A stretch of DNA of 64,000 bases from Planctomycetota bacterium (GTDB lineage: Bacteria > Planctomycetota > UBA1135 > GCA-002686595): the NCBI GenBank assembly GCA_029259605.1, contig JAJDEV010000039.1:1-64000 (forward strand). Direction: 5' to 3'. The translations under genes and the position numbers were made by a program. The notes below the pieces were generated by a model. The model saw nothing but the letters and a program-made list of their open reading frames with translations. It had not been told where the DNA came from and searched no databases. This document shows positions 1-64,000 of this stretch, one piece after another. The first letter of the stretch is position 1. Each line of letters begins with the position of its first letter.

Positions 1-310
1 GACGCGCCAACTTGCGAAACTTGAGTTCGGTACTTCGAACGGTCAGCTTCAAGGTGCGCGCCGACTGCCGGAGCCCGGTGCCGGATGCGAGCGAATCGAA
101 GAGTCGCCGGTTGGCGTCCGGTCGGTTGTCTCGATAGTCCAGCCGAAACGTCTGACGCGAGAACGTCCGACCGCAGCTCTTGCAGCGGAAGCGCGGGACC
201 GGACGGCGACGACACCGCGGTTGATAGCTGCCGTGCTTGCGAAAGAACTTGGCGGCGGGTTTGCAGTGCTGGGAGCAGGAGCGGTACGGACAGCGTGGGG
301 GTTGAAACAT
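1..310 (-). CDS. Transposase-like zinc-ribbon protein, truncated at window edge
   Basis: Read on the minus strand from the ATG at 310, the frame stays open for 103 codons and runs off the left edge, so the C-terminal part is not visible. The peptide has cysteines at residues 7 and 12 (CPYRSC), 33, and a C43-x-x-C46 pair in FRCKSCGRTFSRQTF, followed by a helix-turn-helix-like stretch (GLRQSARTLKLT). This is the N-terminal zinc ribbon plus HTH layout of InsA/IS1595-type transposases and of related DNA-binding proteins common in planctomycete genomes. Whether the catalytic part follows, or whether this is a remnant, cannot be judged here. No terminal inverted repeat was recognised between 310 and the next gene. 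Confidence 0.6.
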   Translation of the reverse strand, partial: MFQPPRCPYRSCSQHCKPAAKFFRKHGSYQPRCRRRPVPRFRCKSCGRTFSRQTFRLDYRDNRPDANRRLFDSLASGTGLRQSARTLKLTVRSTELKFRKLAR

Positions 311-457
311 GGTTTGCGTCTTCCTTGGCGGATCCCTGGGTTGAGGGTGGTCCGAGGAAGACCGGCGCAAACCGGCGTTGGTTGCCGTGTGAGACCAGAA
401 TTACGGTGACGGGGGCAACACCGAGGAAGTCAGTTCCGAGCCGCTATGCTCCACGCC

Positions 458-1708
458 ATGAAGACGCTCGTCACCCTGGCCCTGGCCCTCTTGTTCGGAA
501 CGTCCTGGTTCGGCGCGCGGTCCGTGCGCGGCGACGTGGAATGGGAGACGAACCTCGACGAGGCGTTCGTGGCCGCCGGCGAGTCCGGCCGCCCGCTCTT
601 GATCGTCTTTCGATGAGAGGCCTGAAAGGACTGCACGTCCTTCGCTGAGCAGGTTGCTCGGCCCTCAGCTCCGCTCGCCCGGCTCTACTCGGAGTTCGTC
701 TGCGTCTACGTGACGGACATGCGCGGCGTCGACCTCGGGCGCACGCCCTTCGATTTCGACCTGACGTTCGCCGCGTTGCTCATGCATCCGGACGGGCACG
801 TCTATCATCGCTATGGAGCACGCGACGCGCGGAGCGCCGACCGCTGGCTCGACGAGGCGTCGTTCGCCGACACGCTGCGCGCCGCGCTCGACGCCCACGA
901 CGCGTACGGACTCGACCCGCATCCGCCCGCGCCCCGGCCGCGCCGCGTGATCGAGGAGATCCCCGCGTTCAGGAAGCGCGACAAGGGCCAGTGCATCCAT
1001 TGCCACAGCGTGTTCCCGGCGTTCTATGAGGAAGCGCGCGACGCGGGGGCGTGGACCGAGGACGCGCGCTGGGTCTACCCGCCGCCGAGCCGCATCGGGC
1101 TCGATCTCGCGCGCGACGACCAGACGCGCATCACGCGCGTCGCCGCGGGTTCGAGTGCGTCGGCCGCGGGGCTCGTCGCGGGCGATCGGCTGCTGCGCGT
1201 GGGAGACGCGGCGGTCCGCACCGTCAGCGATCTGTCCCAGGCGCTGCACGACGCGTCGCCCGCCGCGCAAGGGTTGCGCGTCGCGTTCGAGCGCGGGGGC
1301 GAGGAGCGGACCGTGTCGCTCGCGCTCGCCGACGGTTGGAAGCGGGGAACGCCGCGCGAGTTCGCGTGGCGTCCGTTCAAGTGGGGCTTCACGCCCGCGC
1401 CGGGATTCGGCGGCACGGCGCTGACCGATGCCGAGCGCGCCGCGGCCGGCATCGCGCTCGACGCCTTCGCGGTTCGCGTCACCTACCTCGTGACCTGGGG
1501 CGACAACGCGCGCTACGGCCGCGCCGCGGCGAGCGTCGGCCTGCGCGAGGGCGACGTCTTGCTCGCCGCAGACGGCAAACGCGACTTCGACAGCGAGGCG
1601 CACTTCCATGCCTGGTGGCGCCTGACCCGCAAGCCGGGCGACACGGTGCCGGTCGAGGTGCGCCGCGGGGAAGCGACGCTGACGCTCGAAATCACCGTAC
1701 TGCCGTAG
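458..1708 (+). CDS. Trx-like/PDZ selenoprotein with two selenocysteines (UxxU)
   Basis: A 416-residue exported protein is obtained if two in-frame UGA codons, at 614-616 and 623-625, are read as selenocysteine. They fall at residues 53 and 56 in the context VFR-U-E-A-U-K-D-C, where thioredoxin-like relatives carry CxxC. Order: signal peptide (about 1-22, MKTLVTLALALLF), thioredoxin-like domain (about 25-150), a c-type heme motif CIHCH at 179-183, a PDZ domain (about 210-290) and a second PDZ-like domain to the C-terminus. The frame is otherwise open on both sides of the UGAs with uniform coding character, which argues against a pseudogene. A hairpin just after the second UGA resembles a bacterial SECIS. 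I recall a family annotated as Trx7/PDZ domain-containing (seleno)protein in planctomycetes, which fits. Probable role: periplasmic thiol/selenol redox chemistry. An ATG at 446 is an alternative start. The 3' end overlaps the convergent SGNH gene by 17 bp. Confidence 0.82.
626..642 (+). promoter_or_regulatory. SECIS-like hairpin for selenocysteine insertion
   Basis: AAGGAC (626-631) pairs perfectly with GTCCTT (637-642) around the loop TGCAC, whose second base is G. The loop begins 15 nt after the first UGA, close to the spacing and the loop-G expected of bacterial SECIS elements, and 6 nt after the second UGA. CCTG (621-624) could extend the stem with CAGG (650-653) across an internal loop. 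The stem is read by eye; SelB binding is inferred. Confidence 0.5.
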
Positions 1709-2687
1709 GCCAAGGCAGCGTTCCGAGCGCGCGGCCGATCTCCGCGCCGAGCAGGGCCTGTCCCGCGGGGGTCATGTGGCAGAGGTCGGTGAAGAACTCG
1801 GAGGTGTGCGGGATCGCGTCGCGCACGTTCGCGAGCGGGAGGTCGAACTCGGTGGCGAGGCGCTCGATGACCGCGTTGTGGCGCGCGACCGCGCGGAGCG
1901 TCGACGGGACGCCGCCCCAGAAGTGCCGCATCAGCTCTTCTTCGCGGGCAACGCGCGCGATCAGCTCGCGGTCCGTGGTCGGTTGCGAGACGGCGAACGT
2001 CGAGAGGACGACGCGAAAGCCGTGCTCGCGACCGAGGGCCACGATCTCGCGCAGGTGACTCTCGAGCATGGCTTCGCTGCGGAACGGCGGCTCGCCGAAG
2101 TCGGACCCGGCGCGGAAGCGCTTGTCGAGGAAGTGGTACTTGACGAGCGTCGCGAAGAGCGAGGCGTCCTTCGCGCGCCAGTCGAAGTAGCCGACGTCGG
2201 GGAGGGGACCGGTGAACGGGAAGGCGTTGTAGATCGCGTCGTTGATGCCGAGGTAGCACACGACGACGTCCGGCTCGTACGCGAGCAGGTTCTTCCGCAG
2301 GTTGACCAGGTTGTTGTACGAGGTGTAGCGCGGGCGTCCGCAGGTCACGACCGTCAGGTCGGCGTCCGGATTGCGCTCGCGCACGGCCGCGTCGACGGCG
2401 GTCGCGTAGGTGGGCGAGTACGACGTCGATCCGCCGAGCAGGAAGACACGCGTCTCGCCCTCGCGCTTCGGCGTCGCGACGTCCGGCCCGATCGCGCCGA
2501 TGTCGTTGAGCTCGACGTTCCAGAGCGTCGCGTGGGGCCGCGCGGTGAAGATCAGATCGTCGTCGAACGCGAGCCCCGGGGGCGTGCTGCGATACGTGAT
2601 GACGCGCGCGGTGATCTCGAGCACGACCAGGCCCGCGAGGAGCGTCGCGCCGATCACGATGAGTTTCGTCTTGAGGCGCTTGGCCAT
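1692..2687 (-). CDS. SGNH/GDSL-type hydrolase, membrane-anchored
   Basis: 331 residues starting at the ATG at 2687 (MAKRLKTK); an in-frame ATG at 2729 is possible. A single N-terminal hydrophobic helix (about 9-25) suggests a membrane anchor or signal. SGNH blocks are visible: GGSTSY with the likely nucleophile Ser87 (block I), GINDA in the middle (block III) and TDLCHMTPAG near the C-terminus with the Asp-x-x-His pair (block V). The family contains esterases, lipases and carbohydrate O-acyl hydrolases; the substrate is unknown. The gene faces the selenoprotein gene, and the two stops overlap by 17 bp. It diverges from the O-antigen-ligase-like gene across 140 bp, which probably holds both promoters. 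Confidence 0.8.
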   Translation of the reverse strand: MAKRLKTKLIVIGATLLAGLVVLEITARVITYRSTPPGLAFDDDLIFTARPHATLWNVELNDIGAIGPDVATPKREGETRVFLLGGSTSYSPTYATAVDAAVRERNPDADLTVVTCGRPRYTSYNNLVNLRKNLLAYEPDVVVCYLGINDAIYNAFPFTGPLPDVGYFDWRAKDASLFATLVKYHFLDKRFRAGSDFGEPPFRSEAMLESHLREIVALGREHGFRVVLSTFAVSQPTTDRELIARVAREEELMRHFWGGVPSTLRAVARHNAVIERLATEFDLPLANVRDAIPHTSEFFTDLCHMTPAGQALLGAEIGRALGTLPWPTAVR

Positions 2688-2827
2688 GCGGCGACCCGAC
2701 GGCACGGAGGTCGCGTCGCTTCGAATCATAGGCAGCGGACGCGACGGATCCACATGCGCGCGCGGGTCGCGCGGTTTGCGCGGCTCGCGCGTGCCTTTCG
2801 CCGCCGCGCTCGGCAGGCTGGCCGGCG

Positions 2828-4093
2828 ATGTCCACGACGACGAGCGAAGCGACCCTCGGTCACTCCGGCGCCCGCGCCGTGACGCGGGGTGGTCGCGCGC
2901 TCTCGCTCGCGAGCGCGACCTTCGCGGCGGCGTTCCTCGCGCCCCTCTTCCTGCCGGCCAAGGCCTGCACCGTGGTCTACCTCGCGTTCGCGATCCCGCT
3001 CGTGATCCGGCACGGCGTCGTCGTCCGTCGCGACCTGTGGCGGTTGCTCTCGCCGCTCTTCGTGCTCTTCGCGCTCGGCCTGCTGGTCGACTACGGCAGC
3101 GTCGAGTGGCGCGAGTTTGCCAAGGACCTGTGGCGTCTGAGCAAGCCGATCGTGCTGCTCTACGTCGGGTACATCGCCGCGCGCACGAGCACGCGGCGCG
3201 ACGCGTTCCCGCAGGGCCTGATGGTCGTGGGGCTGGCCTACGCATCGATCTATCTGGTGCGGCTCGCGTTCGAGTCCGCGGCGCGCGGCGTCATGCCGCT
3301 CGACCTCGCGGACACGGTCGTGTTCGGGCACTTCCCCGAGGCGTTCACCGTGGGCCTCTGCCTGCGCTACCGGCGGATCGAGGTGCGCGGCGGCGCGCTG
3401 CTGCGCAACACGGCGCTGGGCGTCTCGCTGCTCGCGCTCGGGCTCTCCGGTTCGCGCACCTGGGTGCTCGTCGCCGGTGTGATGATCCTCGCCGGTGGCT
3501 CGTGGTTGCGCGGGCGCGGACGGTTGCGCGCGGTGTTGCTCGTGGGAGCGATGGCCGTCGGACTCTTCCTGACGCCGCTCGGTGAGGCGATCTTCAAGCG
3601 CGGCTTCGACGTCGCGCTGTCGGAGATCTCGCCGGCGCGTTACACGGAGCTCGGCGACATCGCGACGCACTGGCGCGGCTTCGAAGCGTGGCAGGGGTTG
3701 CGCGCGTACCTCGACGGCTCGGCGCTCCAGCACGCGATCGGACAGGGCTTCGGCGCGACGGCGGGACTCGGGTTCTACATCGAGCACGACGGCGACCACT
3801 ACAACCGCGTCAGTCAGTTCCACAACGGCTTCATCTGGCCGCTGCTCAAGACGGGCTTCGTCGGCGCCGCGGTATTCGTCGTGTGGTTCGGGCGCTTGAT
3901 CGGGATGAGCCGCGCGCTCGGCCGCGCTTCCGCGAGCCCCGAGAATCGAGCGGCGGCGGACCTGTGCCTCGGCGTCGTTCTGTCGCTCGTGCTGACGACG
4001 CTCGTCGTTTCCGGCATCTTCAACAACGTGTCCAACGATCCGATGGTGCTCGTGATCGGGGGCTTCCTGGCGTTGACGCACCGCCGGGGCTGA
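2828..4093 (+). CDS. O-antigen ligase/polymerase-like membrane protein
   Basis: 421 residues with about ten hydrophobic segments. The region around residues 275-345 (HWRGFEAWQGL, then FGATAGLGF, HYNRVSQFHNGF) has the arginine/tryptophan and late His-Asn-Gly-Phe arrangement of the large periplasmic loop in Wzy/WaaL-type O-antigen polymerases and ligases. The role would be polymerisation or transfer of an undecaprenyl-linked glycan at the outer face of the inner membrane. The neighbours (SGNH hydrolase, polytopic protein) suit a surface-glycan context, but no glycosyltransferase is adjacent. Family assignment is moderate; ligase versus polymerase cannot be told from sequence. Confidence 0.6.
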   Translation: MSTTTSEATLGHSGARAVTRGGRALSLASATFAAAFLAPLFLPAKACTVVYLAFAIPLVIRHGVVVRRDLWRLLSPLFVLFALGLLVDYGSVEWREFAKDLWRLSKPIVLLYVGYIAARTSTRRDAFPQGLMVVGLAYASIYLVRLAFESAARGVMPLDLADTVVFGHFPEAFTVGLCLRYRRIEVRGGALLRNTALGVSLLALGLSGSRTWVLVAGVMILAGGSWLRGRGRLRAVLLVGAMAVGLFLTPLGEAIFKRGFDVALSEISPARYTELGDIATHWRGFEAWQGLRAYLDGSALQHAIGQGFGATAGLGFYIEHDGDHYNRVSQFHNGFIWPLLKTGFVGAAVFVVWFGRLIGMSRALGRASASPENRAAADLCLGVVLSLVLTTLVVSGIFNNVSNDPMVLVIGGFLALTHRRG

Positions 4094-4148
4094 GAGCGAC
4101 GGCGGAATCCCTTTGGGTTTGGCTGGGGCAGGACGAAAGATTGGAGCG

Positions 4149-5306
4149 ATGCCCCTGCCGTCGAGAACCCTGGTCGTCGGACGCCGCGCGCTCCGTCGAT
4201 GCGGCCGGAGCGGCGTCGCGCGCGAGCTCGTGTTCGGCGCGCTGTACCTCGTCGCGGCGATCGTTCTGACCTTCAGCTTCGTGCGTCCACCGGCGGGGCT
4301 CGGAAGCAACTCGCGCGCGCCGTTCGGCCAGATGGTCGACGGGACCGCACACTTGCCGTTCGCGAACCGTGCGCTCGTACCGGCGCTCGTGCGCGCGATC
4401 GACGGCGCGGTGTCGGAGGAGGCGCGCGCGCGCCTCGACGCGACGCTGCACGACGAGCACGTCGTCGTGCGCACGCTGGATCAGGTGGCGCCGGCGTGGA
4501 CGCGCGAGCGACTCGTCCAGTACCTCGCCTGCCTCGGGATCCTGTACGCCTCGCTCGTCGGGTTCCTCTACGCGCTGCGGTACCTGTGGACGGGGGCGGT
4601 GAAGGCGCCGCCGTTCACGGGAGCGATGGTGCCGCTGCTCGCCGTGGCGGCGCTGCCGCCGTTCTTCGACACGTACGCGAGCTACATGTACGACTTCCCG
4701 GCGTTGCTCCTGTTCACGCTGGGGCTCGGGCTGCTCGTGCGCAGGCGCTTCGTGCCGTTCCTGCTTTTGTACGCGGTGGGCTGCCTGAACAAGGAGACGA
4801 CGGTGCTCCTGACGCTCGTCTTCGCGCTGTACTTCCTGGTTCGCAACGACCTCGGGCGGCGACGGTTCGCGCTGCTGCTCGTCGCGCAGGTCGCGATCTT
4901 CGTCGGCGTCAAGCTCGGGCTCGCGCTGCGCTTCTCCGACAACCCGGGCGGGGTCGTCGAGTTCCGTCTGTTCCGCAACCTGGTGCGCTTGCCGCGCTAC
5001 CCGCTCGGCAGCCTGTATGGCGGGCTCGCGCTCGTCGCGGTGTTCGTCTGGCAGTGGCGGCGCATCCCGCTTTTCTTGCGCTGCGCGATCGTCCCGCTCG
5101 CGCCGCTCATCGTCCTGACGTTCTTCCTCGGGTACTTCGACGAAATCCGCGACTACTACGAGGCGTTGCCGGCGTTGCTGCTCGCGCTGGCGTTCCTTCT
5201 GTGTCGCCTGGCCGGACTCGAAGTGCGCGATGCCAACGACGACCGGCGCCCGCTGCCCGCGCATTCCGAGTCGGACCGCGAACCGATTTCCGGTTCGAGC
5301 GTGTGA
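4149..5306 (+). CDS. Polytopic membrane protein of unknown function
   Basis: 385 residues with about eight to nine hydrophobic segments. The start at 4149 is chosen because GGAG (4143-4146) lies just upstream; an in-frame ATG at 4113 adds 12 residues. Between membrane segments there is a periplasm-facing stretch rich in charged residues (about 45-130), and a GCLNKETT motif occurs near residue 215. Lys-Glu-Thr motifs of this kind occur in several polyprenyl-dependent glycosyltransferase-like membrane families, but I cannot place this protein in one. It follows the O-antigen-ligase-like gene by 55 bp and may be cotranscribed with it. Confidence 0.6.
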   Translation: MPLPSRTLVVGRRALRRCGRSGVARELVFGALYLVAAIVLTFSFVRPPAGLGSNSRAPFGQMVDGTAHLPFANRALVPALVRAIDGAVSEEARARLDATLHDEHVVVRTLDQVAPAWTRERLVQYLACLGILYASLVGFLYALRYLWTGAVKAPPFTGAMVPLLAVAALPPFFDTYASYMYDFPALLLFTLGLGLLVRRRFVPFLLLYAVGCLNKETTVLLTLVFALYFLVRNDLGRRRFALLLVAQVAIFVGVKLGLALRFSDNPGGVVEFRLFRNLVRLPRYPLGSLYGGLALVAVFVWQWRRIPLFLRCAIVPLAPLIVLTFFLGYFDEIRDYYEALPALLLALAFLLCRLAGLEVRDANDDRRPLPAHSESDREPISGSSV

Positions 5307-5498
5307 ACGGGACCCTGACGCTCGATCGGCGAGCGAGCGGCCCGGTCCGGCGCGTCCTGTTGTAGGCTGTGCCGTCGCTGTCGTTCCCCCAGGCAGTCGG
5401 TTTGGACGCTCCCGCTCCCGTCTCTCGACTGGGCCCTGCTCGATGGTTCGATTCCAGTTCCCTTGTAGCCGCTGCTCGCACGGCGTCGCTTCGCCTCC

Positions 5499-8294
5499 AT
5501 GCTGACGAAGCGCGCCCCTGTGGATGGTGGATATGGCATCGGGATTCTGATCCTCGTGGTCGGAATCGCGATCGGCGCACTCGTCGACATTCCGTCCTTC
5601 GGTGCGCGCGCCGACGCGGCGTCACCGCACGGCGCGCCGCCCATGGGCGAGCTCAGCCCGATTCTGCGCCCGGCGGACGAACCCGAAGCGGTCGCGGAAA
5701 ACGGGCTCGAGACGCTGCGTTTCACGATCGACCGCGAAGCGTCGGAGACGCTGCAGCGCGTGCGCGATCGCGGGATGGCGCGCGGGATCATCGTGCAGAC
5801 GGAGGAGGACACGGTGCCTGCCGTCGTCGAGCACGGCGCCACGCGCGCCGACGCCGACATCCGCATCAAGGGCGACTGGACCGATCACATCGCGACCGAG
5901 AAGTGGTCGCTGCGCGTCAAACTCCAGGACGAGCGCCTGTTCGGTATGCGCGTGTTCTCGATCCAGCGTGCGAAGGCGCGCGGGTTCCTGTGGGAGTGGT
6001 TCGTGCTCGAGGCCTTCCGCCGCGAGGGCGTGCTCGCGCCGCGCTCGACGTTCGTGAACGTCGTCATCAACGACAACTACGCCGGCGTCTACTTCCTCGA
6101 GGAGCACCCGGCGAAGGAGCTGCTCGAGTCGCAGGGCAGGCGCGAGGGTGCGATCGTCCTGTGGGACGAACAGGCGCGCTGGGACACGCTGCTCCAGTCC
6201 CACGACGTCTACTCGAAGGACGTGCGCCTTCCGGTTCCCGCGAGCGCTCAGCCGAGCCTCGGGATGGTCCCGCCGTTCGTACGCGCCTACGGCGAGAAGC
6301 GGCTCGAGTCGTCGGAGGCGTTGACGCGCTCGTACTACGCGGCGGTCGAAGAAATGCGCGCGCTGCGGAATCACGTGCTGCTCGCGGATGACGCGACGGC
6401 GCGGATGAAGCGGCTGCAGGCGTTGCACGAGCTCGAGGGCGCGACGATCGACTCCATCGTCGACGTCGAGCGCGTCGCCATCGCGCACGCCGTCGCGTCG
6501 CTGTTCCAGATCCAGCACGCGCTCTACTGGCAGAACCTGCGCTTCTACCACGACCCGGTGCTCGACCGGCTCGAGCCGATCGCGTTCGACAACATGGCCC
6601 AGGAGGCGTCGGCCCGCGACCCGGTGATGTTCCGGCGCAATCGCGCGATGCCACCGTTCGAGCAGAGCGCCACCTACTACAACGGCGTCTTCCGACACCT
6701 CGGTCGCCTCTGCGATCCCACTTGGCTCGAGGCCTTCTTCGCCGACATCCTGCCGGACGCCGAGCGCTTCGAAGCGGCGCTGCTCGCGGATGACGACATC
6801 CCCGCGCCGTTCGCGCTCGCCGCGATGCTGCAACGCGTGCGGACGCAGCAGGGCTATCTGCGCAACGTCATCTTCCCGACCGACCCCGTCAGCTTCGCGG
6901 CCAGCTACGAGGTCGAGGAGGACGCGAGCGCACGCGTGACGGGCTCGATGGAGGTCGTCGCGTGGGGGACCACGCGCACGCCGGTCGTCGTCGAGGGCTT
7001 TCGCTTCAGCGACGGCTCGCTGCGCTCGGCCGCTTCGGTACTCGGAGCGGGGGACGACGCGCTCGGCGCGATCCGTACGGAGGAGGGCCACGTCATCCTC
7101 CCGAACGACGGACGCTCGGTCGCGTTCCGCTTCCCCGTGCACGACCGCCTCGCCAACCTCGAAAACGTCGGGCACGTGATCCGCGCGGTCAAGGAGCAGT
7201 CGCGCGCCTCGCGCAAGCTCGACCTGGACGTCGAAGTGCTCTTTCGCCCGATCGCGGCCAGTGCGCCGACGGGCGAGCGGCTCGCGTTCCAGAAGCGCGA
7301 CGACGCGTGGCCGTCCGAGGGCGGCCGCCCGCCGACGCCGACGCTGGCCGAGGCGCTCGCGCGCCATCCGTTCCTCGAGTATCGCGCGGAGGAGGGACGG
7401 CTCGTGATCCGCCAGGGTGAATGGGAGGTCGCCGGCGACCTCGTCGTTCCGGACGGCGTCACGCTGCACGCGTTCGGCCCCGTGACCCTGCGTTTCGAGC
7501 AGGACGCGTGCCTCGTGTCGAGCTCGCCGCTCGTCTTCGAAGGCAACTGGGAGACGCCCATCGTGCTCGAACCCGTCGCGGGAAGCGATCGCTGGAGCGG
7601 CGTCGTCGTCGTGCGCGCGAGCGGACGCTCGACGTGGGAGCACGTGCGCGTGCGGAACACGCAGGCGATCGCGCGCAAGGGGTGGGTGACGACCGGGGGC
7701 ATCACGTTCTATCGCTCTCCGGTCACGATGAGGCGCTGCTTCATCGAGGGCACGCTCGCCGAGGACGGCACGAACATCTTCGGCGCCGACATGTTGCTCG
7801 AGCGCGTGACGTTCTCGGGTTGCGCGTCGGACAGCTTCGACGGCGACTTCGTTTCGGGCCAGGTCGTCGAGTGCACGTTCAAGGACGGACAGGCGGACGG
7901 CGTCGACTTCAGCGGGAGCGACGTGGACGTCATCGACTGCACGTTCATCGACCTCATGGACAAGGCCATCTCGGCCGGCGAACGCAGCGTCGTGCGCGTG
8001 CGCGGCGGATTGGCGCAGGACGTCTCGATCGGGATCGCGTCGAAGGACGGGTCGCGCGTCCACGCGGAAGGGATGACGATTCGGCGCGCGAAGAACTACG
8101 CGCTGGCCGCTTTCGTCAAGAAGTCCGAGTACGGTCCCGCGATCCTCGAGTGCGTGGGACTCGAGCTCGATCAGGCGCGCCTCGGCAAAGCGATCGTTCA
8201 GGACGGAAGCGTCGTGTCGCTCGACGGGGTCGCGCAGCCGACGCAGGCGCTCGATGTGGGCCGGCTCTACGCGGACAAGGTTCTCGGGCGTTGA
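5499..8294 (+). CDS. CotH-family protein fused to a right-handed beta-helix
   Basis: 931 residues. An N-terminal hydrophobic segment (IGILILVVGIAIGALV) directs export or anchoring. Residues about 70-430 carry the CotH pattern: DIRIKGDWTDH with KWSLRVKL, then WEWFVLEAFRREGVLAPRS and NDNYAGVYFLEEH. CotH of Bacillus is an atypical secreted protein kinase; planctomycete members are generally uncharacterised. The C-terminal third (about 640-930) has short repeating turns of the type found in parallel beta-helices, such as VRVRNTQ, CFIEGTL, CTFKDGQ and CTFIDLM, possibly for carbohydrate or surface binding. The next gene follows after 27 bp, so the two are likely cotranscribed. There is no clear Shine-Dalgarno sequence before the chosen ATG. 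Confidence 0.75.
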   Translation: MLTKRAPVDGGYGIGILILVVGIAIGALVDIPSFGARADAASPHGAPPMGELSPILRPADEPEAVAENGLETLRFTIDREASETLQRVRDRGMARGIIVQTEEDTVPAVVEHGATRADADIRIKGDWTDHIATEKWSLRVKLQDERLFGMRVFSIQRAKARGFLWEWFVLEAFRREGVLAPRSTFVNVVINDNYAGVYFLEEHPAKELLESQGRREGAIVLWDEQARWDTLLQSHDVYSKDVRLPVPASAQPSLGMVPPFVRAYGEKRLESSEALTRSYYAAVEEMRALRNHVLLADDATARMKRLQALHELEGATIDSIVDVERVAIAHAVASLFQIQHALYWQNLRFYHDPVLDRLEPIAFDNMAQEASARDPVMFRRNRAMPPFEQSATYYNGVFRHLGRLCDPTWLEAFFADILPDAERFEAALLADDDIPAPFALAAMLQRVRTQQGYLRNVIFPTDPVSFAASYEVEEDASARVTGSMEVVAWGTTRTPVVVEGFRFSDGSLRSAASVLGAGDDALGAIRTEEGHVILPNDGRSVAFRFPVHDRLANLENVGHVIRAVKEQSRASRKLDLDVEVLFRPIAASAPTGERLAFQKRDDAWPSEGGRPPTPTLAEALARHPFLEYRAEEGRLVIRQGEWEVAGDLVVPDGVTLHAFGPVTLRFEQDACLVSSSPLVFEGNWETPIVLEPVAGSDRWSGVVVVRASGRSTWEHVRVRNTQAIARKGWVTTGGITFYRSPVTMRRCFIEGTLAEDGTNIFGADMLLERVTFSGCASDSFDGDFVSGQVVECTFKDGQADGVDFSGSDVDVIDCTFIDLMDKAISAGERSVVRVRGGLAQDVSIGIASKDGSRVHAEGMTIRRAKNYALAAFVKKSEYGPAILECVGLELDQARLGKAIVQDGSVVSLDGVAQPTQALDVGRLYADKVLGR

Positions 8295-8321
8295 AGCGCG
8301 ACACGCCGTTCGACCGCTGAC

Positions 8322-9437
8322 ATGCGCTCGGTGCTCGCACTCGCGCTCTGCGCGCTCGTCTTCCTCGTCGCGATGCGCGCGTCGGCGCGCGTCGCGATGA
8401 CAGCGAGCGACGCGAGGCCGGCGCAGCGCGCCGCGCTGAACGTCGTCGCGGTCGGCAAGGGAGCGCTGCTGCCCGCGACCACGCTGCCGGGCGGCGACGA
8501 AACGCTCGACGACGTCATCCTGCTCGGCGACCTCATCCTCTCGATCCCCGAGCGCCCGTCCGGGTTGCGGGTCGCAGCGCTGACGCCTGAGCTCGAGTTC
8601 GCCGAGCACCGCGTGTTCGACCTCGCCGGCAACGCGGAGCACGTCGAGGACCTGCTGTGGATCTGCGCGCACAAGCCGCTGCGCTCGGTACTCGTGCTCG
8701 TGTCCTACGGCAGCATCCGTCCCCGCGTCGGCGTGACCGACGGCTACGAGGCCGAGCTGACGCAGCTCTTCCGCACGCTGGGCGCCGAGGCCAACCCGGT
8801 CGTCCCGGGCAACGCGAGCTGGGCGATGATCACCGTGAAGCTCGAGCGCGGTTGGGTCAAACTCGCCGAGGCGTACGGAACGGGGCAGGGAGTCGCGCTC
8901 GCGTACACGATCGACGGCGACCTCGATGCGTACGCCGAGCATCGCGGCGAGTTCGTGATGAGCGACGCGACGATCGACGCACCGATCCTGCTCGACGTCG
9001 AAGTCGCGTGCGCGGAGACGTCGGACAAGGTCCGGCGCGTCCGCGGTGCGAAGGTGGGGAACGTGGCGCGGGATGCGATCGACGCGCGCACGCTTTGGAT
9101 TCGCGATGGCGAGGATCAGCCGAGCACGGTGCTCTGGCGCGGCATCGCGTTGCGCGAGGGCGCGGTGTTCGAGTCCGGGATCGGGCTGCGCGACGGTTCG
9201 TGGGAGCGCTCGAACGGCGTGACGTTTGCGCTGCGGGTGAACGGCGACGTCGTGCGCGAGCGGACGCTGACCCCCGACGATCCGCCCGCGGATTGGATCG
9301 AGTGGTCGGTCGATCTGTCGGCGTTCGTCGATCGCACGATCGACCTCGAGCTGCGTGTCGATCCGCTCGGCAACGCGACCGACGACCGCGCGTTCTGGAG
9401 CAACCCGCGCATCGTGTTCCCGAAGGGCGCGGAGTAG
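8322..9437 (+). CDS. Secreted protein with FAM3/ILEI-like domain
   Basis: 371 residues with an N-terminal signal peptide (MRSVLALALCALVFLVAM). Residues about 55-175 follow the layout of the FAM3/ILEI (interleukin-like EMT inducer) lectin-like domain: a strand with an Arg-Val-Ala-Ala-Leu core, a Phe-Asp-Leu turn, a helix (EDLLWIC), the strand VLVLVSYGSI, then a helix ending LFRTLGAEA and GNASWAMITVK. The C-terminal half looks like all-beta sandwich modules (ALREGAVFESGIGL, WSVDLSAFVDRTIDL). It lies 27 bp after the CotH/beta-helix gene, so a joint extracellular or envelope role is plausible. The domain call is from pattern memory and needs a profile search. Confidence 0.55.
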   Translation: MRSVLALALCALVFLVAMRASARVAMTASDARPAQRAALNVVAVGKGALLPATTLPGGDETLDDVILLGDLILSIPERPSGLRVAALTPELEFAEHRVFDLAGNAEHVEDLLWICAHKPLRSVLVLVSYGSIRPRVGVTDGYEAELTQLFRTLGAEANPVVPGNASWAMITVKLERGWVKLAEAYGTGQGVALAYTIDGDLDAYAEHRGEFVMSDATIDAPILLDVEVACAETSDKVRRVRGAKVGNVARDAIDARTLWIRDGEDQPSTVLWRGIALREGAVFESGIGLRDGSWERSNGVTFALRVNGDVVRERTLTPDDPPADWIEWSVDLSAFVDRTIDLELRVDPLGNATDDRAFWSNPRIVFPKGAE

Positions 9438-9510
9438 GTCGCCCGCGTCGCGCGCGGGCTGCTACCATCGGAGCGGTCTTCCTCACGCCGGAACCGCTTC
9501 ACCCCGCTCG

Positions 9511-12303
9511 ATGATTTCGCCCGTCCGCTGCGTCACCCGCGTCGCCCTCGTCCTTTCCCTCAGCGCGGCGGCCGCCGACGCCCAGTCCTCGTTCGTGAAC
9601 TGGGAGACGCCGCACGTCCACCCGCTCGAGCTCACGCCCGACGGCGGGCGCCTGCTCGCCGTCAACCTGGCGGACAACCGGCTCGAGGTGTTCCGCCTCG
9701 ACGCGGGGCTGCCCGTCGCGGAGTTCGCCGTGCCCGTCGGGCTCGATCCGGTCTCCGTGCGCGCGCGTTCGAACACCGAGGTCTGGGTCGTCAACCAGAT
9801 CTCGGACTCGGTCAGCGTCGTCGATCTCGAGCGCCGCACCGTGGTGCGCACGCTGGACACGGAGGACGAGCCCGCGGACGTCGTGTTCGCCGGCGCACCC
9901 GAGCGCGCCTTCGTGACCTGCTCGCAGGTGAACACCGTGCTCGTCTTCGATCCGGCGCACCCGGCGCTCGCGCCTGAGCGCATCGCGATCGAGGGCGAGG
10001 ATCCGCGCGCGCTCGCCGTGTCACCGGACGGCGGCACCGTCTACGCGGCGGTCTTCGAGTCCGGCAACGACACCACGATCCTCGGCGGGGGAATCGCGAT
10101 GAACCTCTCGTTCCCGCCGAACGTCGTCAGCGACCCGCTCGGACCGTACAAGGGCGTGAACCCGCCGCCGAACGACGGGACGAGCTTCCTTCCGCGGCGC
10201 AAGGCCGGGCAACCGAAGCCGCCGCCCGTCTCGCTCATCGTGCGCCGCGACGCGAGCGGGAAGTGGCTCGACGACAACGACGGCGATTGGACCGACCTCG
10301 TCAGCGGCGCGAAGGCGGGGCGCTCGGGTCGACCCGTCGGCTGGCACCTGTTGGACCACGACCTGGCGGTGATCGATGCGAACGACCTGACGGTGCGCTA
10401 CGCCGACCACCTGATGAACATCTGCATGGCGCTCGGCGTCAACCCCGCCACGGGCGAGGTGGCGGTCATCGGGACCGAGGCGACGAACGAGGTGCGCTTC
10501 GAGCCGAACCTGACCGGTGCGTTCGTGCGCTCGCACGTCGCGCTCGTTAACCCCGAGGACGCGACGTCGAGCGTGTTCGACCTCAACCCGCACCTCGACT
10601 ATCGATCGAGTTCCGTTCCGCAGGCCGAGCGCGACCTCTCGGTCGCCGACCCGCGCGCGATCGTATGGAACCGCGCCGGGACGCGCGTCTTCGTGGCGGG
10701 CATGGGGTCGAACAACGTGATCGCGTTCGACACGAGCCATGCGAGCACGCGGCGCAGCGTGATCGAAGTGGGGGAGGGCCCGACGGGGCTGGCGCTCGAC
10801 GAGCGCGGCGAGCGCCTGTTCGTGCTCAACAAGTTCGACGCCTCGATCTCGGTGGTCGACCTGACGCAGGACGGCGAGATCGCGCGCGTCCCGTTCTACG
10901 ACCCGACGCCGGCCGTGATCCAGGCCGGGCGCAAGCACCTGTACGACGCGCGCGCGACGTCGGGCCTCGGCGTGACGGCCTGCGGCGCGTGCCACGTGGA
11001 CGCGCGCATGGACGGGCTGGCGTGGGACCTCGGCAATCCCGCCGGCGACATGAAGTCGATCGCGGGGCAGAACCTAGGCGGCAACATCTTCCTGCTCGGC
11101 GGCGGGTTCCAGGACTGGCACCCGATGAAGGGGCCGATGGTGACGCAGACGCTGCAGGACATCATCGGGAAGGAGCCGTTCCACTGGCGCGGGGACAAGG
11201 ACGGGCTTGAGGAGTTCAACGCCGCGTTCCCGGACTTGCTCGGGGCCGACGAGCTGCTCTCCGCCGTCGAGATGCAGGAGTTCGAGAGCTTCCTCGCGAC
11301 GATCCACTTCCCGCCGAACCCGTTCCGCACGTTGGACAACGGCCTGCCGACGTCGCTGGATCTGACGGGGCACGTCGACCCGGGCCTGTTCGGTCCAGCC
11401 GGTACGCCGCTGCCGAAGGGCAACGCCAAGGCGGGCCAAGCGATCTACACACCGCCGCGCCTGCTCGACGGGGGCGGGCTGGCGTGCGCGACGTGCCACA
11501 CGCTGCCGACGGGTACCGGCACGCAGCGGCGCTTCGACGGCCAGACGTTCCGGGCGATCGCGCTCGGACCGAACGGCGAGCAACACACCGCGCTCGTGGG
11601 AATCGACGGCGCGACGAACGCGACGATGAAGGTGTCGCAGCTGCGCAACCTGTACGAGAAGACGGGCTTCGACGCGACGCGCGTGGAGAACACCGCCGGC
11701 TTCGGCTACTTCCACGACGGCAGCGTCGACACGATCGCGCGCTTCGTCACCGAGCCGGCGTTCACGCTGCGCGACGAGCGCGAGCTCGCGAATCTGGTCG
11801 CGTTCCTGCTGTCGTTCTCGGGCTCGGACTTGCAGCAGACGAACAACGCCAACCCGCTCTTCCCGCCCGGGGTGCTGAGCAAGGACGCGCACGCCGCGGT
11901 GGGCAAGCAGGTCACGCTGAGCGCGATGGACGGGTCCCAAGCCGGGCGCCTGGCGCTCGTCGACCAGCTCATCGCGCTCGCCGACGCGAGCGAGATCGGG
12001 CTCGTCGCCAAGGGCATCCGCGGCGGAGTCGCGCGCGGGTGGTACTACGCCGGGGCCGACACGTTCGCGTCCGACCGCGCGGCCGAGGTCGCGACGAAGG
12101 ACGAGCTCGTGCGCGGCGAGCCCGGCGAGGCGAACGGGATCACGTTCACGGCGGTTCCGTTCGGGAGCCAGATCCGCATCGGCGTGGACCGGGACGAGGA
12201 CGGGGTGTTCGACCGCGACGAACTCGACGCCGGTTCGAACCCCGCGGCGCGGCGTCGACCGCTGCGTGTCCGGGCCGTCGGACCGCGCGCCGCGTCGCGC
12301 TGA
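9511..12303 (+). CDS. Beta-propeller fused to di-heme cytochrome c peroxidase-like domain
   Basis: 930 residues from the ATG at 9511, with signal peptide MISPVRCVTRVALVLSLSAAAADA. The first half holds YVTN/NHL-type beta-propeller blades (ELTPDGGRLLAVNL, SVVDLERRTVVRTL, SPDGGTVYAAVF, DERGERLFVLN, SISVVDLT). The second half carries two c-type heme motifs, C491-GAC-H and C659-AT-C662-H, as in bacterial di-heme cytochrome c peroxidases and related MauG-like proteins. A short hydrophilic C-terminal stretch (DRDEDGVFDRDELDAGSNP) resembles the calcium-binding repeats of secreted proteins. Likely periplasmic or surface electron transfer or oxidation; substrate unknown. Propeller plus di-heme fusions are seen in planctomycetes. 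Confidence 0.75.
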   Translation: MISPVRCVTRVALVLSLSAAAADAQSSFVNWETPHVHPLELTPDGGRLLAVNLADNRLEVFRLDAGLPVAEFAVPVGLDPVSVRARSNTEVWVVNQISDSVSVVDLERRTVVRTLDTEDEPADVVFAGAPERAFVTCSQVNTVLVFDPAHPALAPERIAIEGEDPRALAVSPDGGTVYAAVFESGNDTTILGGGIAMNLSFPPNVVSDPLGPYKGVNPPPNDGTSFLPRRKAGQPKPPPVSLIVRRDASGKWLDDNDGDWTDLVSGAKAGRSGRPVGWHLLDHDLAVIDANDLTVRYADHLMNICMALGVNPATGEVAVIGTEATNEVRFEPNLTGAFVRSHVALVNPEDATSSVFDLNPHLDYRSSSVPQAERDLSVADPRAIVWNRAGTRVFVAGMGSNNVIAFDTSHASTRRSVIEVGEGPTGLALDERGERLFVLNKFDASISVVDLTQDGEIARVPFYDPTPAVIQAGRKHLYDARATSGLGVTACGACHVDARMDGLAWDLGNPAGDMKSIAGQNLGGNIFLLGGGFQDWHPMKGPMVTQTLQDIIGKEPFHWRGDKDGLEEFNAAFPDLLGADELLSAVEMQEFESFLATIHFPPNPFRTLDNGLPTSLDLTGHVDPGLFGPAGTPLPKGNAKAGQAIYTPPRLLDGGGLACATCHTLPTGTGTQRRFDGQTFRAIALGPNGEQHTALVGIDGATNATMKVSQLRNLYEKTGFDATRVENTAGFGYFHDGSVDTIARFVTEPAFTLRDERELANLVAFLLSFSGSDLQQTNNANPLFPPGVLSKDAHAAVGKQVTLSAMDGSQAGRLALVDQLIALADASEIGLVAKGIRGGVARGWYYAGADTFASDRAAEVATKDELVRGEPGEANGITFTAVPFGSQIRIGVDRDEDGVFDRDELDAGSNPAARRRPLRVRAVGPRAASR

Positions 12304-12402
12304 GGTCGCCCGCGCCTTCCGTATGGGGCGTGTCGCGGTGAACGGCGAATCGCGTGGAACCACATTGTCCGCACGTGCGTCCCAGGGATAGTCCGCGGCG
12401 CG

Positions 12403-12430
12403 TTGCGGGATTCGCGGACGTCGGTACAAT
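12403..12430 (+). promoter_or_regulatory. Candidate sigma70-type promoter for the metallophosphoesterase gene
   Basis: TTGCGG (12403-12408) and TACAAT (12425-12430) are separated by 16 bp, with the gene start about 70 bp downstream. This placement also argues against starting the gene upstream at 12403. Confidence 0.4.
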
Positions 12431-12501
12431 CCTTGGCCGTCCGGCACGATCTTCCCCGTTGCGCCGGCGCTCCCACTCCCGCCGTCGCATTCGCTCGTCC
12501 C

Positions 12502-14934
12502 ATGACTTCAGGCCGGTCGTCCACCTGCCGCGTCGCTTTCGTAGCCTTGGTTTTGCTCCAGGGTTTCGCCGGATCCGCCGCCGCGCAGACGAAGAAACAG
12601 TTCGGTTCCATCGCCGGGACGAAGACGAAGACGATTGTCGGGGACAACCGTACGTTCGCCGTGATCGGCGACTTCGGCCTCGCGGGCTCACGCCTCCGGG
12701 ACGTCGCGGATCTCGTCGACGCGTACGATCCGAACTACGTGATCACCGTCGGCGACAACAACTATCTCGCCGGGGAAGCCGAGACGATCGACGAGAACAT
12801 CGGGCAGTACTACTCGCGCTTCATCGGGAGCTACTCCGGTGCGTACGGTCCGGGGGCGTTGCGGAACAACTTCTATCCGTGTGTCGGCAACCGCGACTAC
12901 ACGGATGACGACACGCTCGATCCGTACCTCGACTACTTCACGCTGCCGGGGAACGAGCGCTACTTCGACTTCCGTCGCGGGCTCGTCCATTTCTTCTTCA
13001 TGAACAGCGACGTCCGCGAGCCCGATGGCGGCATGGACGTCAACGGCGTGCAGGCGCAGTGGCTCGAGGAGCGACTCGGCGCGGTCACCGCCGCGTACAA
13101 GGTCGTCGTCCTGCACCACCGACCGTTCGTTTCCGGATCGTCCGGTTCGCGGCCCTTCCGCCAGTGGCCGTTCGAGGAGTGGGGCGCCGACGTCGTCTTC
13201 ACCGGACACTCCCACCTGTACGAGCGTCTCGAGGTCATGGACACGGCGTACTTCGTCAACGGCATCGGCGGAGTCAGCCTGTCGGGCTCGTACCACGAGC
13301 TCATCGCGGGCAGCCAGAGTCGCTTCGCCGACGACTACGGCGCGCAGTTCGTGGATGTGAACGGGCGCCGCATGCGGCTGAGGCTCATCACGCGCGACAA
13401 CATCCTGATGGACGAGCATCTGGTCTTCCGTGACGACCCGATGGATGCGCCCGACGTCTTCGTCGCGCGCGGCGCCACCTGGAACTACCTCGACGACGGG
13501 ACGTTCCCGGGGCCGACCTGGACGTCGGCTGCGTTCGACGACTCGCTGTGGAGCTCCGGCGCCGACATGCTCGGATACGAAGCGGAAGGGATCGAGACGA
13601 CCCTCAGCTACGGCCCGGATGCGGCGAATCCGCACGTCACGACGTACCTGCGGCACGAATTCTCGGCGAGCGACGTTGCGAGCGTCTCGAACCTGCTGCT
13701 CGACCTGCGCGCGGACGACGGGGCGGTCGTCTACCTGAACGGGGCCGAGGTCCATCGCTTCAACATGCCCGCCGGCACGATCGAAGTGTGCACGCTGCCG
13801 CTCGCGCCGCTCCCGGAGTACCGGGGCAACGACATCTATCGAACGGAGCTCGATCCCGCGGACCTCGTGTCGGGGACGAACGTACTCGCGGTCGAGCTGC
13901 ACGCGGGGACGCACCCCGGGCTGCGCGCCGAGTACTTCGAGTCGAAGGACCCGCCGTCGGTCGGAACGCTCGGCGACGATCGGCGCGTCGACGCGACCGT
14001 CGACTTCGCGTGGGCGGGCGACGCGCCGGACGGGACTTCGATCACCGCGGACGACGAGTACTCCGAACGCTGGGTCGGGTCGGTCTACATCGACGCGCCC
14101 GGGGATTGGACCTTCTACACGACGTCGGACGACGGCGTCGAGCTGTGGGTCGACGGCGTCAACGTGATCTCCAACTGGACCGCGCACGCCGAGACCGAGG
14201 ACTCCGCCGTCCACAACTTCGCGAGCGCGGACTGGTATCCGATCCGACTCGAGCACTACAACGACGGCGGCACGGGCAAGATCAAACTCGAGTTCGAGCA
14301 CGCCGGGTATACGCGCGACGTCATTCCGGTGACACACCTGCGCACCGACTACGACGACGACTCCGAGGAACCCGGTGAGTCCGACGCCGCCTTCACGCTG
14401 CGCCTGCTCGGTCTGCGCGGCGCCGAGACGTTCGTCGAGAAGGGCTCCGATTGGCTCTACCTCGACGACGGATCGACGCCGCCGTCCACGTGGATCGATC
14501 CCTCGTTCGACGACTCGTCCTGGACGCTCGGAACGGCCCAGTTCGGATACGGCGAGGGCGACGAGGCGACCGTGATCTCCTACGGACCGGACCCGGGCCA
14601 CAAGTACATCACGACGTATTTCCGCCACACGTTCAGCGTCACGGACGCGTCGGAATGGGGCGGCCTCTTCCTCCGCCTCCTGCGCGACGACGGCGCGGCC
14701 GTCTACCTGAACGGCACGCGCGTGCACCTGGTCAACCTCTCGATGGACGGCTTCACGGGTGCCGACAAGGCGGAGTACGAGGTCGAAGACGGCCACGAAT
14801 CCTCCTTCTTCGAGATGCGCATCGATCACCAGTACTTGGTCGACGGCACGAACACCCTGGCGGTCGAGATCCACCAGGAGTCGAAGAGCGACGTCGACTT
14901 CAGCTTCGACCTCGAGCTGTTCGGACGCCGGTAG
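12502..14934 (+). CDS. Secreted metallophosphoesterase with PA14 and repeated beta-sandwich domains
   Basis: 810 residues from the ATG at 12502, with a signal peptide (CRVAFVALVLLQGFAGSAAA). The calcineurin-like phosphoesterase domain (about 45-305) shows the metal-ligand motifs GDFG, GDNNY, GNRDY, LHHRPF and GHSHLYER, the last two typical of purple acid phosphatases. It is followed by a beta-sandwich module (about 315-470), a PA14-like domain (about 472-615: GLRAEYFES, then WTFYTTSDDGVELWVDG) and a second copy of the beta-sandwich module to the end. Each sandwich copy carries a Leu-Asp-Asp-Gly start and a DDGAxVYLNG core. Probable role: extracellular phosphate release from, or binding to, glycan-rich substrates. 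A promoter-like sequence lies just upstream. Confidence 0.8.
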   Translation: MTSGRSSTCRVAFVALVLLQGFAGSAAAQTKKQFGSIAGTKTKTIVGDNRTFAVIGDFGLAGSRLRDVADLVDAYDPNYVITVGDNNYLAGEAETIDENIGQYYSRFIGSYSGAYGPGALRNNFYPCVGNRDYTDDDTLDPYLDYFTLPGNERYFDFRRGLVHFFFMNSDVREPDGGMDVNGVQAQWLEERLGAVTAAYKVVVLHHRPFVSGSSGSRPFRQWPFEEWGADVVFTGHSHLYERLEVMDTAYFVNGIGGVSLSGSYHELIAGSQSRFADDYGAQFVDVNGRRMRLRLITRDNILMDEHLVFRDDPMDAPDVFVARGATWNYLDDGTFPGPTWTSAAFDDSLWSSGADMLGYEAEGIETTLSYGPDAANPHVTTYLRHEFSASDVASVSNLLLDLRADDGAVVYLNGAEVHRFNMPAGTIEVCTLPLAPLPEYRGNDIYRTELDPADLVSGTNVLAVELHAGTHPGLRAEYFESKDPPSVGTLGDDRRVDATVDFAWAGDAPDGTSITADDEYSERWVGSVYIDAPGDWTFYTTSDDGVELWVDGVNVISNWTAHAETEDSAVHNFASADWYPIRLEHYNDGGTGKIKLEFEHAGYTRDVIPVTHLRTDYDDDSEEPGESDAAFTLRLLGLRGAETFVEKGSDWLYLDDGSTPPSTWIDPSFDDSSWTLGTAQFGYGEGDEATVISYGPDPGHKYITTYFRHTFSVTDASEWGGLFLRLLRDDGAAVYLNGTRVHLVNLSMDGFTGADKAEYEVEDGHESSFFEMRIDHQYLVDGTNTLAVEIHQESKSDVDFSFDLELFGRR

Positions 14935-14952
14935 TCGCGGGGCCGCGGAGCA

Positions 14953-14981
14953 TCGGCACCGCTCGAACAGTAGGGTAGGAT
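14953..14981 (+). promoter_or_regulatory. Candidate promoter for the AlgJ-like/MBOAT genes
   Basis: TCGGCA (14953-14958) and TAGGAT (14976-14981) lie 17 bp apart, each matching 4 of 6 consensus bases. A transcription start about 7 nt downstream would exclude translation from the ATG at 14985 and favour the GTG at 15045. Confidence 0.35.
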
Positions 14982-15044
14982 TCGATGCCGCCCGCGTGCG
15001 CGGGCCGGCGGTCCCTTCCGTTCCGCCCCGACCGAAGTCGTCGT

Positions 15045-16118
15045 GTGAGCCAAGAAAAGCGTTCGTTTCGCCCGCTGCGATCGGTGTTGCTCACCGCGCT
15101 CTCGTGCGGAGCGTTCCTCGCGACCGCTCGCGGTCTGACGGCGATCCTGCCGGGTCCTCCGGACTGGGCCGTCACGCCGAAGCTCAGCCACCTCGCCGAG
15201 CACGGTGACGACTACGACGTCCTCTTCCTGGGCTCCAGCCTGTCGTTCCGGCACGTGATCCCGGACGTCGTCGACGCGCGCCTCGCCGAGCGCGGCGTCG
15301 ATCTGCGCAGCTTCAACCTGGGCGGCAAGGCGACGACGGGGTACGAGCTCGACCACGTGCTGCGCGAGGCGCTCGAGCTCACCGGACCGCGGCTCCGCTA
15401 CGTCGTCGTCGAGCCGAGCGTGTGGCGCTTCAAGATGCTCGGCCCCAACCGCAAGACGACGCGTTCGCGCAACTGGCACACGATGCGCCAGACGGCGCGC
15501 GCGATCGACAGCGTGCTCGAATCCGACGAGTCGCTGTCGAAGCGTGTCGAGCTCGTCGCGGGACACCTTCAGGTCGCCGCGTGGCGCGTGGCGAACTTCG
15601 GCGAGGGGCGGCGCCTCGTGGCGCACCTCGTGGGGCTGCCGCCGGAGCAGTCGATCACGCCCGAGCACATCGAACTCCACCGTGGGTTCCAGGCGCTCGA
15701 GGAGCTGGCTCCGGAGCTGACCCGCGAACGTCGACGCGAATTGCTCGACGACAAGCAGGGATACCAAAAGAAGGTGCGCGCGATCGAGCGGCAGAACGCG
15801 CGCGAGCAAGCGGTGAGCAGCGTGAACTACGACGGGCTCGAGGAGCAGGTCGCGCTGATCCGTGCCGCGGGCGCCGAGCCGATCTACATGCTGCCGCCGG
15901 GCGATCTCGCGACGCCGTACGCGTTCCGGTTGCACCGCGAGGGCTACCTTCCGCACTTGATCTCGTTCAACCACCCGGAGCAGTACCCGCAGCTCTATCA
16001 GTTGAACCGGCGGTTCGATCCGAACCACCTCAACCAGAGGGGTGCCGAAGAGTTCAGCATCCTGCTCGCCGACGCGTTGGCGGACCTGATCGAGTCCGGC
16101 GAACTCGAACGGCCGTAG
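15045..16118 (+). CDS. AlgJ/AlgX-like SGNH acyltransferase partner
   Basis: 357 residues from a GTG at 15045; an ATG at 14985 is less likely because the promoter-like -10 box lies 4 bp before it. An N-terminal hydrophobic segment (VLLTALSCGAFLATA) gives an anchor. The block FLGSSLSFRHV holds the likely nucleophile Ser64, and DPNHLNQRGAEEF near the C-terminus gives the Asp-x-x-His pair, the pattern of AlgJ/DltD/PatB-type SGNH proteins. Such proteins receive acyl groups exported by an MBOAT partner and transfer them to a polysaccharide in the periplasm. The MBOAT gene starts only 10 bp downstream, which supports the pairing. The polymer modified is unknown. Confidence 0.7.
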   Translation: MSQEKRSFRPLRSVLLTALSCGAFLATARGLTAILPGPPDWAVTPKLSHLAEHGDDYDVLFLGSSLSFRHVIPDVVDARLAERGVDLRSFNLGGKATTGYELDHVLREALELTGPRLRYVVVEPSVWRFKMLGPNRKTTRSRNWHTMRQTARAIDSVLESDESLSKRVELVAGHLQVAAWRVANFGEGRRLVAHLVGLPPEQSITPEHIELHRGFQALEELAPELTRERRRELLDDKQGYQKKVRAIERQNAREQAVSSVNYDGLEEQVALIRAAGAEPIYMLPPGDLATPYAFRLHREGYLPHLISFNHPEQYPQLYQLNRRFDPNHLNQRGAEEFSILLADALADLIESGELERP

Positions 16119-16128
16119 TCGACGCGCG

Positions 16129-17523
16129 ATGTACTTCAACGAGCTCCGCTTCGTCGTGTTCTTCGCCCTGTGTTGGGGCGTGCACTGGGCGTTGCGCTCG
16201 AACGGCATGCGCAAAGCGTGGCTGCTCGTGTGTTCGTACGTGTTCTACGCCGGGTGGGACTGGCGCTTCCTCGGCCTGATCCTGCTCTCGACGTTCATCG
16301 ACTACTTCGTCGGCGTCGCGCTCGACCGCGAGGAGCGAACGCGTCGGCGCAAGCTGCTGCTGGTCACGAGCCTCGTCAGCAACCTCGGCATCCTCGGCTT
16401 CTTCAAGTACGCGAACTTCTTCGTCGACTCGGCGCAGGCGTTCTTCGGGAGCCTTGGCCTGCACTTCTCGACGCCGGTGCTCCAGATCGTGCTCCCGGTC
16501 GGGATCAGCTTCTATACGTTCCAGACGCTCTCCTACACGATTGACGTCTACCGCCGGCGGCTCGAACCGATCCATCGCATCGGCGACTTCGCGCTCTTCG
16601 TCGCCTTCTTCCCGCAGCTCGTGGCCGGCCCGATCGTGCGCGCGTCGACGTTCCTCCCGCAGCTCGTCGAGCCACGCCGCTTGGCGGACGTCGCCTTCCG
16701 CGCGCACCTGTCGCTGTTCTTCCTCGGGTACGTCAAGAAGGCGGTGGTCAGCGACAACTTCGCGCCGGTGATCGAGCGCGTGTTCTCCGATCCCGAGGCG
16801 TACGGGCCGCTCGGAAAGTGGCTCGGCCTCCTGATGTTCAGCGTGCAGATCTACTGCGACTTCTCGGGGTACAGCGACATGGCGATCGCGTCGGCCGGGA
16901 TGCTGGGCTACGCGCTGCCGCTGAACTTCAACTTCCCGTACCTCGCGCGGACCATCACGGAGTTCTGGCGGCGCTGGCACATCAGCCTGTCCACCTGGTT
17001 CCGCGACTACCTGTACATCCCGCTCGGAGGGAACCGCGGGTCCTCGGCCCGCACGTACCTCAACCTGAGCCTCGTGTTCTTCGTGTGCGGACTGTGGCAC
17101 GGCGCGAGCTGGAATTTCGTCGTGTGGGGGCTCTTCCACGGAGCGTTCCTGATCTTCGAGCGCTTCGTTCGGCTCGAGCGTGGGTTGCGGCCCGCGCTCC
17201 TCAGCCACCTGTACGTGATCGTCGTGTCGTCGGTGGCCTGGGTCTTCTTCCGCGCGCCCGACCTACCCTCGTCGCTCGCGTACGCAAAGGGCCTCGTCGG
17301 GATTGGCGCGGTGAAGGGGGGGACGGATCCGATCGATCCGCGCTGGTGGCTAGCGCTGGCCGCCTTCGCGATCGTGCACGCGTTGATGGCGCGCGACGGC
17401 GTCCGACGACCGCTGCGTTCGGCGCCCGATCCGGTGTTCGCCGTCGTGTACGGAGTCGCGGTCGCGCTCGCGATCCCGTTCGCCGCATCGGAATACGTCC
17501 CGTTCATCTACTTTCAGTTCTGA
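16129..17523 (+). CDS. MBOAT-family O-acyltransferase (AlgI-like)
   Basis: 464 residues with about eleven membrane segments, the usual AlgI length. Diagnostic stretches are GISFYTFQTLSYTIDVYR, YCDFSGYSDMAI, FWRRWHISLSTWFRDYLYIPLGG and CGLWHGASWNFVVWG, with the putative catalytic His324 in the last, matching the position of AlgI His322. The protein would move an acyl group across the inner membrane for O-acylation of an exported polysaccharide, with the preceding SGNH protein as its periplasmic partner. No alginate or cellulose synthesis genes are in the window, so the acceptor is unknown. Confidence 0.88.
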   Translation: MYFNELRFVVFFALCWGVHWALRSNGMRKAWLLVCSYVFYAGWDWRFLGLILLSTFIDYFVGVALDREERTRRRKLLLVTSLVSNLGILGFFKYANFFVDSAQAFFGSLGLHFSTPVLQIVLPVGISFYTFQTLSYTIDVYRRRLEPIHRIGDFALFVAFFPQLVAGPIVRASTFLPQLVEPRRLADVAFRAHLSLFFLGYVKKAVVSDNFAPVIERVFSDPEAYGPLGKWLGLLMFSVQIYCDFSGYSDMAIASAGMLGYALPLNFNFPYLARTITEFWRRWHISLSTWFRDYLYIPLGGNRGSSARTYLNLSLVFFVCGLWHGASWNFVVWGLFHGAFLIFERFVRLERGLRPALLSHLYVIVVSSVAWVFFRAPDLPSSLAYAKGLVGIGAVKGGTDPIDPRWWLALAAFAIVHALMARDGVRRPLRSAPDPVFAVVYGVAVALAIPFAASEYVPFIYFQF

Positions 17524-17546
17524 TCTCCCTCGCCGAGAATCCGGGG

Positions 17547-18812
17547 ATGCTGTGGGTCTGCGCCGCGCTCGCGCTCGCGTACGTCGCCGCCCGGCGCCTG
17601 GGGCTCGGGCTCGACGCGGCCGTGCTCGTCGCCGTCACGTTCAGCGGTTCGGGAGCGGTGCTCGGTGCGGTCGACCTGCTGCCGAGCGCACCGGACGGCG
17701 CGGCCCCGTTGTTCGCCGCGCGCAACCTCGTCGGCGCCGGCGTCGTCATCGCGTTCTTCGCGCTGGTCGCCATGGTGCGGCGCACCCTCGAGGTCACTCC
17801 GGGAGCGCGTGACGACGGGGTCGCGCCCGGTGTCGCGATCTGGTTGCCCGGCGCGCTGGGGCTCGCGCTCGCGTTCGTCGGGGTCGTCGCCCTCGGAACG
17901 GCGCGCGGCTTCGCGCCCGACGCGCGCTCCGCGCTCGTTCCCGACCCGCTCGGCACCACGACGCACGCGGCGCGCGCGTGGATCGCCTTCGCCGGCGTCG
18001 CTCTCGCGGGCGCCTCGGCGCTCGAGCCTCGCGGGAAGCTGCGCGGCAAGGGCGTCGTCCTCTCGCTGGCGGGTGTGGCGCTCGCGCTCACGTTCGCGGC
18101 ACCGTCGCTCGTCGGCGCGCGGATCGTCGCCGCCGCCGGCGTCGCGCTGCTGGCGGGGGACGGACTCGAAGGATCGAGACGCGCCATGCGGCTGGCGATC
18201 CTCCCCGTGCTCCTCATCGCCTGGATCGCCGCGGTCGCGGTGGGGCAGCCCGGCGACCTCGCGCCGGAGCTGCGCCTCGGCGCCGAGGAGAACGAGCTGA
18301 TCGGGTTTCTGCGCCGCCCCGGCGACGAGCTCACGGATGCGGACGCCGAGATCGTCGGTTGGCTCTTCCCGTCGGCCCGCATCGAGTCGGCGCGCATCCG
18401 CGTCGATCGCGTCGGCGAGTCGGGCGAGCTCGACCGCTCGACCCCGCCGCGCTTCGCACCGCTCGCGTTCGTCACCGCAGACGAGCTCGCGGGAATCTCG
18501 GTCGACGCGATCGCCGCCACATCGCCCGGTGTCAGGTGGTTCCGCGGAGCGTGCGCAACCTCCGTCCTAGCCCCCGGCCACTGGCGCTTCCGCGTCGAGT
18601 TCCTGACCGCGAACGACGACACGCCCGTGGCCGCGCGCATCGTGTCGACGACGACGGTCCGACGCGGACTCGGCGTCCCGAGCCACGCCTACGCGATCGG
18701 CGCGCTCGTGCTCGTCCTGCTGCTCGCTCCAGGTCGCACGCGCTTCGTCTCGCGCGCGCTCGTGCTGACGGCGGTGGTGCAGGTGTCGCTGCTGCTACGC
18801 GCGACGCTCTGA
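17547..18812 (+). CDS. Membrane protein of unknown function
   Basis: 421 residues from the ATG at 17547. About eight hydrophobic segments fill the first half (LWVCAALALAYVAARR onward). A soluble region of about 130 residues follows (LRLGAEENELIGF to TTTVRRGLG), and a final pair of hydrophobic segments ends the protein (IGALVLVLLLAP, VLTAVVQVSLLL). No family is recognised. It follows the MBOAT gene by 23 bp in the same direction and converges with the peptidase gene at 18825, so it may be the last gene of the acylation operon. A contribution to envelope polysaccharide handling is possible but not shown. Confidence 0.55.
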   Translation: MLWVCAALALAYVAARRLGLGLDAAVLVAVTFSGSGAVLGAVDLLPSAPDGAAPLFAARNLVGAGVVIAFFALVAMVRRTLEVTPGARDDGVAPGVAIWLPGALGLALAFVGVVALGTARGFAPDARSALVPDPLGTTTHAARAWIAFAGVALAGASALEPRGKLRGKGVVLSLAGVALALTFAAPSLVGARIVAAAGVALLAGDGLEGSRRAMRLAILPVLLIAWIAAVAVGQPGDLAPELRLGAEENELIGFLRRPGDELTDADAEIVGWLFPSARIESARIRVDRVGESGELDRSTPPRFAPLAFVTADELAGISVDAIAATSPGVRWFRGACATSVLAPGHWRFRVEFLTANDDTPVAARIVSTTTVRRGLGVPSHAYAIGALVLVLLLAPGRTRFVSRALVLTAVVQVSLLLRATL

Positions 18813-18824
18813 GACCGAACGGCG

Positions 18825-20387
18825 CTAGTCCGAGGCTCGGTCGATCCGGCGCTTGCCGTCGCGCAGGATGCGCTCGAGGTTGAGGTCGAGGTAGTAGTTG
18901 TCGGGTTCGATGTCGAAGGCGAGGCGCAGGAGACGTTCGCCTTCGTCGTACTCGTGCTTCGTCCCGCGATCGACCAAGAATCTGCCGAGCGCGATGTAGA
19001 ACTCGGCAACGAGCGGGTCGTGTTCGATCGCGAGCTCCCAGTTCTGCCGGGCGAGAACCGGTTCGTTCATCGCCCGGAGCAGGATCGCGTAGCGGTAGTA
19101 CGTCACCGCGTTCTCGGTCCCCATCGAGATCGCCTCCTCGAAGAGTCGACGGGCGCGCAGGTCGCGACCCTGCCCCATGTTCTTCATCGCCGCGTTCTCG
19201 ACCCCGCGCACATCTGTGATGCCGAGGTTTTCGTCGATGTGGGCGTACCAAGCCTGCTCGAGCTCGGCCAAGTCCTCAGGCGACTTGATCTTCATGTACT
19301 CCTGGAAGGCCTCGAGCATCGCGTCGCCTTCGACCGTCTTCAGGATCGTGCGCCCGAAGTCCCGGATGGCGCGATCGACGTCCCTGGCCTTGGCGAGCGC
19401 GACATAGAACTTGTTGAAGTTCTTCGCGTAGCGCTTGTCCGACATCAGGAAGTGCACGAGCGTCCAGCCCCAGTTGTAGTCGTGGTACGTGCGTTCGTGC
19501 GCGTGCGTCAGCAACTCGACGAGCGAGAGCGGGTTCCCGCTGTCGATGTCGAAGCGCACTTCCTGGACGCGCCCCGCGAGCACTTTGCCGACCTCGACCT
19601 TCTTCTTGTTCGGGTCCCAGGTCGACGCGCCGTAGTACTCGCTCAACGCCTCGCCGGGCCAGTGCGGATACGCGAACTCGACCTCGATCAGTTTCTGCAG
19701 GTAGTGGCCGAGCTCGTGGAACAAGACCTCCTCGGTCTGCTGCGGATCGAGTCGGTCGTAGTAGATGCAGAGTTCGAAGGGCTCCAGGAACCTGAAGAAG
19801 CCGAGCGTGTACGGGCCGGCTCCCGTGACTTGCTGGAAGTTGTCCTGGTCGACGAAGAACTTGACGGTCAGCTTGCCGACCTTGCCGCGCCGGATCTTCC
19901 AGGTCTTCGCGAACTCCTGGAAGTAGGCCTCGCACAGGTCGCGGTAGTACGCCGTCACGTGCTTCGGTGCCGTGGATTCGAAGACGAAGTTCTTCGTCTC
20001 GACGATCTCACGGTTGCGCCAGAGGCGGCTGGCCTTGCGCTCTTCGATCTCAGCGCGGCGCTCGTCGAGCGCGCGCGCGACGATCTTGTCGCGCGATGCC
20101 CTCGACATCCACTCGCCTTGGTAGCGCACCTGGCCGTCGGCGAAGCGCTCGCGCTCCTCGTCCGTCTTCGGTACCCACGCCTTCTCGTCGTCGAAGACGA
20201 GGTCGAGCACGTCCGCCGTGGGCACTTCGACCGTGCCGTGCTCGAACATCACCTCCACGTGATCCTCGACGACCTTGAGTCGGACGCCGTCGAACATCCG
20301 GCCGTCCTTGTGAATCAGCGTGTCCGCCGGTGCGAGCCCCACGAGCAGGCCGGAAGCGAGGAGGCCGAGTCCGCCGGCGCGCAGCAT
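18825..20387 (-). CDS. Secreted HELGH metallopeptidase-like protein (DUF1570-type) with TPR tail
   Basis: 520 residues with a short signal peptide (MLRAGGLGLLASGLLVGLAPA). Residues about 130-340 form a peptidase-MA/DUF1570-like gluzincin domain: HELGH at 224-228 supplies the two zinc histidines and the catalytic Glu, and PGEALSEYYGAS downstream supplies the candidate third ligand Glu. The C-terminal 130 residues are TPR-like (ARRLFEEAISMG, ARQNWELAIEHDP, DEGERLLRLAFDI). An N-terminal segment (about 22-70) looks like a small beta domain. The ATG overlaps the stop of the upstream gene by one base (ATGA), so the two are translationally coupled. Substrate unknown; location probably periplasmic. 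Confidence 0.72.
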   Translation of the reverse strand: MLRAGGLGLLASGLLVGLAPADTLIHKDGRMFDGVRLKVVEDHVEVMFEHGTVEVPTADVLDLVFDDEKAWVPKTDEERERFADGQVRYQGEWMSRASRDKIVARALDERRAEIEERKASRLWRNREIVETKNFVFESTAPKHVTAYYRDLCEAYFQEFAKTWKIRRGKVGKLTVKFFVDQDNFQQVTGAGPYTLGFFRFLEPFELCIYYDRLDPQQTEEVLFHELGHYLQKLIEVEFAYPHWPGEALSEYYGASTWDPNKKKVEVGKVLAGRVQEVRFDIDSGNPLSLVELLTHAHERTYHDYNWGWTLVHFLMSDKRYAKNFNKFYVALAKARDVDRAIRDFGRTILKTVEGDAMLEAFQEYMKIKSPEDLAELEQAWYAHIDENLGITDVRGVENAAMKNMGQGRDLRARRLFEEAISMGTENAVTYYRYAILLRAMNEPVLARQNWELAIEHDPLVAEFYIALGRFLVDRGTKHEYDEGERLLRLAFDIEPDNYYLDLNLERILRDGKRRIDRASD

Positions 20388-22042
20388 CAGTCCATCTCCT
20401 TTCGGTAGGACTTGGCGAGCGAATCGAGCTGTGATTCGGAGAGGCTAGCCGCCGTACGCGCGTACGCCTCGTCGAGGATGCGCCGCTCGCGTTCGCGAAG
20501 CTTGGCTTGACGCTCCTTGAGCATCGCGTCCTCTTCCTCTTCCGACTTCGGACGCTTGGACTTCGACGACTCGTCTTTGGCTTCGTCCTCGGCATCGATC
20601 TCGGCGACGATGTCGATGACGTTGGCGACGTAGTTCGCGAGCACGTCCTTCGTCTTGCCTTTCGAACCTGGCCCCGAGATGAAGAAGCGTGTGAGCCCGG
20701 CGATCTGGATCAGCGTGCGGAAGTCGCGCTCCTCGAAGTCGTCCAGGCCGAGCTTCATGACGCGCTCGAGTGACCATGGCTCCTGCCCATCGTTGAAGCC
20801 CATCTCCCAACTGTTGCGGTCGAACTTCAGCTTCGAACCCTTGAGCTTGGCGCCGCGTAGCACCTGATCGAGCCCGACGCGCAGCCACAGCGGCAGGGCG
20901 GTCGTGAGGTCCGGGTTGCGCTCGTAGAGCCACAGGTCCTTCGCGCGAATGTTGATCCACTGCCACTCGAACCCGGTTGCACCACCGAGGTCCTTGTGCG
21001 TGACGATCTCGAGCATCGAGAAGCCGAGCGCCGTGCTGTCGAACGTGAAGCGTGACTCCTCTTCCCTGTCTTCGCAGATGCGGACGATCGGCAACCGGAC
21101 GTGCTCCTCCGGGCCGATGAACGGGAAGGTGTCGTCGAGCCATTCCATCACCGCGAGAATGTTGTCGACGACCGCCTGCGCGTGCTTCTCGTCGTGGCGC
21201 GTGAGGATCTTCACGCCGTCGAGCTCATAGGCTTCCCAGCCTTCGATGACCTCGGCCTTCATCCTCTCCCAGCGCTGCTCGAGCATCGCCTGCTTCTTCT
21301 CGTTCCGCTCGGAGACGGTCAGCCTCCGTAGCTCGAAGTACGAGATGAACTCGGATGCGCCGTTCGAGAGCGTCAGGGCCTTCGTCCGTGGGATCACCTC
21401 GAACGACCGGAAGGTCTTGCTGACCGTCGACTTGAGCTTCTTGTCCGCGTCTTCGAGGACCTCGAACTCGACCGCGACCTTGCCGATGTCCGTCGCGTAG
21501 ATCCACGTGTGGATGAGCTTGTGCCCGCTGCCTGACGAGTCTTCGACACGAATTTCGAGCTTCTCGACGGAGCGTCCGCCTTCTTCCTCGGCGGACTCAC
21601 TTTCAATGAAGTAGCCCTGTCCGTAGGTGCTCTTCAGGAACTCCTTGTAGTCGCGGTAGATGTTGAAGAAGCGAATCCCGCTCGAGCCTTCGTCGTCACC
21701 ATCGTCATCGTCATCGTCCTCGTCGCCGTCCTTCTTGTCCTCGTCCTTGTCCACCACCACGCCCGAGTTGATGAACTCGTCGACGAAGGCGATCACGCGG
21801 AGCGTGCTCTTGTGCTGGCGCGTGTAGCCGCTGTCCGAGTCGGTGTAGTAGTCAGGGGACGGCGCGACGAAGTTCGCCACGATCCACTGCTCGTCGAACT
21901 GAAGCGGAATCTGAGTCCACTTCTTGGGCAGTTTGATCTGGTACCCGATCCGTTCGTCCTTGTGGACTTGGGCGGTGGGTGCAGATGCAAAAAGGCACAG
22001 AACGCCGAGGACGGTCAAGATCCCGAGAGCGCGAGGCCACAT
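20387..22042 (-). CDS. Secreted protein with Asp-rich tract, possible degenerate peptidase partner
   Basis: 551 residues with signal peptide MWPRALGILTVLGVLCLFASAPTAQ and a strong ribosome binding site (GGGGGAG upstream of the ATG at 22042). After a beta-rich domain (IGYQIKLPKKWTQIP, similar to secreted lipoprotein-like domains) comes an acidic tract of Asp/Glu/Lys near residues 98-120. The centre is helical, and the region LPLWLRVGLDQVLRG aligns by eye with the WPGEALSEYYG stretch of the coupled peptidase, but no HExxH is present. The C-terminus is charged and helical (ERQAKLRERERRILDEAY). It may be a catalytically dead paralogue that binds or regulates its partner; this is inference. Confidence 0.6.
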   Translation of the reverse strand: MWPRALGILTVLGVLCLFASAPTAQVHKDERIGYQIKLPKKWTQIPLQFDEQWIVANFVAPSPDYYTDSDSGYTRQHKSTLRVIAFVDEFINSGVVVDKDEDKKDGDEDDDDDDGDDEGSSGIRFFNIYRDYKEFLKSTYGQGYFIESESAEEEGGRSVEKLEIRVEDSSGSGHKLIHTWIYATDIGKVAVEFEVLEDADKKLKSTVSKTFRSFEVIPRTKALTLSNGASEFISYFELRRLTVSERNEKKQAMLEQRWERMKAEVIEGWEAYELDGVKILTRHDEKHAQAVVDNILAVMEWLDDTFPFIGPEEHVRLPIVRICEDREEESRFTFDSTALGFSMLEIVTHKDLGGATGFEWQWINIRAKDLWLYERNPDLTTALPLWLRVGLDQVLRGAKLKGSKLKFDRNSWEMGFNDGQEPWSLERVMKLGLDDFEERDFRTLIQIAGLTRFFISGPGSKGKTKDVLANYVANVIDIVAEIDAEDEAKDESSKSKRPKSEEEEDAMLKERQAKLRERERRILDEAYARTAASLSESQLDSLAKSYRKEMD

Positions 22043-22152
22043 GAAGACTCCCCCTGTATTGAAGATTCGAAGCGGACAGCGAGTCTATCCTAGCGACCTC
22101 GCGACGTTTCGTCTTCCGTGCGGCGGAAAGGCGTGCCAACGCGGTGTGTGCG

Positions 22153-24435
22153 CTACGAGCCGGCGCGGGGACGGTACCCCGCGTTGCGCAGGGCGTCGCG
22201 CGCCCAGTCCGGCAGCGCGGTGAACATGCGCGCCGGGAGTTCGATGCCCGCGGCGGTGGCCGTCGCGTCGTCGGTGCGGCCGGCGAGGAGGTACGCGGCC
22301 AGGAGCTCGGCGCGCGCGGCCGGCGCGCCATCCGCATAGAACGCGCGCGTCGGACTCAGCACCTGTCGGTAGCTGCGGATTGCCGTGTCCACGTCGCCCA
22401 CGGCGATCTGTTCGCGCGCCCACACCAGGTGCGCGAGGCAGCGCAGCGCGAGCGCGTGGTTCGGCAGGTCGCCCTCGCTCGAACTCCGCGCCACGGTGTT
22501 CAGCTCGTCGCCGCTGAGCGTGTCGATGCCGGCGTCGAACCAAACACGCGCGCCCGCGTCCCACTTGCCGCGCAACACGAGCTCGCTCCCGAGCCACGCG
22601 ACCCAGCGCTCCTCGTCACACGCGCCCGACTCGATCGCGCGCACGCGCGCGAGTCCGTCGTTCGTGTCGCCGTGGAGCAGTTCGAGGCCGGCGAGCTCGC
22701 GTTGGAAGCGCGGCTGTGTCGGCGCGAGCGCGGCGGCGCGTAGCCAGCTCTCGCGCGCTTCGTCGATGCGTCCCGCCGCAAGGTGCAGGCGGGCGAGGCG
22801 ATCGAGCGCATCGGTCTGGAACGGTCGCACGCGCAGCACGCTCTGCCACGCGGCGAAGCGTTCGGCGTGCCAGGTCGGCGTCGGGTTCTTCGGCGCGGAG
22901 TCGAAGTTCGCGAGCAGGGTGCGTGCCGGCGCCGAATCGGGCGCGGCGTCGAGCGCGCGTTCGATCGTCGCGAGCGCGCGAGCCTCGAGTTCGAGCGCGT
23001 CCTCGAGCGAGTGGCGCGCCGGGTCCAGCGCGTCGCTCGCGCGCGCCAACCGCACGTAGTCCTGAAGCGCGAACCCGTGCGCGACGAGCGGCCACGCGAA
23101 GAGCGCGCCGAGCAATCCGACGCCGGCGACGAGCAGGCGCGGAACGCGACTCGTCGCGGCTCCCGCCTCGTCCTTCTCGCGCGCGAACACCGCGCCGAGG
23201 AGCACGAACCCGAGCGTGGCGCTGAGGGGGTAGTACGTCAGCGGGGCGTGGAAGAGGCCGTTCGTGAGCAGCGCGAGCGCGCCGACTCCCGCGCCGATCG
23301 TGGGGAGGTCGGTCTGGCTGACCGCGCGCAGCGCAGCGCGCCAGGAGAACGCGAGGAACGCGATCCAGAGCGCTCCGCCGAACAACCCCAGCTCGAAGAG
23401 ACCCTGTAGCGCGTCGCTGTGCGCGTGCTCGACGTCGGTCTCCGCCGGCTGACAGCGGCCGCCGCGCGAAAGCTCGGCCTCGACCGGATCGCGGTAGGGG
23501 GGGAAGCGTGCCTCGAACTGTCCGGGCCCGAACCCGAACAACGGTTCCGCGGCGAGGACGGCTCCGACGCGCGACCAGATGCGCGTGCGCACTTCGACAC
23601 CACCGAAGTCGCGCGCCTCCTCGGCGACGGGCGTGGCGTCGGATTTCGACTCGAGGACTCCGTCCGTTCCCATTCGGGCAGGAGCGCGCACGGCGATCAT
23701 CACGAACACGCTCGCGGCGGCGAGCAGCCCGATGCGCTTGCGAACGCGCGCGCTGCGTCGCGTCCAGGGCGACAGGAACGAACTCGCGACGAGCGCGAGC
23801 GACAACGACAGGCCGCCGGCGTAGACCGGCGCGATGCCCGCGTGTGCGAGGAACAGTCCGAAGGCGATCCACGCGAGGAGCCAGAAGAGACCGCGGCGGG
23901 TCGCGATCGTCCACGCGGCGATGGCCGCGCCCGGGAGGGCCGCCTGTGAGAGCGGACCGGAGTTGCCGAGCGCGCCGACGAGCGCGTTCTCACCCGCGTA
24001 GTCGCGGACGAACGCGGTTCCGGTCAGAACGATCGAGAGGACGATCAGGCCGCGGTTGAACGTGCGTCGACCGGCGGTTTCGAGCAACGAGCCGCCGACG
24101 AAGAGTACGAGGCATGCGCTCGCGAGTACGAACGCGCGCCGCGCCTCGAACGCGTCGACCGGCTGACCGAACAGCGCGCCGATCGCGATGAAGCCCCAGA
24201 GGACGGCGAGCAGTCGTAGTCCGCGCAGGTGCCCGCCGTCGGACACGAACGGGAGCAGGCACGCGAGGGGCAGGGTGCACAGCGCCACCGCTCCCGTTCC
24301 CGTCAGGTGCGGGAACGGGTCGCCCGCGAGCAGCGCGGGCCACGGCCACGCGAGCACCGCCGCCGGCAGGAGCAGCAACGGCGGCAGCAGCGTGCGCGCG
24401 CGGACGGCGCGGAGGGAGGAGACGGTGGCGTTCAT
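22153..24435 (-). CDS. O-antigen ligase-family membrane protein with C-terminal TPRs
   Basis: 760 residues from the ATG at 24435. The first 470 residues contain about twelve hydrophobic segments with the Wzy_C/WaaL signature: RTRIWSRVGAVLAAEPLFGF, FGPGQFEARFPPYRDP, then HAHSDALQGLFELGLFG, including the Arg and His residues typical of the periplasmic loop. The C-terminal 290 residues are tetratricopeptide-like helices (ARESWLRAAALAPTQPRF, AIRSYRQVLSP). Such O-antigen ligase plus TPR proteins occur widely and are often annotated as tetratricopeptide/O-antigen ligase proteins. It lies 26 bp upstream of no same-strand gene other than the ribH operon at 24462, whose last stop precedes its start by 26 bp, so it may be co-transcribed with ftsY. 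Confidence 0.75.
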   Translation of the reverse strand: MNATVSSLRAVRARTLLPPLLLLPAAVLAWPWPALLAGDPFPHLTGTGAVALCTLPLACLLPFVSDGGHLRGLRLLAVLWGFIAIGALFGQPVDAFEARRAFVLASACLVLFVGGSLLETAGRRTFNRGLIVLSIVLTGTAFVRDYAGENALVGALGNSGPLSQAALPGAAIAAWTIATRRGLFWLLAWIAFGLFLAHAGIAPVYAGGLSLSLALVASSFLSPWTRRSARVRKRIGLLAAASVFVMIAVRAPARMGTDGVLESKSDATPVAEEARDFGGVEVRTRIWSRVGAVLAAEPLFGFGPGQFEARFPPYRDPVEAELSRGGRCQPAETDVEHAHSDALQGLFELGLFGGALWIAFLAFSWRAALRAVSQTDLPTIGAGVGALALLTNGLFHAPLTYYPLSATLGFVLLGAVFAREKDEAGAATSRVPRLLVAGVGLLGALFAWPLVAHGFALQDYVRLARASDALDPARHSLEDALELEARALATIERALDAAPDSAPARTLLANFDSAPKNPTPTWHAERFAAWQSVLRVRPFQTDALDRLARLHLAAGRIDEARESWLRAAALAPTQPRFQRELAGLELLHGDTNDGLARVRAIESGACDEERWVAWLGSELVLRGKWDAGARVWFDAGIDTLSGDELNTVARSSSEGDLPNHALALRCLAHLVWAREQIAVGDVDTAIRSYRQVLSPTRAFYADGAPAARAELLAAYLLAGRTDDATATAAGIELPARMFTALPDWARDALRNAGYRPRAGS

Positions 24436-24461
24436 GCGAGCCGCCTGGTGACCGAACGGAC

Positions 24462-25373
24462 TCAGGCTTCGGCGAGGATGGCGTCGACGAAGGCCTGCGG
24501 CTCGAAGACCTCGAGCAGTTCCATCGCCTCGCCCGTGCCGATGTAGCGTACAGGGAGACCGACCTCGCGTTCGATGCCGAAGATCGCGCCACCCCGCGCG
24601 GTCCCGTCGAGCTTCGAAACGATGAGCCCCGTGACGTCGACCGCTTCGGTGAAGAGGCGCGCCTGCTGGACGGCGTTCTGGCCGTTCGTGCCGTCGAGCA
24701 CGAGCCACACCTCGTGCGGCGCGCCCTCGATCTTGCGCGAGACGACGCGCTGGATCTTGCGCAGCTCGTCCATCAGGTTCGTTTGCGTGTGCAGCCGGCC
24801 CGCCGTGTCGAGGATCACGACGTCGTGGCCGAGCACGAGCGCGGTTTCGAGCGACTCGAACGCGACCGACGCCGGGTCGGCGCCCTCGTCCTTGCGCACG
24901 ATCTCGACCTCGCTGCGCGCCGCCCAGATCTCGAGCTGCTCGGCCGCCGCCGCGCGATACGTGTCACAGGCGCCGACGAGCACGTGCTTGCCCTGCGAAT
25001 GAAAGCGGTGCGCGAGCTTCGCGATCGACGTCGTCTTGCCCGAGCCGTTGACGCCGACGACGAGGATCACGGTCGGCGTGTGCGTGAACTCGATCTCGCC
25101 CCAGACCTCGGGCAGGCGAGCGAGCAGCGAGGCGCGCAGCGCGTCGCGCGTGTCCGCCTCGCCGTTCAGCTCGCCGCGCTTGTGCTTACGCGAGAGGTCC
25201 TCGACGACCTCGCTCGCGACCGATCCGAGGTCGGCGTTGTAGAGCAGCTCCTCGAGCTCGCCGAGCAGCGCGGCGTCCATCTCGCGCCCGCCGCGGAAGA
25301 GGCCCGAGATGCCGTCGGCGAGCGCCGAACGCGTGCGCCCGAGGCGTGTCTTGAGGCGATCGAAGAGACCCAT
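24462..25373 (-). CDS. ftsY: Signal recognition particle receptor FtsY
   Basis: 303 residues, the NG-domain-only form of FtsY without the long acidic A domain of E. coli. The start MGLFDRLKTRLGRTRSAL is a typical amphipathic N-terminus. The GTPase motifs are complete: GVNGSGKTT (G1), DTYRAAAAEQL (G2 region), DTAGRLHTQ (G3) and SKLDGTARGGA (G4/G5), with the closing YIGTGE. It docks ribosome-SRP complexes at the inner membrane for cotranslational insertion. It is third in a ribH-nusB-ftsY cluster, 13 bp after nusB. Confidence 0.96.
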   Translation of the reverse strand: MGLFDRLKTRLGRTRSALADGISGLFRGGREMDAALLGELEELLYNADLGSVASEVVEDLSRKHKRGELNGEADTRDALRASLLARLPEVWGEIEFTHTPTVILVVGVNGSGKTTSIAKLAHRFHSQGKHVLVGACDTYRAAAAEQLEIWAARSEVEIVRKDEGADPASVAFESLETALVLGHDVVILDTAGRLHTQTNLMDELRKIQRVVSRKIEGAPHEVWLVLDGTNGQNAVQQARLFTEAVDVTGLIVSKLDGTARGGAIFGIEREVGLPVRYIGTGEAMELLEVFEPQAFVDAILAEA

Positions 25374-25386
25374 CGGCGTTCTGCGG

Positions 25387-25815
25387 TCAGCTCGCGTCGC
25401 TCGAAGTGTCGACGACGCGCCGGTCCTTGATCTTGTCGAGCACACCGTTGATGAAGCCGCCCGAGTTCTTCGTCGAGTAGCGCTTGCCGAGCTCGATCGC
25501 CTCGTTGATCGACACCTTGGGCGGGATGTCCGCGCGGTGGATCAGCTCGTACGTCGCCATGCGCAGCACGTTGCGATCGATGACGGCCATGCGCTCGATG
25601 TCCCAGTTCTGCGCGACGTCGCGAATCAGGTCGTCGATCGTGTCGATGTTCTCGGCCGTCCCGCGGATCAGGTGCAGCGCGAACTCGCGCGTGCTCTTGT
25701 CGCTCTCCTCGTCCCGTAGGAACTCGGCGACGTCGTCGAGGAACTCCGGACCGCGAAGGTCCAGCTGGTACAGGAACTGGAGCGTGAGCTCGCGTGCGCG
25801 TGTGCGTTTCTTCAT
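25387..25815 (-). CDS. nusB: Transcription antitermination factor NusB
   Basis: 142 residues, the standard length for NusB. Recognisable features are the N-terminal [17 protein letters not shown] and the C-terminal [16 protein letters not shown], then [20 protein letters not shown] and VNGVLDK-like ending. NusB binds boxA RNA with NusE (ribosomal protein S10) and supports rRNA antitermination. Its start overlaps the ribH stop by 4 nt (ATGA), the classical ribH-nusB arrangement found in many bacteria. Confidence 0.96.
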
Positions 25816-26360
25816 CCGATCTCCTCGAGCGAGTGCGCGCCGTTCGGCGCCCCTTGGTCCGCTGAGCGGATGGAATGCAGTACGGCGATCGCGGCCCGTG
25901 CGACCTCGCGTCCCTTGTCGAGCCCGCCGTCGGACGCGAGTCGTGCGCGCGCACGCGCTTGGTCGAGCGTGCCGCAGGTGAGGACGCCGAAGAGCACGGG
26001 GGTGCCGCTCGCCAGGCTCACGTCGAGCAGCGCGCGGGACACGGCGCCGGCGATGTGCAGGTCGTGGTCCGTCTCACCCTTGAGCACGAGCCCGAAGGTC
26101 AGGACGGCGTCGATGTCGTCGCGGTGCGCGAGGCGCTGGGCCACGATGGGGAGCTCGTAGGCACCGGGCGCGTCGATGCGCAGGAAGTCCTCGGGCGCGA
26201 GCCCGGCGGCGAGGAGTGTGGAGCGCGCCGAGCGAACCATCTCGTTCACGAGGTCCGCGTGATAGGTCGACGCGACGCACGCGATGCGGTGGGGGCGATT
26301 GTTCGCGGTCGCCGGCAGGGTCTGCGGAGTCGTCGAGTCGCTCTCGGTCGGGCGTGCCAT
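25812..26360 (-). CDS. ribH: 6,7-dimethyl-8-ribityllumazine synthase
   Basis: 182 residues from the ATG at 26360, with about 25 extra N-terminal residues rich in Thr/Pro before the fold begins at [14 protein letters not shown]. Landmarks of lumazine synthase are [14 protein letters not shown] (substrate loop), [15 protein letters not shown] with the catalytic His region, and [15 protein letters not shown]. The enzyme condenses 5-amino-6-ribitylamino-uracil with dihydroxybutanone phosphate in the penultimate step of riboflavin synthesis. It opens the ribH-nusB-ftsY cluster and has a hairpin-containing leader of 85 bp. Confidence 0.93.
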
Positions 26361-26385
26361 GGGTGGATGCAAAGATCGATTCCGT

Positions 26386-26423
26386 CGCGGCGAGGCATCC
26401 GGGATGCCTCCGGCTTCGCCGCG
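26386..26423 (-). promoter_or_regulatory. Nested inverted repeat in the ribH leader
   Basis: GAGGCATCC (26392-26400) and GGATGCCTC (26402-26410) form a perfect 9-bp stem with a 1-base centre, enclosed by CGCGGC (26386-26391) and GCCGCG (26418-26423) with a bulge on one side. It lies between the upstream RND stop and the ribH start on the minus strand. No U-run follows, so it is not a standard terminator; it may be a leader RNA structure. It does not show the conserved core expected of an FMN riboswitch. Confidence 0.35.
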
Positions 26424-26445
26424 TCCGGGCGAAGGGGCGGATAGT

Positions 26446-29400
26446 CTACTGGCGGACGGGCGCCGCGTCACCGCGGCTCAGCTCGCCCGACCCATCTCCG
26501 CCGCCCGCGCTCGCCCTGCGCCACGTCGCCGCCCGTGCCGTCCAGGCCGCCATCTCGGAGAGCTTCACCGCCAGGTCGTCGAACACGGTGTACGCGAGCG
26601 GGACGACCCACAGCGTGAAGAACGTGCTCGCGATCAGGCCGCCCGCGACGATCGTGGCGAGCGCGCGATAGTCGACCATGCTCTGCGACGCGGGTTCGGT
26701 GAGCGCCATCGGCAACAGACCGCAGACCGTCGTGAGCGCGGTCATGAGTACGGGGCGGACGCGTTGTCCACAGCCGTCGATGACCGCTTGCTCGCGCGGG
26801 ATGTCGCTGTGGCGCAGGGCGTGGATGCGGTCGATCAACACGATGCCGTTGTTCACCACGACGCCGGCCAGGATGATCATCCCGATCCAGCCGAACGAGT
26901 CCATCGGAGTGCCGGTGGCGAACAGCGTCCACATCGCTCCGAGGATCGCGAACGGGATCGTGCACAGGACGGAGAACGGGAGCAGGATCGACTCGAACAG
27001 GATCCCCATCAGGAGGAACACGAGCGCGATCGAGAAGAGCAGCGCCTGGCCGAGCTCCTTGAACTCGTCGTCCGTGCGCCGCGCCGCGGAGTCGCTGCGG
27101 TCCCAGTTGAAGCCGCGCGGCAGGTCGACCTGGGCCAGCGCGCGGTACGCACGCTCGGTGACCGGGATGACCTGCAGCGGATCGTCGACCTTGGCTTCGA
27201 GCGTGAAGCTCGTCTGCCCGTTGCGACGGTAGATCTCGCGCGCACCCTTCTTGAAGTCGAGCTTGGCGATCGACTCGAGCGGGACGAGCCCCGTTTGGGC
27301 GAACACGGTGAGCTCGCGCAGCGTGTTCAGGCCGGCTGCTTCGGACTCGTCGAATTCGATCACGAGCGGGACTTCGCGGCCCTCTTCCTGGTACCGCGGA
27401 AGCGGCCAGCCGCCGAGCGTCCACGAGATCGAGTTCTGAATCGCCTCGGTGTTCACGCCCATGCTGTGCGCCAGGTCGCGGTCGACCGACACCTCGATCA
27501 TCTCGGGCGAGTTCTGCAGCGGCGACGAGACCTGGCTGAGTCCCGGCACCCGGGCGAGGATCTTCTCGGCCTCGGCGCCGAGTCGCTCGAGCTCGCGCGA
27601 GTCGGGCCCCGTGAGGACGAACTGCGCCACCGACGTGCTCGTGTTCGACGACTGGTTGGCGTTGTAGAAGATGAGGCGGTGTCCGGGGATGCGCGGCAGG
27701 TCGGCTTCGAGCACGGCCTCGATCCCGTCGACGTCCTCGTCCGCGCGCTCGATGGCGAAGTTCAGAGAGAACTCGGCGCCGGTCTCGTCGAAGCGGCAGG
27801 TCCAGTGCTCGAACCCGATGTCCTCCTTGTGCTCCTCGATGTAGTCCGCGTAGATGCGGACTTCCTGCTCGGCCTCGGACAGCGTGAAGTGCGCGTCGAA
27901 GGCGACGGTGAAGTTCGCGTCGTCGTCGGTGGCGTCCTCGCCGAACGCCGCGACCTTCATGTTCGAGAGCGGGACCGCGATGCTGGCGAACGCCGTGACC
28001 GCCAGGACGAACGCCATCAAGCGATGCTGCATCGTCCAGCCGACGAGCGACTGGTTCAGCGCGACGATCATGTCGATCAGCGACGTCCCGCTCGGGACGA
28101 ACTGCGCCGGACGTGCGGGGAAGGCGCGCGGGCGCTTGGCCCACGGCTTCGCGGCGAAGAACAGAACGATCCCGCCGAGTCCCGCGAAGACGGCCATCGC
28201 GTTGCGCATCGCGACCGCCGGGGGCCCGACGGTCACGCCGAACTCTTCGAGCGCCTTGCCGGATTCGAAGGCCGAATCGAAGACGCCCCATTGGGTGATG
28301 ACGAGCGCGACCAGCGCAGGCGCGATGATCCAGCGCAGCGTCGGCAGGAAGAACAGGATGACTCGGTTTCCGAGGTGCAGCGCCGAGACGAACAGGAACC
28401 ACAGCGCGCGCGCCCCTCCGACGACGTACGCGACGAGGCGCACCGGGATGACGGAGACGCGCTCCATCAGCGCGCCGATCGGACTCGTCGTGGTCGCGTC
28501 GTTCTTGAGCAGGCGCGCCGTGATGACCGGCAGGAACACGACGGCGACGAGCAGGCTGGCGAGCAGCGAAACCGACAGCGGGATGCCGATGTTGCCGAAC
28601 ATCACGCGGACCATCTTGTTGCCCGACATGAAGATCAGCGGCAGGAAGACGACGACGGTGGTCAGCGTCGCGAGCGTGACGGCCAGCGCGATTTGGCGCG
28701 TACCGAGCACCGCAGCCGTCAGGGGATGTTCGCCGCGCCGGTGGATGCGCGCGATGTTCTCGACCACGACGACCGAGTTGTCGACCAGCATGCCGATGCC
28801 GAGCGTGATCCCGGTCATCGTGAGCAGGTTGAAGCTCGCGCCGGTGAAGTAGCCCCACGCGATCGACATCAGCGCCGAGACTGGGATCGACAGCGCAACG
28901 CAGAGCGTCAACCGGACGCGCCGCAGGAAGACGAACAGCACGACCACGGCGAGCAGGCCGCCCCAGATCGCGGTCTCCTGGAGCTGAGCGAGCGCCGACT
29001 CGATGAAGTCGCCCTGGATGAAGTAGATCGTGATCGAGACGTCGCCGCCGGTCGCGGGGTCGTTCTCGATCTCTTCGCACGTGCGCCGCAGGTTCTGGCT
29101 CGTCTCGACGACGTTGGACTGGCTGTCCTTGGTCGCCATGCCGTAGTAGGCGTAGTCACCGTCGATCAGCGTGAGCCGGTTCGAGACGCTCTTGACCTTC
29201 GCGACGCGCCCGATGTCCTTCAGCTTCAGGCCGCCGCCGATCGGGAAGTTCGCGATCTCGTCGAGGTCGCTGAAGCGCATGTCCGAACGCAGGATGATCT
29301 CGCGCTCGCCGTCCTTGACCTCGCCCATCGGCAGCGCGAAGTTGTCGGCCGACAGCCGGCTGATGACCGTGCCGATGTCGAGCTGCGCCGCCGTGACTTT

Positions 29401-29997
29401 GTCCTCGTCGAGCAGGATGCGAACGCTGTCCTGGAGCACGCCCCAGATGTCGATCTTGCCGATGCCGCTGATCGCTTCGAGCCGCGGCTGCACGACCTGC
29501 TCGAGGATGTAGTCGCGCCGCGCCGGATCGCCGCGCACGGTGATGCCGAAGAACGAGATCGGGAGCGAAGACGCCGACTCGGTCCACATCCCCGCCGGCT
29601 GCGCGGTTTCGGGCAGCGTCGGCCACGCGCGTTCGAGCCGGTCGCGCACCTCGGCGCGCGCGAGGTTCATCTCGACGTCGGCGCCGAAGTTCACGCGGAA
29701 GAAGACGTTGTTCTCGCTCGACGTACTGCGGATCTGCTCGATGCCGGCGATCGTGCGCAGCTGCTCCTCGATCGGGCGCGCGATGCGCTCCTCGTTCTCA
29801 CGCGCGTTACCGCCGGGGTTCGGGAGCCAGATGTTCAGCGACGAGTCGCTGAATTCGGACGGCAAGAGCTGAACGGGAATGCGGTCGTACGAGATGATCC
29901 CGACGACGATCATCGTCACGAACGCGACCGCCAGAGCGACCGGGCGACCGACGAAGCCCGCGAACATCCCGCTCATCCGTCCGATCGAGTTCGTCAT
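26446..29997 (-). CDS. RND-family efflux permease (second of tandem pair)
   Basis: 1183 residues from the ATG at 29997, which is preceded by GGAG. It has the AcrB/HAE fold order: TM1 (VALAVAFVTMIVVGIISYDRI), porter domain, TM2-6, a second periplasmic half and TM8-12. The TM4 motif GMLVDNSVVVVENI has Asp406 at the position of the AcrB proton-relay Asp407, but Asn follows instead of the second Asp. Between TM6 and TM7 there is an extra stretch of roughly 150 residues with several hydrophobic segments (ARALWFLFVSALHLG, WIIAPALVALVITQW, MAVFAGLGGIVLFFAA). The protein would use the proton gradient to export small molecules or lipids together with the upstream adaptor. No outer-membrane channel gene is in the window. 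Confidence 0.9.
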   Translation of the reverse strand: MTNSIGRMSGMFAGFVGRPVALAVAFVTMIVVGIISYDRIPVQLLPSEFSDSSLNIWLPNPGGNARENEERIARPIEEQLRTIAGIEQIRSTSSENNVFFRVNFGADVEMNLARAEVRDRLERAWPTLPETAQPAGMWTESASSLPISFFGITVRGDPARRDYILEQVVQPRLEAISGIGKIDIWGVLQDSVRILLDEDKVTAAQLDIGTVISRLSADNFALPMGEVKDGEREIILRSDMRFSDLDEIANFPIGGGLKLKDIGRVAKVKSVSNRLTLIDGDYAYYGMATKDSQSNVVETSQNLRRTCEEIENDPATGGDVSITIYFIQGDFIESALAQLQETAIWGGLLAVVVLFVFLRRVRLTLCVALSIPVSALMSIAWGYFTGASFNLLTMTGITLGIGMLVDNSVVVVENIARIHRRGEHPLTAAVLGTRQIALAVTLATLTTVVVFLPLIFMSGNKMVRVMFGNIGIPLSVSLLASLLVAVVFLPVITARLLKNDATTTSPIGALMERVSVIPVRLVAYVVGGARALWFLFVSALHLGNRVILFFLPTLRWIIAPALVALVITQWGVFDSAFESGKALEEFGVTVGPPAVAMRNAMAVFAGLGGIVLFFAAKPWAKRPRAFPARPAQFVPSGTSLIDMIVALNQSLVGWTMQHRLMAFVLAVTAFASIAVPLSNMKVAAFGEDATDDDANFTVAFDAHFTLSEAEQEVRIYADYIEEHKEDIGFEHWTCRFDETGAEFSLNFAIERADEDVDGIEAVLEADLPRIPGHRLIFYNANQSSNTSTSVAQFVLTGPDSRELERLGAEAEKILARVPGLSQVSSPLQNSPEMIEVSVDRDLAHSMGVNTEAIQNSISWTLGGWPLPRYQEEGREVPLVIEFDESEAAGLNTLRELTVFAQTGLVPLESIAKLDFKKGAREIYRRNGQTSFTLEAKVDDPLQVIPVTERAYRALAQVDLPRGFNWDRSDSAARRTDDEFKELGQALLFSIALVFLLMGILFESILLPFSVLCTIPFAILGAMWTLFATGTPMDSFGWIGMIILAGVVVNNGIVLIDRIHALRHSDIPREQAVIDGCGQRVRPVLMTALTTVCGLLPMALTEPASQSMVDYRALATIVAGGLIASTFFTLWVVPLAYTVFDDLAVKLSEMAAWTARAATWRRASAGGGDGSGELSRGDAAPVRQ

Positions 29998-30023
29998 CGT
30001 GATCTCCGGGAGGCGTTCAGCTG

Positions 30024-33000
30024 CTAGATGAGGTCGACGCCGAGGTCGGCGTTCACCGGGTCGGGAATCGTCGCCGCGCCGACCGTCGCCTTGCGGCAGA
30101 CCAGAGAGTAGACGACCGGAATGACGAGCAGCGTAAGGATCGTGGACGAGATCAGGCCGGTGATGACGGCGATCGCCATCGGCGCGCGCATCTCGGCACC
30201 CTGACCCGCGCCCATTTCGCCGATCAGCGGGACGCCGCTCAGCCAACCGGTGAGCGGCAGGAGTCCCAGCACGGTCGTCGCGGTCGTCATCAGGATCGGT
30301 CGCAGACGCGCGCGACAACCCTCGAGGATCGCTTCGTACGTCGCCATGCCCTCGGCGCGCTTGTGGTTGATCCGGTCGAGCAGAACGATCGCGTTGTTGA
30401 CGACGATGCCCGCCAGCATGATCAATCCGATGAACACGACGACCGAGAGCGGGATGCCGAGCAGGTCGAGCGAGAAGATCACGCCGACCGCCGCGAGCGG
30501 GACGGTGAGCAGGATCACGAACGGCTGGATGAGCGATTCGAACTGGCTCGCCATCACGACGTAGACGAGGAAGACGGCGAGCAAGAGCGCGAAGCGCAGG
30601 CTCGTTTGCGCCTCGTCCATCTCGCGCTTCTGACCGCCGAGTTGGATCGTCACGTCGCGCGGCGGCGTCATCGTCGCGAGTTCGTTCTCGATGCGCGTCG
30701 AGATGCCGCCGAGGTCGAGCCCCGTGCCGGTCGCGCTGATCACGACCGCACGCGTGTTGCCGATGCGGCGGATCTCGGCCGGTCCTTGCACGACTTCGAT
30801 CGACGCGACCGAGCGCAGGAGCACCGGACTCTCCGCGCTCGGGTTCACGGGCAGGTCGAGCACGGACTGCAGCGAGTTGAGCACGATCTCGTCGCCCTGC
30901 ACGCGGATGTCGATGCGCTCGTCTCCCTCGTGGAAGCGCGTGCTGACGTTGCCGAGCACCTGGTCGCGCACGAGGTTCGACACTTGCGACAGGTCGAGCC
31001 CGAACTCGAGCATCTTCTCGCGATCGAACGTGATGCGCGCCTCGGGGTGACCGTCGCGCACCGTGCTCTGGACGTCCGTCAAACCCTCGAGGCGTTCGAG
31101 CCGCGCCTGGACCTCGGCACCGACCTCGACGATCTCCGCCAGGTCGTAGCCGAGGATCTCGACCGCGATCGGAGCTTCGAGCGCGAAGGGCGTCGGGCGT
31201 GTGATCTCCACGCTCTCGACGGCGGGATGCGAAGCGAGGATCTGGCGCACGCGGACGGACGCCACCTCCTCGAACTCGGGATCCGTGCGCAGCGGGTCGA
31301 GGCGCACGGTGAGCCGCGCGGTGTGCGGTCCCTCGATCTCACGCGTCAGCGTTTCCTTCTCGATGCCGACGGTGAGCGCGGTCGCGACGACGCCCTCGAG
31401 CGCGCGCACTTCGCGCTCGAGCTCGCTCATGACGATGTCCGTGTCCTGCAACGGGTTGCCGATGCGCAGCTTGGTGTGCGCCGTGAACTCGCCCTGGTGG
31501 ATCTCGGGCAAGAGTTCGATCCCGAGCATCGGAATGCGCTGGTAGGCGCCCCACGCGAGGCCGCCGAGGAGCAACAGCACGAGCCACGGCAGGGCGAGCG
31601 CGCCGCGCAGCAGTGGGGGATAGACGCGATCGAACGCGTTCCACGCCGCGTCGAACGCCAGGCGTAGGGGGAAGCTCGCGTACCAGAACGCGCGGTACAG
31701 GAGCCAGAGCGCACCGAGCAGGATGAACCGCACGAACAGCGAGCCTAGGCCGAGCAGCGATCTTCCGAGGAAGAGCAGCGCGTTCGGGATGGCCGTTCTC
31801 CAGCGCCATTCGAGACCGTGCCACGGGAACGGCGGCCGCGCCGGCACCACGCTGGCGTCGGCGGAGGTCGCACCGATGCCCGTCGCGAAGATCTTCAGCG
31901 ACGCGAGCATCGGAATGAACAGCACGGCGACGATCAGCGAGACGACGAGCGAGCTGACGACGGTGAGCGCTTGGTCGCCGAAGATCTGACCCGCGATGCC
32001 GGTGACGAAGACGATCGGCGCGAATACGCAGATCGTCGTGGCGGTCGACGCGATCACGGCTCCGGAGACCTCCGATAGCCCCCGTACCGCCGCGTCCTTG
32101 ATGTCGTCGCCCTCCTCGTGACAGCGCGTGATCGATTCGAGCACGACGATCGCGTTGTCGACGAGCATGCCGACGCCGAGCGCGAGTCCGCCCAGCGACA
32201 TGATGTTCAGGCTGACGTCGCCGATGTACATCGGCGCGAACGTCACGAGGATCGACAGCGGGATCGAGACGCCGATGATGATCGTCGCCGAGAGGCGGCG
32301 CAGGAACAGCCAGATGACCGCGACGGCGAGCAGCGCGCCCATGTACGCCGCCGACTTGACGTCGTTGACCGCGTCGCGAATGAAGATCGACTGGTCCGAC
32401 AGCTTCTCGAGCTGCAGCTCGTCGCGCATGCGCCACGCGATGAAGCTGACCTTGCCGCGCTCCTCCATCGTCGTCGCGACGGGGCCGTCACCGTTCTCCG
32501 CGTCGAGCAGCGCGACGGCTTCCTTCTGCTGCTGCTCGGTGCCGAAGATGATCTCGTTGACCGTGGAGGCGAGCTCGACGATGTTGGCTCCGGCCTCGCG
32601 ATAGATCGCGATCTCGACCGACTCGGCGCCGCCGATGCGGCTGATGACCTCACGTTTCTTGAAGGTCCGATCGACGACACCGACGTCGCTGAGGCGAATG
32701 ACCGCGTTGCCTCGCTCCGCGAGCGGGAGGTCTTCGATCTCGGAGGTGCGTCGAAACTGGTTGACCGTGCGCACCAGGTATTCCGCGGAGCCCTCGAGCA
32801 GCGAGCCGCTCGACGCGTTGATGTTCTCCTGCGCGAGGCGCGTCGCGACCGTGGTCGGATCGATCCGCTCGGCGGCGAGCTTGTACGGATCGACGCGGAT
32901 CCGGATCTCCTCTTCGAGTCCGCCGCGGATCTGCACGGCGGCGACGCCTTCGATCGCCTCGAGCTCGCGCTTGATGCGGTTCTCGGCGAGCCAGCGCAGT

Positions 33001-33515
33001 TGGATGAGCTCGCGAATGCCCTCTTCACCGGTCGACACCGCGCGCCCCTCGGGCGCCCGGATCCCGATGCGCAGGATCGGATCGAGGTTCGGGTCGTAGC
33101 GAAGGATGAGCGGCCGCTCGGCGTCGCGCGGCAAGAAGAGCCCGTCGAGCTTCTCGCGCACGTCCTGCACGGCGAACGTCATCGGCGTGCCCCAGTCGAA
33201 GTCGAGCACGACGTCCGACGTACCCGCGCGACTGATCGACGTCGAACGCACGAGGTTGTCGAGCGTGCTGAGCGCTTCCTGCACCGGTTCGGAGAGTCGC
33301 TCTTCGACGTCCTCGGGAGCAGCGCCCGCCCAGGACGTGCGCACGGTCAGCGTCGGGTAGCTGATCTCCGGCAGCAGGTCGACGGGCAGCTTGAGCAGCG
33401 AGACGAGTCCGAAGACGAACATCGCCAGCATCAGCATCGAGATGGCGACGGGACGGCGGGTGACGAACGAGAGCATGCTCGACGTCGACCGGCGCTCTTG
33501 CGCGGCGTTGTTCAT
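30024..33515 (-). CDS. RND-family efflux permease (first of tandem pair)
   Basis: 1163 residues. It starts with MLSFVTRRPVAISMLMLAMFVFGL after a short hydrophilic leader and has the full duplicated RND architecture. The TM4 motif GMLVDNAIVVLESI carries Asp453-Asn454 in place of the Asp-Asp of AcrB. As in the downstream permease, extra hydrophobic sequence is inserted between TM6 and TM7 (LLFLGRSLLGLGSLFVRF, ILLGALWLLYRAFWYASF), and the first porter half has a small extra segment (EQQQKEAVALLDAENGDG). It lies 6 bp after the adaptor gene and 26 bp before the second permease, so adaptor-RND-RND forms one operon, similar in layout to mdtABC. Substrate unknown. Confidence 0.9.
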   Translation of the reverse strand: MNNAAQERRSTSSMLSFVTRRPVAISMLMLAMFVFGLVSLLKLPVDLLPEISYPTLTVRTSWAGAAPEDVEERLSEPVQEALSTLDNLVRSTSISRAGTSDVVLDFDWGTPMTFAVQDVREKLDGLFLPRDAERPLILRYDPNLDPILRIGIRAPEGRAVSTGEEGIRELIQLRWLAENRIKRELEAIEGVAAVQIRGGLEEEIRIRVDPYKLAAERIDPTTVATRLAQENINASSGSLLEGSAEYLVRTVNQFRRTSEIEDLPLAERGNAVIRLSDVGVVDRTFKKREVISRIGGAESVEIAIYREAGANIVELASTVNEIIFGTEQQQKEAVALLDAENGDGPVATTMEERGKVSFIAWRMRDELQLEKLSDQSIFIRDAVNDVKSAAYMGALLAVAVIWLFLRRLSATIIIGVSIPLSILVTFAPMYIGDVSLNIMSLGGLALGVGMLVDNAIVVLESITRCHEEGDDIKDAAVRGLSEVSGAVIASTATTICVFAPIVFVTGIAGQIFGDQALTVVSSLVVSLIVAVLFIPMLASLKIFATGIGATSADASVVPARPPFPWHGLEWRWRTAIPNALLFLGRSLLGLGSLFVRFILLGALWLLYRAFWYASFPLRLAFDAAWNAFDRVYPPLLRGALALPWLVLLLLGGLAWGAYQRIPMLGIELLPEIHQGEFTAHTKLRIGNPLQDTDIVMSELEREVRALEGVVATALTVGIEKETLTREIEGPHTARLTVRLDPLRTDPEFEEVASVRVRQILASHPAVESVEITRPTPFALEAPIAVEILGYDLAEIVEVGAEVQARLERLEGLTDVQSTVRDGHPEARITFDREKMLEFGLDLSQVSNLVRDQVLGNVSTRFHEGDERIDIRVQGDEIVLNSLQSVLDLPVNPSAESPVLLRSVASIEVVQGPAEIRRIGNTRAVVISATGTGLDLGGISTRIENELATMTPPRDVTIQLGGQKREMDEAQTSLRFALLLAVFLVYVVMASQFESLIQPFVILLTVPLAAVGVIFSLDLLGIPLSVVVFIGLIMLAGIVVNNAIVLLDRINHKRAEGMATYEAILEGCRARLRPILMTTATTVLGLLPLTGWLSGVPLIGEMGAGQGAEMRAPMAIAVITGLISSTILTLLVIPVVYSLVCRKATVGAATIPDPVNADLGVDLI

Positions 33516-33521
33516 GGCGCG

Positions 33522-34928
33522 CTACTCGCCCGCGACGGTGTCGAGGTTCGAATCCGAGCTCTCGACCACGGGCGCCGTAACCGGCGTCGCTGAACCGACC
33601 TTGTCGACGATCACCGGATCACCGTTGCGCAGGTCGCGGTTGCCGACGAGTACGATCGTTTGGCCCTCGGTGAGCGTGTCGCCGTCGCGCGGTGCGATCT
33701 CGACGTAGGTGTCGTCCTCGAAGCGCTCGTCGACGTCGACGCGACGCACCGCGAGCTCCTCGTCCTGTTCCTCGATGACGAGCACGTACTTGCGGTCGCC
33801 TTCGCGCCGCAGGGCACGCTTCGGAACGATGAGCGCGTTCGGGTGGCGCTCGGTGACGATCTCCATGCGCACGAGCATGCCGGGCAGGAGCTTCGCGCGG
33901 TCTGCCGGATCGGCGTCGCCCGCTTCGTGCAGGCGCGCCGTGACGCGGAACTGACCGGACGCGGCGTCGATCGTCGGGCTGATGCGTTCGACGTAGCCCT
34001 CGAAGGTCTTGCCCGGATACGCCTCCGCCGTCGCGGTGATCGTGAGCGCCGAGTCGCCGCCGTTCGAAGGCCCGACGTTCGAGAACAGCGCGAGCTCCTC
34101 CTGCGGCCGCGAGAAGGTCGCGCGCAGGTTCTCGGTATCCGTCAACACGAAGGCCGCTTCGCCGGTCCCGACGCTGTCGCCGATGCGAATGTTGCGCAGC
34201 GAGATCACGCCGTCGAACGGCGCGATGATCGACTTCTTCGCGAAGTTCAGCTTGGCCCGTGAGAGCGCCACTTCCGCGCGCCCGATGTTCGTCTCGGCGG
34301 CGTCGCGTTCGAGCTTGCGACGGCGGAGGACGATCTTCGCCTGCTCTTCCGCGTGCCGCATCTGGTCGCGGTTGAGCTGTGTCTGCTCGAGCGCTTGCTT
34401 CGAGAGCGGGCTGACCGCGCCCGTCGACTGGTACAGCTCCTGATCGCGGTCGAAGTCGCGTTCCGCTTGGCGCGCGTTCTTCGCCGCGCTCTCGAGCTGG
34501 CCCGTGGCTTCCTCGACGGCGAGCGCGGCAACGACCAGGTTGTCCTTCGCTTCTTTGAGCGCGACGTCGAGGTCGTCGACCGACAGCGCTTCGTCGCGGT
34601 GATCGAGGCGCGCGAGCACGTCGCCCTCTTGCACCCGATCGCCCTCCTCCGCCAGCACCTCGACCGCGATTCCGCCGAGCTCGGGGAAGAGGTTGACCTC
34701 GCGCTCGGACTCGAGCCGCGAGGTCGTTTCGAGCTTGCTGACCATCTCGCGCCGTTCGATCGTGCCGGGTCGAACTTGCGGGACCTCACGTTCCTTCGCG
34801 CCGCTAGCGGAGACGGGTGAGTCGGTTGCGGCGCCGGTCGTACCGCCGCACGAGGCGGCGAGCGGGAGCAGAGCGAGGGACGAGACGAGTAGACCGATCC
34901 GAGTCGGCGCGGGGGCTCTTCGTTGCAC
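33522..34928 (-). CDS. RND periplasmic adaptor lipoprotein (HlyD/MFP type)
   Basis: 468 residues with a lipobox LPLAASC, giving lipidated Cys27. Order: lipoyl/biotinyl-like half-motif (NLFPELGGIAVEVLAEEGDRVQEGDVLARL), a long alpha-helical hairpin (about 120-230, DRDQELYQSTGAVSPLSKQALE), the second lipoyl half (APFDGVISLRNIRIGDSV), a beta-barrel and a membrane-proximal domain with LIVPKRALRREGDRKYV. It bridges the inner-membrane permeases to an outer-membrane channel. First gene of the three-gene efflux operon; the divergent 277-bp region to 35206 should hold the promoter. Confidence 0.92.
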   Translation of the reverse strand: MQRRAPAPTRIGLLVSSLALLPLAASCGGTTGAATDSPVSASGAKEREVPQVRPGTIERREMVSKLETTSRLESEREVNLFPELGGIAVEVLAEEGDRVQEGDVLARLDHRDEALSVDDLDVALKEAKDNLVVAALAVEEATGQLESAAKNARQAERDFDRDQELYQSTGAVSPLSKQALEQTQLNRDQMRHAEEQAKIVLRRRKLERDAAETNIGRAEVALSRAKLNFAKKSIIAPFDGVISLRNIRIGDSVGTGEAAFVLTDTENLRATFSRPQEELALFSNVGPSNGGDSALTITATAEAYPGKTFEGYVERISPTIDAASGQFRVTARLHEAGDADPADRAKLLPGMLVRMEIVTERHPNALIVPKRALRREGDRKYVLVIEEQDEELAVRRVDVDERFEDDTYVEIAPRDGDTLTEGQTIVLVGNRDLRNGDPVIVDKVGSATPVTAPVVESSDSNLDTVAGE

Positions 34929-35205
34929 AGGGAGGGGTGGCTGGGGGCGTGGGGGCTTCCGAGACGGTGGCCAAGTGCGGAGAGAGGCGCACCCTATTGT
35001 AGGAATCTTACGGCTTCACCGACCGGCACGTTCCGCCGCGCGACCGTTCCTTGCTCGATCGCGAACTCCATTCGGGATCCGGCGGAGCGCGCCGTTCCGC
35101 TCGCGACGGGTCGCTTCGCGCTCGATCCTGGACGTAACCGTAGCGTGAACCGGCGTGCGGCCGTGCGCTGTGGATCCGAGCTGAAACGCCGCTACAACAG
35201 GGCGC

Positions 35206-35658
35206 ATGACCTATGCCCACACCCAACGCGGCCGATTCGCTTGGCTGCTGCTCGCGATCGCGTTGGTCACGCTCGCCCTGCTGCCTGTTGTCGAAGGGAT
35301 GGCGGCGAAGGCGGGCCTCGCGGTCTTCGCGGCAGCCTTCGTCTTCGTCGCGGCGGCCTTTTGGAACCTGACCGTGCGCGAGGAGGGCGCGCACTTGGTC
35401 GTCGCGTTCGGACCGCTCTCCATCGCGCAGCGCCGCATCGCGTACGACGACATCGCGTCCGCGCGCGCCGCCCGTTCGAGGTTCATCGACGGGTGGGGCA
35501 TGCACTGGTCGCCGTCGCGCGGTTGGATCTGGAACATCGACGGACGCGACTGCGTCGAGCTGGAGCTTCGCAGTGGGACGTTCCGTATCGGAACGGACGA
35601 TCCGACCGGCCTCGTGAAACACATCGAGGCGCGCGCCCGCGGGACGCGCGCGGAGTAG
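35206..35658 (+). CDS. Small membrane protein with PH-like domain
   Basis: 150 residues. Two hydrophobic helices at the N-terminus (FAWLLLAIALVTLALLPVV, AGLAVFAAAFVFVAAAF) are followed by a beta-rich domain of about 90 residues (LTVREEGAHLVVAFGPL, RRIAYDDIASARAA, DGRDCVELELRSGTFRIGTDDP, GLVKHIEAR). This matches the bacterial PH-like domain proteins with N-terminal membrane hairpins. Function unknown. The stop is 13 bp before moeA, so the two may share a transcript, but a functional link is not evident. Confidence 0.65.
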   Translation: MTYAHTQRGRFAWLLLAIALVTLALLPVVEGMAAKAGLAVFAAAFVFVAAAFWNLTVREEGAHLVVAFGPLSIAQRRIAYDDIASARAARSRFIDGWGMHWSPSRGWIWNIDGRDCVELELRSGTFRIGTDDPTGLVKHIEARARGTRAE

Positions 35659-35671
35659 ACTCGCGGCCCAC

Positions 35672-36943
35672 ATGACGAGTTCTCCCATGCTGAGCCCCGA
35701 CGAAGCGCGCGCGAAGATCCTCGGGTCGATCGCCGCGCCGTCCGACGACGCGATCGAGCGCGTTCCGCTCGCCGACGCGGGGGGGCGCTGCCTCGCCGTC
35801 GCGGTCGAGTCGGACGTCGACATTCCGCCCTTCGAAAAGAGCATGATGGACGGGTTCGCCGTTCGTTCGTCGGACTTCGTCGACGTGCCGAGCGACGCGA
35901 TGCCGGTCACGCTGCGTTGCGTCGGCGAGTCGCGCGCGGGCGCGCCGTTCGCCGGCGGCGAGACGAACGGCAAGGTGCTCCCCGGGACGTGCATCGAGAT
36001 CTACACCGGCGCCGCCGTCCCCGACGATTGCGACGCGGTCGAGATGATCGAGCGCACCTCGCGCGAAGGCGAGGCGATCACCTTCGACCGGTCCGTACCG
36101 CGCGGCCAGCACGTCAGCCACAGGGCCGAGATCCTCGGCACGGGACGCGCCGCGCTCACGCCGCCGCGCCGGCTGAGTCCGGCCGACCTCTCGGTGCTCG
36201 CGGCGGTCGGCGCCGATCCCGTGCCGGTCCGTCCGCGCGTGCGCGTCTCGATCCTGACGACCGGTGACGAGCTCGTCCCCGCGCGCGAAACCCCCTCCAC
36301 CGGTCAAATTCGCGAGGGAAACACCCTCTACCTGGCCGAAGTCTGCCGCCGCGAAGGGTGCGACGTGCGGCGCGTCGGCATCGTTCCGGACGACGCCGAG
36401 GTGCTCGTGCGCGAGTTTCGCGAGGCGCTCGAGGACGGCGACGTGCTGATCACGACGGGCGGCGTGAGCATGGGCAAGTACGACCTGGTCGGAGCCGCGT
36501 TCGAGGCCATCGGCGTCGAGCCGGTGCTCCACAAGGTCGCGATCAAGCCGGGCAAGCCGATCTGGTTCGGGATGCGCGGTGCGAAGCCGGTGTTCGGTCT
36601 GCCGGGCAATCCGCTTTCGAGTCTGCTCGGCTTCGAGGTGTTCGTGCGGCCGGCGCTCGCGCGCCTCGCCGGCGCCGGTGAAGACGAGCAGGCCGAGCGG
36701 CTCCTACGCGGACGTTGGAGCGGTGGCGAGCTGCGCGCGAGCGATCGGCAACACAACGTGCCCGTCGTCCTGCGCGCGGCGAGCGACGGCGTCGTCGAGC
36801 TGCACCCGATCGTCTTCCGCGGCTCGGCCGACATCGTGTCCGCGGCCGAGGCCGACGGGCTCGCCGTCGTCCCCGCGAACGGCACGATTCATCCGGGCGA
36901 GGTCATCGACTTCCGACCGCTCTCGCGCGCGCTGCGGACGTGA
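35672..36943 (+). CDS. moeA: Molybdopterin molybdotransferase MoeA
   Basis: 423 residues, about family length. Diagnostic motifs are MMDGFAVRSSDF near the N-terminus, VSILTTGDELVPA at the start of the MogA-like domain, TTGGVSMGKYDLV, KPGKPIWFG and FGLPGNPLSSLLGFEVF. MoeA inserts molybdate into adenylylated molybdopterin to make the molybdenum cofactor. A GTG start for the next gene overlaps its stop (GTGA). No molybdoenzyme or other moa/moe gene is in the window. Confidence 0.95.
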   Translation: MTSSPMLSPDEARAKILGSIAAPSDDAIERVPLADAGGRCLAVAVESDVDIPPFEKSMMDGFAVRSSDFVDVPSDAMPVTLRCVGESRAGAPFAGGETNGKVLPGTCIEIYTGAAVPDDCDAVEMIERTSREGEAITFDRSVPRGQHVSHRAEILGTGRAALTPPRRLSPADLSVLAAVGADPVPVRPRVRVSILTTGDELVPARETPSTGQIREGNTLYLAEVCRREGCDVRRVGIVPDDAEVLVREFREALEDGDVLITTGGVSMGKYDLVGAAFEAIGVEPVLHKVAIKPGKPIWFGMRGAKPVFGLPGNPLSSLLGFEVFVRPALARLAGAGEDEQAERLLRGRWSGGELRASDRQHNVPVVLRAASDGVVELHPIVFRGSADIVSAAEADGLAVVPANGTIHPGEVIDFRPLSRALRT

Positions 36944-38625
36944 GCCACGGCGCCGTGAGCCCGGGGATGGGGCCGCGCCTCGCGCGTCTGGCCCTCGCTT
37001 GGGCGCTCTTCTTCGTCGCGACACCGGGCGTCGTGATGCGCGACGGGTCGCTGCTCGTCGCGATCCTCGCCGTCGGCATGTTCGGCGCCGCGGCGTTGCG
37101 TCCGACGGGCGGCGCGACGCCGCGGCGCGTGTTCCTCGCCGAGCTCGTGGTGAACGTCCTCGGCAACGTCGCGCTGTTCCATTGGGTGCGCTTCGTCACG
37201 CCGGGCGGGATGCTGTGGATCGCGCTCGTCGTGGGCGCTTGGATCACGCTCGGCGGCGCGTCGATGCGCCTCTTCGCGCGTCGCTGTCCGGTGTCGGTGA
37301 GCGTGTGCTGCGGATGGCTCGGCGCCGAGCTCCTGCGGACTCTCGTCCCGCTCCCGTTCGGGCTCGGGTGGTTCCTGCTCGGGCACTTCGCGCACCACCA
37401 GACCTGGCTGTCGGGCAGCGCGAGGGTATGGGGCGTCGAGGGACTGAGCCTGGTCGTCGCGGCGCTCGGTGGGGGAGTGGCCGCCCTGCTCCTGCGCGCG
37501 AAACGCCCCTCCGTGGAGCTCGGTTTCGGCGGTGGAGCGCTCGCGGTCGGGGTCGCGCTCGCCGCGCTGACGACGCCGCCGAAGTCGGTCGATGGTCCCC
37601 GCGTCCTGATCGTCCAGCCGGCGTTCCCGCAGGAGCGCAAGATGTCGGGCGATTCGCGCACCATGCACGCGGACCTCGTGCGGCAGACGCTCTCCGCGCT
37701 GGAGCGATTGCCCGCGCCGCCCGATCTCGTGTGCTGGGGCGAGTCGATGCTGCTCTACCCGTTGCTCGAAGCGGGGGTCGCGGACGCGGTGCAATCCGGG
37801 ATCGACACGCCACCATGGGAGCTGCCGCTCGACGCTGCGTCGCTGCGCGCCTACGCATCCGTCGAGCGCGACGCCGTGGTGCGCGAGCTCCTCAGTCGCT
37901 TCCCGCGCGAGACGGCCTTCGTCACCGGGGTGGTCGTGCTCGACGTGGTCGACGACCTGATCCGGCGGCGCAACGCGGTCGTCCTCTACGATGCGTCGGG
38001 TCGGCGCGGCCCGGCGGTCTCGAAGACGCGGCTCGTTCCCGGCGCCGAGACGATGTGGGGGCTCGAGCGCTTCGACTGGGTGCGCGACCTCACCGCGCGC
38101 ATGGTCGGCTATGTCCCGGACCTCGTTCCGGGCACGGCGACCGGCGTGTTGGAGCTTCCGGCGCGCGGCACGGGGCGGGCGCTTCGCTTCGGGGCCACGG
38201 TGTGCTTCGACAACGCGTTCCTGGATCCGTACACGGACCCGCTCCGCGCCGGTCCGCTCGACTTCCATTTAACGGTGAGCAACGAGGCCTGGTACCGGGA
38301 CGCGTTCGAGATGGACCAGATGATCGCGTTCTCGCGCGTCGCCTGCCTCGCGACCGGACGCGCCATGGTCCGCGTCACGAACTCCGGGGTCAGCGCGGTC
38401 CTCGCCGCGGACGGGACCGAAGTCGCGCGGCTCGAGCGGGACGGGCGTGACCGCTCGGTCACCGGCGAGCTCCTCGCGACCGTCCCGGTTCCGGCCGACC
38501 CGTCGGCGCCTCGGACCCCCTACGTCCTCGTCCGTGATCCCCTGCGAATCGGCCTCCTACTCGCCGTCGCGGGGCTTTTGGCGGCTTCGCTCCGATTCGA
38601 GAGATCGGCTCCGCGCCCGAGGTAA
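36940..38625 (+). CDS. lnt: Apolipoprotein N-acyltransferase
   Basis: 561 residues from the GTG at 36940, which overlaps the moeA stop by 4 nt; GTG 36955 and ATG 36967 are alternatives. About seven hydrophobic segments precede a nitrilase-fold domain with the expected triad: Glu268 in LVCWGESMLLYP, Lys362 in AVSKTRLVPGAETMW and Cys422 in FGATVCFDNAF. A final hydrophobic segment (IGLLLAVAGLLAASL) closes the protein. Lnt adds the third acyl chain to the N-terminal cysteine of lipoproteins in the inner membrane, in line with the several lipoproteins in this window and a diderm envelope. Overall similarity to E. coli Lnt looks low outside the nitrilase motifs. Confidence 0.85.
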   Translation: MSHGAVSPGMGPRLARLALAWALFFVATPGVVMRDGSLLVAILAVGMFGAAALRPTGGATPRRVFLAELVVNVLGNVALFHWVRFVTPGGMLWIALVVGAWITLGGASMRLFARRCPVSVSVCCGWLGAELLRTLVPLPFGLGWFLLGHFAHHQTWLSGSARVWGVEGLSLVVAALGGGVAALLLRAKRPSVELGFGGGALAVGVALAALTTPPKSVDGPRVLIVQPAFPQERKMSGDSRTMHADLVRQTLSALERLPAPPDLVCWGESMLLYPLLEAGVADAVQSGIDTPPWELPLDAASLRAYASVERDAVVRELLSRFPRETAFVTGVVVLDVVDDLIRRRNAVVLYDASGRRGPAVSKTRLVPGAETMWGLERFDWVRDLTARMVGYVPDLVPGTATGVLELPARGTGRALRFGATVCFDNAFLDPYTDPLRAGPLDFHLTVSNEAWYRDAFEMDQMIAFSRVACLATGRAMVRVTNSGVSAVLAADGTEVARLERDGRDRSVTGELLATVPVPADPSAPRTPYVLVRDPLRIGLLLAVAGLLAASLRFERSAPRPR

Positions 38626-38708
38626 CCGACCGGCGACCGGCGGTTAGAGCAGGCGGTCCCTCGCCGCGTCCGTCCGCCGTGGACGGCCATCGAGGGGCTC
38701 CCCGCTGC

Positions 38709-38737
38709 TTGACCGCTTTCGGGGGCCCGCCTATAGT
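38709..38737 (+). promoter_or_regulatory. Sigma70-type promoter for the coiled-coil protein gene
   Basis: TTGACC (38709-38714) and TATAGT (38732-38737) are 17 bp apart, each matching 5 of 6 consensus bases. This is the strongest promoter-like sequence in the window; it lies about 98 bp before the gene start at 38835. Confidence 0.62.
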
Positions 38738-38834
38738 GCGCGGCCTTCGCCCGATCCGGGGTGTGGGCGCCCGCGGCCCCCCAAATCGTGCCGGGCCCCT
38801 GCCCTCCCCCCGAACAACCCCTGCCGCAATTCAA

Positions 38835-39692
38835 ATGAGCGCCATCGGTCGGATCTTCATCGTCCTGAATCTGATTCTCGCCGCCGCCTTCCTGGGATGG
38901 ACGGCGCAAGCCAACGGCTCCATCCAAGACTACAAGAGCCAACTCGCCGACGAGAAAGCCGCCCGTGACGCCGACGCGTCCGCGCACGAAGAGGCGCTCA
39001 GCGCGCTCCGCATTCAGGTCAGCGACCTCACGGAAGACGCTCGCTCCGCCAACGGCGGGCGCGACACGCAAAAGGCGCTGGCCGAGAATCTGCAGGGACA
39101 GCTCGATGACGCCCAGCGTCAGAACGGCGTCATGCAGGCCAAGCTCGACGAGATCGCGTCGACGCTCGGTGACTACAACGACACGATCACGCAGCTGATC
39201 CAGGAAAAGGACGGCGCGACCCAGCGCGCGAACGACGCCGAGCGCGCGCGTGACGACGCCGTCGCCGCCGCCCAGGCGAGCGAGCTGGCGAAGCGTGACG
39301 CCGTGGACGCGACCGCAGCGGCCACCGCGCAGATCGCCCAGCTCCAGGAGGCGAACGCGAAGCTCACCGCCAAGGCGTCCTCGCTCGACACCGAGATCAA
39401 CACGCTCGTCGCCGTCCACGGCATCGAGCGCGGCAAGTTCGAGGCCGTCGCGCAGATCGACGCCGCCGTCCTCGAGGCGCGCTTCGACCTCGAGCCGGGT
39501 CTGGTCATGCTGAACGTCGGCGAAGGCTCCGGCGTCAAGCGCGGCAACACCTTCCACATCTACCGTGGCGGTCAGTACAAGGGCAAAGTCCGCGTCGAGA
39601 ACGTCCAGTCCACCTACTGCTCTGCCGTCGTCGTCGGCATGGCCGAGGGTCGGACCATCACCCAGGGCGACCGCGCGTCGACCGTCCTCTAG
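38835..39692 (+). CDS. Membrane-anchored coiled-coil protein
   Basis: 285 residues from the ATG at 38835. One N-terminal helix (IFIVLNLILAAAFLGWTAQ) is followed by a long coiled coil (about 30-200, rich in Ala, Gln, Glu, Lys and Asp with heptad spacing, for example LAENLQGQLDDAQRQNGVM). A small beta-rich C-terminal domain follows (EARFDLEPGLVMLNVGEG, GVKRGNTFHIYRGGQYKGKV, ITQGDRASTVL), similar in pattern to the barrel at the end of some flagellar or septal coiled-coil proteins. It is probably exported or anchored, with the coiled coil in the periplasm. No family is named with confidence. It is cotranscribed with the next small gene and precedes the cell-shape cluster. Confidence 0.7.
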   Translation: MSAIGRIFIVLNLILAAAFLGWTAQANGSIQDYKSQLADEKAARDADASAHEEALSALRIQVSDLTEDARSANGGRDTQKALAENLQGQLDDAQRQNGVMQAKLDEIASTLGDYNDTITQLIQEKDGATQRANDAERARDDAVAAAQASELAKRDAVDATAAATAQIAQLQEANAKLTAKASSLDTEINTLVAVHGIERGKFEAVAQIDAAVLEARFDLEPGLVMLNVGEGSGVKRGNTFHIYRGGQYKGKVRVENVQSTYCSAVVVGMAEGRTITQGDRASTVL

Positions 39693-39712
39693 GACCCGAA
39701 GGAACCGGAACC

Positions 39713-39931
39713 ATGGCTCAACGAGTTTCCCGATCGCGTCCCGCAGCGTCCCCGCGCGCCGCGAAGACCAAGTCGCGCAAGCCGGCCACGGCCGAGGTCG
39801 AGGTCATCGAGGAGGAGGGCGGTGGCGACATCGACTCCGGGATCATCATCATCACGACCGTGGTCTTGGTGGTCGCGTTCTTCATGGTCGACAAGATGCG
39901 CGGCGTGTACGGAGAAGGCCTCTTCTTCTAG
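39713..39931 (+). CDS. Small single-pass membrane protein
   Basis: 72 residues: a basic, Ser/Ala/Pro-rich N-terminus, an acidic stretch (VEVIEEEGGGD) and one membrane helix (IIIITTVVLVVAFFMV) with a short tail ending GEGLFF. The gene starts 20 bp after the coiled-coil gene, with AAGGAAC upstream of the ATG, and ends just before a strong terminator. Coding is supported by the membrane helix and by the operon position. Unknown function; it may be a partner of the coiled-coil protein. Confidence 0.6.
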   Translation: MAQRVSRSRPAASPRAAKTKSRKPATAEVEVIEEEGGGDIDSGIIIITTVVLVVAFFMVDKMRGVYGEGLFF

Positions 39932-39954
39932 GCGCCCGCGCTCGACTGGCATCC

Positions 39955-39998
39955 AAGGCCGCGCAGCTCCGATCGGAGCCGCGCGGCCTTCTCTTTTG
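39955..39998 (+). terminator. Rho-independent terminator
   Basis: A 16-bp stem with one mismatch (arms 39955-39970 and 39975-39990, loop GATC) is followed by CTCTTTTG. It ends the two-gene coiled-coil operon and isolates it from mreB. The rest of 39932-40273 holds only the mreB promoter candidate and leader. Confidence 0.8.
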
Positions 39999-40148
39999 CT
40001 CCGGGTTCGCGGCGCGGTCGCGCCGCATCGCTCGCGCGCTCGACGGGGCGCCGCCGAGGCCCGGCGATGAGATCCGATTTCCTAGAACGGACTCGGAACA
40101 CCGCGCCTATTCCGGCCTTTCCGGAGCCTTCCGTTCGCAGCCCTGTGC

Positions 40149-40176
40149 TTGATCGCGACATCGCGACCGGTAGACT
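40149..40176 (+). promoter_or_regulatory. Candidate promoter for the mreBCD-PBP2-rodA cluster
   Basis: TTGATC (40149-40154) and TAGACT (40171-40176) are 16 bp apart and about 98 bp before the mreB ATG, downstream of the terminator at 39955. Confidence 0.45.
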
Positions 40177-40273
40177 GCGACGGTTGAGCGTGCGTTTGCG
40201 GGCGCTCACCCCTGCACGATCCGCCGCCAGCCCGCGCGTCCCCTGGTCCCCTCGAAGAAGGGAAGAACCGTCC

Positions 40274-41338
40274 ATGGCCTCCGTTCTGAAACCGCTCGAG
40301 TGGGTGCTTGGCAACTTCTCCGTCGATATGGGCATCGACCTGGGGACCGCCAACACGCTCGTGTGCGTTCGCGGTCGCGGCATCATCCTCAACGAGCCGA
40401 GCGTCGTTGCGGTGAAGAAGGGGACGAACGAAGTGCTGCTCGACGGCATGGCCGTGGGCAACGCCGCGAAGGCCATGCTCGGCAAGACGCCGGGTTCGAT
40501 CGAGGCCGTGCGTCCGTTGCGTCACGGCGTCATCGCCGACTTCGAAGTGACCGAGAAGATGCTCGGCTACTTCATCAGCAAAGTGCACGAGGGGCGCAAC
40601 TGGGTGAAGCCGCAGGTGGTCATCTCCGTGCCCACCGGAATCACCGACGTCGAGCGTCGCGCCGTCGTGCACTCCGCCGAGCGCGCGGGTGCGCGGCGCG
40701 TGTATCTCATCGACGAGCCGATGGCCGCCGGTATCGGCGTCGACTTGCCGGTCACCGAAGCGCGCGGTTCCTTGATCGTCGACATCGGCGGCGGAACGAC
40801 GGAGGTGGCCGTCCTCGCCCTCGCCGGTTCGGTCGTCGCGACGTCGCTGCGCGTGGCGGGTGACGAGTTCGACGAGGCGATCGTGTCGCACATGCGTCGC
40901 TTCCACAACCTGATGATCGGCGAGCAGTCCGCCGAGCGCATCAAGCTCACGATCGGCTCGGCGTGGCCGATGGAACAGGAACTGTCGATGGACGTGAAGG
41001 GCCGCGACACGGTGTCGGGCTTGCCCGGCCGCGCGACCGTCACGTCGATCGAGATTCGCGACGCGCTCACGCACCCCGTGCGCCAGATCTGCGAGTCGAT
41101 CCGCCAGGTGCTCGAGGAGACGCCGCCCGAAATCTCGGCCGACCTCGTCGACTCGGGCTGCACGATCGTGGGCGGCGGCGCGCTCCTCTACGGCATCGCG
41201 GACGCGATCTCCGACTTCCTCGGGATTCCGGCGCGCGTGTGCGACGACCCGCTGACGGCGGTCGCGCGCGGGACGGGCGTGTTCCTCGAGAAGCTCGACA
41301 TCTTCTCGCGCGTGCTCTCGTCCGACGACGACGGTTGA
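40274..41338 (+). CDS. mreB: Rod shape-determining protein MreB
   Basis: 354 residues from the ATG at 40274. It is a clear actin-fold ATPase: phosphate-1 MGIDLGTANTLVCVRG, connect-1 with VPTGITDVERRAV, phosphate-2 LIVDIGGGTTEVAVLAL, and adenosine motif TIVGGGALLYGI. MreB polymerises beneath the inner membrane and guides the elongasome made by the following genes. It begins the mreB-mreC-mreD-PBP2-rodA cluster, whose order is the standard one. MreB and PBP2 in the same cluster imply conventional peptidoglycan elongation, unlike many Planctomycetia. Confidence 0.97.
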   Translation: MASVLKPLEWVLGNFSVDMGIDLGTANTLVCVRGRGIILNEPSVVAVKKGTNEVLLDGMAVGNAAKAMLGKTPGSIEAVRPLRHGVIADFEVTEKMLGYFISKVHEGRNWVKPQVVISVPTGITDVERRAVVHSAERAGARRVYLIDEPMAAGIGVDLPVTEARGSLIVDIGGGTTEVAVLALAGSVVATSLRVAGDEFDEAIVSHMRRFHNLMIGEQSAERIKLTIGSAWPMEQELSMDVKGRDTVSGLPGRATVTSIEIRDALTHPVRQICESIRQVLEETPPEISADLVDSGCTIVGGGALLYGIADAISDFLGIPARVCDDPLTAVARGTGVFLEKLDIFSRVLSSDDDG

Positions 41339-41465
41339 GTCGAGCGCGCGCGCGCCGCGTGACTTCGAACACCTTTGCCGCGTCGGGGCACACTTCCGGT
41401 TGGCTCCGGAGGACCCGTTTTGGTGCAGTGGAACGTTCCTGCGACGAACCACCTGACGCTGCACC

Positions 41466-42938
41466 TTGCGACGCTCCTCCCGCCACCGCTCCAGCCCGTC
41501 CAGGGTGCCCTGGACCTTGGTCTGGCTGGCGCTCCTGTTCCTGACCCTGCGCCCGTTCGGGCCGGTCGACGCCGCCGTGGACATCGCGACGGCGCCGCTG
41601 CGGGTCGTGTCGGAGCTGGCCTCGCCGTTGCTCTTCGTGCGCCAGAACCGCGTGCGCGCGGCCGAGTCGCGGCTGGCGCAAACCGCCGCGAACGAGGAGG
41701 CGTCGAACAAGCAGCTCCTCGCCGACCTCGCCGAAGCCGCGCGCCCGGACGAGCCGCGCCTCTTCGAGGGGCGCCGCATCGTTCACGCCCAGGTCCTCGG
41801 GCACCGCGACTTCGACCACCTGCGCGTGCGCCTGCGCGATGCGCGCGGCGTCGAGCTCGGCTATCCGGTGGCCTGCGGCAACGCCTATGCGGGACGCATC
41901 GTCGACTTCGAGGGGCCCGGCGCGCTCGACGCCGGCGCGAGCGACGTGGCGATCGTCCAGCTGGTCACCGCCAAGGACTTCCACGTCGGCGCGATCGTCG
42001 AGGAGCCCGAGCGCGTTCAACGCGCACCGATCGACCCGGCGTTCGGCACGCGCACCGACACGAGCGCCGTGCTGATGACGGTCGGCGGCGTCGTGCGCAA
42101 GAAGCGTCGCCTCGCCGCGTCGGCCGAGATTCGCCTCGCCGTGCACAACCCGTCCGACCGCACGCTCGCGTCGGGACTGGTGCGCGTGCACGAGCTCTTC
42201 CCCGAGGACGAGCGCGGCGGCGGACTCAGCGCGGGCCTGCACCTCGGTCGCGTTCACAAGGACGACGACGGGTTCTGGATCACCCCCGAGCTCGACTACA
42301 AGGACGGCCTGTTCCAGGTCGTCGTGCTCTGTCCGCCCGACGCCGCGTACGGCAGCGCGGTTCCGTTCGACACCGCGCTGCGCGATTCGAACTGGGTGCG
42401 CACGCGACCGCTCAGCCTCGGCGACGCCAACCCGGCGCGCAGCGCTTGCAAGATCCGCGTCGGTACGCGCCACGGCGTGTACACCGGCGCGGCGGTCACG
42501 TCGGTCGGCGCGCACCTCGTCGGGCGCGTCGTGCGATCGGGGCCCGCGAGCGCCGACGTCGCGTTCCTCGACGACCCGGGCTTCTCGGTGGTCGCGGTCG
42601 CGCGCATCGATGGCGACGACGAGCCGCGCGTGCTCGGCCGCCTCGTCGCGATGGGACGCGGCGAGGATCCGGAAGGGGACACGCTCCGCTTTCGTTGGAT
42701 CGTGCGCGTGCCGCTCGACCTCGCGCTCGCCGACGGGTCGCGCACGCGCCACGCGCGTCTCTTCACGGGCTCCGGCGATCCGGGGCTGCCCGCGGGCTTC
42801 TCGTTCGGCGAGACGGAGCTGCCGATCGACGCCGAGGCGTACACGGAGCCGGTGCTCGAAGTGCGCACCGACATCGCACCCGAGGACGTGCAGGCGCTGT
42901 TCGTGCGCACGCAGGGCGCGCAGGGGGCGGACGCATGA
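41466..42938 (+). CDS. mreC: Rod shape-determining protein MreC (long, divergent)
   Basis: 490 residues, well above the usual 270-370. One N-terminal membrane helix (WTLVWLALLFLTLRPFG) is followed by a coiled-coil stretch (about 48-92, LLFVRQNRVRAAESRLAQ) and an extended beta-rich periplasmic region with MreC-like pieces (AQVLGHRDFDHLRV, GYPVACGNAYAGRIVDF, AIVQLVTAKDFHVGAIV). The assignment rests mainly on position between mreB and mreD, plus this architecture. Additional segments (about 175-330) lengthen the beta domain. It overlaps mreD by 4 nt (ATGA). Confidence 0.75.
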   Translation: MRRSSRHRSSPSRVPWTLVWLALLFLTLRPFGPVDAAVDIATAPLRVVSELASPLLFVRQNRVRAAESRLAQTAANEEASNKQLLADLAEAARPDEPRLFEGRRIVHAQVLGHRDFDHLRVRLRDARGVELGYPVACGNAYAGRIVDFEGPGALDAGASDVAIVQLVTAKDFHVGAIVEEPERVQRAPIDPAFGTRTDTSAVLMTVGGVVRKKRRLAASAEIRLAVHNPSDRTLASGLVRVHELFPEDERGGGLSAGLHLGRVHKDDDGFWITPELDYKDGLFQVVVLCPPDAAYGSAVPFDTALRDSNWVRTRPLSLGDANPARSACKIRVGTRHGVYTGAAVTSVGAHLVGRVVRSGPASADVAFLDDPGFSVVAVARIDGDDEPRVLGRLVAMGRGEDPEGDTLRFRWIVRVPLDLALADGSRTRHARLFTGSGDPGLPAGFSFGETELPIDAEAYTEPVLEVRTDIAPEDVQALFVRTQGAQGADA

Positions 42939-43498
42939 GCCGCGCGCTCTCGTGGTGCCTCTTGCTCGTCTGGTGCGCGTGGCTCTTCGCGCTCCAGGGG
43001 CTCGCCGCGTCGTCGCCGCGCTGGGCGGACATGACGCCGGACATCGGGATCGTGCTGCTGCTCGCGCTCGACCGCCGGCTGGAGCGCGCCGACGCGCTGC
43101 GCGCGGTCCTCATCGTTTCGGCCGCGCGGATCGCGTTCACGAGCGACGTTCCGCTCGCGATCCTCGTCGGGTACGCCGCGCTCGTCTTCGTCGCGCACCG
43201 CATGCGGCGCGTCGCGGAGATCGACCGCGTCATTCCGCGCGTGCTCTTCGCGGGCGTCGGCGCGGCGGCGCTGACCGCGTACTGGTCGTTCACGCGCTCG
43301 ATCGACCTGTCCAGCGGCACGCGTGTCGCGTTGGGCATCGGCGAGTCGCTCGACCTCTCGCGCGTCTGGTTCTCGGCGGTCGCGACCGGGATCGCCGCCG
43401 GCGTCGTCGGACCGCTTGTTGTGCGCCTGCCGGGCATCTCGCCGCTGCGCGGTCGCACGCGCTCGTCGAAGTCGAGCCCCTTCGCGAGCCGCGCATGA
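42935..43498 (+). CDS. mreD: Rod shape-determining protein MreD-like
   Basis: 187 residues with about five hydrophobic segments (SWCLLLVWCAWLFALQGL, IGIVLLLALDRRL, AILVGYAALVFVAHRM, VLFAGVGAAALTAYW, VATGIAAGVVGPLVV), the size and topology of MreD. Sequence motifs of this family are weak, so the call depends on position: 4-nt overlaps with both mreC before it and the PBP2 gene after it. MreD is an inner-membrane component of the elongasome. Confidence 0.7.
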   Translation: MSRALSWCLLLVWCAWLFALQGLAASSPRWADMTPDIGIVLLLALDRRLERADALRAVLIVSAARIAFTSDVPLAILVGYAALVFVAHRMRRVAEIDRVIPRVLFAGVGAAALTAYWSFTRSIDLSSGTRVALGIGESLDLSRVWFSAVATGIAAGVVGPLVVRLPGISPLRGRTRSSKSSPFASRA

Positions 43499-46400
43499 GC
43501 GCCGATCGCACCAGTCCGCTGATCGCGCTCCTGTTCCTGGGCGCCGCGGTGCTGCTCGCGCGCGCCTACCAGGTGCAGATCGTCGAGCACTCGGTGTGGG
43601 CCGACGAGGCGAAGCGGCTCGTGCACTCGGGCCGCGAGATTCCGTATCGCCGCGGGCGCATTCTCGACACGAAGGGACGCGTGCTCGCGCGCGACAAGGA
43701 GACGCATCGGCTCGGTCTCGTCTATCGCGACTTCCGGCGCGGGCATCCGCTCGGTCAGCTCGCGCACGCGCGCTCGTTGCTCGAGGCGCGCCCGGTGCCG
43801 CTCGCCGAAGCCGCGCCCTTCCTCTACGAGTGGGCCGATCAGCTCGTGCACCTGACGCCGCGCGCGCTCGATGCGTTCGCCGACGGCGCGGCGCTCGAGG
43901 TCGGCGCGCTGGTGTTGCCCGCTACGGCCACGCCGCGCGAGGAGGGACGCCGGCGGCGCGTGCTCGACCTCGGGTTCTACGTGCGGCGGCTCGTCAGCAC
44001 CGACGAGCGCGAGCGTCTCGCGATCGAGCGCCTGGCGCGCGACGATGGCAAGGACCGGACGTTCCTCGAGCTCGCGACGCTCGTCAGTCCGGCGTCGCGC
44101 CGACCGACGGAGGCGCAGGTGTGGGCGCGTCTCGTCGATCGCATCGAGCGTGCGACCTTCCAGCTCGAGCGCCTCGCGGAGCTGCTTCCGTGGCCCGAGG
44201 AGGACGGCCAGCCGTCGACGCTCACGCCCGTCGAACGACTGATCGCCGAGGTCGAGGAGACGCGGCGCTGGGTCGAGGACGCGACGGCGGCCAAGCTCTT
44301 CGCCGAGGCGACCGGCTTCGCACCCGGCCGCATCGAGCCGAACACGCTCTACGCGAGCATCGACCTCGCGTGGATCGCGCGTCCGCTCGGGTGGGACGAG
44401 CCGCGGCTGCGCGAATGGATGGAGACGACGCGTCGCGGTTGGCGCACGAGCTGGCGCGACGGCTACGCGCTTCCGCGCCTGATGACGCAGCTCGCGATCG
44501 ATCCGTCGCAGAAGCCGCGTCCCGACGACGTGCTCGCGCGCGCCGCGGCGACGTTCCTCGCCGGCAACGCGGTCGAGGCGGTGCTCGGCGGCGATCCGAT
44601 CGAATGGGACGACGAGCTCGACCTCGCCGTGCTGTCCCAGCTCGACGGCCTGTTCGCCGGACGCTCGTCGTCCTCGCCGCGCGGCGCGGTGCTGCCGATC
44701 GAGCGCGAGGAGCTCGTTGCGCAGCGCGCGGAGCTCACCGCCGCCGACGTCGAGCACGAGCGCGCGCAGACCGAGCGTCGACTCGCGGCCGCGCAGCTTT
44801 CCGACAAACGCCGTGCGCGGCGTGAGCTCGAGATCGTCCAGCTCGACGAGCGCCACGACGCGCGCACGTGGAGATTGATCGACGCGGCGTGGGGCGGCGA
44901 TGGCGTCGCACCCGTGTCCGCGGAATCCGACGCCGACGCCGAGGCGAGCCGCGGGAACCGCATGCGCGCCCTGCTCGCGTCGCGCCGGTGGGACGCGTCC
45001 GACCTCGTGCTCGACATGGCGATCGAGCTCGTCGACGAATGGGACGTCGGCTTCCAACACGCCGTGCGCGAGACGCTCGAGGAGCGCATGGCGACCGCGA
45101 AGGCCGGCTCGCTCAGTCCCGAGGGTCGGCTCATCATCGCCGAGGAGAATCGCGACCGCGCCGTCGAGCGCGCCGAGTTCTTCCTCAAGGACTACGGTCG
45201 GCGTCCGCGTCCGCTCATGCGCGAGGAGCCGAGCTACGACGTGATCTACTTGCTCACGCGCTATCACGACGACTACGCGGGCTTCGAGGCGCGCGAGGCG
45301 CGCGAGCGTGAGTACCCGATCCTCGCCGGCGACACGGCGCGCGTCGCGCGCGGCATCATCGGTGATGTGACGTCGATCGGCATCGACGACGTGCTGCTCC
45401 AGCGCGAGGCGGCGCAACGCATGCGCGCGCTGAAGCGCATGCCGGACAAGTCGGAGACCGAAACGCACGAGCTCGAGAGCCTCGTCGGGACCGTGCTGCT
45501 CCACGACGAAGTCAAGGGCGTCGCGGGTGTCGAAGGCTTCTGGAACCAGGACCTCATCGGTCGCAACGGTTACTACGAGAGCCAGGGACTCGAGGACGTG
45601 TTCGGCGTCGGGCGCGACCAGACCGAGGTCAGCCGGACCGAGAACGGTCGCGACGTCGTGTTGACGCTCGACACCGACCTCCAACGCGCCGGGCGTCGCG
45701 CGCTGCGTTCGAAGGCGGGCCTCGAGGACGACCTCGCGGACCACGACTGGTACCGCGCGCCGGTCGGCGCGATGGTGTTGCTGTCGATCGACGGGGACGT
45801 GCTCGTCGCCGCGTCCGAGCCGAACGAAGAGTCCGTTATCGCGGACGAGGCATCGAAGCAGCGGCGCCTCATCATCGATCGCACGACGCAGATCCCGACC
45901 TTCCAGCCGCCGGGCTCCGTGTTCAAGCCGTTCGTCGCGGCGTACGCGCTCTCCGAGGCGGGGCTCGATCCGCGCTCGTCGCTCGTCTGCGAGCCGCTCC
46001 CCGACGGACACGCGGGCTACGTCGACGTGCACTGTCACAAGCGTTGGGGGCACGGACCCGTGTCGCTCGAGACCGCGATCATGGGCTCGTGCAACTCGTA
46101 CTTCGCGTGGCTCGGCGAGCTCTTGAACGAGGACGAGATCCGCGCCGCGGCGCGCGCGTTCGGGTTCGAGGAGCGCACCGGAATCCGCACGCCGCCGCCG
46201 TGGGACGACGGGTTGCGCGAGCGCGGCGGTCTGCACGAGCGCGCCGGTCACGTCCGATCGCGCGACCTCGGCCCGCTCTCCGATCACGACCGACGCCTGC
46301 TCGGGAACGGTTTGGGCGCGCTGGACACGACGCCGCTCCAGCTCGCGCGCGGCGTGCTCGCGCTCGCGACCGGAGAGCTCACCGATCTGCGCCTCGTGCG

Positions 46401-46818
46401 ACGCATCGGAACCGAGGAGCTGCCGCTCGCCGCGCGTCGGCCGCTCGAGGTCGACGAGCACGCGGTCGAATTCGTCCGCGCGGCGATGCGCGGCGTCACG
46501 AACTCGGACTACGCCAGCCGGACCGGTCGCGTGCTTGGCGTCGAGCACATGGGGTTCACGGTGGCCGCGAAGACGGGGAGCGCCGACTTCACGTCGACCA
46601 ACGCGCCCGGTCGCCGGGTCGTCCGCAAGCACACGTGGGTCGGCGGTTGGGCGCCGGCCGAGGATCCGAAGGTCGTGTTCGTGATCTTCGTGCACGACAC
46701 GCTCGCGACGTCGTCGCACGGCGCGATCTACCTCGCGCGCGAGTTCCTGCTCCAACCCGAGATCCTCGCGTACCTCGCGGATCAAGGCGTCGACGTGTCC
46801 CAGGTGCCCGCACGATGA
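43495..46818 (+). CDS. mrdA: Penicillin-binding protein 2 with very large insertion
   Basis: 1107 residues, against about 630 in E. coli PBP2. An N-terminal membrane helix (LIALLFLGAAVLLARAYQV) and the class B pedestal motif IPYRRGRILDTKGRVLARD (about 47-66) are canonical. The transpeptidase domain at the C-terminus has all three motifs: Ser808-V-F-Lys811, Ser865-C-Asn867 and Lys1026-Thr-Gly1028. Between them lies roughly 480 extra residues, largely charged and helical (ERLAIERLARDDGKDRTFL, REELVAQRAELTAADVEHE). The protein cross-links peptidoglycan during elongation with RodA, which overlaps it by 4 nt. The insertion could carry partner-binding functions in the periplasm. Confidence 0.9.
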   Translation: MSADRTSPLIALLFLGAAVLLARAYQVQIVEHSVWADEAKRLVHSGREIPYRRGRILDTKGRVLARDKETHRLGLVYRDFRRGHPLGQLAHARSLLEARPVPLAEAAPFLYEWADQLVHLTPRALDAFADGAALEVGALVLPATATPREEGRRRRVLDLGFYVRRLVSTDERERLAIERLARDDGKDRTFLELATLVSPASRRPTEAQVWARLVDRIERATFQLERLAELLPWPEEDGQPSTLTPVERLIAEVEETRRWVEDATAAKLFAEATGFAPGRIEPNTLYASIDLAWIARPLGWDEPRLREWMETTRRGWRTSWRDGYALPRLMTQLAIDPSQKPRPDDVLARAAATFLAGNAVEAVLGGDPIEWDDELDLAVLSQLDGLFAGRSSSSPRGAVLPIEREELVAQRAELTAADVEHERAQTERRLAAAQLSDKRRARRELEIVQLDERHDARTWRLIDAAWGGDGVAPVSAESDADAEASRGNRMRALLASRRWDASDLVLDMAIELVDEWDVGFQHAVRETLEERMATAKAGSLSPEGRLIIAEENRDRAVERAEFFLKDYGRRPRPLMREEPSYDVIYLLTRYHDDYAGFEAREAREREYPILAGDTARVARGIIGDVTSIGIDDVLLQREAAQRMRALKRMPDKSETETHELESLVGTVLLHDEVKGVAGVEGFWNQDLIGRNGYYESQGLEDVFGVGRDQTEVSRTENGRDVVLTLDTDLQRAGRRALRSKAGLEDDLADHDWYRAPVGAMVLLSIDGDVLVAASEPNEESVIADEASKQRRLIIDRTTQIPTFQPPGSVFKPFVAAYALSEAGLDPRSSLVCEPLPDGHAGYVDVHCHKRWGHGPVSLETAIMGSCNSYFAWLGELLNEDEIRAAARAFGFEERTGIRTPPPWDDGLRERGGLHERAGHVRSRDLGPLSDHDRRLLGNGLGALDTTPLQLARGVLALATGELTDLRLVRRIGTEELPLAARRPLEVDEHAVEFVRAAMRGVTNSDYASRTGRVLGVEHMGFTVAAKTGSADFTSTNAPGRRVVRKHTWVGGWAPAEDPKVVFVIFVHDTLATSSHGAIYLAREFLLQPEILAYLADQGVDVSQVPAR

Positions 46819-48020
46819 AGGGCCAGGTGTGGAGCTGGAAGGGGACGCGGCCGCTGCGCGGTTGGCGCTCCGTGTTCGACGCGCGCATTCCGTGGCTCAA
46901 GACGGATTGGTCCATCCTGTTCCTCGCGCTCGCGCTCGTTTCGATCAGCCTCACGTTCGTGTACGAGATGGCGGAGGCGGACGCCAAGTACGGCCGCCTG
47001 CAGATCTTCTTCGGGAGCCACCTGAAGAAGCTCGTCGTCGCGTTTCCGTTCCTGTTGCTCGGCTACTTCGTGCGTCCGCGCTGGCTGCGTCGCAACGCGT
47101 GGCTGATCTACGGCGGAACGATCGTACTGCTGATCCTCGTCCCATGGATCGGCGAGGAGCGCAACCACGCGCGGCGCTGGATCCAGCTGCCGCTCGGGTT
47201 CGACATCCAGCCCTCCGAGCTCGCGAAGATCGGCCTGATCATCGCGCTCGCGCGCTCGCTCTATCGCAACCGCCTCGAGACGTTGTCGGACTGGTTCCTG
47301 CCCGCCGTGCTGGCCGTCGTTCCGATCGTGATGGTGATGGCGCAGCCCGACCTCGGGACCGCGATGACGATCGTGCCGGTGGCGCTCGGGATGCTGTGGC
47401 TCGCCGGCGCGCGGGCACAGACGCTCTTCGCGCTGGTGCTGCTCGCGGCCGTGGGTGGGGGACTCGCGTGGAAGTTCGAGTGGGTGCAGAGTTATCAGCT
47501 CAAGCGCATCGAGGTGTGGGCGCGTTGCTTCGACCAGGCCGAGCTGCGCGCCGAGAAGAACGGGCCCGCGTTCCACGCCTATCACGCGCGCACCGGCATC
47601 GGCAACGGCGGCGCGATGGGCACCGGGATCGGGAACGGCGTCGCGAATCAGGCCGGGCACCTGCCCGAGCGCGAGAGCGACTCGATCTTCGCCGTGATCG
47701 CCGAGGAGGGCGGGTTCGTCGGTGCCGCGTGCCTGATCGGCGTGTACGTGGCGTACTGCTCGTTGCTCCTGCTCGCGGCGGCGCGCACGCGCGAGCGCTT
47801 CTCGCGCCTGGTCGTGGGGGGCGTCGGGCTGTTCTTCGCCGCGCACTTCTTCACGAACATGGCGGTCAACCTCGGCCTCGTCCCGATGACCGGGATGACG
47901 CTGCCGCTCGTTTCGACGGGCGGGTCGTCGCTCATGGCGAGCTTCGTCGCGCTGGGCCTGGCGCTCGGCCTGTCGGCGCGGCGCGAGCCGTCGCTCGATC
48001 GCGACGCGTTCCGCGGTTGA
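46815..48020 (+). CDS. rodA: Peptidoglycan polymerase RodA (SEDS family)
   Basis: 401 residues with about ten membrane segments. SEDS landmarks: [40 protein letters not shown] with the catalytic Asp region, [36 protein letters not shown] and the C-terminal [18 protein letters not shown]. RodA is the glycosyltransferase partner of PBP2. It ends the cell-shape cluster; a 238-bp gap then leads to the microcompartment operon. Confidence 0.95.
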
Positions 48021-48152
48021 ACCGACGTTAGCGGCGCGACGCGCGCTCCGATTCCGCGCGGGGCGCACGGAATCTGGCGCCGCTTCGTCACCCAGCTGCC
48101 TCGCAAGTGACCCCCAAGCGAGGCGCAACGTACGGGCGGGCGCTCGGCGCGA

Positions 48153-48180
48153 TTGTGTTCTCTTCCGGCGCCGCTACACT
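48153..48180 (+). promoter_or_regulatory. Candidate promoter of the microcompartment operon
   Basis: TTGTGT (48153-48158) and TACACT (48175-48180) are 16 bp apart in the rodA/BMC gap, about 78 bp before the first shell gene. No operator repeat was recognised in the gap. Confidence 0.4.
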
Positions 48181-48258
48181 CCCTCTCCGTTTCCCGTTCC
48201 GCCGCCGGCGGCGTCCGCGACGCGGACTCCCCGGTCCCCACCTGAAAGGAGATACCCC

Positions 48259-48564
48259 GTGCAAAAGCGTGCGCTCGGGATGATCGAGACCAAGGGTCTC
48301 GTTGGTTCGATCGAAGCGGCCGATGCCATGGTCAAAGCGGCCAAGGTCGACCTCTTCGGCAAGGAGAAAGCCACCGGCGGACTCGTCACGATGTACGTCT
48401 GCGGCGAGGTGGGAGCGGTCAAGGCCGCGACCGACGCCGGAGCCGCCGCGGCGCGCCGCGTGGGCGAGCTCGTCAGCGTGCACGTGATTCCGCGTCCGCA
48501 CGACCAGGTCGTTGCGCGCATCCTCCCGCCGATGGCACCGCCCGCCGGCGGCAAGAAGCGCTAG
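48259..48564 (+). CDS. BMC-H shell protein (hexamer-forming) 1
   Basis: 101 residues from a GTG start preceded by a strong AAAGGAG (48245-48251). It is a single Pfam BMC domain: [31 protein letters not shown], then [26 protein letters not shown] and [10 protein letters not shown]. The pore loop reads KATGGL (around residues 37-42). At residue 48, where PduA-type proteins and the second BMC-H of this locus have Arg, there is Cys (MYVCGEVG). A Pro-rich tail ends in GGKKR. Hexamers of such proteins tile the microcompartment shell and pass small metabolites. First gene of the nine-gene BMC operon. Confidence 0.96.
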
Positions 48565-48586
48565 GCGTTCCACGAGCGTCTGACCC

Positions 48587-50434
48587 GTGCCCTCCCTCGA
48601 TCCGGATCTCCGCGCCCTCCAGGAGGTGCGCGACCTCGTCGAGCGCGCGAGCCGCGCCCAGCAGGTCGCGTCGAAGTGGACGCAGAAGCAGACGGACGAC
48701 GTGTGCGCCGAGATGGCGCGCGCCGGAGCGAACGCGGCGCATGATCTAGCGCGCGTCGCGGTCGAGGAGACCGGCATCGGGCGCGTCCACTACAAGGTGC
48801 TGAAGAACCTCTTCGGCGCCGAGGGGACGTGGAACTCGATCAAGGACGAGAAGACGGTCGGGATCCTCTCACGCGACGAGAAGAACGGCGTGATCGAGGT
48901 CGGCACGCCCGCCGGCGTCATCGCCGTGATCATCCCGACGACGAATCCGACCTCGACCGTGATCAACAACGCGCTGATCGCCGTCAAGGGACGCAACGCG
49001 ATCGTGATCAGCCCGCACCCGCGCGCGAAGCGCTGCATCGGCGAGACGGCCGAGGTGCTGCGCCGCGCGATCGAACGCGCCGGCGGTCCGCCCGACCTCG
49101 TGTGCACGCTGTCGAACCCGACGATCGAGTCGACCGGCGCGCTGATGAAGCACAAGCAGACGGCGATGATCCTCGCGACCGGCGGATCGGGGCTCGTGCG
49201 CTCGGCCTACAGCTCGGGCAAGCCGGCCTACGGCGTCGGCCCCGGCAACGTGCCCGTGTACGTCGACCGCTCCGCGGATGTCGAGCGCGCCGCGAAATGG
49301 ATCGTCGCGAGCCAGAGCTTCGACAACGCGACGCTCTGCTGTTCGGAGCAGGCGCTCGTCCTCGACCGTCCGATCGCGGAGCGCTTCCTCGCGCAGATGA
49401 AGAGTCGCGGCGCGCACCTCTGCTGTCCCGAGGAGACGGCCAAGCTCGCGCGCTACTGCGTGCGCAACGGGATGATGTCGGCCGACGTCGTCGGTCAGGA
49501 TCCGTGGAAGATCGCGCAGGGCGCCGGCTTCGAAGTGCCGCGCTCGACGACGGTGCTGCTCGCGCACCAGGACGGCGTGGGGCGCGAGCATCCGCTGTCC
49601 GGCGAGATCCTGTGCCCGGTGCTCTCGATCCACTCGGTCGACGGTTGGGAGCAGGGCTGCGAGGTCTCGCTCGCGATCCTGCGCTACGGCGGCCTCGGTC
49701 ACACGATCGGGCTTTGGGCCAAGGACGAGACCGTGCTCGACGCGTGGTTCCTCGAGAAGCCCGCGAACCGCATCGTCGTCAACGGTCCCACGTCGCAGGG
49801 CGCGGTCGGTTACAGCACCGGCTTGCAGCCGGCGTTCAGCCTCGGCTGCGGACCGCAGGCGGGCAACATCACGTCGGACAACATCTCCGCGCGCCACATG
49901 ATCAACGTGAAGCGCGTCGCCTTCGTCACCGCCGATTGGGAGGCGCGCTACGAGGCCGACCTCGCGCGCGCCGCGCAGTGGACGGGCGACACGGCGCCGC
50001 GCGGCTCGGGACTCGCGGGCGATCCGGGACGCTCCGGTGGCGGCGCGGTGGCCGGCGCGACGGCGGCGGCTCCGCTCGAACCCGCACGCGCGGCGTCGTC
50101 CGTCGCGGGCGCGAGCGGTTCGGGCGTGCGCTCGACGCCCGTCGACGGATCGAGCAACTGGCGCGGCAACGCGCCGAGCTTCACGCGCGCGCCGGAGGCG
50201 CCGCGCACCGCGCACAAGCAGCCGCGCGCCGCACAAACGCCCGCGCGCGCCGAGCGCCGTCCCGCGCCGCCCGCCGCCGCGCCGCGCGCCGCGGACGCCG
50301 GACCGTACGTCGGCATGTCGCTCACGACCGACGAGATCAAGGGCATCCTCTCGCACGCCGGCGCGGGTTGCCCGCTCGGTCCGTGCCAAGGCTGTCCGCA
50401 CAACGACGTGCGCACGGGCGCGTGCACCGCGTAG
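48587..50434 (+). CDS. BMC-associated CoA-acylating aldehyde dehydrogenase with Cys-rich C-terminal tail
   Basis: 615 residues from a GTG at 48587. Residues about 1-465 form an acylating aldehyde dehydrogenase closest in pattern to the AdhE/SucD branch: [58 protein letters not shown] and [14 protein letters not shown], where Cys251 is the expected nucleophile. It would convert an aldehyde, NAD+ and CoA to acyl-CoA and NADH. After an Ala/Pro/Arg-rich linker (about 465-575) comes an amphipathic helix (578-590, [13 protein letters not shown]) resembling an encapsulation peptide, then cysteines 595, 600, 603 and 613 ([13 protein letters not shown]). The tail may target the enzyme and bind a metal or Fe-S cluster; that is inference. 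Confidence 0.9.
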
Positions 50435-50481
50435 CCGTTCACGAACACTCCTCACTCTCCAACTGGACAACGGATAGCAAG

Positions 50482-50781
50482 ATGGCCGAAGTCGAAGACG
50501 ACATGATCGCCCTCGGGATGATCGAAACGAAGGGCATGGTCGGCGCGATCGAAGCCGCCGACGCGATGTGCAAGGCGGCCAAGGTGACGCTGCTCGGCAA
50601 GGAGATCTCGGGCGGCGCGCTCGTGACCGTCATGGTGCGCGGCGAGGTCGGCGCGGTGAAGGCGGCGACCGACGCGGGAGCGGCTGCCGCGCGGCGCGTC
50701 GGCGAGCTGATCTCGGTGCACGTGATTCCGCGTCCCGCGATCGACCTCGAGGGATTCCTTCCGGACATCCCGAGCGCGTAA
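50482..50781 (+). CDS. BMC-H shell protein 2
   Basis: 99 residues from the ATG at 50482. A canonical BMC domain closely similar to the first [55 protein letters not shown] and ISVHVIPRP, with pore loop ISGGAL (Ser43-Gly44-Gly45). Arg53 is retained where the first paralogue has Cys. It follows the aldehyde dehydrogenase gene by 47 bp. Two BMC-H paralogues probably form mixed or distinct hexamers with different pores. Confidence 0.96.
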
Positions 50782-50802
50782 GCGCGGGCCCGCGCCCCCC
50801 CG

Positions 50803-51447
50803 ATGCAATCCACCCAGGCCATCGAGTTGCGCGGCGCGCTCGTCATCGACGAGATGCAGCCGCAGTTCGCCGCCACGATCGCGGCGAACTCCGACGGGTA
50901 CTTCCCCGTCGCCGGCGAGAGCGCCTATTGGCTCGAGGTGCGCCCCGGGATCGTCGTGAACCGCCTGATGGACGTCGCGCTCAAGAACTGTGACGTCACG
51001 CCGGGCGCGCTGATCACCGAGCGCTCCTACGGCACGCTCGAAGTGCACGGTCCCGATCAGGGCCAAGTGCGCGAGGCGGGCGAGCGCATGCTCCGCGCCG
51101 CGGGCTTGTCGGCCGACGACGGACTCGCGCCGCACGTGATGACCGACGAGGTCATCCGCCAGATCGATCATCACCAGGCGTCGCTGATCAATCGTACGCG
51201 CGCGGGCATGCTCGTACTCGGCGGCGACACGCTGTACACGCTCGAGGTGAACCCGGCCATCTGGGTGCTCTTCGCGGCCAACGAAGCGGAGAAGGCGTCG
51301 CCGATCCGCATCGTCGGACTGGGCAACAACGGAGCCGTCGGTCGCCTGCGCCTCGCGGGCACGGACGCCGAGATCGACGCCGCGGTCGAGGCGGTGCACC
51401 GCGCGCTCGGCGATGCGCCGGGCAAGAGCCACAAAGGGGTCGACTGA
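50803..51447 (+). CDS. BMC-T tandem-domain shell protein
   Basis: 214 residues with two BMC-like halves (about 9-100 and 112-205): YWLEVRPGIVVNRLMDVALK with GTLEVHGPDQGQVREAGERM, and LYTLEVNPAIWVLFAANEAEK with GRLRLAGTDAEIDAAVEAVH. The halves show the permuted, divergent pattern of trimer-forming BMC-T proteins; whether it forms single or stacked trimers with a gated pore cannot be seen. It may provide the large pore for cofactors such as CoA or NAD. Its stop overlaps the next start by one base. Confidence 0.88.
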   Translation: MQSTQAIELRGALVIDEMQPQFAATIAANSDGYFPVAGESAYWLEVRPGIVVNRLMDVALKNCDVTPGALITERSYGTLEVHGPDQGQVREAGERMLRAAGLSADDGLAPHVMTDEVIRQIDHHQASLINRTRAGMLVLGGDTLYTLEVNPAIWVLFAANEAEKASPIRIVGLGNNGAVGRLRLAGTDAEIDAAVEAVHRALGDAPGKSHKGVD

Positions 51448-51770
51448 TGTTCCTCGGGCGCGTCATCGGCGAGGTCTGGGCGACGAGGAAGGTCGCGGAC
51501 CTCGAGGGCAAGCGCTTGCTCGTGGTCGAGCCGCTCGATGACCGACGCGAGCGCGCGGCGGACATGGTCACGCCGGTCGTCGCTGCCGATCCGCTCGGCG
51601 CCGGCGTCGGTGAGCGCGTCGTGGTCGCGTTCGGGAAGGCCGCGCGCGTGGCGTGCGGCGGCGACGGGGACTATGCCTTCGAGGCCGCGATCGTCGGCAT
51701 CGTCGACGACTTCGACGTGCGCGGCGCGAGTGCGAGCTGGCGCGAGGAGCCGGCAGGGAGCAAGGGCTGA
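51447..51770 (+). CDS. BMC-P vertex protein (EutN/CcmL family) 1
   Basis: 107 residues, the expected size for the pentamer-forming family. It begins MFLGRVIGEVWATRKVADLEGK, the standard EutN/CcmL opening, continues with LLVVEPLD, ADPLGAGVGERVVVAFG and closes with AAIVGIVDDFDV plus a polar tail. Pentamers cap the icosahedral vertices of the shell. One-base overlaps with the genes on both sides imply coupled translation. Confidence 0.95.
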   Translation: MFLGRVIGEVWATRKVADLEGKRLLVVEPLDDRRERAADMVTPVVAADPLGAGVGERVVVAFGKAARVACGGDGDYAFEAAIVGIVDDFDVRGASASWREEPAGSKG

Positions 51771-52057
51771 TGTTGGTCGGAACCGTCGTTGGCCAGGTGT
51801 GGGCCACCCAGAAGGAGGCGACGCTCGAGGGGCTGCGTCTGCTCGTCGTGCAGCCCTACCTGCGCGGCGGCAAGGAGACCGCGGAGACGATTGTCGCCGT
51901 CGACCCGATCGGTGCGAACGTCGGCGAGCAGGTGCTCGTCGTCTACGGACGCGCGGCGCGACACGCGATCGGCCGCGGCCACGACATCGGGTTCCAGTCG
52001 GCGATCGTCGGCATCGTCGACGCCATGGACTTTCCGAACGATGCGGAGCGCACGTAG
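51770..52057 (+). CDS. BMC-P vertex protein (EutN/CcmL family) 2
   Basis: 95 residues from the ATG at 51770, whose first base is the last base of the previous stop. MLVGTVVGQVWATQKEATLEG, LLVVQPYL, DPIGANVGEQVLVVYG and SAIVGIVDAMDF match the EutN/CcmL fold. It is clearly paralogous to the preceding gene. Multiple BMC-P copies in one locus are usual in planctomycete-type metabolosomes. Confidence 0.95.
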   Translation: MLVGTVVGQVWATQKEATLEGLRLLVVQPYLRGGKETAETIVAVDPIGANVGEQVLVVYGRAARHAIGRGHDIGFQSAIVGIVDAMDFPNDAERT

Positions 52058-52072
52058 CGGAGGACGAACGTC

Positions 52073-52672
52073 ATGAGCAACCGGAACGACTTCAACCCGA
52101 ACATTCTCTCCGACGCGCGTGTCGGTCCGTGCATCGGATTGCTCGAGCTCGCGTCTGTCGCACGCGGCGTCGAAGTGGCCGACGCGGTGCTCTGGCAAGG
52201 CGACGTCGAGATGCTCTTCGCGACGCCGGTTCAGCCGGGCAAGTACGCGATGCTCTTCACCGGTTCGGTGCAGGACGTCGCGGCGTCGATGGAGCGTGGG
52301 GTCGAGCTGGCCGGCTCGGACCTCGTCGATCGCTTGCTCATCGAGCAAGTGCACGAGCAAGTCGAGGTCGCGCTGCGCCGCAAGGGCGGTCACATCGACG
52401 GCGCGCTCGACGCGATCGGCATCGTCGAGACGACCTCGATCGCGTCGGCGATCATCGCCGCGGACATCGCGCTCAAGACCGCGACGGTCGACCTGTTCGA
52501 TCTGCGCATCGCGAACGGACTCGGCGGACGCTCGTTCCTGTCGCTGACGGGACAGGTCAGCGACGTGCGCTCGTCCGTGACCGCCGGCGCCCAGAGCGCG
52601 CAGGGAACGGGACACCTTTCGCGCGACGTCGTCATTCCGCGCCCGCACCCCGAGCTGTCGAGGCACCTGTAG
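52073..52672 (+). CDS. PduT-like BMC-T shell protein lacking the Fe-S cysteine
   Basis: 199 residues with two full BMC domains, collinear with Pdu[20 protein letters not shown], then [19 protein letters not shown], and in the second half [38 protein letters not shown] and the ending [11 protein letters not shown]. In Salmonella PduT the pore cysteine just before Pro-Gly-Lys binds a [4Fe-4S] cluster; here that residue is Gln54 (PVQPGK), so the classical cluster should be absent. It is translationally coupled (1 nt) to the ACT-domain gene. Confidence 0.92.
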
Positions 52673-53178
52673 TGAGCCGCCGTTTCCTGACCGCCGAGGA
52701 CGTGCTGCGCGAGTCGTCGAGCGAGATCCTCGTCGACGAGGCCACCGTCGTGACGCCGCAGGCCTTCGAGGCCGCGCAGGCGAACGGCATTCGCATCCGC
52801 ACGCAGTCGGGCGATTGGACCGAGCCGGCGCCGGATCGCGGGCCGGATGCCTCGCGCGCCGCGGCGATTCTCCCGCACCTGCCCGAGCCGGACGAAAACC
52901 CGTCGCTCGCGACCGGCGCGATCGTGACCGCCGTCGGCGTCAACCGCGCGGGCGTGTTGGCCGAGCTGACGGCCGCGATCGCGGCGCAGGGCGCCAACGT
53001 GCACGACGTCTCGCAGAAGGTGATCGAGGGCTACTTCCACATGATCCTCACCGTCGAACTCGATGGTCCCGCGAGCTTCGACGACTTCAAGACGACGCTC
53101 GAGTGTCTGGGCAACCCGAACGACTTTGCCGTCCGGGTCATGAACGAGCGGGTCTTTCGCTTCATGCACCGCGTATGA
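52672..53178 (+). CDS. ACT-domain protein (UPF0237) with EutQ/EutT-like N-terminal segment
   Basis: 168 residues from a GTG that shares a base with the previous stop. Residues about 80-168 are a UPF0237-type ACT domain ([39 protein letters not shown], ending RVFRFMHRV). Free-standing relatives are only about 90 residues. The extra N-terminus (1-45: FLTAEDVL, then [24 protein letters not shown]) resembles the opening of the microcompartment proteins EutQ and EutT (a short helix, then the Thr-Pro-x-Ala, Ala, Gly-Ile pattern). ACT domains bind small ligands, often amino acids, to regulate partner proteins. The next gene, with which it overlaps by 4 nt, is its usual genomic partner UPF0210. Association with a BMC is inferred from position and this N-terminus. 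Confidence 0.85.
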
Positions 53179-54539
53179 GCTTCTCCGACCGAGAGATCCT
53201 CGAGACCGTGCGCATGGTCGAGCTCGAGACGCTCGACATCCGCACGACCACGCTCGGCATCTCGCTGCTCGATTGCGCCGACCCGCACCTCGAGAGCTCG
53301 TGCGAGAAGGTCTACGCCAAGGTCGTGCACCACGCGAAGAACCTGGTCGAGACGGCCGAGTCGATCAGCGCGGACTACGGCATCCCGATCGTGAACAAGC
53401 GCATCGCCGTGACGCCGATCGCGTGGGTCGCGGCGGCGAGCGGCGCCGACGACCTGACGCCGTTCGCGCGCGCGATGGACGCCGCGGCGCGCGAGGTCGG
53501 CGTCGATTTCATCGGCGGCTTCACGGCGTACGTCGACAAGGGCTTCACGAACTCCGATCACGCGCTGATGGAGTCGATCCCGTCCGCGCTCGCCGAGACC
53601 GAGCGCGTCTGCGCGTCGATCGCGCTCGCGAGCACGCGCGTCGGCATCAACATGGAAGCCGTGCGGATGTTCGCCGAGAAGGTGAAGCAGGCCGCCGAGT
53701 TGACCAAGGACCAGGGCGGACTCGCGTGCGCCAAGCTGGTCTGCTTCTCGAACGCCGTGCAGGACAACCCGTTCGTCGCGGGCGCGCACATCGGCGTCGG
53801 CGAACCCGAGACCGTGCTCAACGTCGGCGTGTCCGGTCCGGGCGTCGTCCGCTCCGCGCTCGCGCGCCTCGATCCCGACGCGGACCTGCTCGGCGTCGCC
53901 GAGACGATCAAGCGCACGGCGTTCAAGATCACGCGCATGGGCGAGCTCGTCGGCCGCGAAGCCGCACGGCGCCTCGGTACGACGTTCGGCATTGTCGACG
54001 TCAGCCTCGCGCCCACACCCGCGATCGGCGACTCGGTCGCCGACATCCTCGAGCTGATCGGCGTCGAGCGCACCGGCGGTCACGGAACGACGGTCGCGCT
54101 CGCGCTGCTGACCGATGCGGTCAAGAAGGGCGGCGCAATGGCGTCGTCGAGCGTCGGCGGTTTGTCCGGCGCCTTCATTCCGGTGTCGGAAGACGAAGGC
54201 ATGATCCGCGCCGTGCGCGAGGGCGCGCTGTCGCTCGACAAGCTCGAGGCGATGACGGCCGTGTGTTCGGTCGGGCTCGACATGGTCGCCGTCCCGGGCG
54301 ACACGTCGGTCGCGACGCTGGTCGGCATCATCGCGGACGAGATGGCGATCGGGATGATCAACAACAAGACCACCGCGGTACGCATCATCCCGGTCCCGGG
54401 CAAGGGACCCGGCGACACGGTGGAGTGGGGTGGATTGCTGGGGACGGCCATCGTCCAGAAGCCGACGCCCTTCGGTTGCGAGCGGCTGATGCGCCGTGGA
54501 GGCCGTATTCCCGCGCCGCTCCAGGGTTATCGCAACTGA
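53175..54539 (+). CDS. UPF0210/DUF711 (PFL family) protein
   Basis: 454 residues, full family length, collinear with the pneumococcal SP_0239-type protein: [99 protein letters not shown] and [18 protein letters not shown]. The family has a fold related to glycyl radical enzymes, but this copy shows no glycyl-radical motif at its C-terminus and there is no activating enzyme nearby. The biochemical role is unknown. It is the last gene of the BMC operon; it and the ACT gene normally form a two-gene unit, here appended to shell genes. Confidence 0.93.
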
Positions 54540-54706
54540 GGGTTGTGCCGCGCTGGAGCGCGATCGGGGCGTCTCTGTATAGGGAAAAACCCTGAATGTA
54601 AAGTGCGGCGGTGCGAGCGCCGCGCTCCAGAAATCGCGTTGACGTGCCGAAGGGACGACCGGAAAACCCTGCTGCCGCCACCCAACCCACGCGCCGCGAA
54701 CGCACC

Positions 54707-56200
54707 GTGAATCATAAGATCCTTGTCGTCGATGATATGCCCGCCGTCCTGCTCGAGGTGCGGCACATCCTCGCGAAGAAGTACAACGTCCACACGGCCG
54801 AGTCCGCGAGCGAAGCGCTCGAGCTGTGCCGCACCGAAGGCCCGTTCGCCGTCGTGATCACGGACCAGGGCATGCCCGGAATGACCGGCACCGAGTTGCT
54901 CGCGCACATGCAGAGCGAGTGGCCGGACACGTCCCGCATCATGATGACGGGTTACGCCGATCTCGACCTGTCGATCACGGCGCTGCACGAGGGCGACATC
55001 TTCCGCTTCCTTCAGAAGCCGTTCCGTCCGCGCGATCTGATCGACGCGGTGAACGGTGCGATCGCGCGCTTCTGCCGCGTCGAAGAGGAGCGGCTCTTGA
55101 CCGAGCAGCTCCAGTTCTCGCGCGAGTCGTTGCTGTCGCTCACCGAATCGCTCGAGACGCGCCTCGCCAGTCAGATCGGACGCATGCGTGGCTTGCAGCG
55201 GTACGCGCGCGACCTCGCCGGAACGGAATCGATCCTCGAGATCTGCAGGCTGACGGCGGGCGCGGCGTCGAAGCTCCTCGGCGGGCGGCCCGTCGTCGTT
55301 GCGCTCGACGGGTGCGGTGACGAGGGTCCGGTCGAGTGCGCGGCGGGTGGCGAGCTGACGGACGAGGTCCATCGCGAGACCGTGCAGGGTCAGGAAGGCG
55401 GGATCGGCACGATCCACATTTCGGATCGTGATGCGGGGGGGACGCGCCTGACCGAGAGCGATCGCGAGGTCCTCCTGTCCCTCGCCTGCAACGCGGCCAT
55501 CGCGGCCCAGTATCGAAGCGCGCGTGAGGCGCGCGACCGCGCTCACGACGCGACGATCTACGCGCTCGCGCGTCTGGCCGAGAACCGGGATGACGAAACC
55601 GGCAAGCACCTCGACCGCGTGGCTGCTTACTGTCGCCTCCTGGCCGAGGAGATGCGCACCACGCGCGCGCACCGCGACGCGATCGACGACGCGTTCATCA
55701 AGAACCTGACGACGTCGTCGCCGCTGCACGACATCGGCAAGGTCGGCATTCCCGACTCGATCCTCATGAAGCCGAGCGAGCTGACCGCGGAGGAGTGGGA
55801 CGTGATGCATCGTCACCCGGAGATCGGCGCGCGCACGCTCGACCGCGTCATCGAGGCGTGCGGTCCGCAGGACTTCCTCGTGATGGGGCGCAACATCGCG
55901 CTGGCGCATCACGAGAAGTGGGACGGTTCGGGGTATCCGCGCGGGCTCTCCGGCAGCGACATCCCGCTCGCGGCGCGCATCGTCGCGCTGGCCGATTGCT
56001 ACGACGCGCTGACGAGCTGGCGTCCGTACAAGGATCCGTGGACGCACGCGGAAGCCGCGGCGTACGTCGAGCAGGAGTCCGGGCACCAGTTCGATCCGGA
56101 TGTGGTCGCGGCGTTCCAAGCGGGCGCCGCCGCGTTCGACGAGATTCGCGCGCGCCTCGCAGACACGAAGGAAGAGGTCGTCGCCAAGCGCGCGGCTTGA
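54707..56200 (+). CDS. Response regulator with HD-GYP phosphodiesterase domain
   Basis: 497 residues from a GTG at 54707. Order: receiver domain (1-120) with phospho-acceptor Asp53 in VVITDQGMPGMTG and Lys in FLQKPFRP, a coiled linker, a GAF-like middle (about 165-280), and an HD-GYP domain with His341-Asp342 in HDIGKVGIPD, HPEIGARTL and HHEKWDGSGYPRGLSG. HD-GYP domains hydrolyse cyclic di-GMP. The 167-bp gap after the BMC operon contains two small hairpins but no clear terminator, so read-through is possible. No cognate histidine kinase is nearby. A link to the microcompartment is only positional. Confidence 0.9.
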   Translation: MNHKILVVDDMPAVLLEVRHILAKKYNVHTAESASEALELCRTEGPFAVVITDQGMPGMTGTELLAHMQSEWPDTSRIMMTGYADLDLSITALHEGDIFRFLQKPFRPRDLIDAVNGAIARFCRVEEERLLTEQLQFSRESLLSLTESLETRLASQIGRMRGLQRYARDLAGTESILEICRLTAGAASKLLGGRPVVVALDGCGDEGPVECAAGGELTDEVHRETVQGQEGGIGTIHISDRDAGGTRLTESDREVLLSLACNAAIAAQYRSAREARDRAHDATIYALARLAENRDDETGKHLDRVAAYCRLLAEEMRTTRAHRDAIDDAFIKNLTTSSPLHDIGKVGIPDSILMKPSELTAEEWDVMHRHPEIGARTLDRVIEACGPQDFLVMGRNIALAHHEKWDGSGYPRGLSGSDIPLAARIVALADCYDALTSWRPYKDPWTHAEAAAYVEQESGHQFDPDVVAAFQAGAAAFDEIRARLADTKEEVVAKRAA

Positions 56201-56201
56201 C

Positions 56202-57449
56202 TTAGTCGCCGTCGCTGCGCGCGGCGTTCGCGCCGAGGAACGAACTCGTTCGGACGAGGACGAGCACGACCAGGATCGACGCGGAGCTCGCGAGGAACAG
56301 GAAGCGCAATCCGATCCAGGCGCTGATCGCGCCGCCCGCCATCGAGCCGAACGAAACCGCGAGTGCGCGCGCGCTGAACACGGCGGCGAACGCTCCGCCG
56401 CGCGCGCCGTCGGGTGTCTCGGTCGCCGCGATACCGAAGGCCGCCACGTTCGCGCCCGGCTGCGTGCACCCGGCCGCGACGCGCAGCGCGAGCAGGATCC
56501 CATACGTCGACGCGGCAGCCGTCGCGCCGACGACGAGCGCGACGCCGAGCGCGGCCAGCGCCATCACGAGCGGATGCCCGAAGCGATCGCCGACGCGTCC
56601 CCACAGCGTCGTGGTGATCAGTCCGGCTGCGGCGAACGCGGAGGACAACCACGCGGTCAGCGGCTCGATCCGCGCGACATCGCCGGTCCAGATCTCCTCG
56701 ACGAAGATCTGAAGCTGGGGTTGCGTGGCTCCCATTCCGAACTGCACCGCGAACAGGAGCACGATCGCACCGCGCACGCGCGGCTTCGCGAGAATCCGGC
56801 GCAGGTCGGCGAGCGTGTTCGCGAGCACCGAGGTGGGGGAGAAGCGCTCGATCGTGTCGACGACGTTCGGATCCTCGCGGACGAAGATCGCGACGACGAG
56901 CGCGCTGAGCGTCGAGAGCAGCGCGACGAACGTGAAGATCGAGAGGATGCCGAAGTGCGCTTGCACGGCGCTGCCGAGCAGCGGGCCGAGGATCATCCCC
57001 GCGGGCAACGCGGCCTGCAGCGTTCCGGTGACGCGGCCCTGCTTCCCGTGCGGCGTCATGACGCTGACCAACGCGATGCTGGGCGGCACGAAGCCGGAGA
57101 ACACCCCCTGGCACAGACGTAGGAGGAACAGCTCGAGCGGCGTGCGGACGAAGCTCATCGCGCCGACGAAGATCGAGATCGCGAGGAGCGCGCGCATCAG
57201 CATCCACTTGTGCCCGAAGCGATCGCCGATCGAACCCCAGATCGGGCCCATGACCGCGGCGGCGAGCGGCGCCGCGCCGAACGCGAGTCCGGACCACAAC
57301 ATGCGCTCCCCCGGATCGTCGACGTTGAGCTTCGCGACGATGGACGGGAAGAACGGCAGGAAGCTCATCATCCCGATCGCGGTGATCAGGTTCGCGACGA
57401 ACACCGCGGCGTACGTGCGCCGCCACTCGCGCGTCGCCGGAGCGCTCAC
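56202..57449 (-). CDS. MFS transporter, DHA1-like
   Basis: 415 residues from a GTG at 57449 that overlaps the preceding gene's stop by 4 nt. About twelve membrane segments; MFS motif A appears after TM2 (GPIWGSIGDRFGHKWMLMRA) and is repeated after TM8 (TTLWGRVGDRFGHPLVMAL), with a PxxGMILGPLLGS motif C in TM5, typical of drug:proton antiporters. Substrate unknown; exporter is the likely direction. It is coupled to the DUF6687-like gene, and both may share transcription with the two TPR genes upstream. Confidence 0.88.
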   Translation of the reverse strand: MSAPATREWRRTYAAVFVANLITAIGMMSFLPFFPSIVAKLNVDDPGERMLWSGLAFGAAPLAAAVMGPIWGSIGDRFGHKWMLMRALLAISIFVGAMSFVRTPLELFLLRLCQGVFSGFVPPSIALVSVMTPHGKQGRVTGTLQAALPAGMILGPLLGSAVQAHFGILSIFTFVALLSTLSALVVAIFVREDPNVVDTIERFSPTSVLANTLADLRRILAKPRVRGAIVLLFAVQFGMGATQPQLQIFVEEIWTGDVARIEPLTAWLSSAFAAAGLITTTLWGRVGDRFGHPLVMALAALGVALVVGATAAASTYGILLALRVAAGCTQPGANVAAFGIAATETPDGARGGAFAAVFSARALAVSFGSMAGGAISAWIGLRFLFLASSASILVVLVLVRTSSFLGANAARSDGD

Positions 57450-58483
57450 GCGGTGGCGAGGCCGAGCTCGCGCTCGACGGTCGGTGGGTCGAGGCGGCTC
57501 GTCGCGAGCGCGGCATTGTGCTCGGCGAACGACTCGAGCTGCGGGCCTCCGAACCAGAGCTCCGGCGACGCGTTCGTGGCGGCTTGCGCGCGCCACGCGC
57601 TCGCGTCCGCGGCGTCCGCACCTTCGAGCGCGTTCAAGCGCCGCGCCGCTTCGACCAGATCCGGACGCGCGAGGCGCCGCTCGGTGACCAGGTCGAACCA
57701 AGAGCGCGTCGACACGACGCACCGATAGGACGCGCCCGCGCTCCCCGGCCCGACGACGAGCACCCGGTCGGCGCGCGTGCCTCCGAACAGCGCGTGCCGC
57801 CCGGGATCGAAGCGCTCGCCGGCGCCCGCGCGCGACGAGCGTGCGTTCCGAGCGGCGGTCCAGACGGTCAGGTCCGCGGGCGTGTCGTCGCGTCGCGAGC
57901 AGCGCTCGAGATCGGCGCGGTCGGCGCGCGCGGCGGCGAGCACGGGCTCCCACAACGCGCGCCACGGCTCGAGCGATCCGTCGAGCAGCGTCGGAACGAT
58001 CCCGAGCACGTAGTCGGTGCAGCGCTGCCAGCGCTCGACCGACGCGAGCCCGTCGAGCTCCGCCGCGAGCGGCGAGTGAGCGGAATGCGCCACGCCCGAG
58101 ACGATCGCGTCGATGGCGAGCGCGCGGTCATCCGGCCACCCGAAGAAGTCTCCCGCCGCCGCCGCCGCGAGCAAGGCGTCCGCGTGCTCGACGGCTGCCT
58201 CCGGATGCGTCACCGCGAAGAGCGCGAGCGAGCCGTCGGTGTCGTAGTGGTTGTTCGCGAACGCGACCGCGTCGCCGACGAGCGCGTCACGCTGCGCGCG
58301 CGGCAGGCGCGCGAAGGCGAGCGCGCATCCGGTCGACAGGTCGTGCTTCAGCGCTCGTGGCGTTCGGTTGCCGGGCCAGTGCGAGAGGTGCAAACCGGGC
58401 GCATCGAAGACGCCGTCGACGGACACGATGGGACCGCCGGCGTCCGCGGACTGGGCGAGGATTCGGACCGGGAGTTCACGCAT
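57446..58483 (-). CDS. DUF6687-like protein of unknown function
   Basis: 345 residues from the ATG at 58483; a TTG at 58519 would add 12. It begins with VDGVFDAPGLHLSHWPGNRTPRALKHD, a pattern I associate with DUF6687, followed by NNHYDTDGSLALFAV and a helical remainder. The HWPGN-x-TP and NNHYDTDG motifs are likely ligand- or metal-binding, but no activity is known. No signal peptide or membrane helix is apparent, so it is probably cytoplasmic. It overlaps the MFS gene by 4 nt, which suggests a shared role. Confidence 0.6.
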   Translation of the reverse strand: MRELPVRILAQSADAGGPIVSVDGVFDAPGLHLSHWPGNRTPRALKHDLSTGCALAFARLPRAQRDALVGDAVAFANNHYDTDGSLALFAVTHPEAAVEHADALLAAAAAGDFFGWPDDRALAIDAIVSGVAHSAHSPLAAELDGLASVERWQRCTDYVLGIVPTLLDGSLEPWRALWEPVLAAARADRADLERCSRRDDTPADLTVWTAARNARSSRAGAGERFDPGRHALFGGTRADRVLVVGPGSAGASYRCVVSTRSWFDLVTERRLARPDLVEAARRLNALEGADAADASAWRAQAATNASPELWFGGPQLESFAEHNAALATSRLDPPTVERELGLATA

Positions 58484-58534
58484 GCGTTCGGTCGCCCGCG
58501 CGTTCGCGACCCGCGGCAACCCGCACGCAGCCTG

Positions 58535-60253
58535 CTACAGCGGCGGCACCTTGGCCAGCTTCTTGCGCGTCTCCTCGAGTCGCTCGCGCGCGGCGATGCG
58601 ACTCCGCAAGTTCGTCTGGTTCGCGCGTACATCCATGCGCACGGTGTTCAAGCGCGCGCGCTCGTCGTCGCTCGTCGACTCGTCTTCGAGCGCGGCGTTC
58701 ACGAGGCGATCCGCCTCGGCGTACATCTCGAGCGCGAGCTGCCAGTCTCGCTCCAGGTAGTAGTGCAGCAAGACCGCGCCGTCGTTCAGCACCGCCGGGT
58801 CGTCGGGTGCGAGGTCGAGGGCGCGCGTGTACGCCGCGAACGAGCGTTCGTGCAGTTCCGCGAGCAGGCGCGCGTTCGGCGCCTCCGCTTCGCCTTCCTC
58901 GGCGGCGTCGACGAGCGCGTCCGCTTCGTGGCGCAGGAACAGGCCGAGGTTGTTCCAGTGGCGGACGGCCGCCGGCTCGGCTTCTGCGGCCAGCTCGGCC
59001 AGGAACGCGCACGCGCCGAGGTCGTCGGCGTCGACGCGTTCGCGGAGCAGCGTTTCGAGCCGCCAAACGTTGCGCACGAGCTCGCCCTGCATCTCCGTGA
59101 CGAGTGCGGCCGGGTCCGCTTCCCAACCGTCGCGAAGGGCGCGCACTGCGCCGTCGTGGTCGCCCGCATCGAAGCGCGACACCGCGACCCAGTACCAGGT
59201 GTTCACGAACTGCGGCGACTTCTCGAGCGCGCGAACGAACGCGCGCTCGGCCTCCGCCGGGCGGCCGAGCGCGAAGCGTGCCCACCCGAGCCACCACAGG
59301 AGCGTGGCGTCGCGCACGTCGTCGCTGCCGAAGTGCCGAGCGAAGCGCGCCGCGCCGACCTCGAGCGTGCGATGGAACAGAGCGTTGCGCGCGTCCGACT
59401 CGGGCAGCTCGAGATAGCGATGCAGCAGGCCGTAGTCGAGCCGCTCGGGCGACCACGCGATCGCGGTGGCGTACGCGCGCGCCGCGTCCTCGCGCTGCTT
59501 CTTCCACATGCGCGTGTGTCCGAGCTCGAGTGCCGCTTCCGCGAGCTGCGCCTGGTCCGCCGCGCGCCCGACCGGTTCGCCGAGCAGCTCGACCGCGCGC
59601 TCGAAGGCGTGCAGCGCGATGCCCCAGTGCCCCTCCGCCTCGGAGTTCCACTCGAGCGTCTCGAAGGCCGTGCGAAACTGCGACAGCGCGACGCGGCCGA
59701 GCTGGAACCACGCGCGCGCATCGTCGGGATGCAGTGCGACCGCGCGCTCGCCGGACGTGCGTGCGACACCGAGACCTTGCGTGTACCAGCTCGCAGTCGA
59801 GAGCGCGAGAAAGCCGTCGTCGAAGCGCGCGGGTGCCGCTTCGGTCGCGCGCCCCAGCCGCTCGGTGGCGTCGAGGAAGTTCATCTCGATGCTCGAGTCG
59901 GTCACGCCTTGCGCGATCTGCTGTTCGGCGCGGCGCACGAACGCCATCCCGTACAGGTAGTCGAGCTCCGGTCCGGTCTCGCCGCTCGATCGCAACGCGT
60001 CGATCGCATCGAGCGTGTCGTTGCTGCGCCCTTGATCCATCCACGCGCGCAGGATCCAAAGGCGCGTGCGGACGGATTGACCGTCGAGCGCCGCGGCGCG
60101 CTCGAAGAGCGGAAGAGCGTCGTCGGCCTTGCGCGCGCGGAGCAGCGCGCGTCCGCTGGTGACGAGCCCGTCGACGGTTTGCGCGTCCTGTGCGGGTACG
60201 GCGCTCTCGAGAGGCAGCGCGAGCGCGAAGAACAGGCAGAGGCGTGCGATCAT
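58535..60253 (-). CDS. Secreted TPR-repeat protein
   Basis: 572 residues with signal peptide MIARLCLFFALALPLESAVPA. The rest is tetratricopeptide-like helices: ALLRARKADDALPLFERAA, ARAWFQLGRVALSQFRTAFE, AERAFVRALEKSPQF. The C-terminal part (HWNNLGLFLRHEADAL, AAYTRALDLAPDDPAVLNDG, LHYYLERDWQLALEMY) is clearly related to that of the next TPR gene, from which it is separated by 10 bp. No enzymatic domain is seen; it is likely a periplasmic scaffold. Confidence 0.8.
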   Translation of the reverse strand: MIARLCLFFALALPLESAVPAQDAQTVDGLVTSGRALLRARKADDALPLFERAAALDGQSVRTRLWILRAWMDQGRSNDTLDAIDALRSSGETGPELDYLYGMAFVRRAEQQIAQGVTDSSIEMNFLDATERLGRATEAAPARFDDGFLALSTASWYTQGLGVARTSGERAVALHPDDARAWFQLGRVALSQFRTAFETLEWNSEAEGHWGIALHAFERAVELLGEPVGRAADQAQLAEAALELGHTRMWKKQREDAARAYATAIAWSPERLDYGLLHRYLELPESDARNALFHRTLEVGAARFARHFGSDDVRDATLLWWLGWARFALGRPAEAERAFVRALEKSPQFVNTWYWVAVSRFDAGDHDGAVRALRDGWEADPAALVTEMQGELVRNVWRLETLLRERVDADDLGACAFLAELAAEAEPAAVRHWNNLGLFLRHEADALVDAAEEGEAEAPNARLLAELHERSFAAYTRALDLAPDDPAVLNDGAVLLHYYLERDWQLALEMYAEADRLVNAALEDESTSDDERARLNTVRMDVRANQTNLRSRIAARERLEETRKKLAKVPPL

Positions 60254-60263
60254 CGAGGCGCGA

Positions 60264-62450
60264 CTACTCGCAGTCGTGGCCCCAATCGCGGAGGTCGAGG
60301 AAGTACTCGACGCCCTCGGTCTCGCGGCCGCCGACCAGGAGCGGGATCAGGTTGTTCTTCAGGAACGGACGCGGATCCGGGCCGATCTCGACGGACCGCT
60401 CGGCGTAGGCGACGGCCTTCTCGTTGTTGCCTTTGTGGAGCCACTCGAGCACGGCGAGGTTCTGATAGGCGTCGCCCCACGCTTCCTCCAGCACGAGGAG
60501 ATCGTCCTTCAGGTCGAGCAGCTCGTCCTCCGACGCGTCGCTCTCTTCGATCCGCTTGCGGAACGCGGGGACCTGTTCGTCTCCGAGCGCGGCGGCCTTC
60601 AGCAGGAGCTCCTCGGCGGTCTCGAGCCGGTTGTGCGTGTAATAGACGAGGACGAGCCCGGCGTCGTTCACGGTGCGCACGTCTTCGGGGTTGAGCTCGG
60701 CCGCGACTTCGTACGCGAGCCAGCTGCGCTCCATGAGGTCGCGTGCGAGCGCGAGCTTCTCGTTCGCGGCGGTGCGGAACGCGGCGCGCTCGGCGTCGGT
60801 CCCCGCGAGCGCCGCGTCGACGCCGGCGAGCGTGCGCAGCTCGGCGAGCGCGGTCGCGTCGGTGGTCGTTCCGTGCGCCGCGCGGCAGAGGCGCTTGCCC
60901 TCGATCTCGGCGTCGACCGAAGCGTCGCGCAGGAAGAACCCGGCGTTGTTCGCCCAGTCGGCGCTGTCCTTCTCGAGCTGGTGCGCGAGTTCGAACGCGA
61001 GCGCGGCGGGCAGGTTCTCGTGACGGTTGTTGTACTGGTCGCCGACGAACGCGAGTCCCATGACACCGCTGCGCAGGCGCCCGGCGAGCTCCCACTCGAC
61101 GCCGCGCTCGAACACGTCGTTCATCGAAAGGAACTCCTTCTGAGCGAGCTCGAGGTCGTCCTCGTTGAACGCGCACCACCCGCGCGCGTTGCGGCACATC
61201 ACTTCGTACGCGAGGCACGCCGACGCGGTGTTCGGGTCGAGCTCGCGACAGCGGACGAAGTCGGCCTCGGCGACCTTCAGTGCGTCAGCGTCGTACACCT
61301 GCTCCTGTGTCATGCGATCGACGGCGTGCTCGAAGCGTTCGAAGCCGAGGTACCAATGGCCGAGCGCGTTGCTCGGGTTTTGCGCCTCGAACGCCTCGAA
61401 GAGCGCGATCACGTGCTCGCGTCCGTCCTCGTTGCGAGCGACGCGCGCGAGGCGCGCCATGAGTCCGGCGTCCTCCGGGAGGCGCGCGAGCCCGTCGACC
61501 AAGCGCGCGCGCGCGTCGCCGTAGCGCTGCTCCCACTCGTACAGGTCGGAGAGCTTGCCCCACGCCCATGCGTCGTCGGCCTCACGTCCGAGCAGATTGC
61601 CGAGCGCGAGTTCGGCTTCGGCGAAGAGCTCGTCGGCGTGCGCTTCGGCGGCGAGTTGTTCCGCCGTCGGTTCGGGCGCGGCGACTTCGTTCGCGCTCGA
61701 ATCGGACTCGGTTCCCGCAGCTTCGTCCGTTTCCTCCGCGTCCGCCGGCGGCGGAGCCAGCGCGAGCGCGGCCGACTTGGCCTCCGTGTACGCGCGCACG
61801 ATGGCCTCGGCGATCGTGTGGCGTGGCGACTGCGTTCCCGGCTCGGTCGCGATCTCCGCGATCGCGAGCTGTTCGTTGCCGCGTCGCGCCCAAGCGAGCG
61901 CCTCCTCGGTCTCGCCGAGCATCGTCGCGGCGCGTGTCGCACCGATGATCGCGCGCGGCTCGTTCTCGGCGGAGCGCTTGTAGTACTCGAGCGCATCCTG
62001 CAGCGAGCCTTCGATCAGGGTGCCGTTGGCGCCCGTCGCGATGCCCTTCACCGCGAGCACGAGGCTGCCGTCGGCCTTGAGCAGTTGGCCGTCCGCGTCG
62101 CGCGCGTCGACCTCGAGCACGCGATCCACCTGGTCCAGTGCGTCCTCGGGATCTCCGGCCGCGAGCAGCGAGCGCGCTGCCGCCAGGTGCTCGCCGCGCA
62201 GCAGGTCGTCGAGGAGCGCGCGTGCCTCCTCGAACTTGCCCGCCTCGACGGCCGCGATCGTGCGCGCGCGCGTCTCGGCCTCGTCCATCGGGCCCGCGTC
62301 GTGCGCGGAGGCGTCGAGGATCGCGGGGGAGTCGTCGCCCGCGGCCTCGCCGGCGGAGTCGGAGGCGCGGCAGCCGGGAGCGACGAGGAACGGGAGGAGG
62401 AGCAGCCAGCGGCCGCGTTCGAGCGCGGCGAGACGGATGGACTTCGGCAT
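60264..62450 (-). CDS. TPR-repeat lipoprotein
   Basis: 728 residues from the ATG at 62450, with a lipobox-like LPFLVAPGC that gives a lipidated N-terminal cysteine. TPR-like helices occupy most of the protein (LGETEEALAWARRGN, RLVDGLARLPEDAGLMARLA). An acidic Ala/Glu-rich insert (about 235-275, ADAEETDEAAGTESDSS) interrupts them. Several cysteines lie in the centre (VRCRELDPNTASACLAYEVM, CRNARGWCAF), possibly disulphide-forming. The C-terminal third (ADWANNAGFFLRDASVD, SWLAYEVAAELNPEDV, NDAGLVLVYY) mirrors the downstream TPR protein. It is first of a likely four-gene transcript running to 56202. Confidence 0.8.
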   Translation of the reverse strand: MPKSIRLAALERGRWLLLLPFLVAPGCRASDSAGEAAGDDSPAILDASAHDAGPMDEAETRARTIAAVEAGKFEEARALLDDLLRGEHLAAARSLLAAGDPEDALDQVDRVLEVDARDADGQLLKADGSLVLAVKGIATGANGTLIEGSLQDALEYYKRSAENEPRAIIGATRAATMLGETEEALAWARRGNEQLAIAEIATEPGTQSPRHTIAEAIVRAYTEAKSAALALAPPPADAEETDEAAGTESDSSANEVAAPEPTAEQLAAEAHADELFAEAELALGNLLGREADDAWAWGKLSDLYEWEQRYGDARARLVDGLARLPEDAGLMARLARVARNEDGREHVIALFEAFEAQNPSNALGHWYLGFERFEHAVDRMTQEQVYDADALKVAEADFVRCRELDPNTASACLAYEVMCRNARGWCAFNEDDLELAQKEFLSMNDVFERGVEWELAGRLRSGVMGLAFVGDQYNNRHENLPAALAFELAHQLEKDSADWANNAGFFLRDASVDAEIEGKRLCRAAHGTTTDATALAELRTLAGVDAALAGTDAERAAFRTAANEKLALARDLMERSWLAYEVAAELNPEDVRTVNDAGLVLVYYTHNRLETAEELLLKAAALGDEQVPAFRKRIEESDASEDELLDLKDDLLVLEEAWGDAYQNLAVLEWLHKGNNEKAVAYAERSVEIGPDPRPFLKNNLIPLLVGGRETEGVEYFLDLRDWGHDCE

Positions 62451-62813
62451 CGGGAGAGCGGGGTAGGGCAGGGGGGAGTCGCGGCCTCTCGGGCTCGCAT
62501 GGGGCGGGCCGGTGCAGCGGGCCGCATGCAAGCGGCGGACCGGTCGGACGTGCGATCCGCGGCCCGGGTCTCCCTTCGCGCCGCGATTCGACGGGAGCGG
62601 ATCTTACCGCATCGGGTGCCACGGCCGCGCGGTCCGCGCGGGAGTGCAACCCTACTCGCTCGACCCCCGTGCGGTTACGCTTCGGGGGGCCCGATCCCCA
62701 GCCCCGCGAGGGGAATACGGAGCGGCGAGCGTCGTCGACGCACGGACCCTGAGCCGGCAGGCGCGCGCCCGTCGGCCTTCCTTTTGACCCGCGTTCCGAA
62801 AAGGAGACGCGCC
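62451..62813. other. Divergent intergenic region without a gene
   Basis: 363 bp between the two divergent genes. No credible short gene or RNA was recognised. It holds a small CCCC-GCGA-GGGG hairpin at 62702-62713 and the AAGGAG ribosome binding site (62801-62806) of the gene at 62814, and presumably promoters for both directions, none of which match the consensus well. Confidence 0.5.
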
Positions 62814-64000
62814 TTGTCGTTCACGTTTCGCGCCCTTCTCCTCGGTCTGCTCTGCCTCGCGCAGATCGGGCTCGCGTCCTGCGATGACAACGTGAGCTGC
62901 ATCTTCACGACCGGCTGCCAGGGTGGCGGGGGCGCGGTCGGGATCGGTGCCGGCGTCGACGCGATCGTTCCGGCCGACGGGCTCTGGATCGCGGATGGGC
63001 GCCCGGTGATCACGGACGTCTACCCGCAGGGGAACGACGTCCACCCCGACTCACCGCTCGTGATCGTGTTCAGCGAGTCGATGAACGCCGAGAGCCTCGA
63101 GGACGCCTTCGAGGTCGTCACGCTCGGCGGGAACCTCTTCCTTCCGCCGATCCAGATCGAGCGCCAGGTGCTGCTCGCGGAAGGGCGCGTGCTCGTCCTG
63201 TTCCCCTCCGGCCCCATGCGGGCCGGCGGCTTCACGCTGCGCCTCCGGGCGGTGGACGTATCGGCCGGTCCGTTCGGCGGCGCCAGCGGCGCCGACGCCC
63301 CGGATCCGGTCACGGACTTGACCGGGCAGAAGCTCGACGTCGTGCAGGGGACGAACGTCGGCGAGGTCTTCACCGTCACGACCAATCCGCCCACCGCGCC
63401 GCGCGTCGTCGCCCTGTGGCCCGATGACGGCACGACGGACGCGAGCCAGACCACTTCGATCGTCGCGGTCTTCGATCGCGAGCTGGACGACGCGACCGTG
63501 ACCGACGCGTCGTTCCAGGTGGAAGAAGCGGGCGCCGCGCCCACGCTGGATCCGGTGGCGGAAGCGCTGCTGATCGACAACGGTGCGATGACGGACACGC
63601 GCGTCTTCACGTGGCGTAGCGCGAGCACGTCGGGTGTCGCCTCGCCGCTCGCCGTGGGTGCGACGATCGACGTCGAACTCTCGAACCCCGGCGCGCTCAT
63701 GCGCGACACGGACGGGACCGCGCTCGCCTTCACTTCGCACTCGTTCACGATCGCGTCGTTCGGCGCGCCGCTCTCGGGCGCGATCCAGTCCGTGCCGTCC
63801 GACGCGATCGGGCGTCGCAACTTGACCGCGGACGGAGACGAGGACCTCGAGATCGAGGTCGCGCTCGCCGACGCGCAGGACGGGGACGTGCTCGACCTGT
63901 TCCTCTTCGGCACGAACACGGCCGAGATCGACCCGGTCGTGATCGCGCTCCGGCGGCAGATCACGCTGACCGGCGTCGGTGCGATCACGCTGGGGACCTT
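62814..64000 (+). CDS. Ig-like (SbsA/Big_5) domain lipoprotein, truncated by window end
   Basis: The TTG at 62814 is chosen because AAGGAG lies 7 nt upstream and the frame then opens directly with a signal peptide (RALLLGLLCLAQIGLASC) whose lipobox gives lipidated Cys23. At least 395 residues are present and the gene continues past the window. Two SbsA/Big_5 Ig-like domains are visible: VYPQGNDVHPDSPLVIVFSE with SMNAESLEDAF, and ALWPDDGTTDASQTTSIVAV with FDRELDDATVTDASF. It probably lies on the cell surface or in the periplasm with a structural or adhesive role. A Cys-containing spacer (CIFTTGCQGGGG) follows the lipobox. Confidence 0.75.
   Translation, partial: MSFTFRALLLGLLCLAQIGLASCDDNVSCIFTTGCQGGGGAVGIGAGVDAIVPADGLWIADGRPVITDVYPQGNDVHPDSPLVIVFSESMNAESLEDAFEVVTLGGNLFLPPIQIERQVLLAEGRVLVLFPSGPMRAGGFTLRLRAVDVSAGPFGGASGADAPDPVTDLTGQKLDVVQGTNVGEVFTVTTNPPTAPRVVALWPDDGTTDASQTTSIVAVFDRELDDATVTDASFQVEEAGAAPTLDPVAEALLIDNGAMTDTRVFTWRSASTSGVASPLAVGATIDVELSNPGALMRDTDGTALAFTSHSFTIASFGAPLSGAIQSVPSDAIGRRNLTADGDEDLEIEVALADAQDGDVLDLFLFGTNTAEIDPVVIALRRQITLTGVGAITLGT

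Follow-up and report, generated by a model that had tools for sequence, protein, structure and literature searches.

The gene at positions 458-1708 on the forward strand of the window (the whole 64,000-nucleotide stretch of Planctomycetota DNA that was analyzed) contains two in-frame UGA codons, UGA1 and UGA2, that occupy cysteine-equivalent sites in the UxxU redox motif of a thioredoxin-PDZ protein. Computational comparison showed that both UGAs are Cys-equivalent sites, that the genome contains selenocysteine (Sec) machinery, and that of two adjacent RNA hairpins the first (H1) tracks UGA1 and the second (H2) tracks the use of Sec. The best overall explanation, which we favor by a modest margin, is that the gene encodes an exported UxxU oxidoreductase in which H2 is the SECIS of UGA2 and H1 serves UGA1.

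The gene, its domains and the possible role of its product

The frame begins with an ATG at 458, contains in-frame UGA codons at 614-616 and 623-625 that are nine bases apart, continues for 360 codons downstream of the second UGA and ends with a stop codon at 1706-1708. The redox site is predicted to read U53-E-A-U56-K-D-C59. The features of the gene are as follows.

458..1708, + strand: coding sequence of a putative double-selenocysteine Trx7/PDZ protein, 416 aa with UGA 614 and UGA 623 read as Sec
458..535, + strand: probable N-terminal signal peptide (MKTLVTLALALLFGTSWFGA...), from the translation read by eye
539..712, + strand: Thioredoxin_7 domain, residues 28-85 (Pfam PF13899, 32.7 bits, cut-off 27)
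614..616, + strand: first putative Sec codon, UGA (U53); UGA in 79 of 161 family members and Cys in the other 82
623..625, + strand: second putative Sec codon, UGA (U56); UGA in 121 of 161 members and Cys in the other 40
632..634, + strand: third redox-site Cys codon, C59 (UxxUxxC); Cys in 150 of 161 members, overlapping the H1 loop
992..1006, + strand: CxxCH motif C179-I-H-C-H183, a possible c-type heme or metal site, invariant in the family
1094..1327, + strand: first PDZ domain, residues 213-290 (Pfam PF13180; Foldseek matches to the RseP PDZ tandem and to DegQ)
1500..1705, + strand: second, C-terminal PDZ domain, about residues 348-416 (second PDZ_2 stretch, DegS PDZ match and structure model)

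A Pfam scan of the product gave PDZ_2 at 60.1 bits in two stretches. The DegS PDZ match covers residues 356-414, and modeled strands and helices extend over residues 339-413. The AlphaFold model was built from only three input sequences and has a mean pLDDT of 61, so that it is usable for domain boundaries only. It places a β-strand at residues 47-52 and an α-helix at 60-67 around the redox motif, and AGR2 was among the Foldseek matches for this domain, in keeping with a Thioredoxin_7/AGR2-like fold at low confidence. When solved structures were searched by sequence, the PDZ domain of DegQ was the sole match. By both sequence and Foldseek, the PDZ pair is like the tandems of DegP/DegQ and RseP; unlike those proteins, this one has no protease domain.

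A preliminary description of the gene, made from sequence alone, had claimed two in-frame UGAs nine bases apart with 360 codons following, a UxxU at the CxxC position of a thioredoxin-like fold, and two PDZ-like domains. All three claims held, on re-reading of the frame, from the Thioredoxin_7 match together with Cys at both sites in homologues, and from the two PDZ_2 stretches. It had also claimed export to the periplasm and a c-type heme motif. Export is inferred and is supported only by the resemblance of the N-terminus, read by eye, to a Sec-type signal peptide. The heme motif is present in every family member long enough to include it, with the two Cys and the final His invariant (157/157) and H181 found in 155/157. 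Attachment of heme is an inference from this motif only.

The CxHCH site could possibly hold heme c, and heme binding is untested; the extra, near-invariant His (155/157) would also suit a metal site. The genome encodes a cytochrome c assembly protein (PF01578, 110 bits), and no cytochrome Pfam domain matched the 458-1708 protein. H147, which was considered as a distal heme ligand, is conserved in only 87% of members, and the CxxCH region is unreliable in the AlphaFold model. The site is not mentioned in the relevant sections of papers on this family. The magnetosome proteins MamE and MamP have an architecture of PDZ domains with a CxxCH magnetochrome. The 458-1708 protein likewise has PDZ beside CxxCH and gave weak, PDZ-only matches to the MamE and MamP profiles; however, the scores were far below cut-off (25 vs 800 and 19 vs 300) and it has a thioredoxin domain and Sec codons instead.

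The protein combines a thioredoxin-like UxxUxxC site with CxHCH and a PDZ pair; once exported, it would act in the periplasm as a selenol/diselenide-disulfide oxidoreductase and hold client proteins by its PDZ tandem. This is the most likely role, inferred without an identified substrate. An all-against-all comparison of 40 loci found no conserved gene neighborhood, the only fixed recurrences being the family itself and overlapping frames. There is therefore no evidence for an operon and no neighborhood support for the proposed role. Near the gene, the window contains a zinc-ribbon-like frame (CxxxC...CKSCG) at 2-370 on the reverse strand that is truncated by the start of the contig, resembles the N-terminus of an insertion-sequence transposase and has no Pfam match. 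Also present are a GDSL-like lipase/hydrolase at 1692-2690 (reverse strand), a weak O-antigen ligase (Wzy_C) match at 2828-4093 (forward) and a CotH kinase with a β-helix at 5499-8294 (forward), none with an apparent link to 458-1708.

Family membership, motif census and Sec machinery

The protein matched the NCBIfam model NF041199, 'Trx7/PDZ domain-containing (seleno)protein', at 362.1 bits (cut-off 300) over residues 28-413 of 416. Eight other members were scanned with this model; seven passed the cut-off and one CxxC copy scored 294. A member of the family was seen in the GOS survey as a 'putative secreted serine protease MucD' with CxxU (PMC2398784), and this MucD-like protein from a marine metagenome is likely the earliest sighting of NF041199. 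Two reviews give the family as CxxU (PMC9312934, PMC13188914), with one Sec in PMC13188914, and a 2021 survey noted CxxC/U plus PDZ (PMC9402790). The 458-1708 protein shares the published Trx7 plus PDZ architecture, with both Pfam domains above cut-off, and the Sec/Cys site. It differs in having UxxU with two UGAs, hence two predicted Sec, and two hairpins. Membership stands despite this mismatch, CxxU being the description given in reviews and not the model's own criterion. We found no description of UxxU in this family in the open-access literature searched; most subscription literature lay outside the search. The observation of the preliminary description was confirmed and its interpretation supported, in a family already catalogued as NF041199; what is new is UxxU with two predicted Sec and the tandem hairpins at the RNA level.

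Other UxxU selenoproteins (Prx-like UxxU, the NF041115 metal-binding proteins and ferredoxin-thioredoxin reductase) likewise have two Sec in a redox motif, but they belong to unrelated families, and in the present protein the motif comes joined to PDZ domains and a CxxCH. Animal SelL is also a UxxU selenoprotein. No second hairpin is described for other UxxU selenoproteins in the relevant sections of the literature searched. As a second UxxU test family, NF041115 was sought in 392 genomes without a match above cut-off, and the loci that we read contained no heavy-metal domain with UxxU.

Three overlapping genome sets from the phylum (199, 392 and 154 genomes) were searched and yielded 161 distinct Planctomycetota members, comprising 79 with UxxU, 42 with CxxU, 40 with CxxC and none with UxxC. 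Three genes whose motif is preceded by another residue (two UxxU, one CxxU) were left out. Cys was the only alternative to UGA at either site. Both UGAs are kept at the identical two codons in relatives at 38-55% identity, which rejects chance UGAs, and the 79 two-UGA genes are spread over many families of the phylum. When the motif region was left out of tree building, UxxU required a minimum of 22 changes, CxxU 19 and CxxC 4; therefore, the first Sec codon has been gained and lost many times. The absence of UxxC among the 161 members, although CxxU is common, marks the C-terminal motif position as the primary Sec site on comparative grounds. The thioredoxin-fold entries of a review table are mostly UxxC (PMC13188914). 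One genome carries a UxxU and a CxxU member in the same orientation, 4.7 kb apart (locus L209, G196:C255).

The preliminary description had proposed searching for Sec machinery, aligning homologues and predicting a SECIS. Profile matches in the source genome were above cut-off for selA (495.9 bits), selB (343.7 bits, including the C-terminal part) and selD (314.4 bits). tRNA-Sec scored 75.6 bits against a gathering score of 47 and was also called, as tRNA-SeC, by ARAGORN. Absence of the machinery is thus refuted. The alignments of homologues extend across both positions, and Cys takes the place of the first UGA (CxxU) or of both (CxxC). Among 60 family-carrying genomes, 59 had a selA match, 56 of them above the curated cut-off. 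The sole 99%-complete genome of the co-occurrence set without selA and tRNA-Sec above cut-off (G177) gave no more than a trivial 19.6-bit match to selA, and its family copy is CxxC. In the source genome, selD (C263:155-1099) has one internal UGA and is a Sec protein too (CAG-U). A hairpin with a CAGGU apex lies 34 nt downstream of that UGA and has the same apical motif as H2. The tRNA-Sec gene (C263:3482-3575) is about 2.4 kb from selD.

Tandem hairpins and selection at the RNA level

Bacterial Sec decoding requires a hairpin right behind each UGA. The published bSECIS model calls for a loop 16-37 nt from the UGA, 3-9 nt in the loop, 4-16 bp in the stem and a G in the first two loop positions (PMC13188914). 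Two hairpins follow the UGAs.

626..642, + strand: hairpin H1, 6-bp stem 626-631/637-642, loop UGCAC at 632-636, loop start +16 from UGA1
644..662, + strand: hairpin H2, putative SECIS, 8-bp stem 644-651/655-662, loop GGU at 652-654, loop start +27 from UGA2

The earlier claim of one SECIS-like stem was therefore an understatement. SECIS prediction found that both hairpins meet the published rule, H1 for UGA1 (6 bp, UGCAC, +16) and H2 for UGA2 (8 bp, GGU, +27). The H1 loop is only +7 from UGA2 and the H2 loop is +36 from UGA1, so that H1 fits UGA1 alone and H2 formally fits both UGAs. Both conform to the bSECIS of E. coli fdhF type; the difference is that two adjacent hairpins serve, by this prediction, two UGAs 9 nt apart, the first hairpin starting directly after UGA2. 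The two lie side by side in UxxU genes. H2 has an AGGU apical motif. The H1 loop is UGC-like without AGGU, and its G is supplied by the conserved C59 codon. Rfam gave nothing at the gathering threshold over the window.

We compared the hairpin stability of each gene with that of synonymous recodings of itself that used its own codon usage. For H1 the mean z was -1.88 in UxxU genes (Wilcoxon 8e-14), 0.03 in CxxU genes and -0.17 in CxxC genes; for H2 the corresponding values were -2.82, -1.94 and -0.28. These computations show selection on synonymous codons for H2 in UxxU and CxxU genes, not CxxC genes, and for H1 in UxxU genes only. The restriction of H1 to UxxU genes was also seen in a smaller initial set of genes. 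A sliding profile had two minima in UxxU genes, exactly at H1 and H2, one in CxxU genes with no dip at H1, and none at these places in CxxC genes. Scanning for a bSECIS with at least 5 bp and a loop +16 to +22 from site 1 found one in 47/79 UxxU genes vs 14.6 expected, 8/42 CxxU genes vs 6.4 and 1/40 CxxC genes vs 1.2. With a 4-bp criterion, H1 met the model for UGA1 in 62 of the 79 UxxU genes, and 61 of the 62 had the loop at +16 or +17; the near hairpin was absent from the remaining 17, which weighs against the model proposed below.

Pair 648-658 of H2 is variable and takes all four Watson-Crick types, and the H2 loop shows codon bias, with Leu as TTG in 43/45 cases (about 8% gene-wide) and Val as GTT in 50/74 (about 9% gene-wide). 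Pair 630-638 of H1 alternates between A-U and C-G. Because the register of H1 shifts between genes, as does its loop, fixed-register covariation is weaker for H1 than for H2. The claim for H1 therefore rests on the codon-shuffle and independent-pair tests.

To control for relatedness, we compared UxxU with CxxU genes in 11 phylogenetically independent pairs, restricted to well-supported branches, and scored H1 as present at z <= -1. On average, H1 went with UxxU in 7.7 of the 11 pairs and was opposed to it in 0.1 (median sign-test p 0.008, range 0.002-0.22). The direction was unchanged at every threshold tried, and the significance rests on few pairs. This association indicates that H1 accompanies the first Sec codon. 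Taken by itself, the window gene gave no significant H1 signal (p 0.12; dinucleotide z of the region only -1.42), making the H1 claim a comparative one.

Decoding of the two UGA codons and rival explanations

In the model we propose, the SelA/B/C/D system would insert Sec at both UGAs. H2, which follows closely, would be the SelB-binding SECIS for UGA2, an assignment based on its persistence in CxxU genes. H1, between UGA2 and H2, would serve UGA1, most probably as a short SECIS of its own. With UGA1 in the A site, H1 would stand at the mRNA entry; once the ribosome moved three codons to UGA2, H1 would necessarily be melted and H2 would be the sole intact hairpin. The incorporation of Sec at the two codons, the binding of H1 by SelB and this handover are inferred, as is the redox role, and none of these analyses shows Sec in the protein. 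With a UGC-like loop whose G belongs to a conserved Cys codon, H1 has not been shown to be recognized by SelB. A bolder reading, which we consider as likely to be wrong as right, is a sequential relay with one dedicated, head-to-tail SECIS hairpin per UGA, in which H1 is used for UGA1 and destroyed at UGA2, exposing H2; in this reading the relay has been repeatedly gained and lost with the first Sec codon.

The strongest rival, which we judge clearly less likely than the model above but still plausible, is that both UGAs are Sec and H2 is the sole SelB-binding SECIS for both, with H1 as an accessory hairpin. Folded H1 might bring H2 to within about 19 nt of UGA1; alternatively, it might slow the ribosome and make termination at UGA1 less likely. 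In its favor, the H2 loop at +36 from UGA1 is just inside the 16-37 nt limit, of the two hairpins only H2 has the AGGU loop of the selD hairpin, the register and loop of H1 vary between genes, and the G of its loop comes from the Cys codon. Against it, H1 alone fits the bSECIS model for UGA1 at its near-constant spacing in those 62 UxxU genes. An arbitrary spacer hairpin needs no such spacing, though H1 is also constrained by the Cys codon, whose position is fixed. We favor H1 as a dedicated SECIS over an accessory hairpin, a choice that is unresolved.

Two other rivals are very unlikely. If only one UGA were Sec, the other would reflect readthrough by a near-cognate tRNA or a sequencing error. 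Single-Sec CxxU is the published state of the family, but 79 distinct genes spread over many families have both UGAs at identical codons, which rejects sequencing error as the source of the UGAs, Cys is the sole alternative, and a hairpin is linked to UGA1. Lastly, H1 could be a by-product of amino-acid preferences in UxxU proteins (e.g., Ser before Phe), and Ser at u+8 is indeed commoner in UxxU (43/79) than in CxxU (11/42), but we rejected this source since the shuffles with the protein held fixed still separate UxxU (-1.88) from CxxU (0.03) and pair 630-638 switches between A-U and C-G.

UxxU is the commonest form of NF041199 in the Planctomycetota sampled, extending to two predicted Sec a family catalogued with one. 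A single UGA is recoded at 30-40% in E. coli (PMC4513850); at that rate, and if the two events were independent, only about 10-16% of the product would be full length. Two UGAs three codons apart pose a mechanical puzzle, and tandem hairpins would go some way toward explaining how neighboring Sec codons can both be read. Natural UxxU, CxxU and CxxC forms that have interconverted many times, together with a hairpin linked to UGA1, make this puzzle directly testable.
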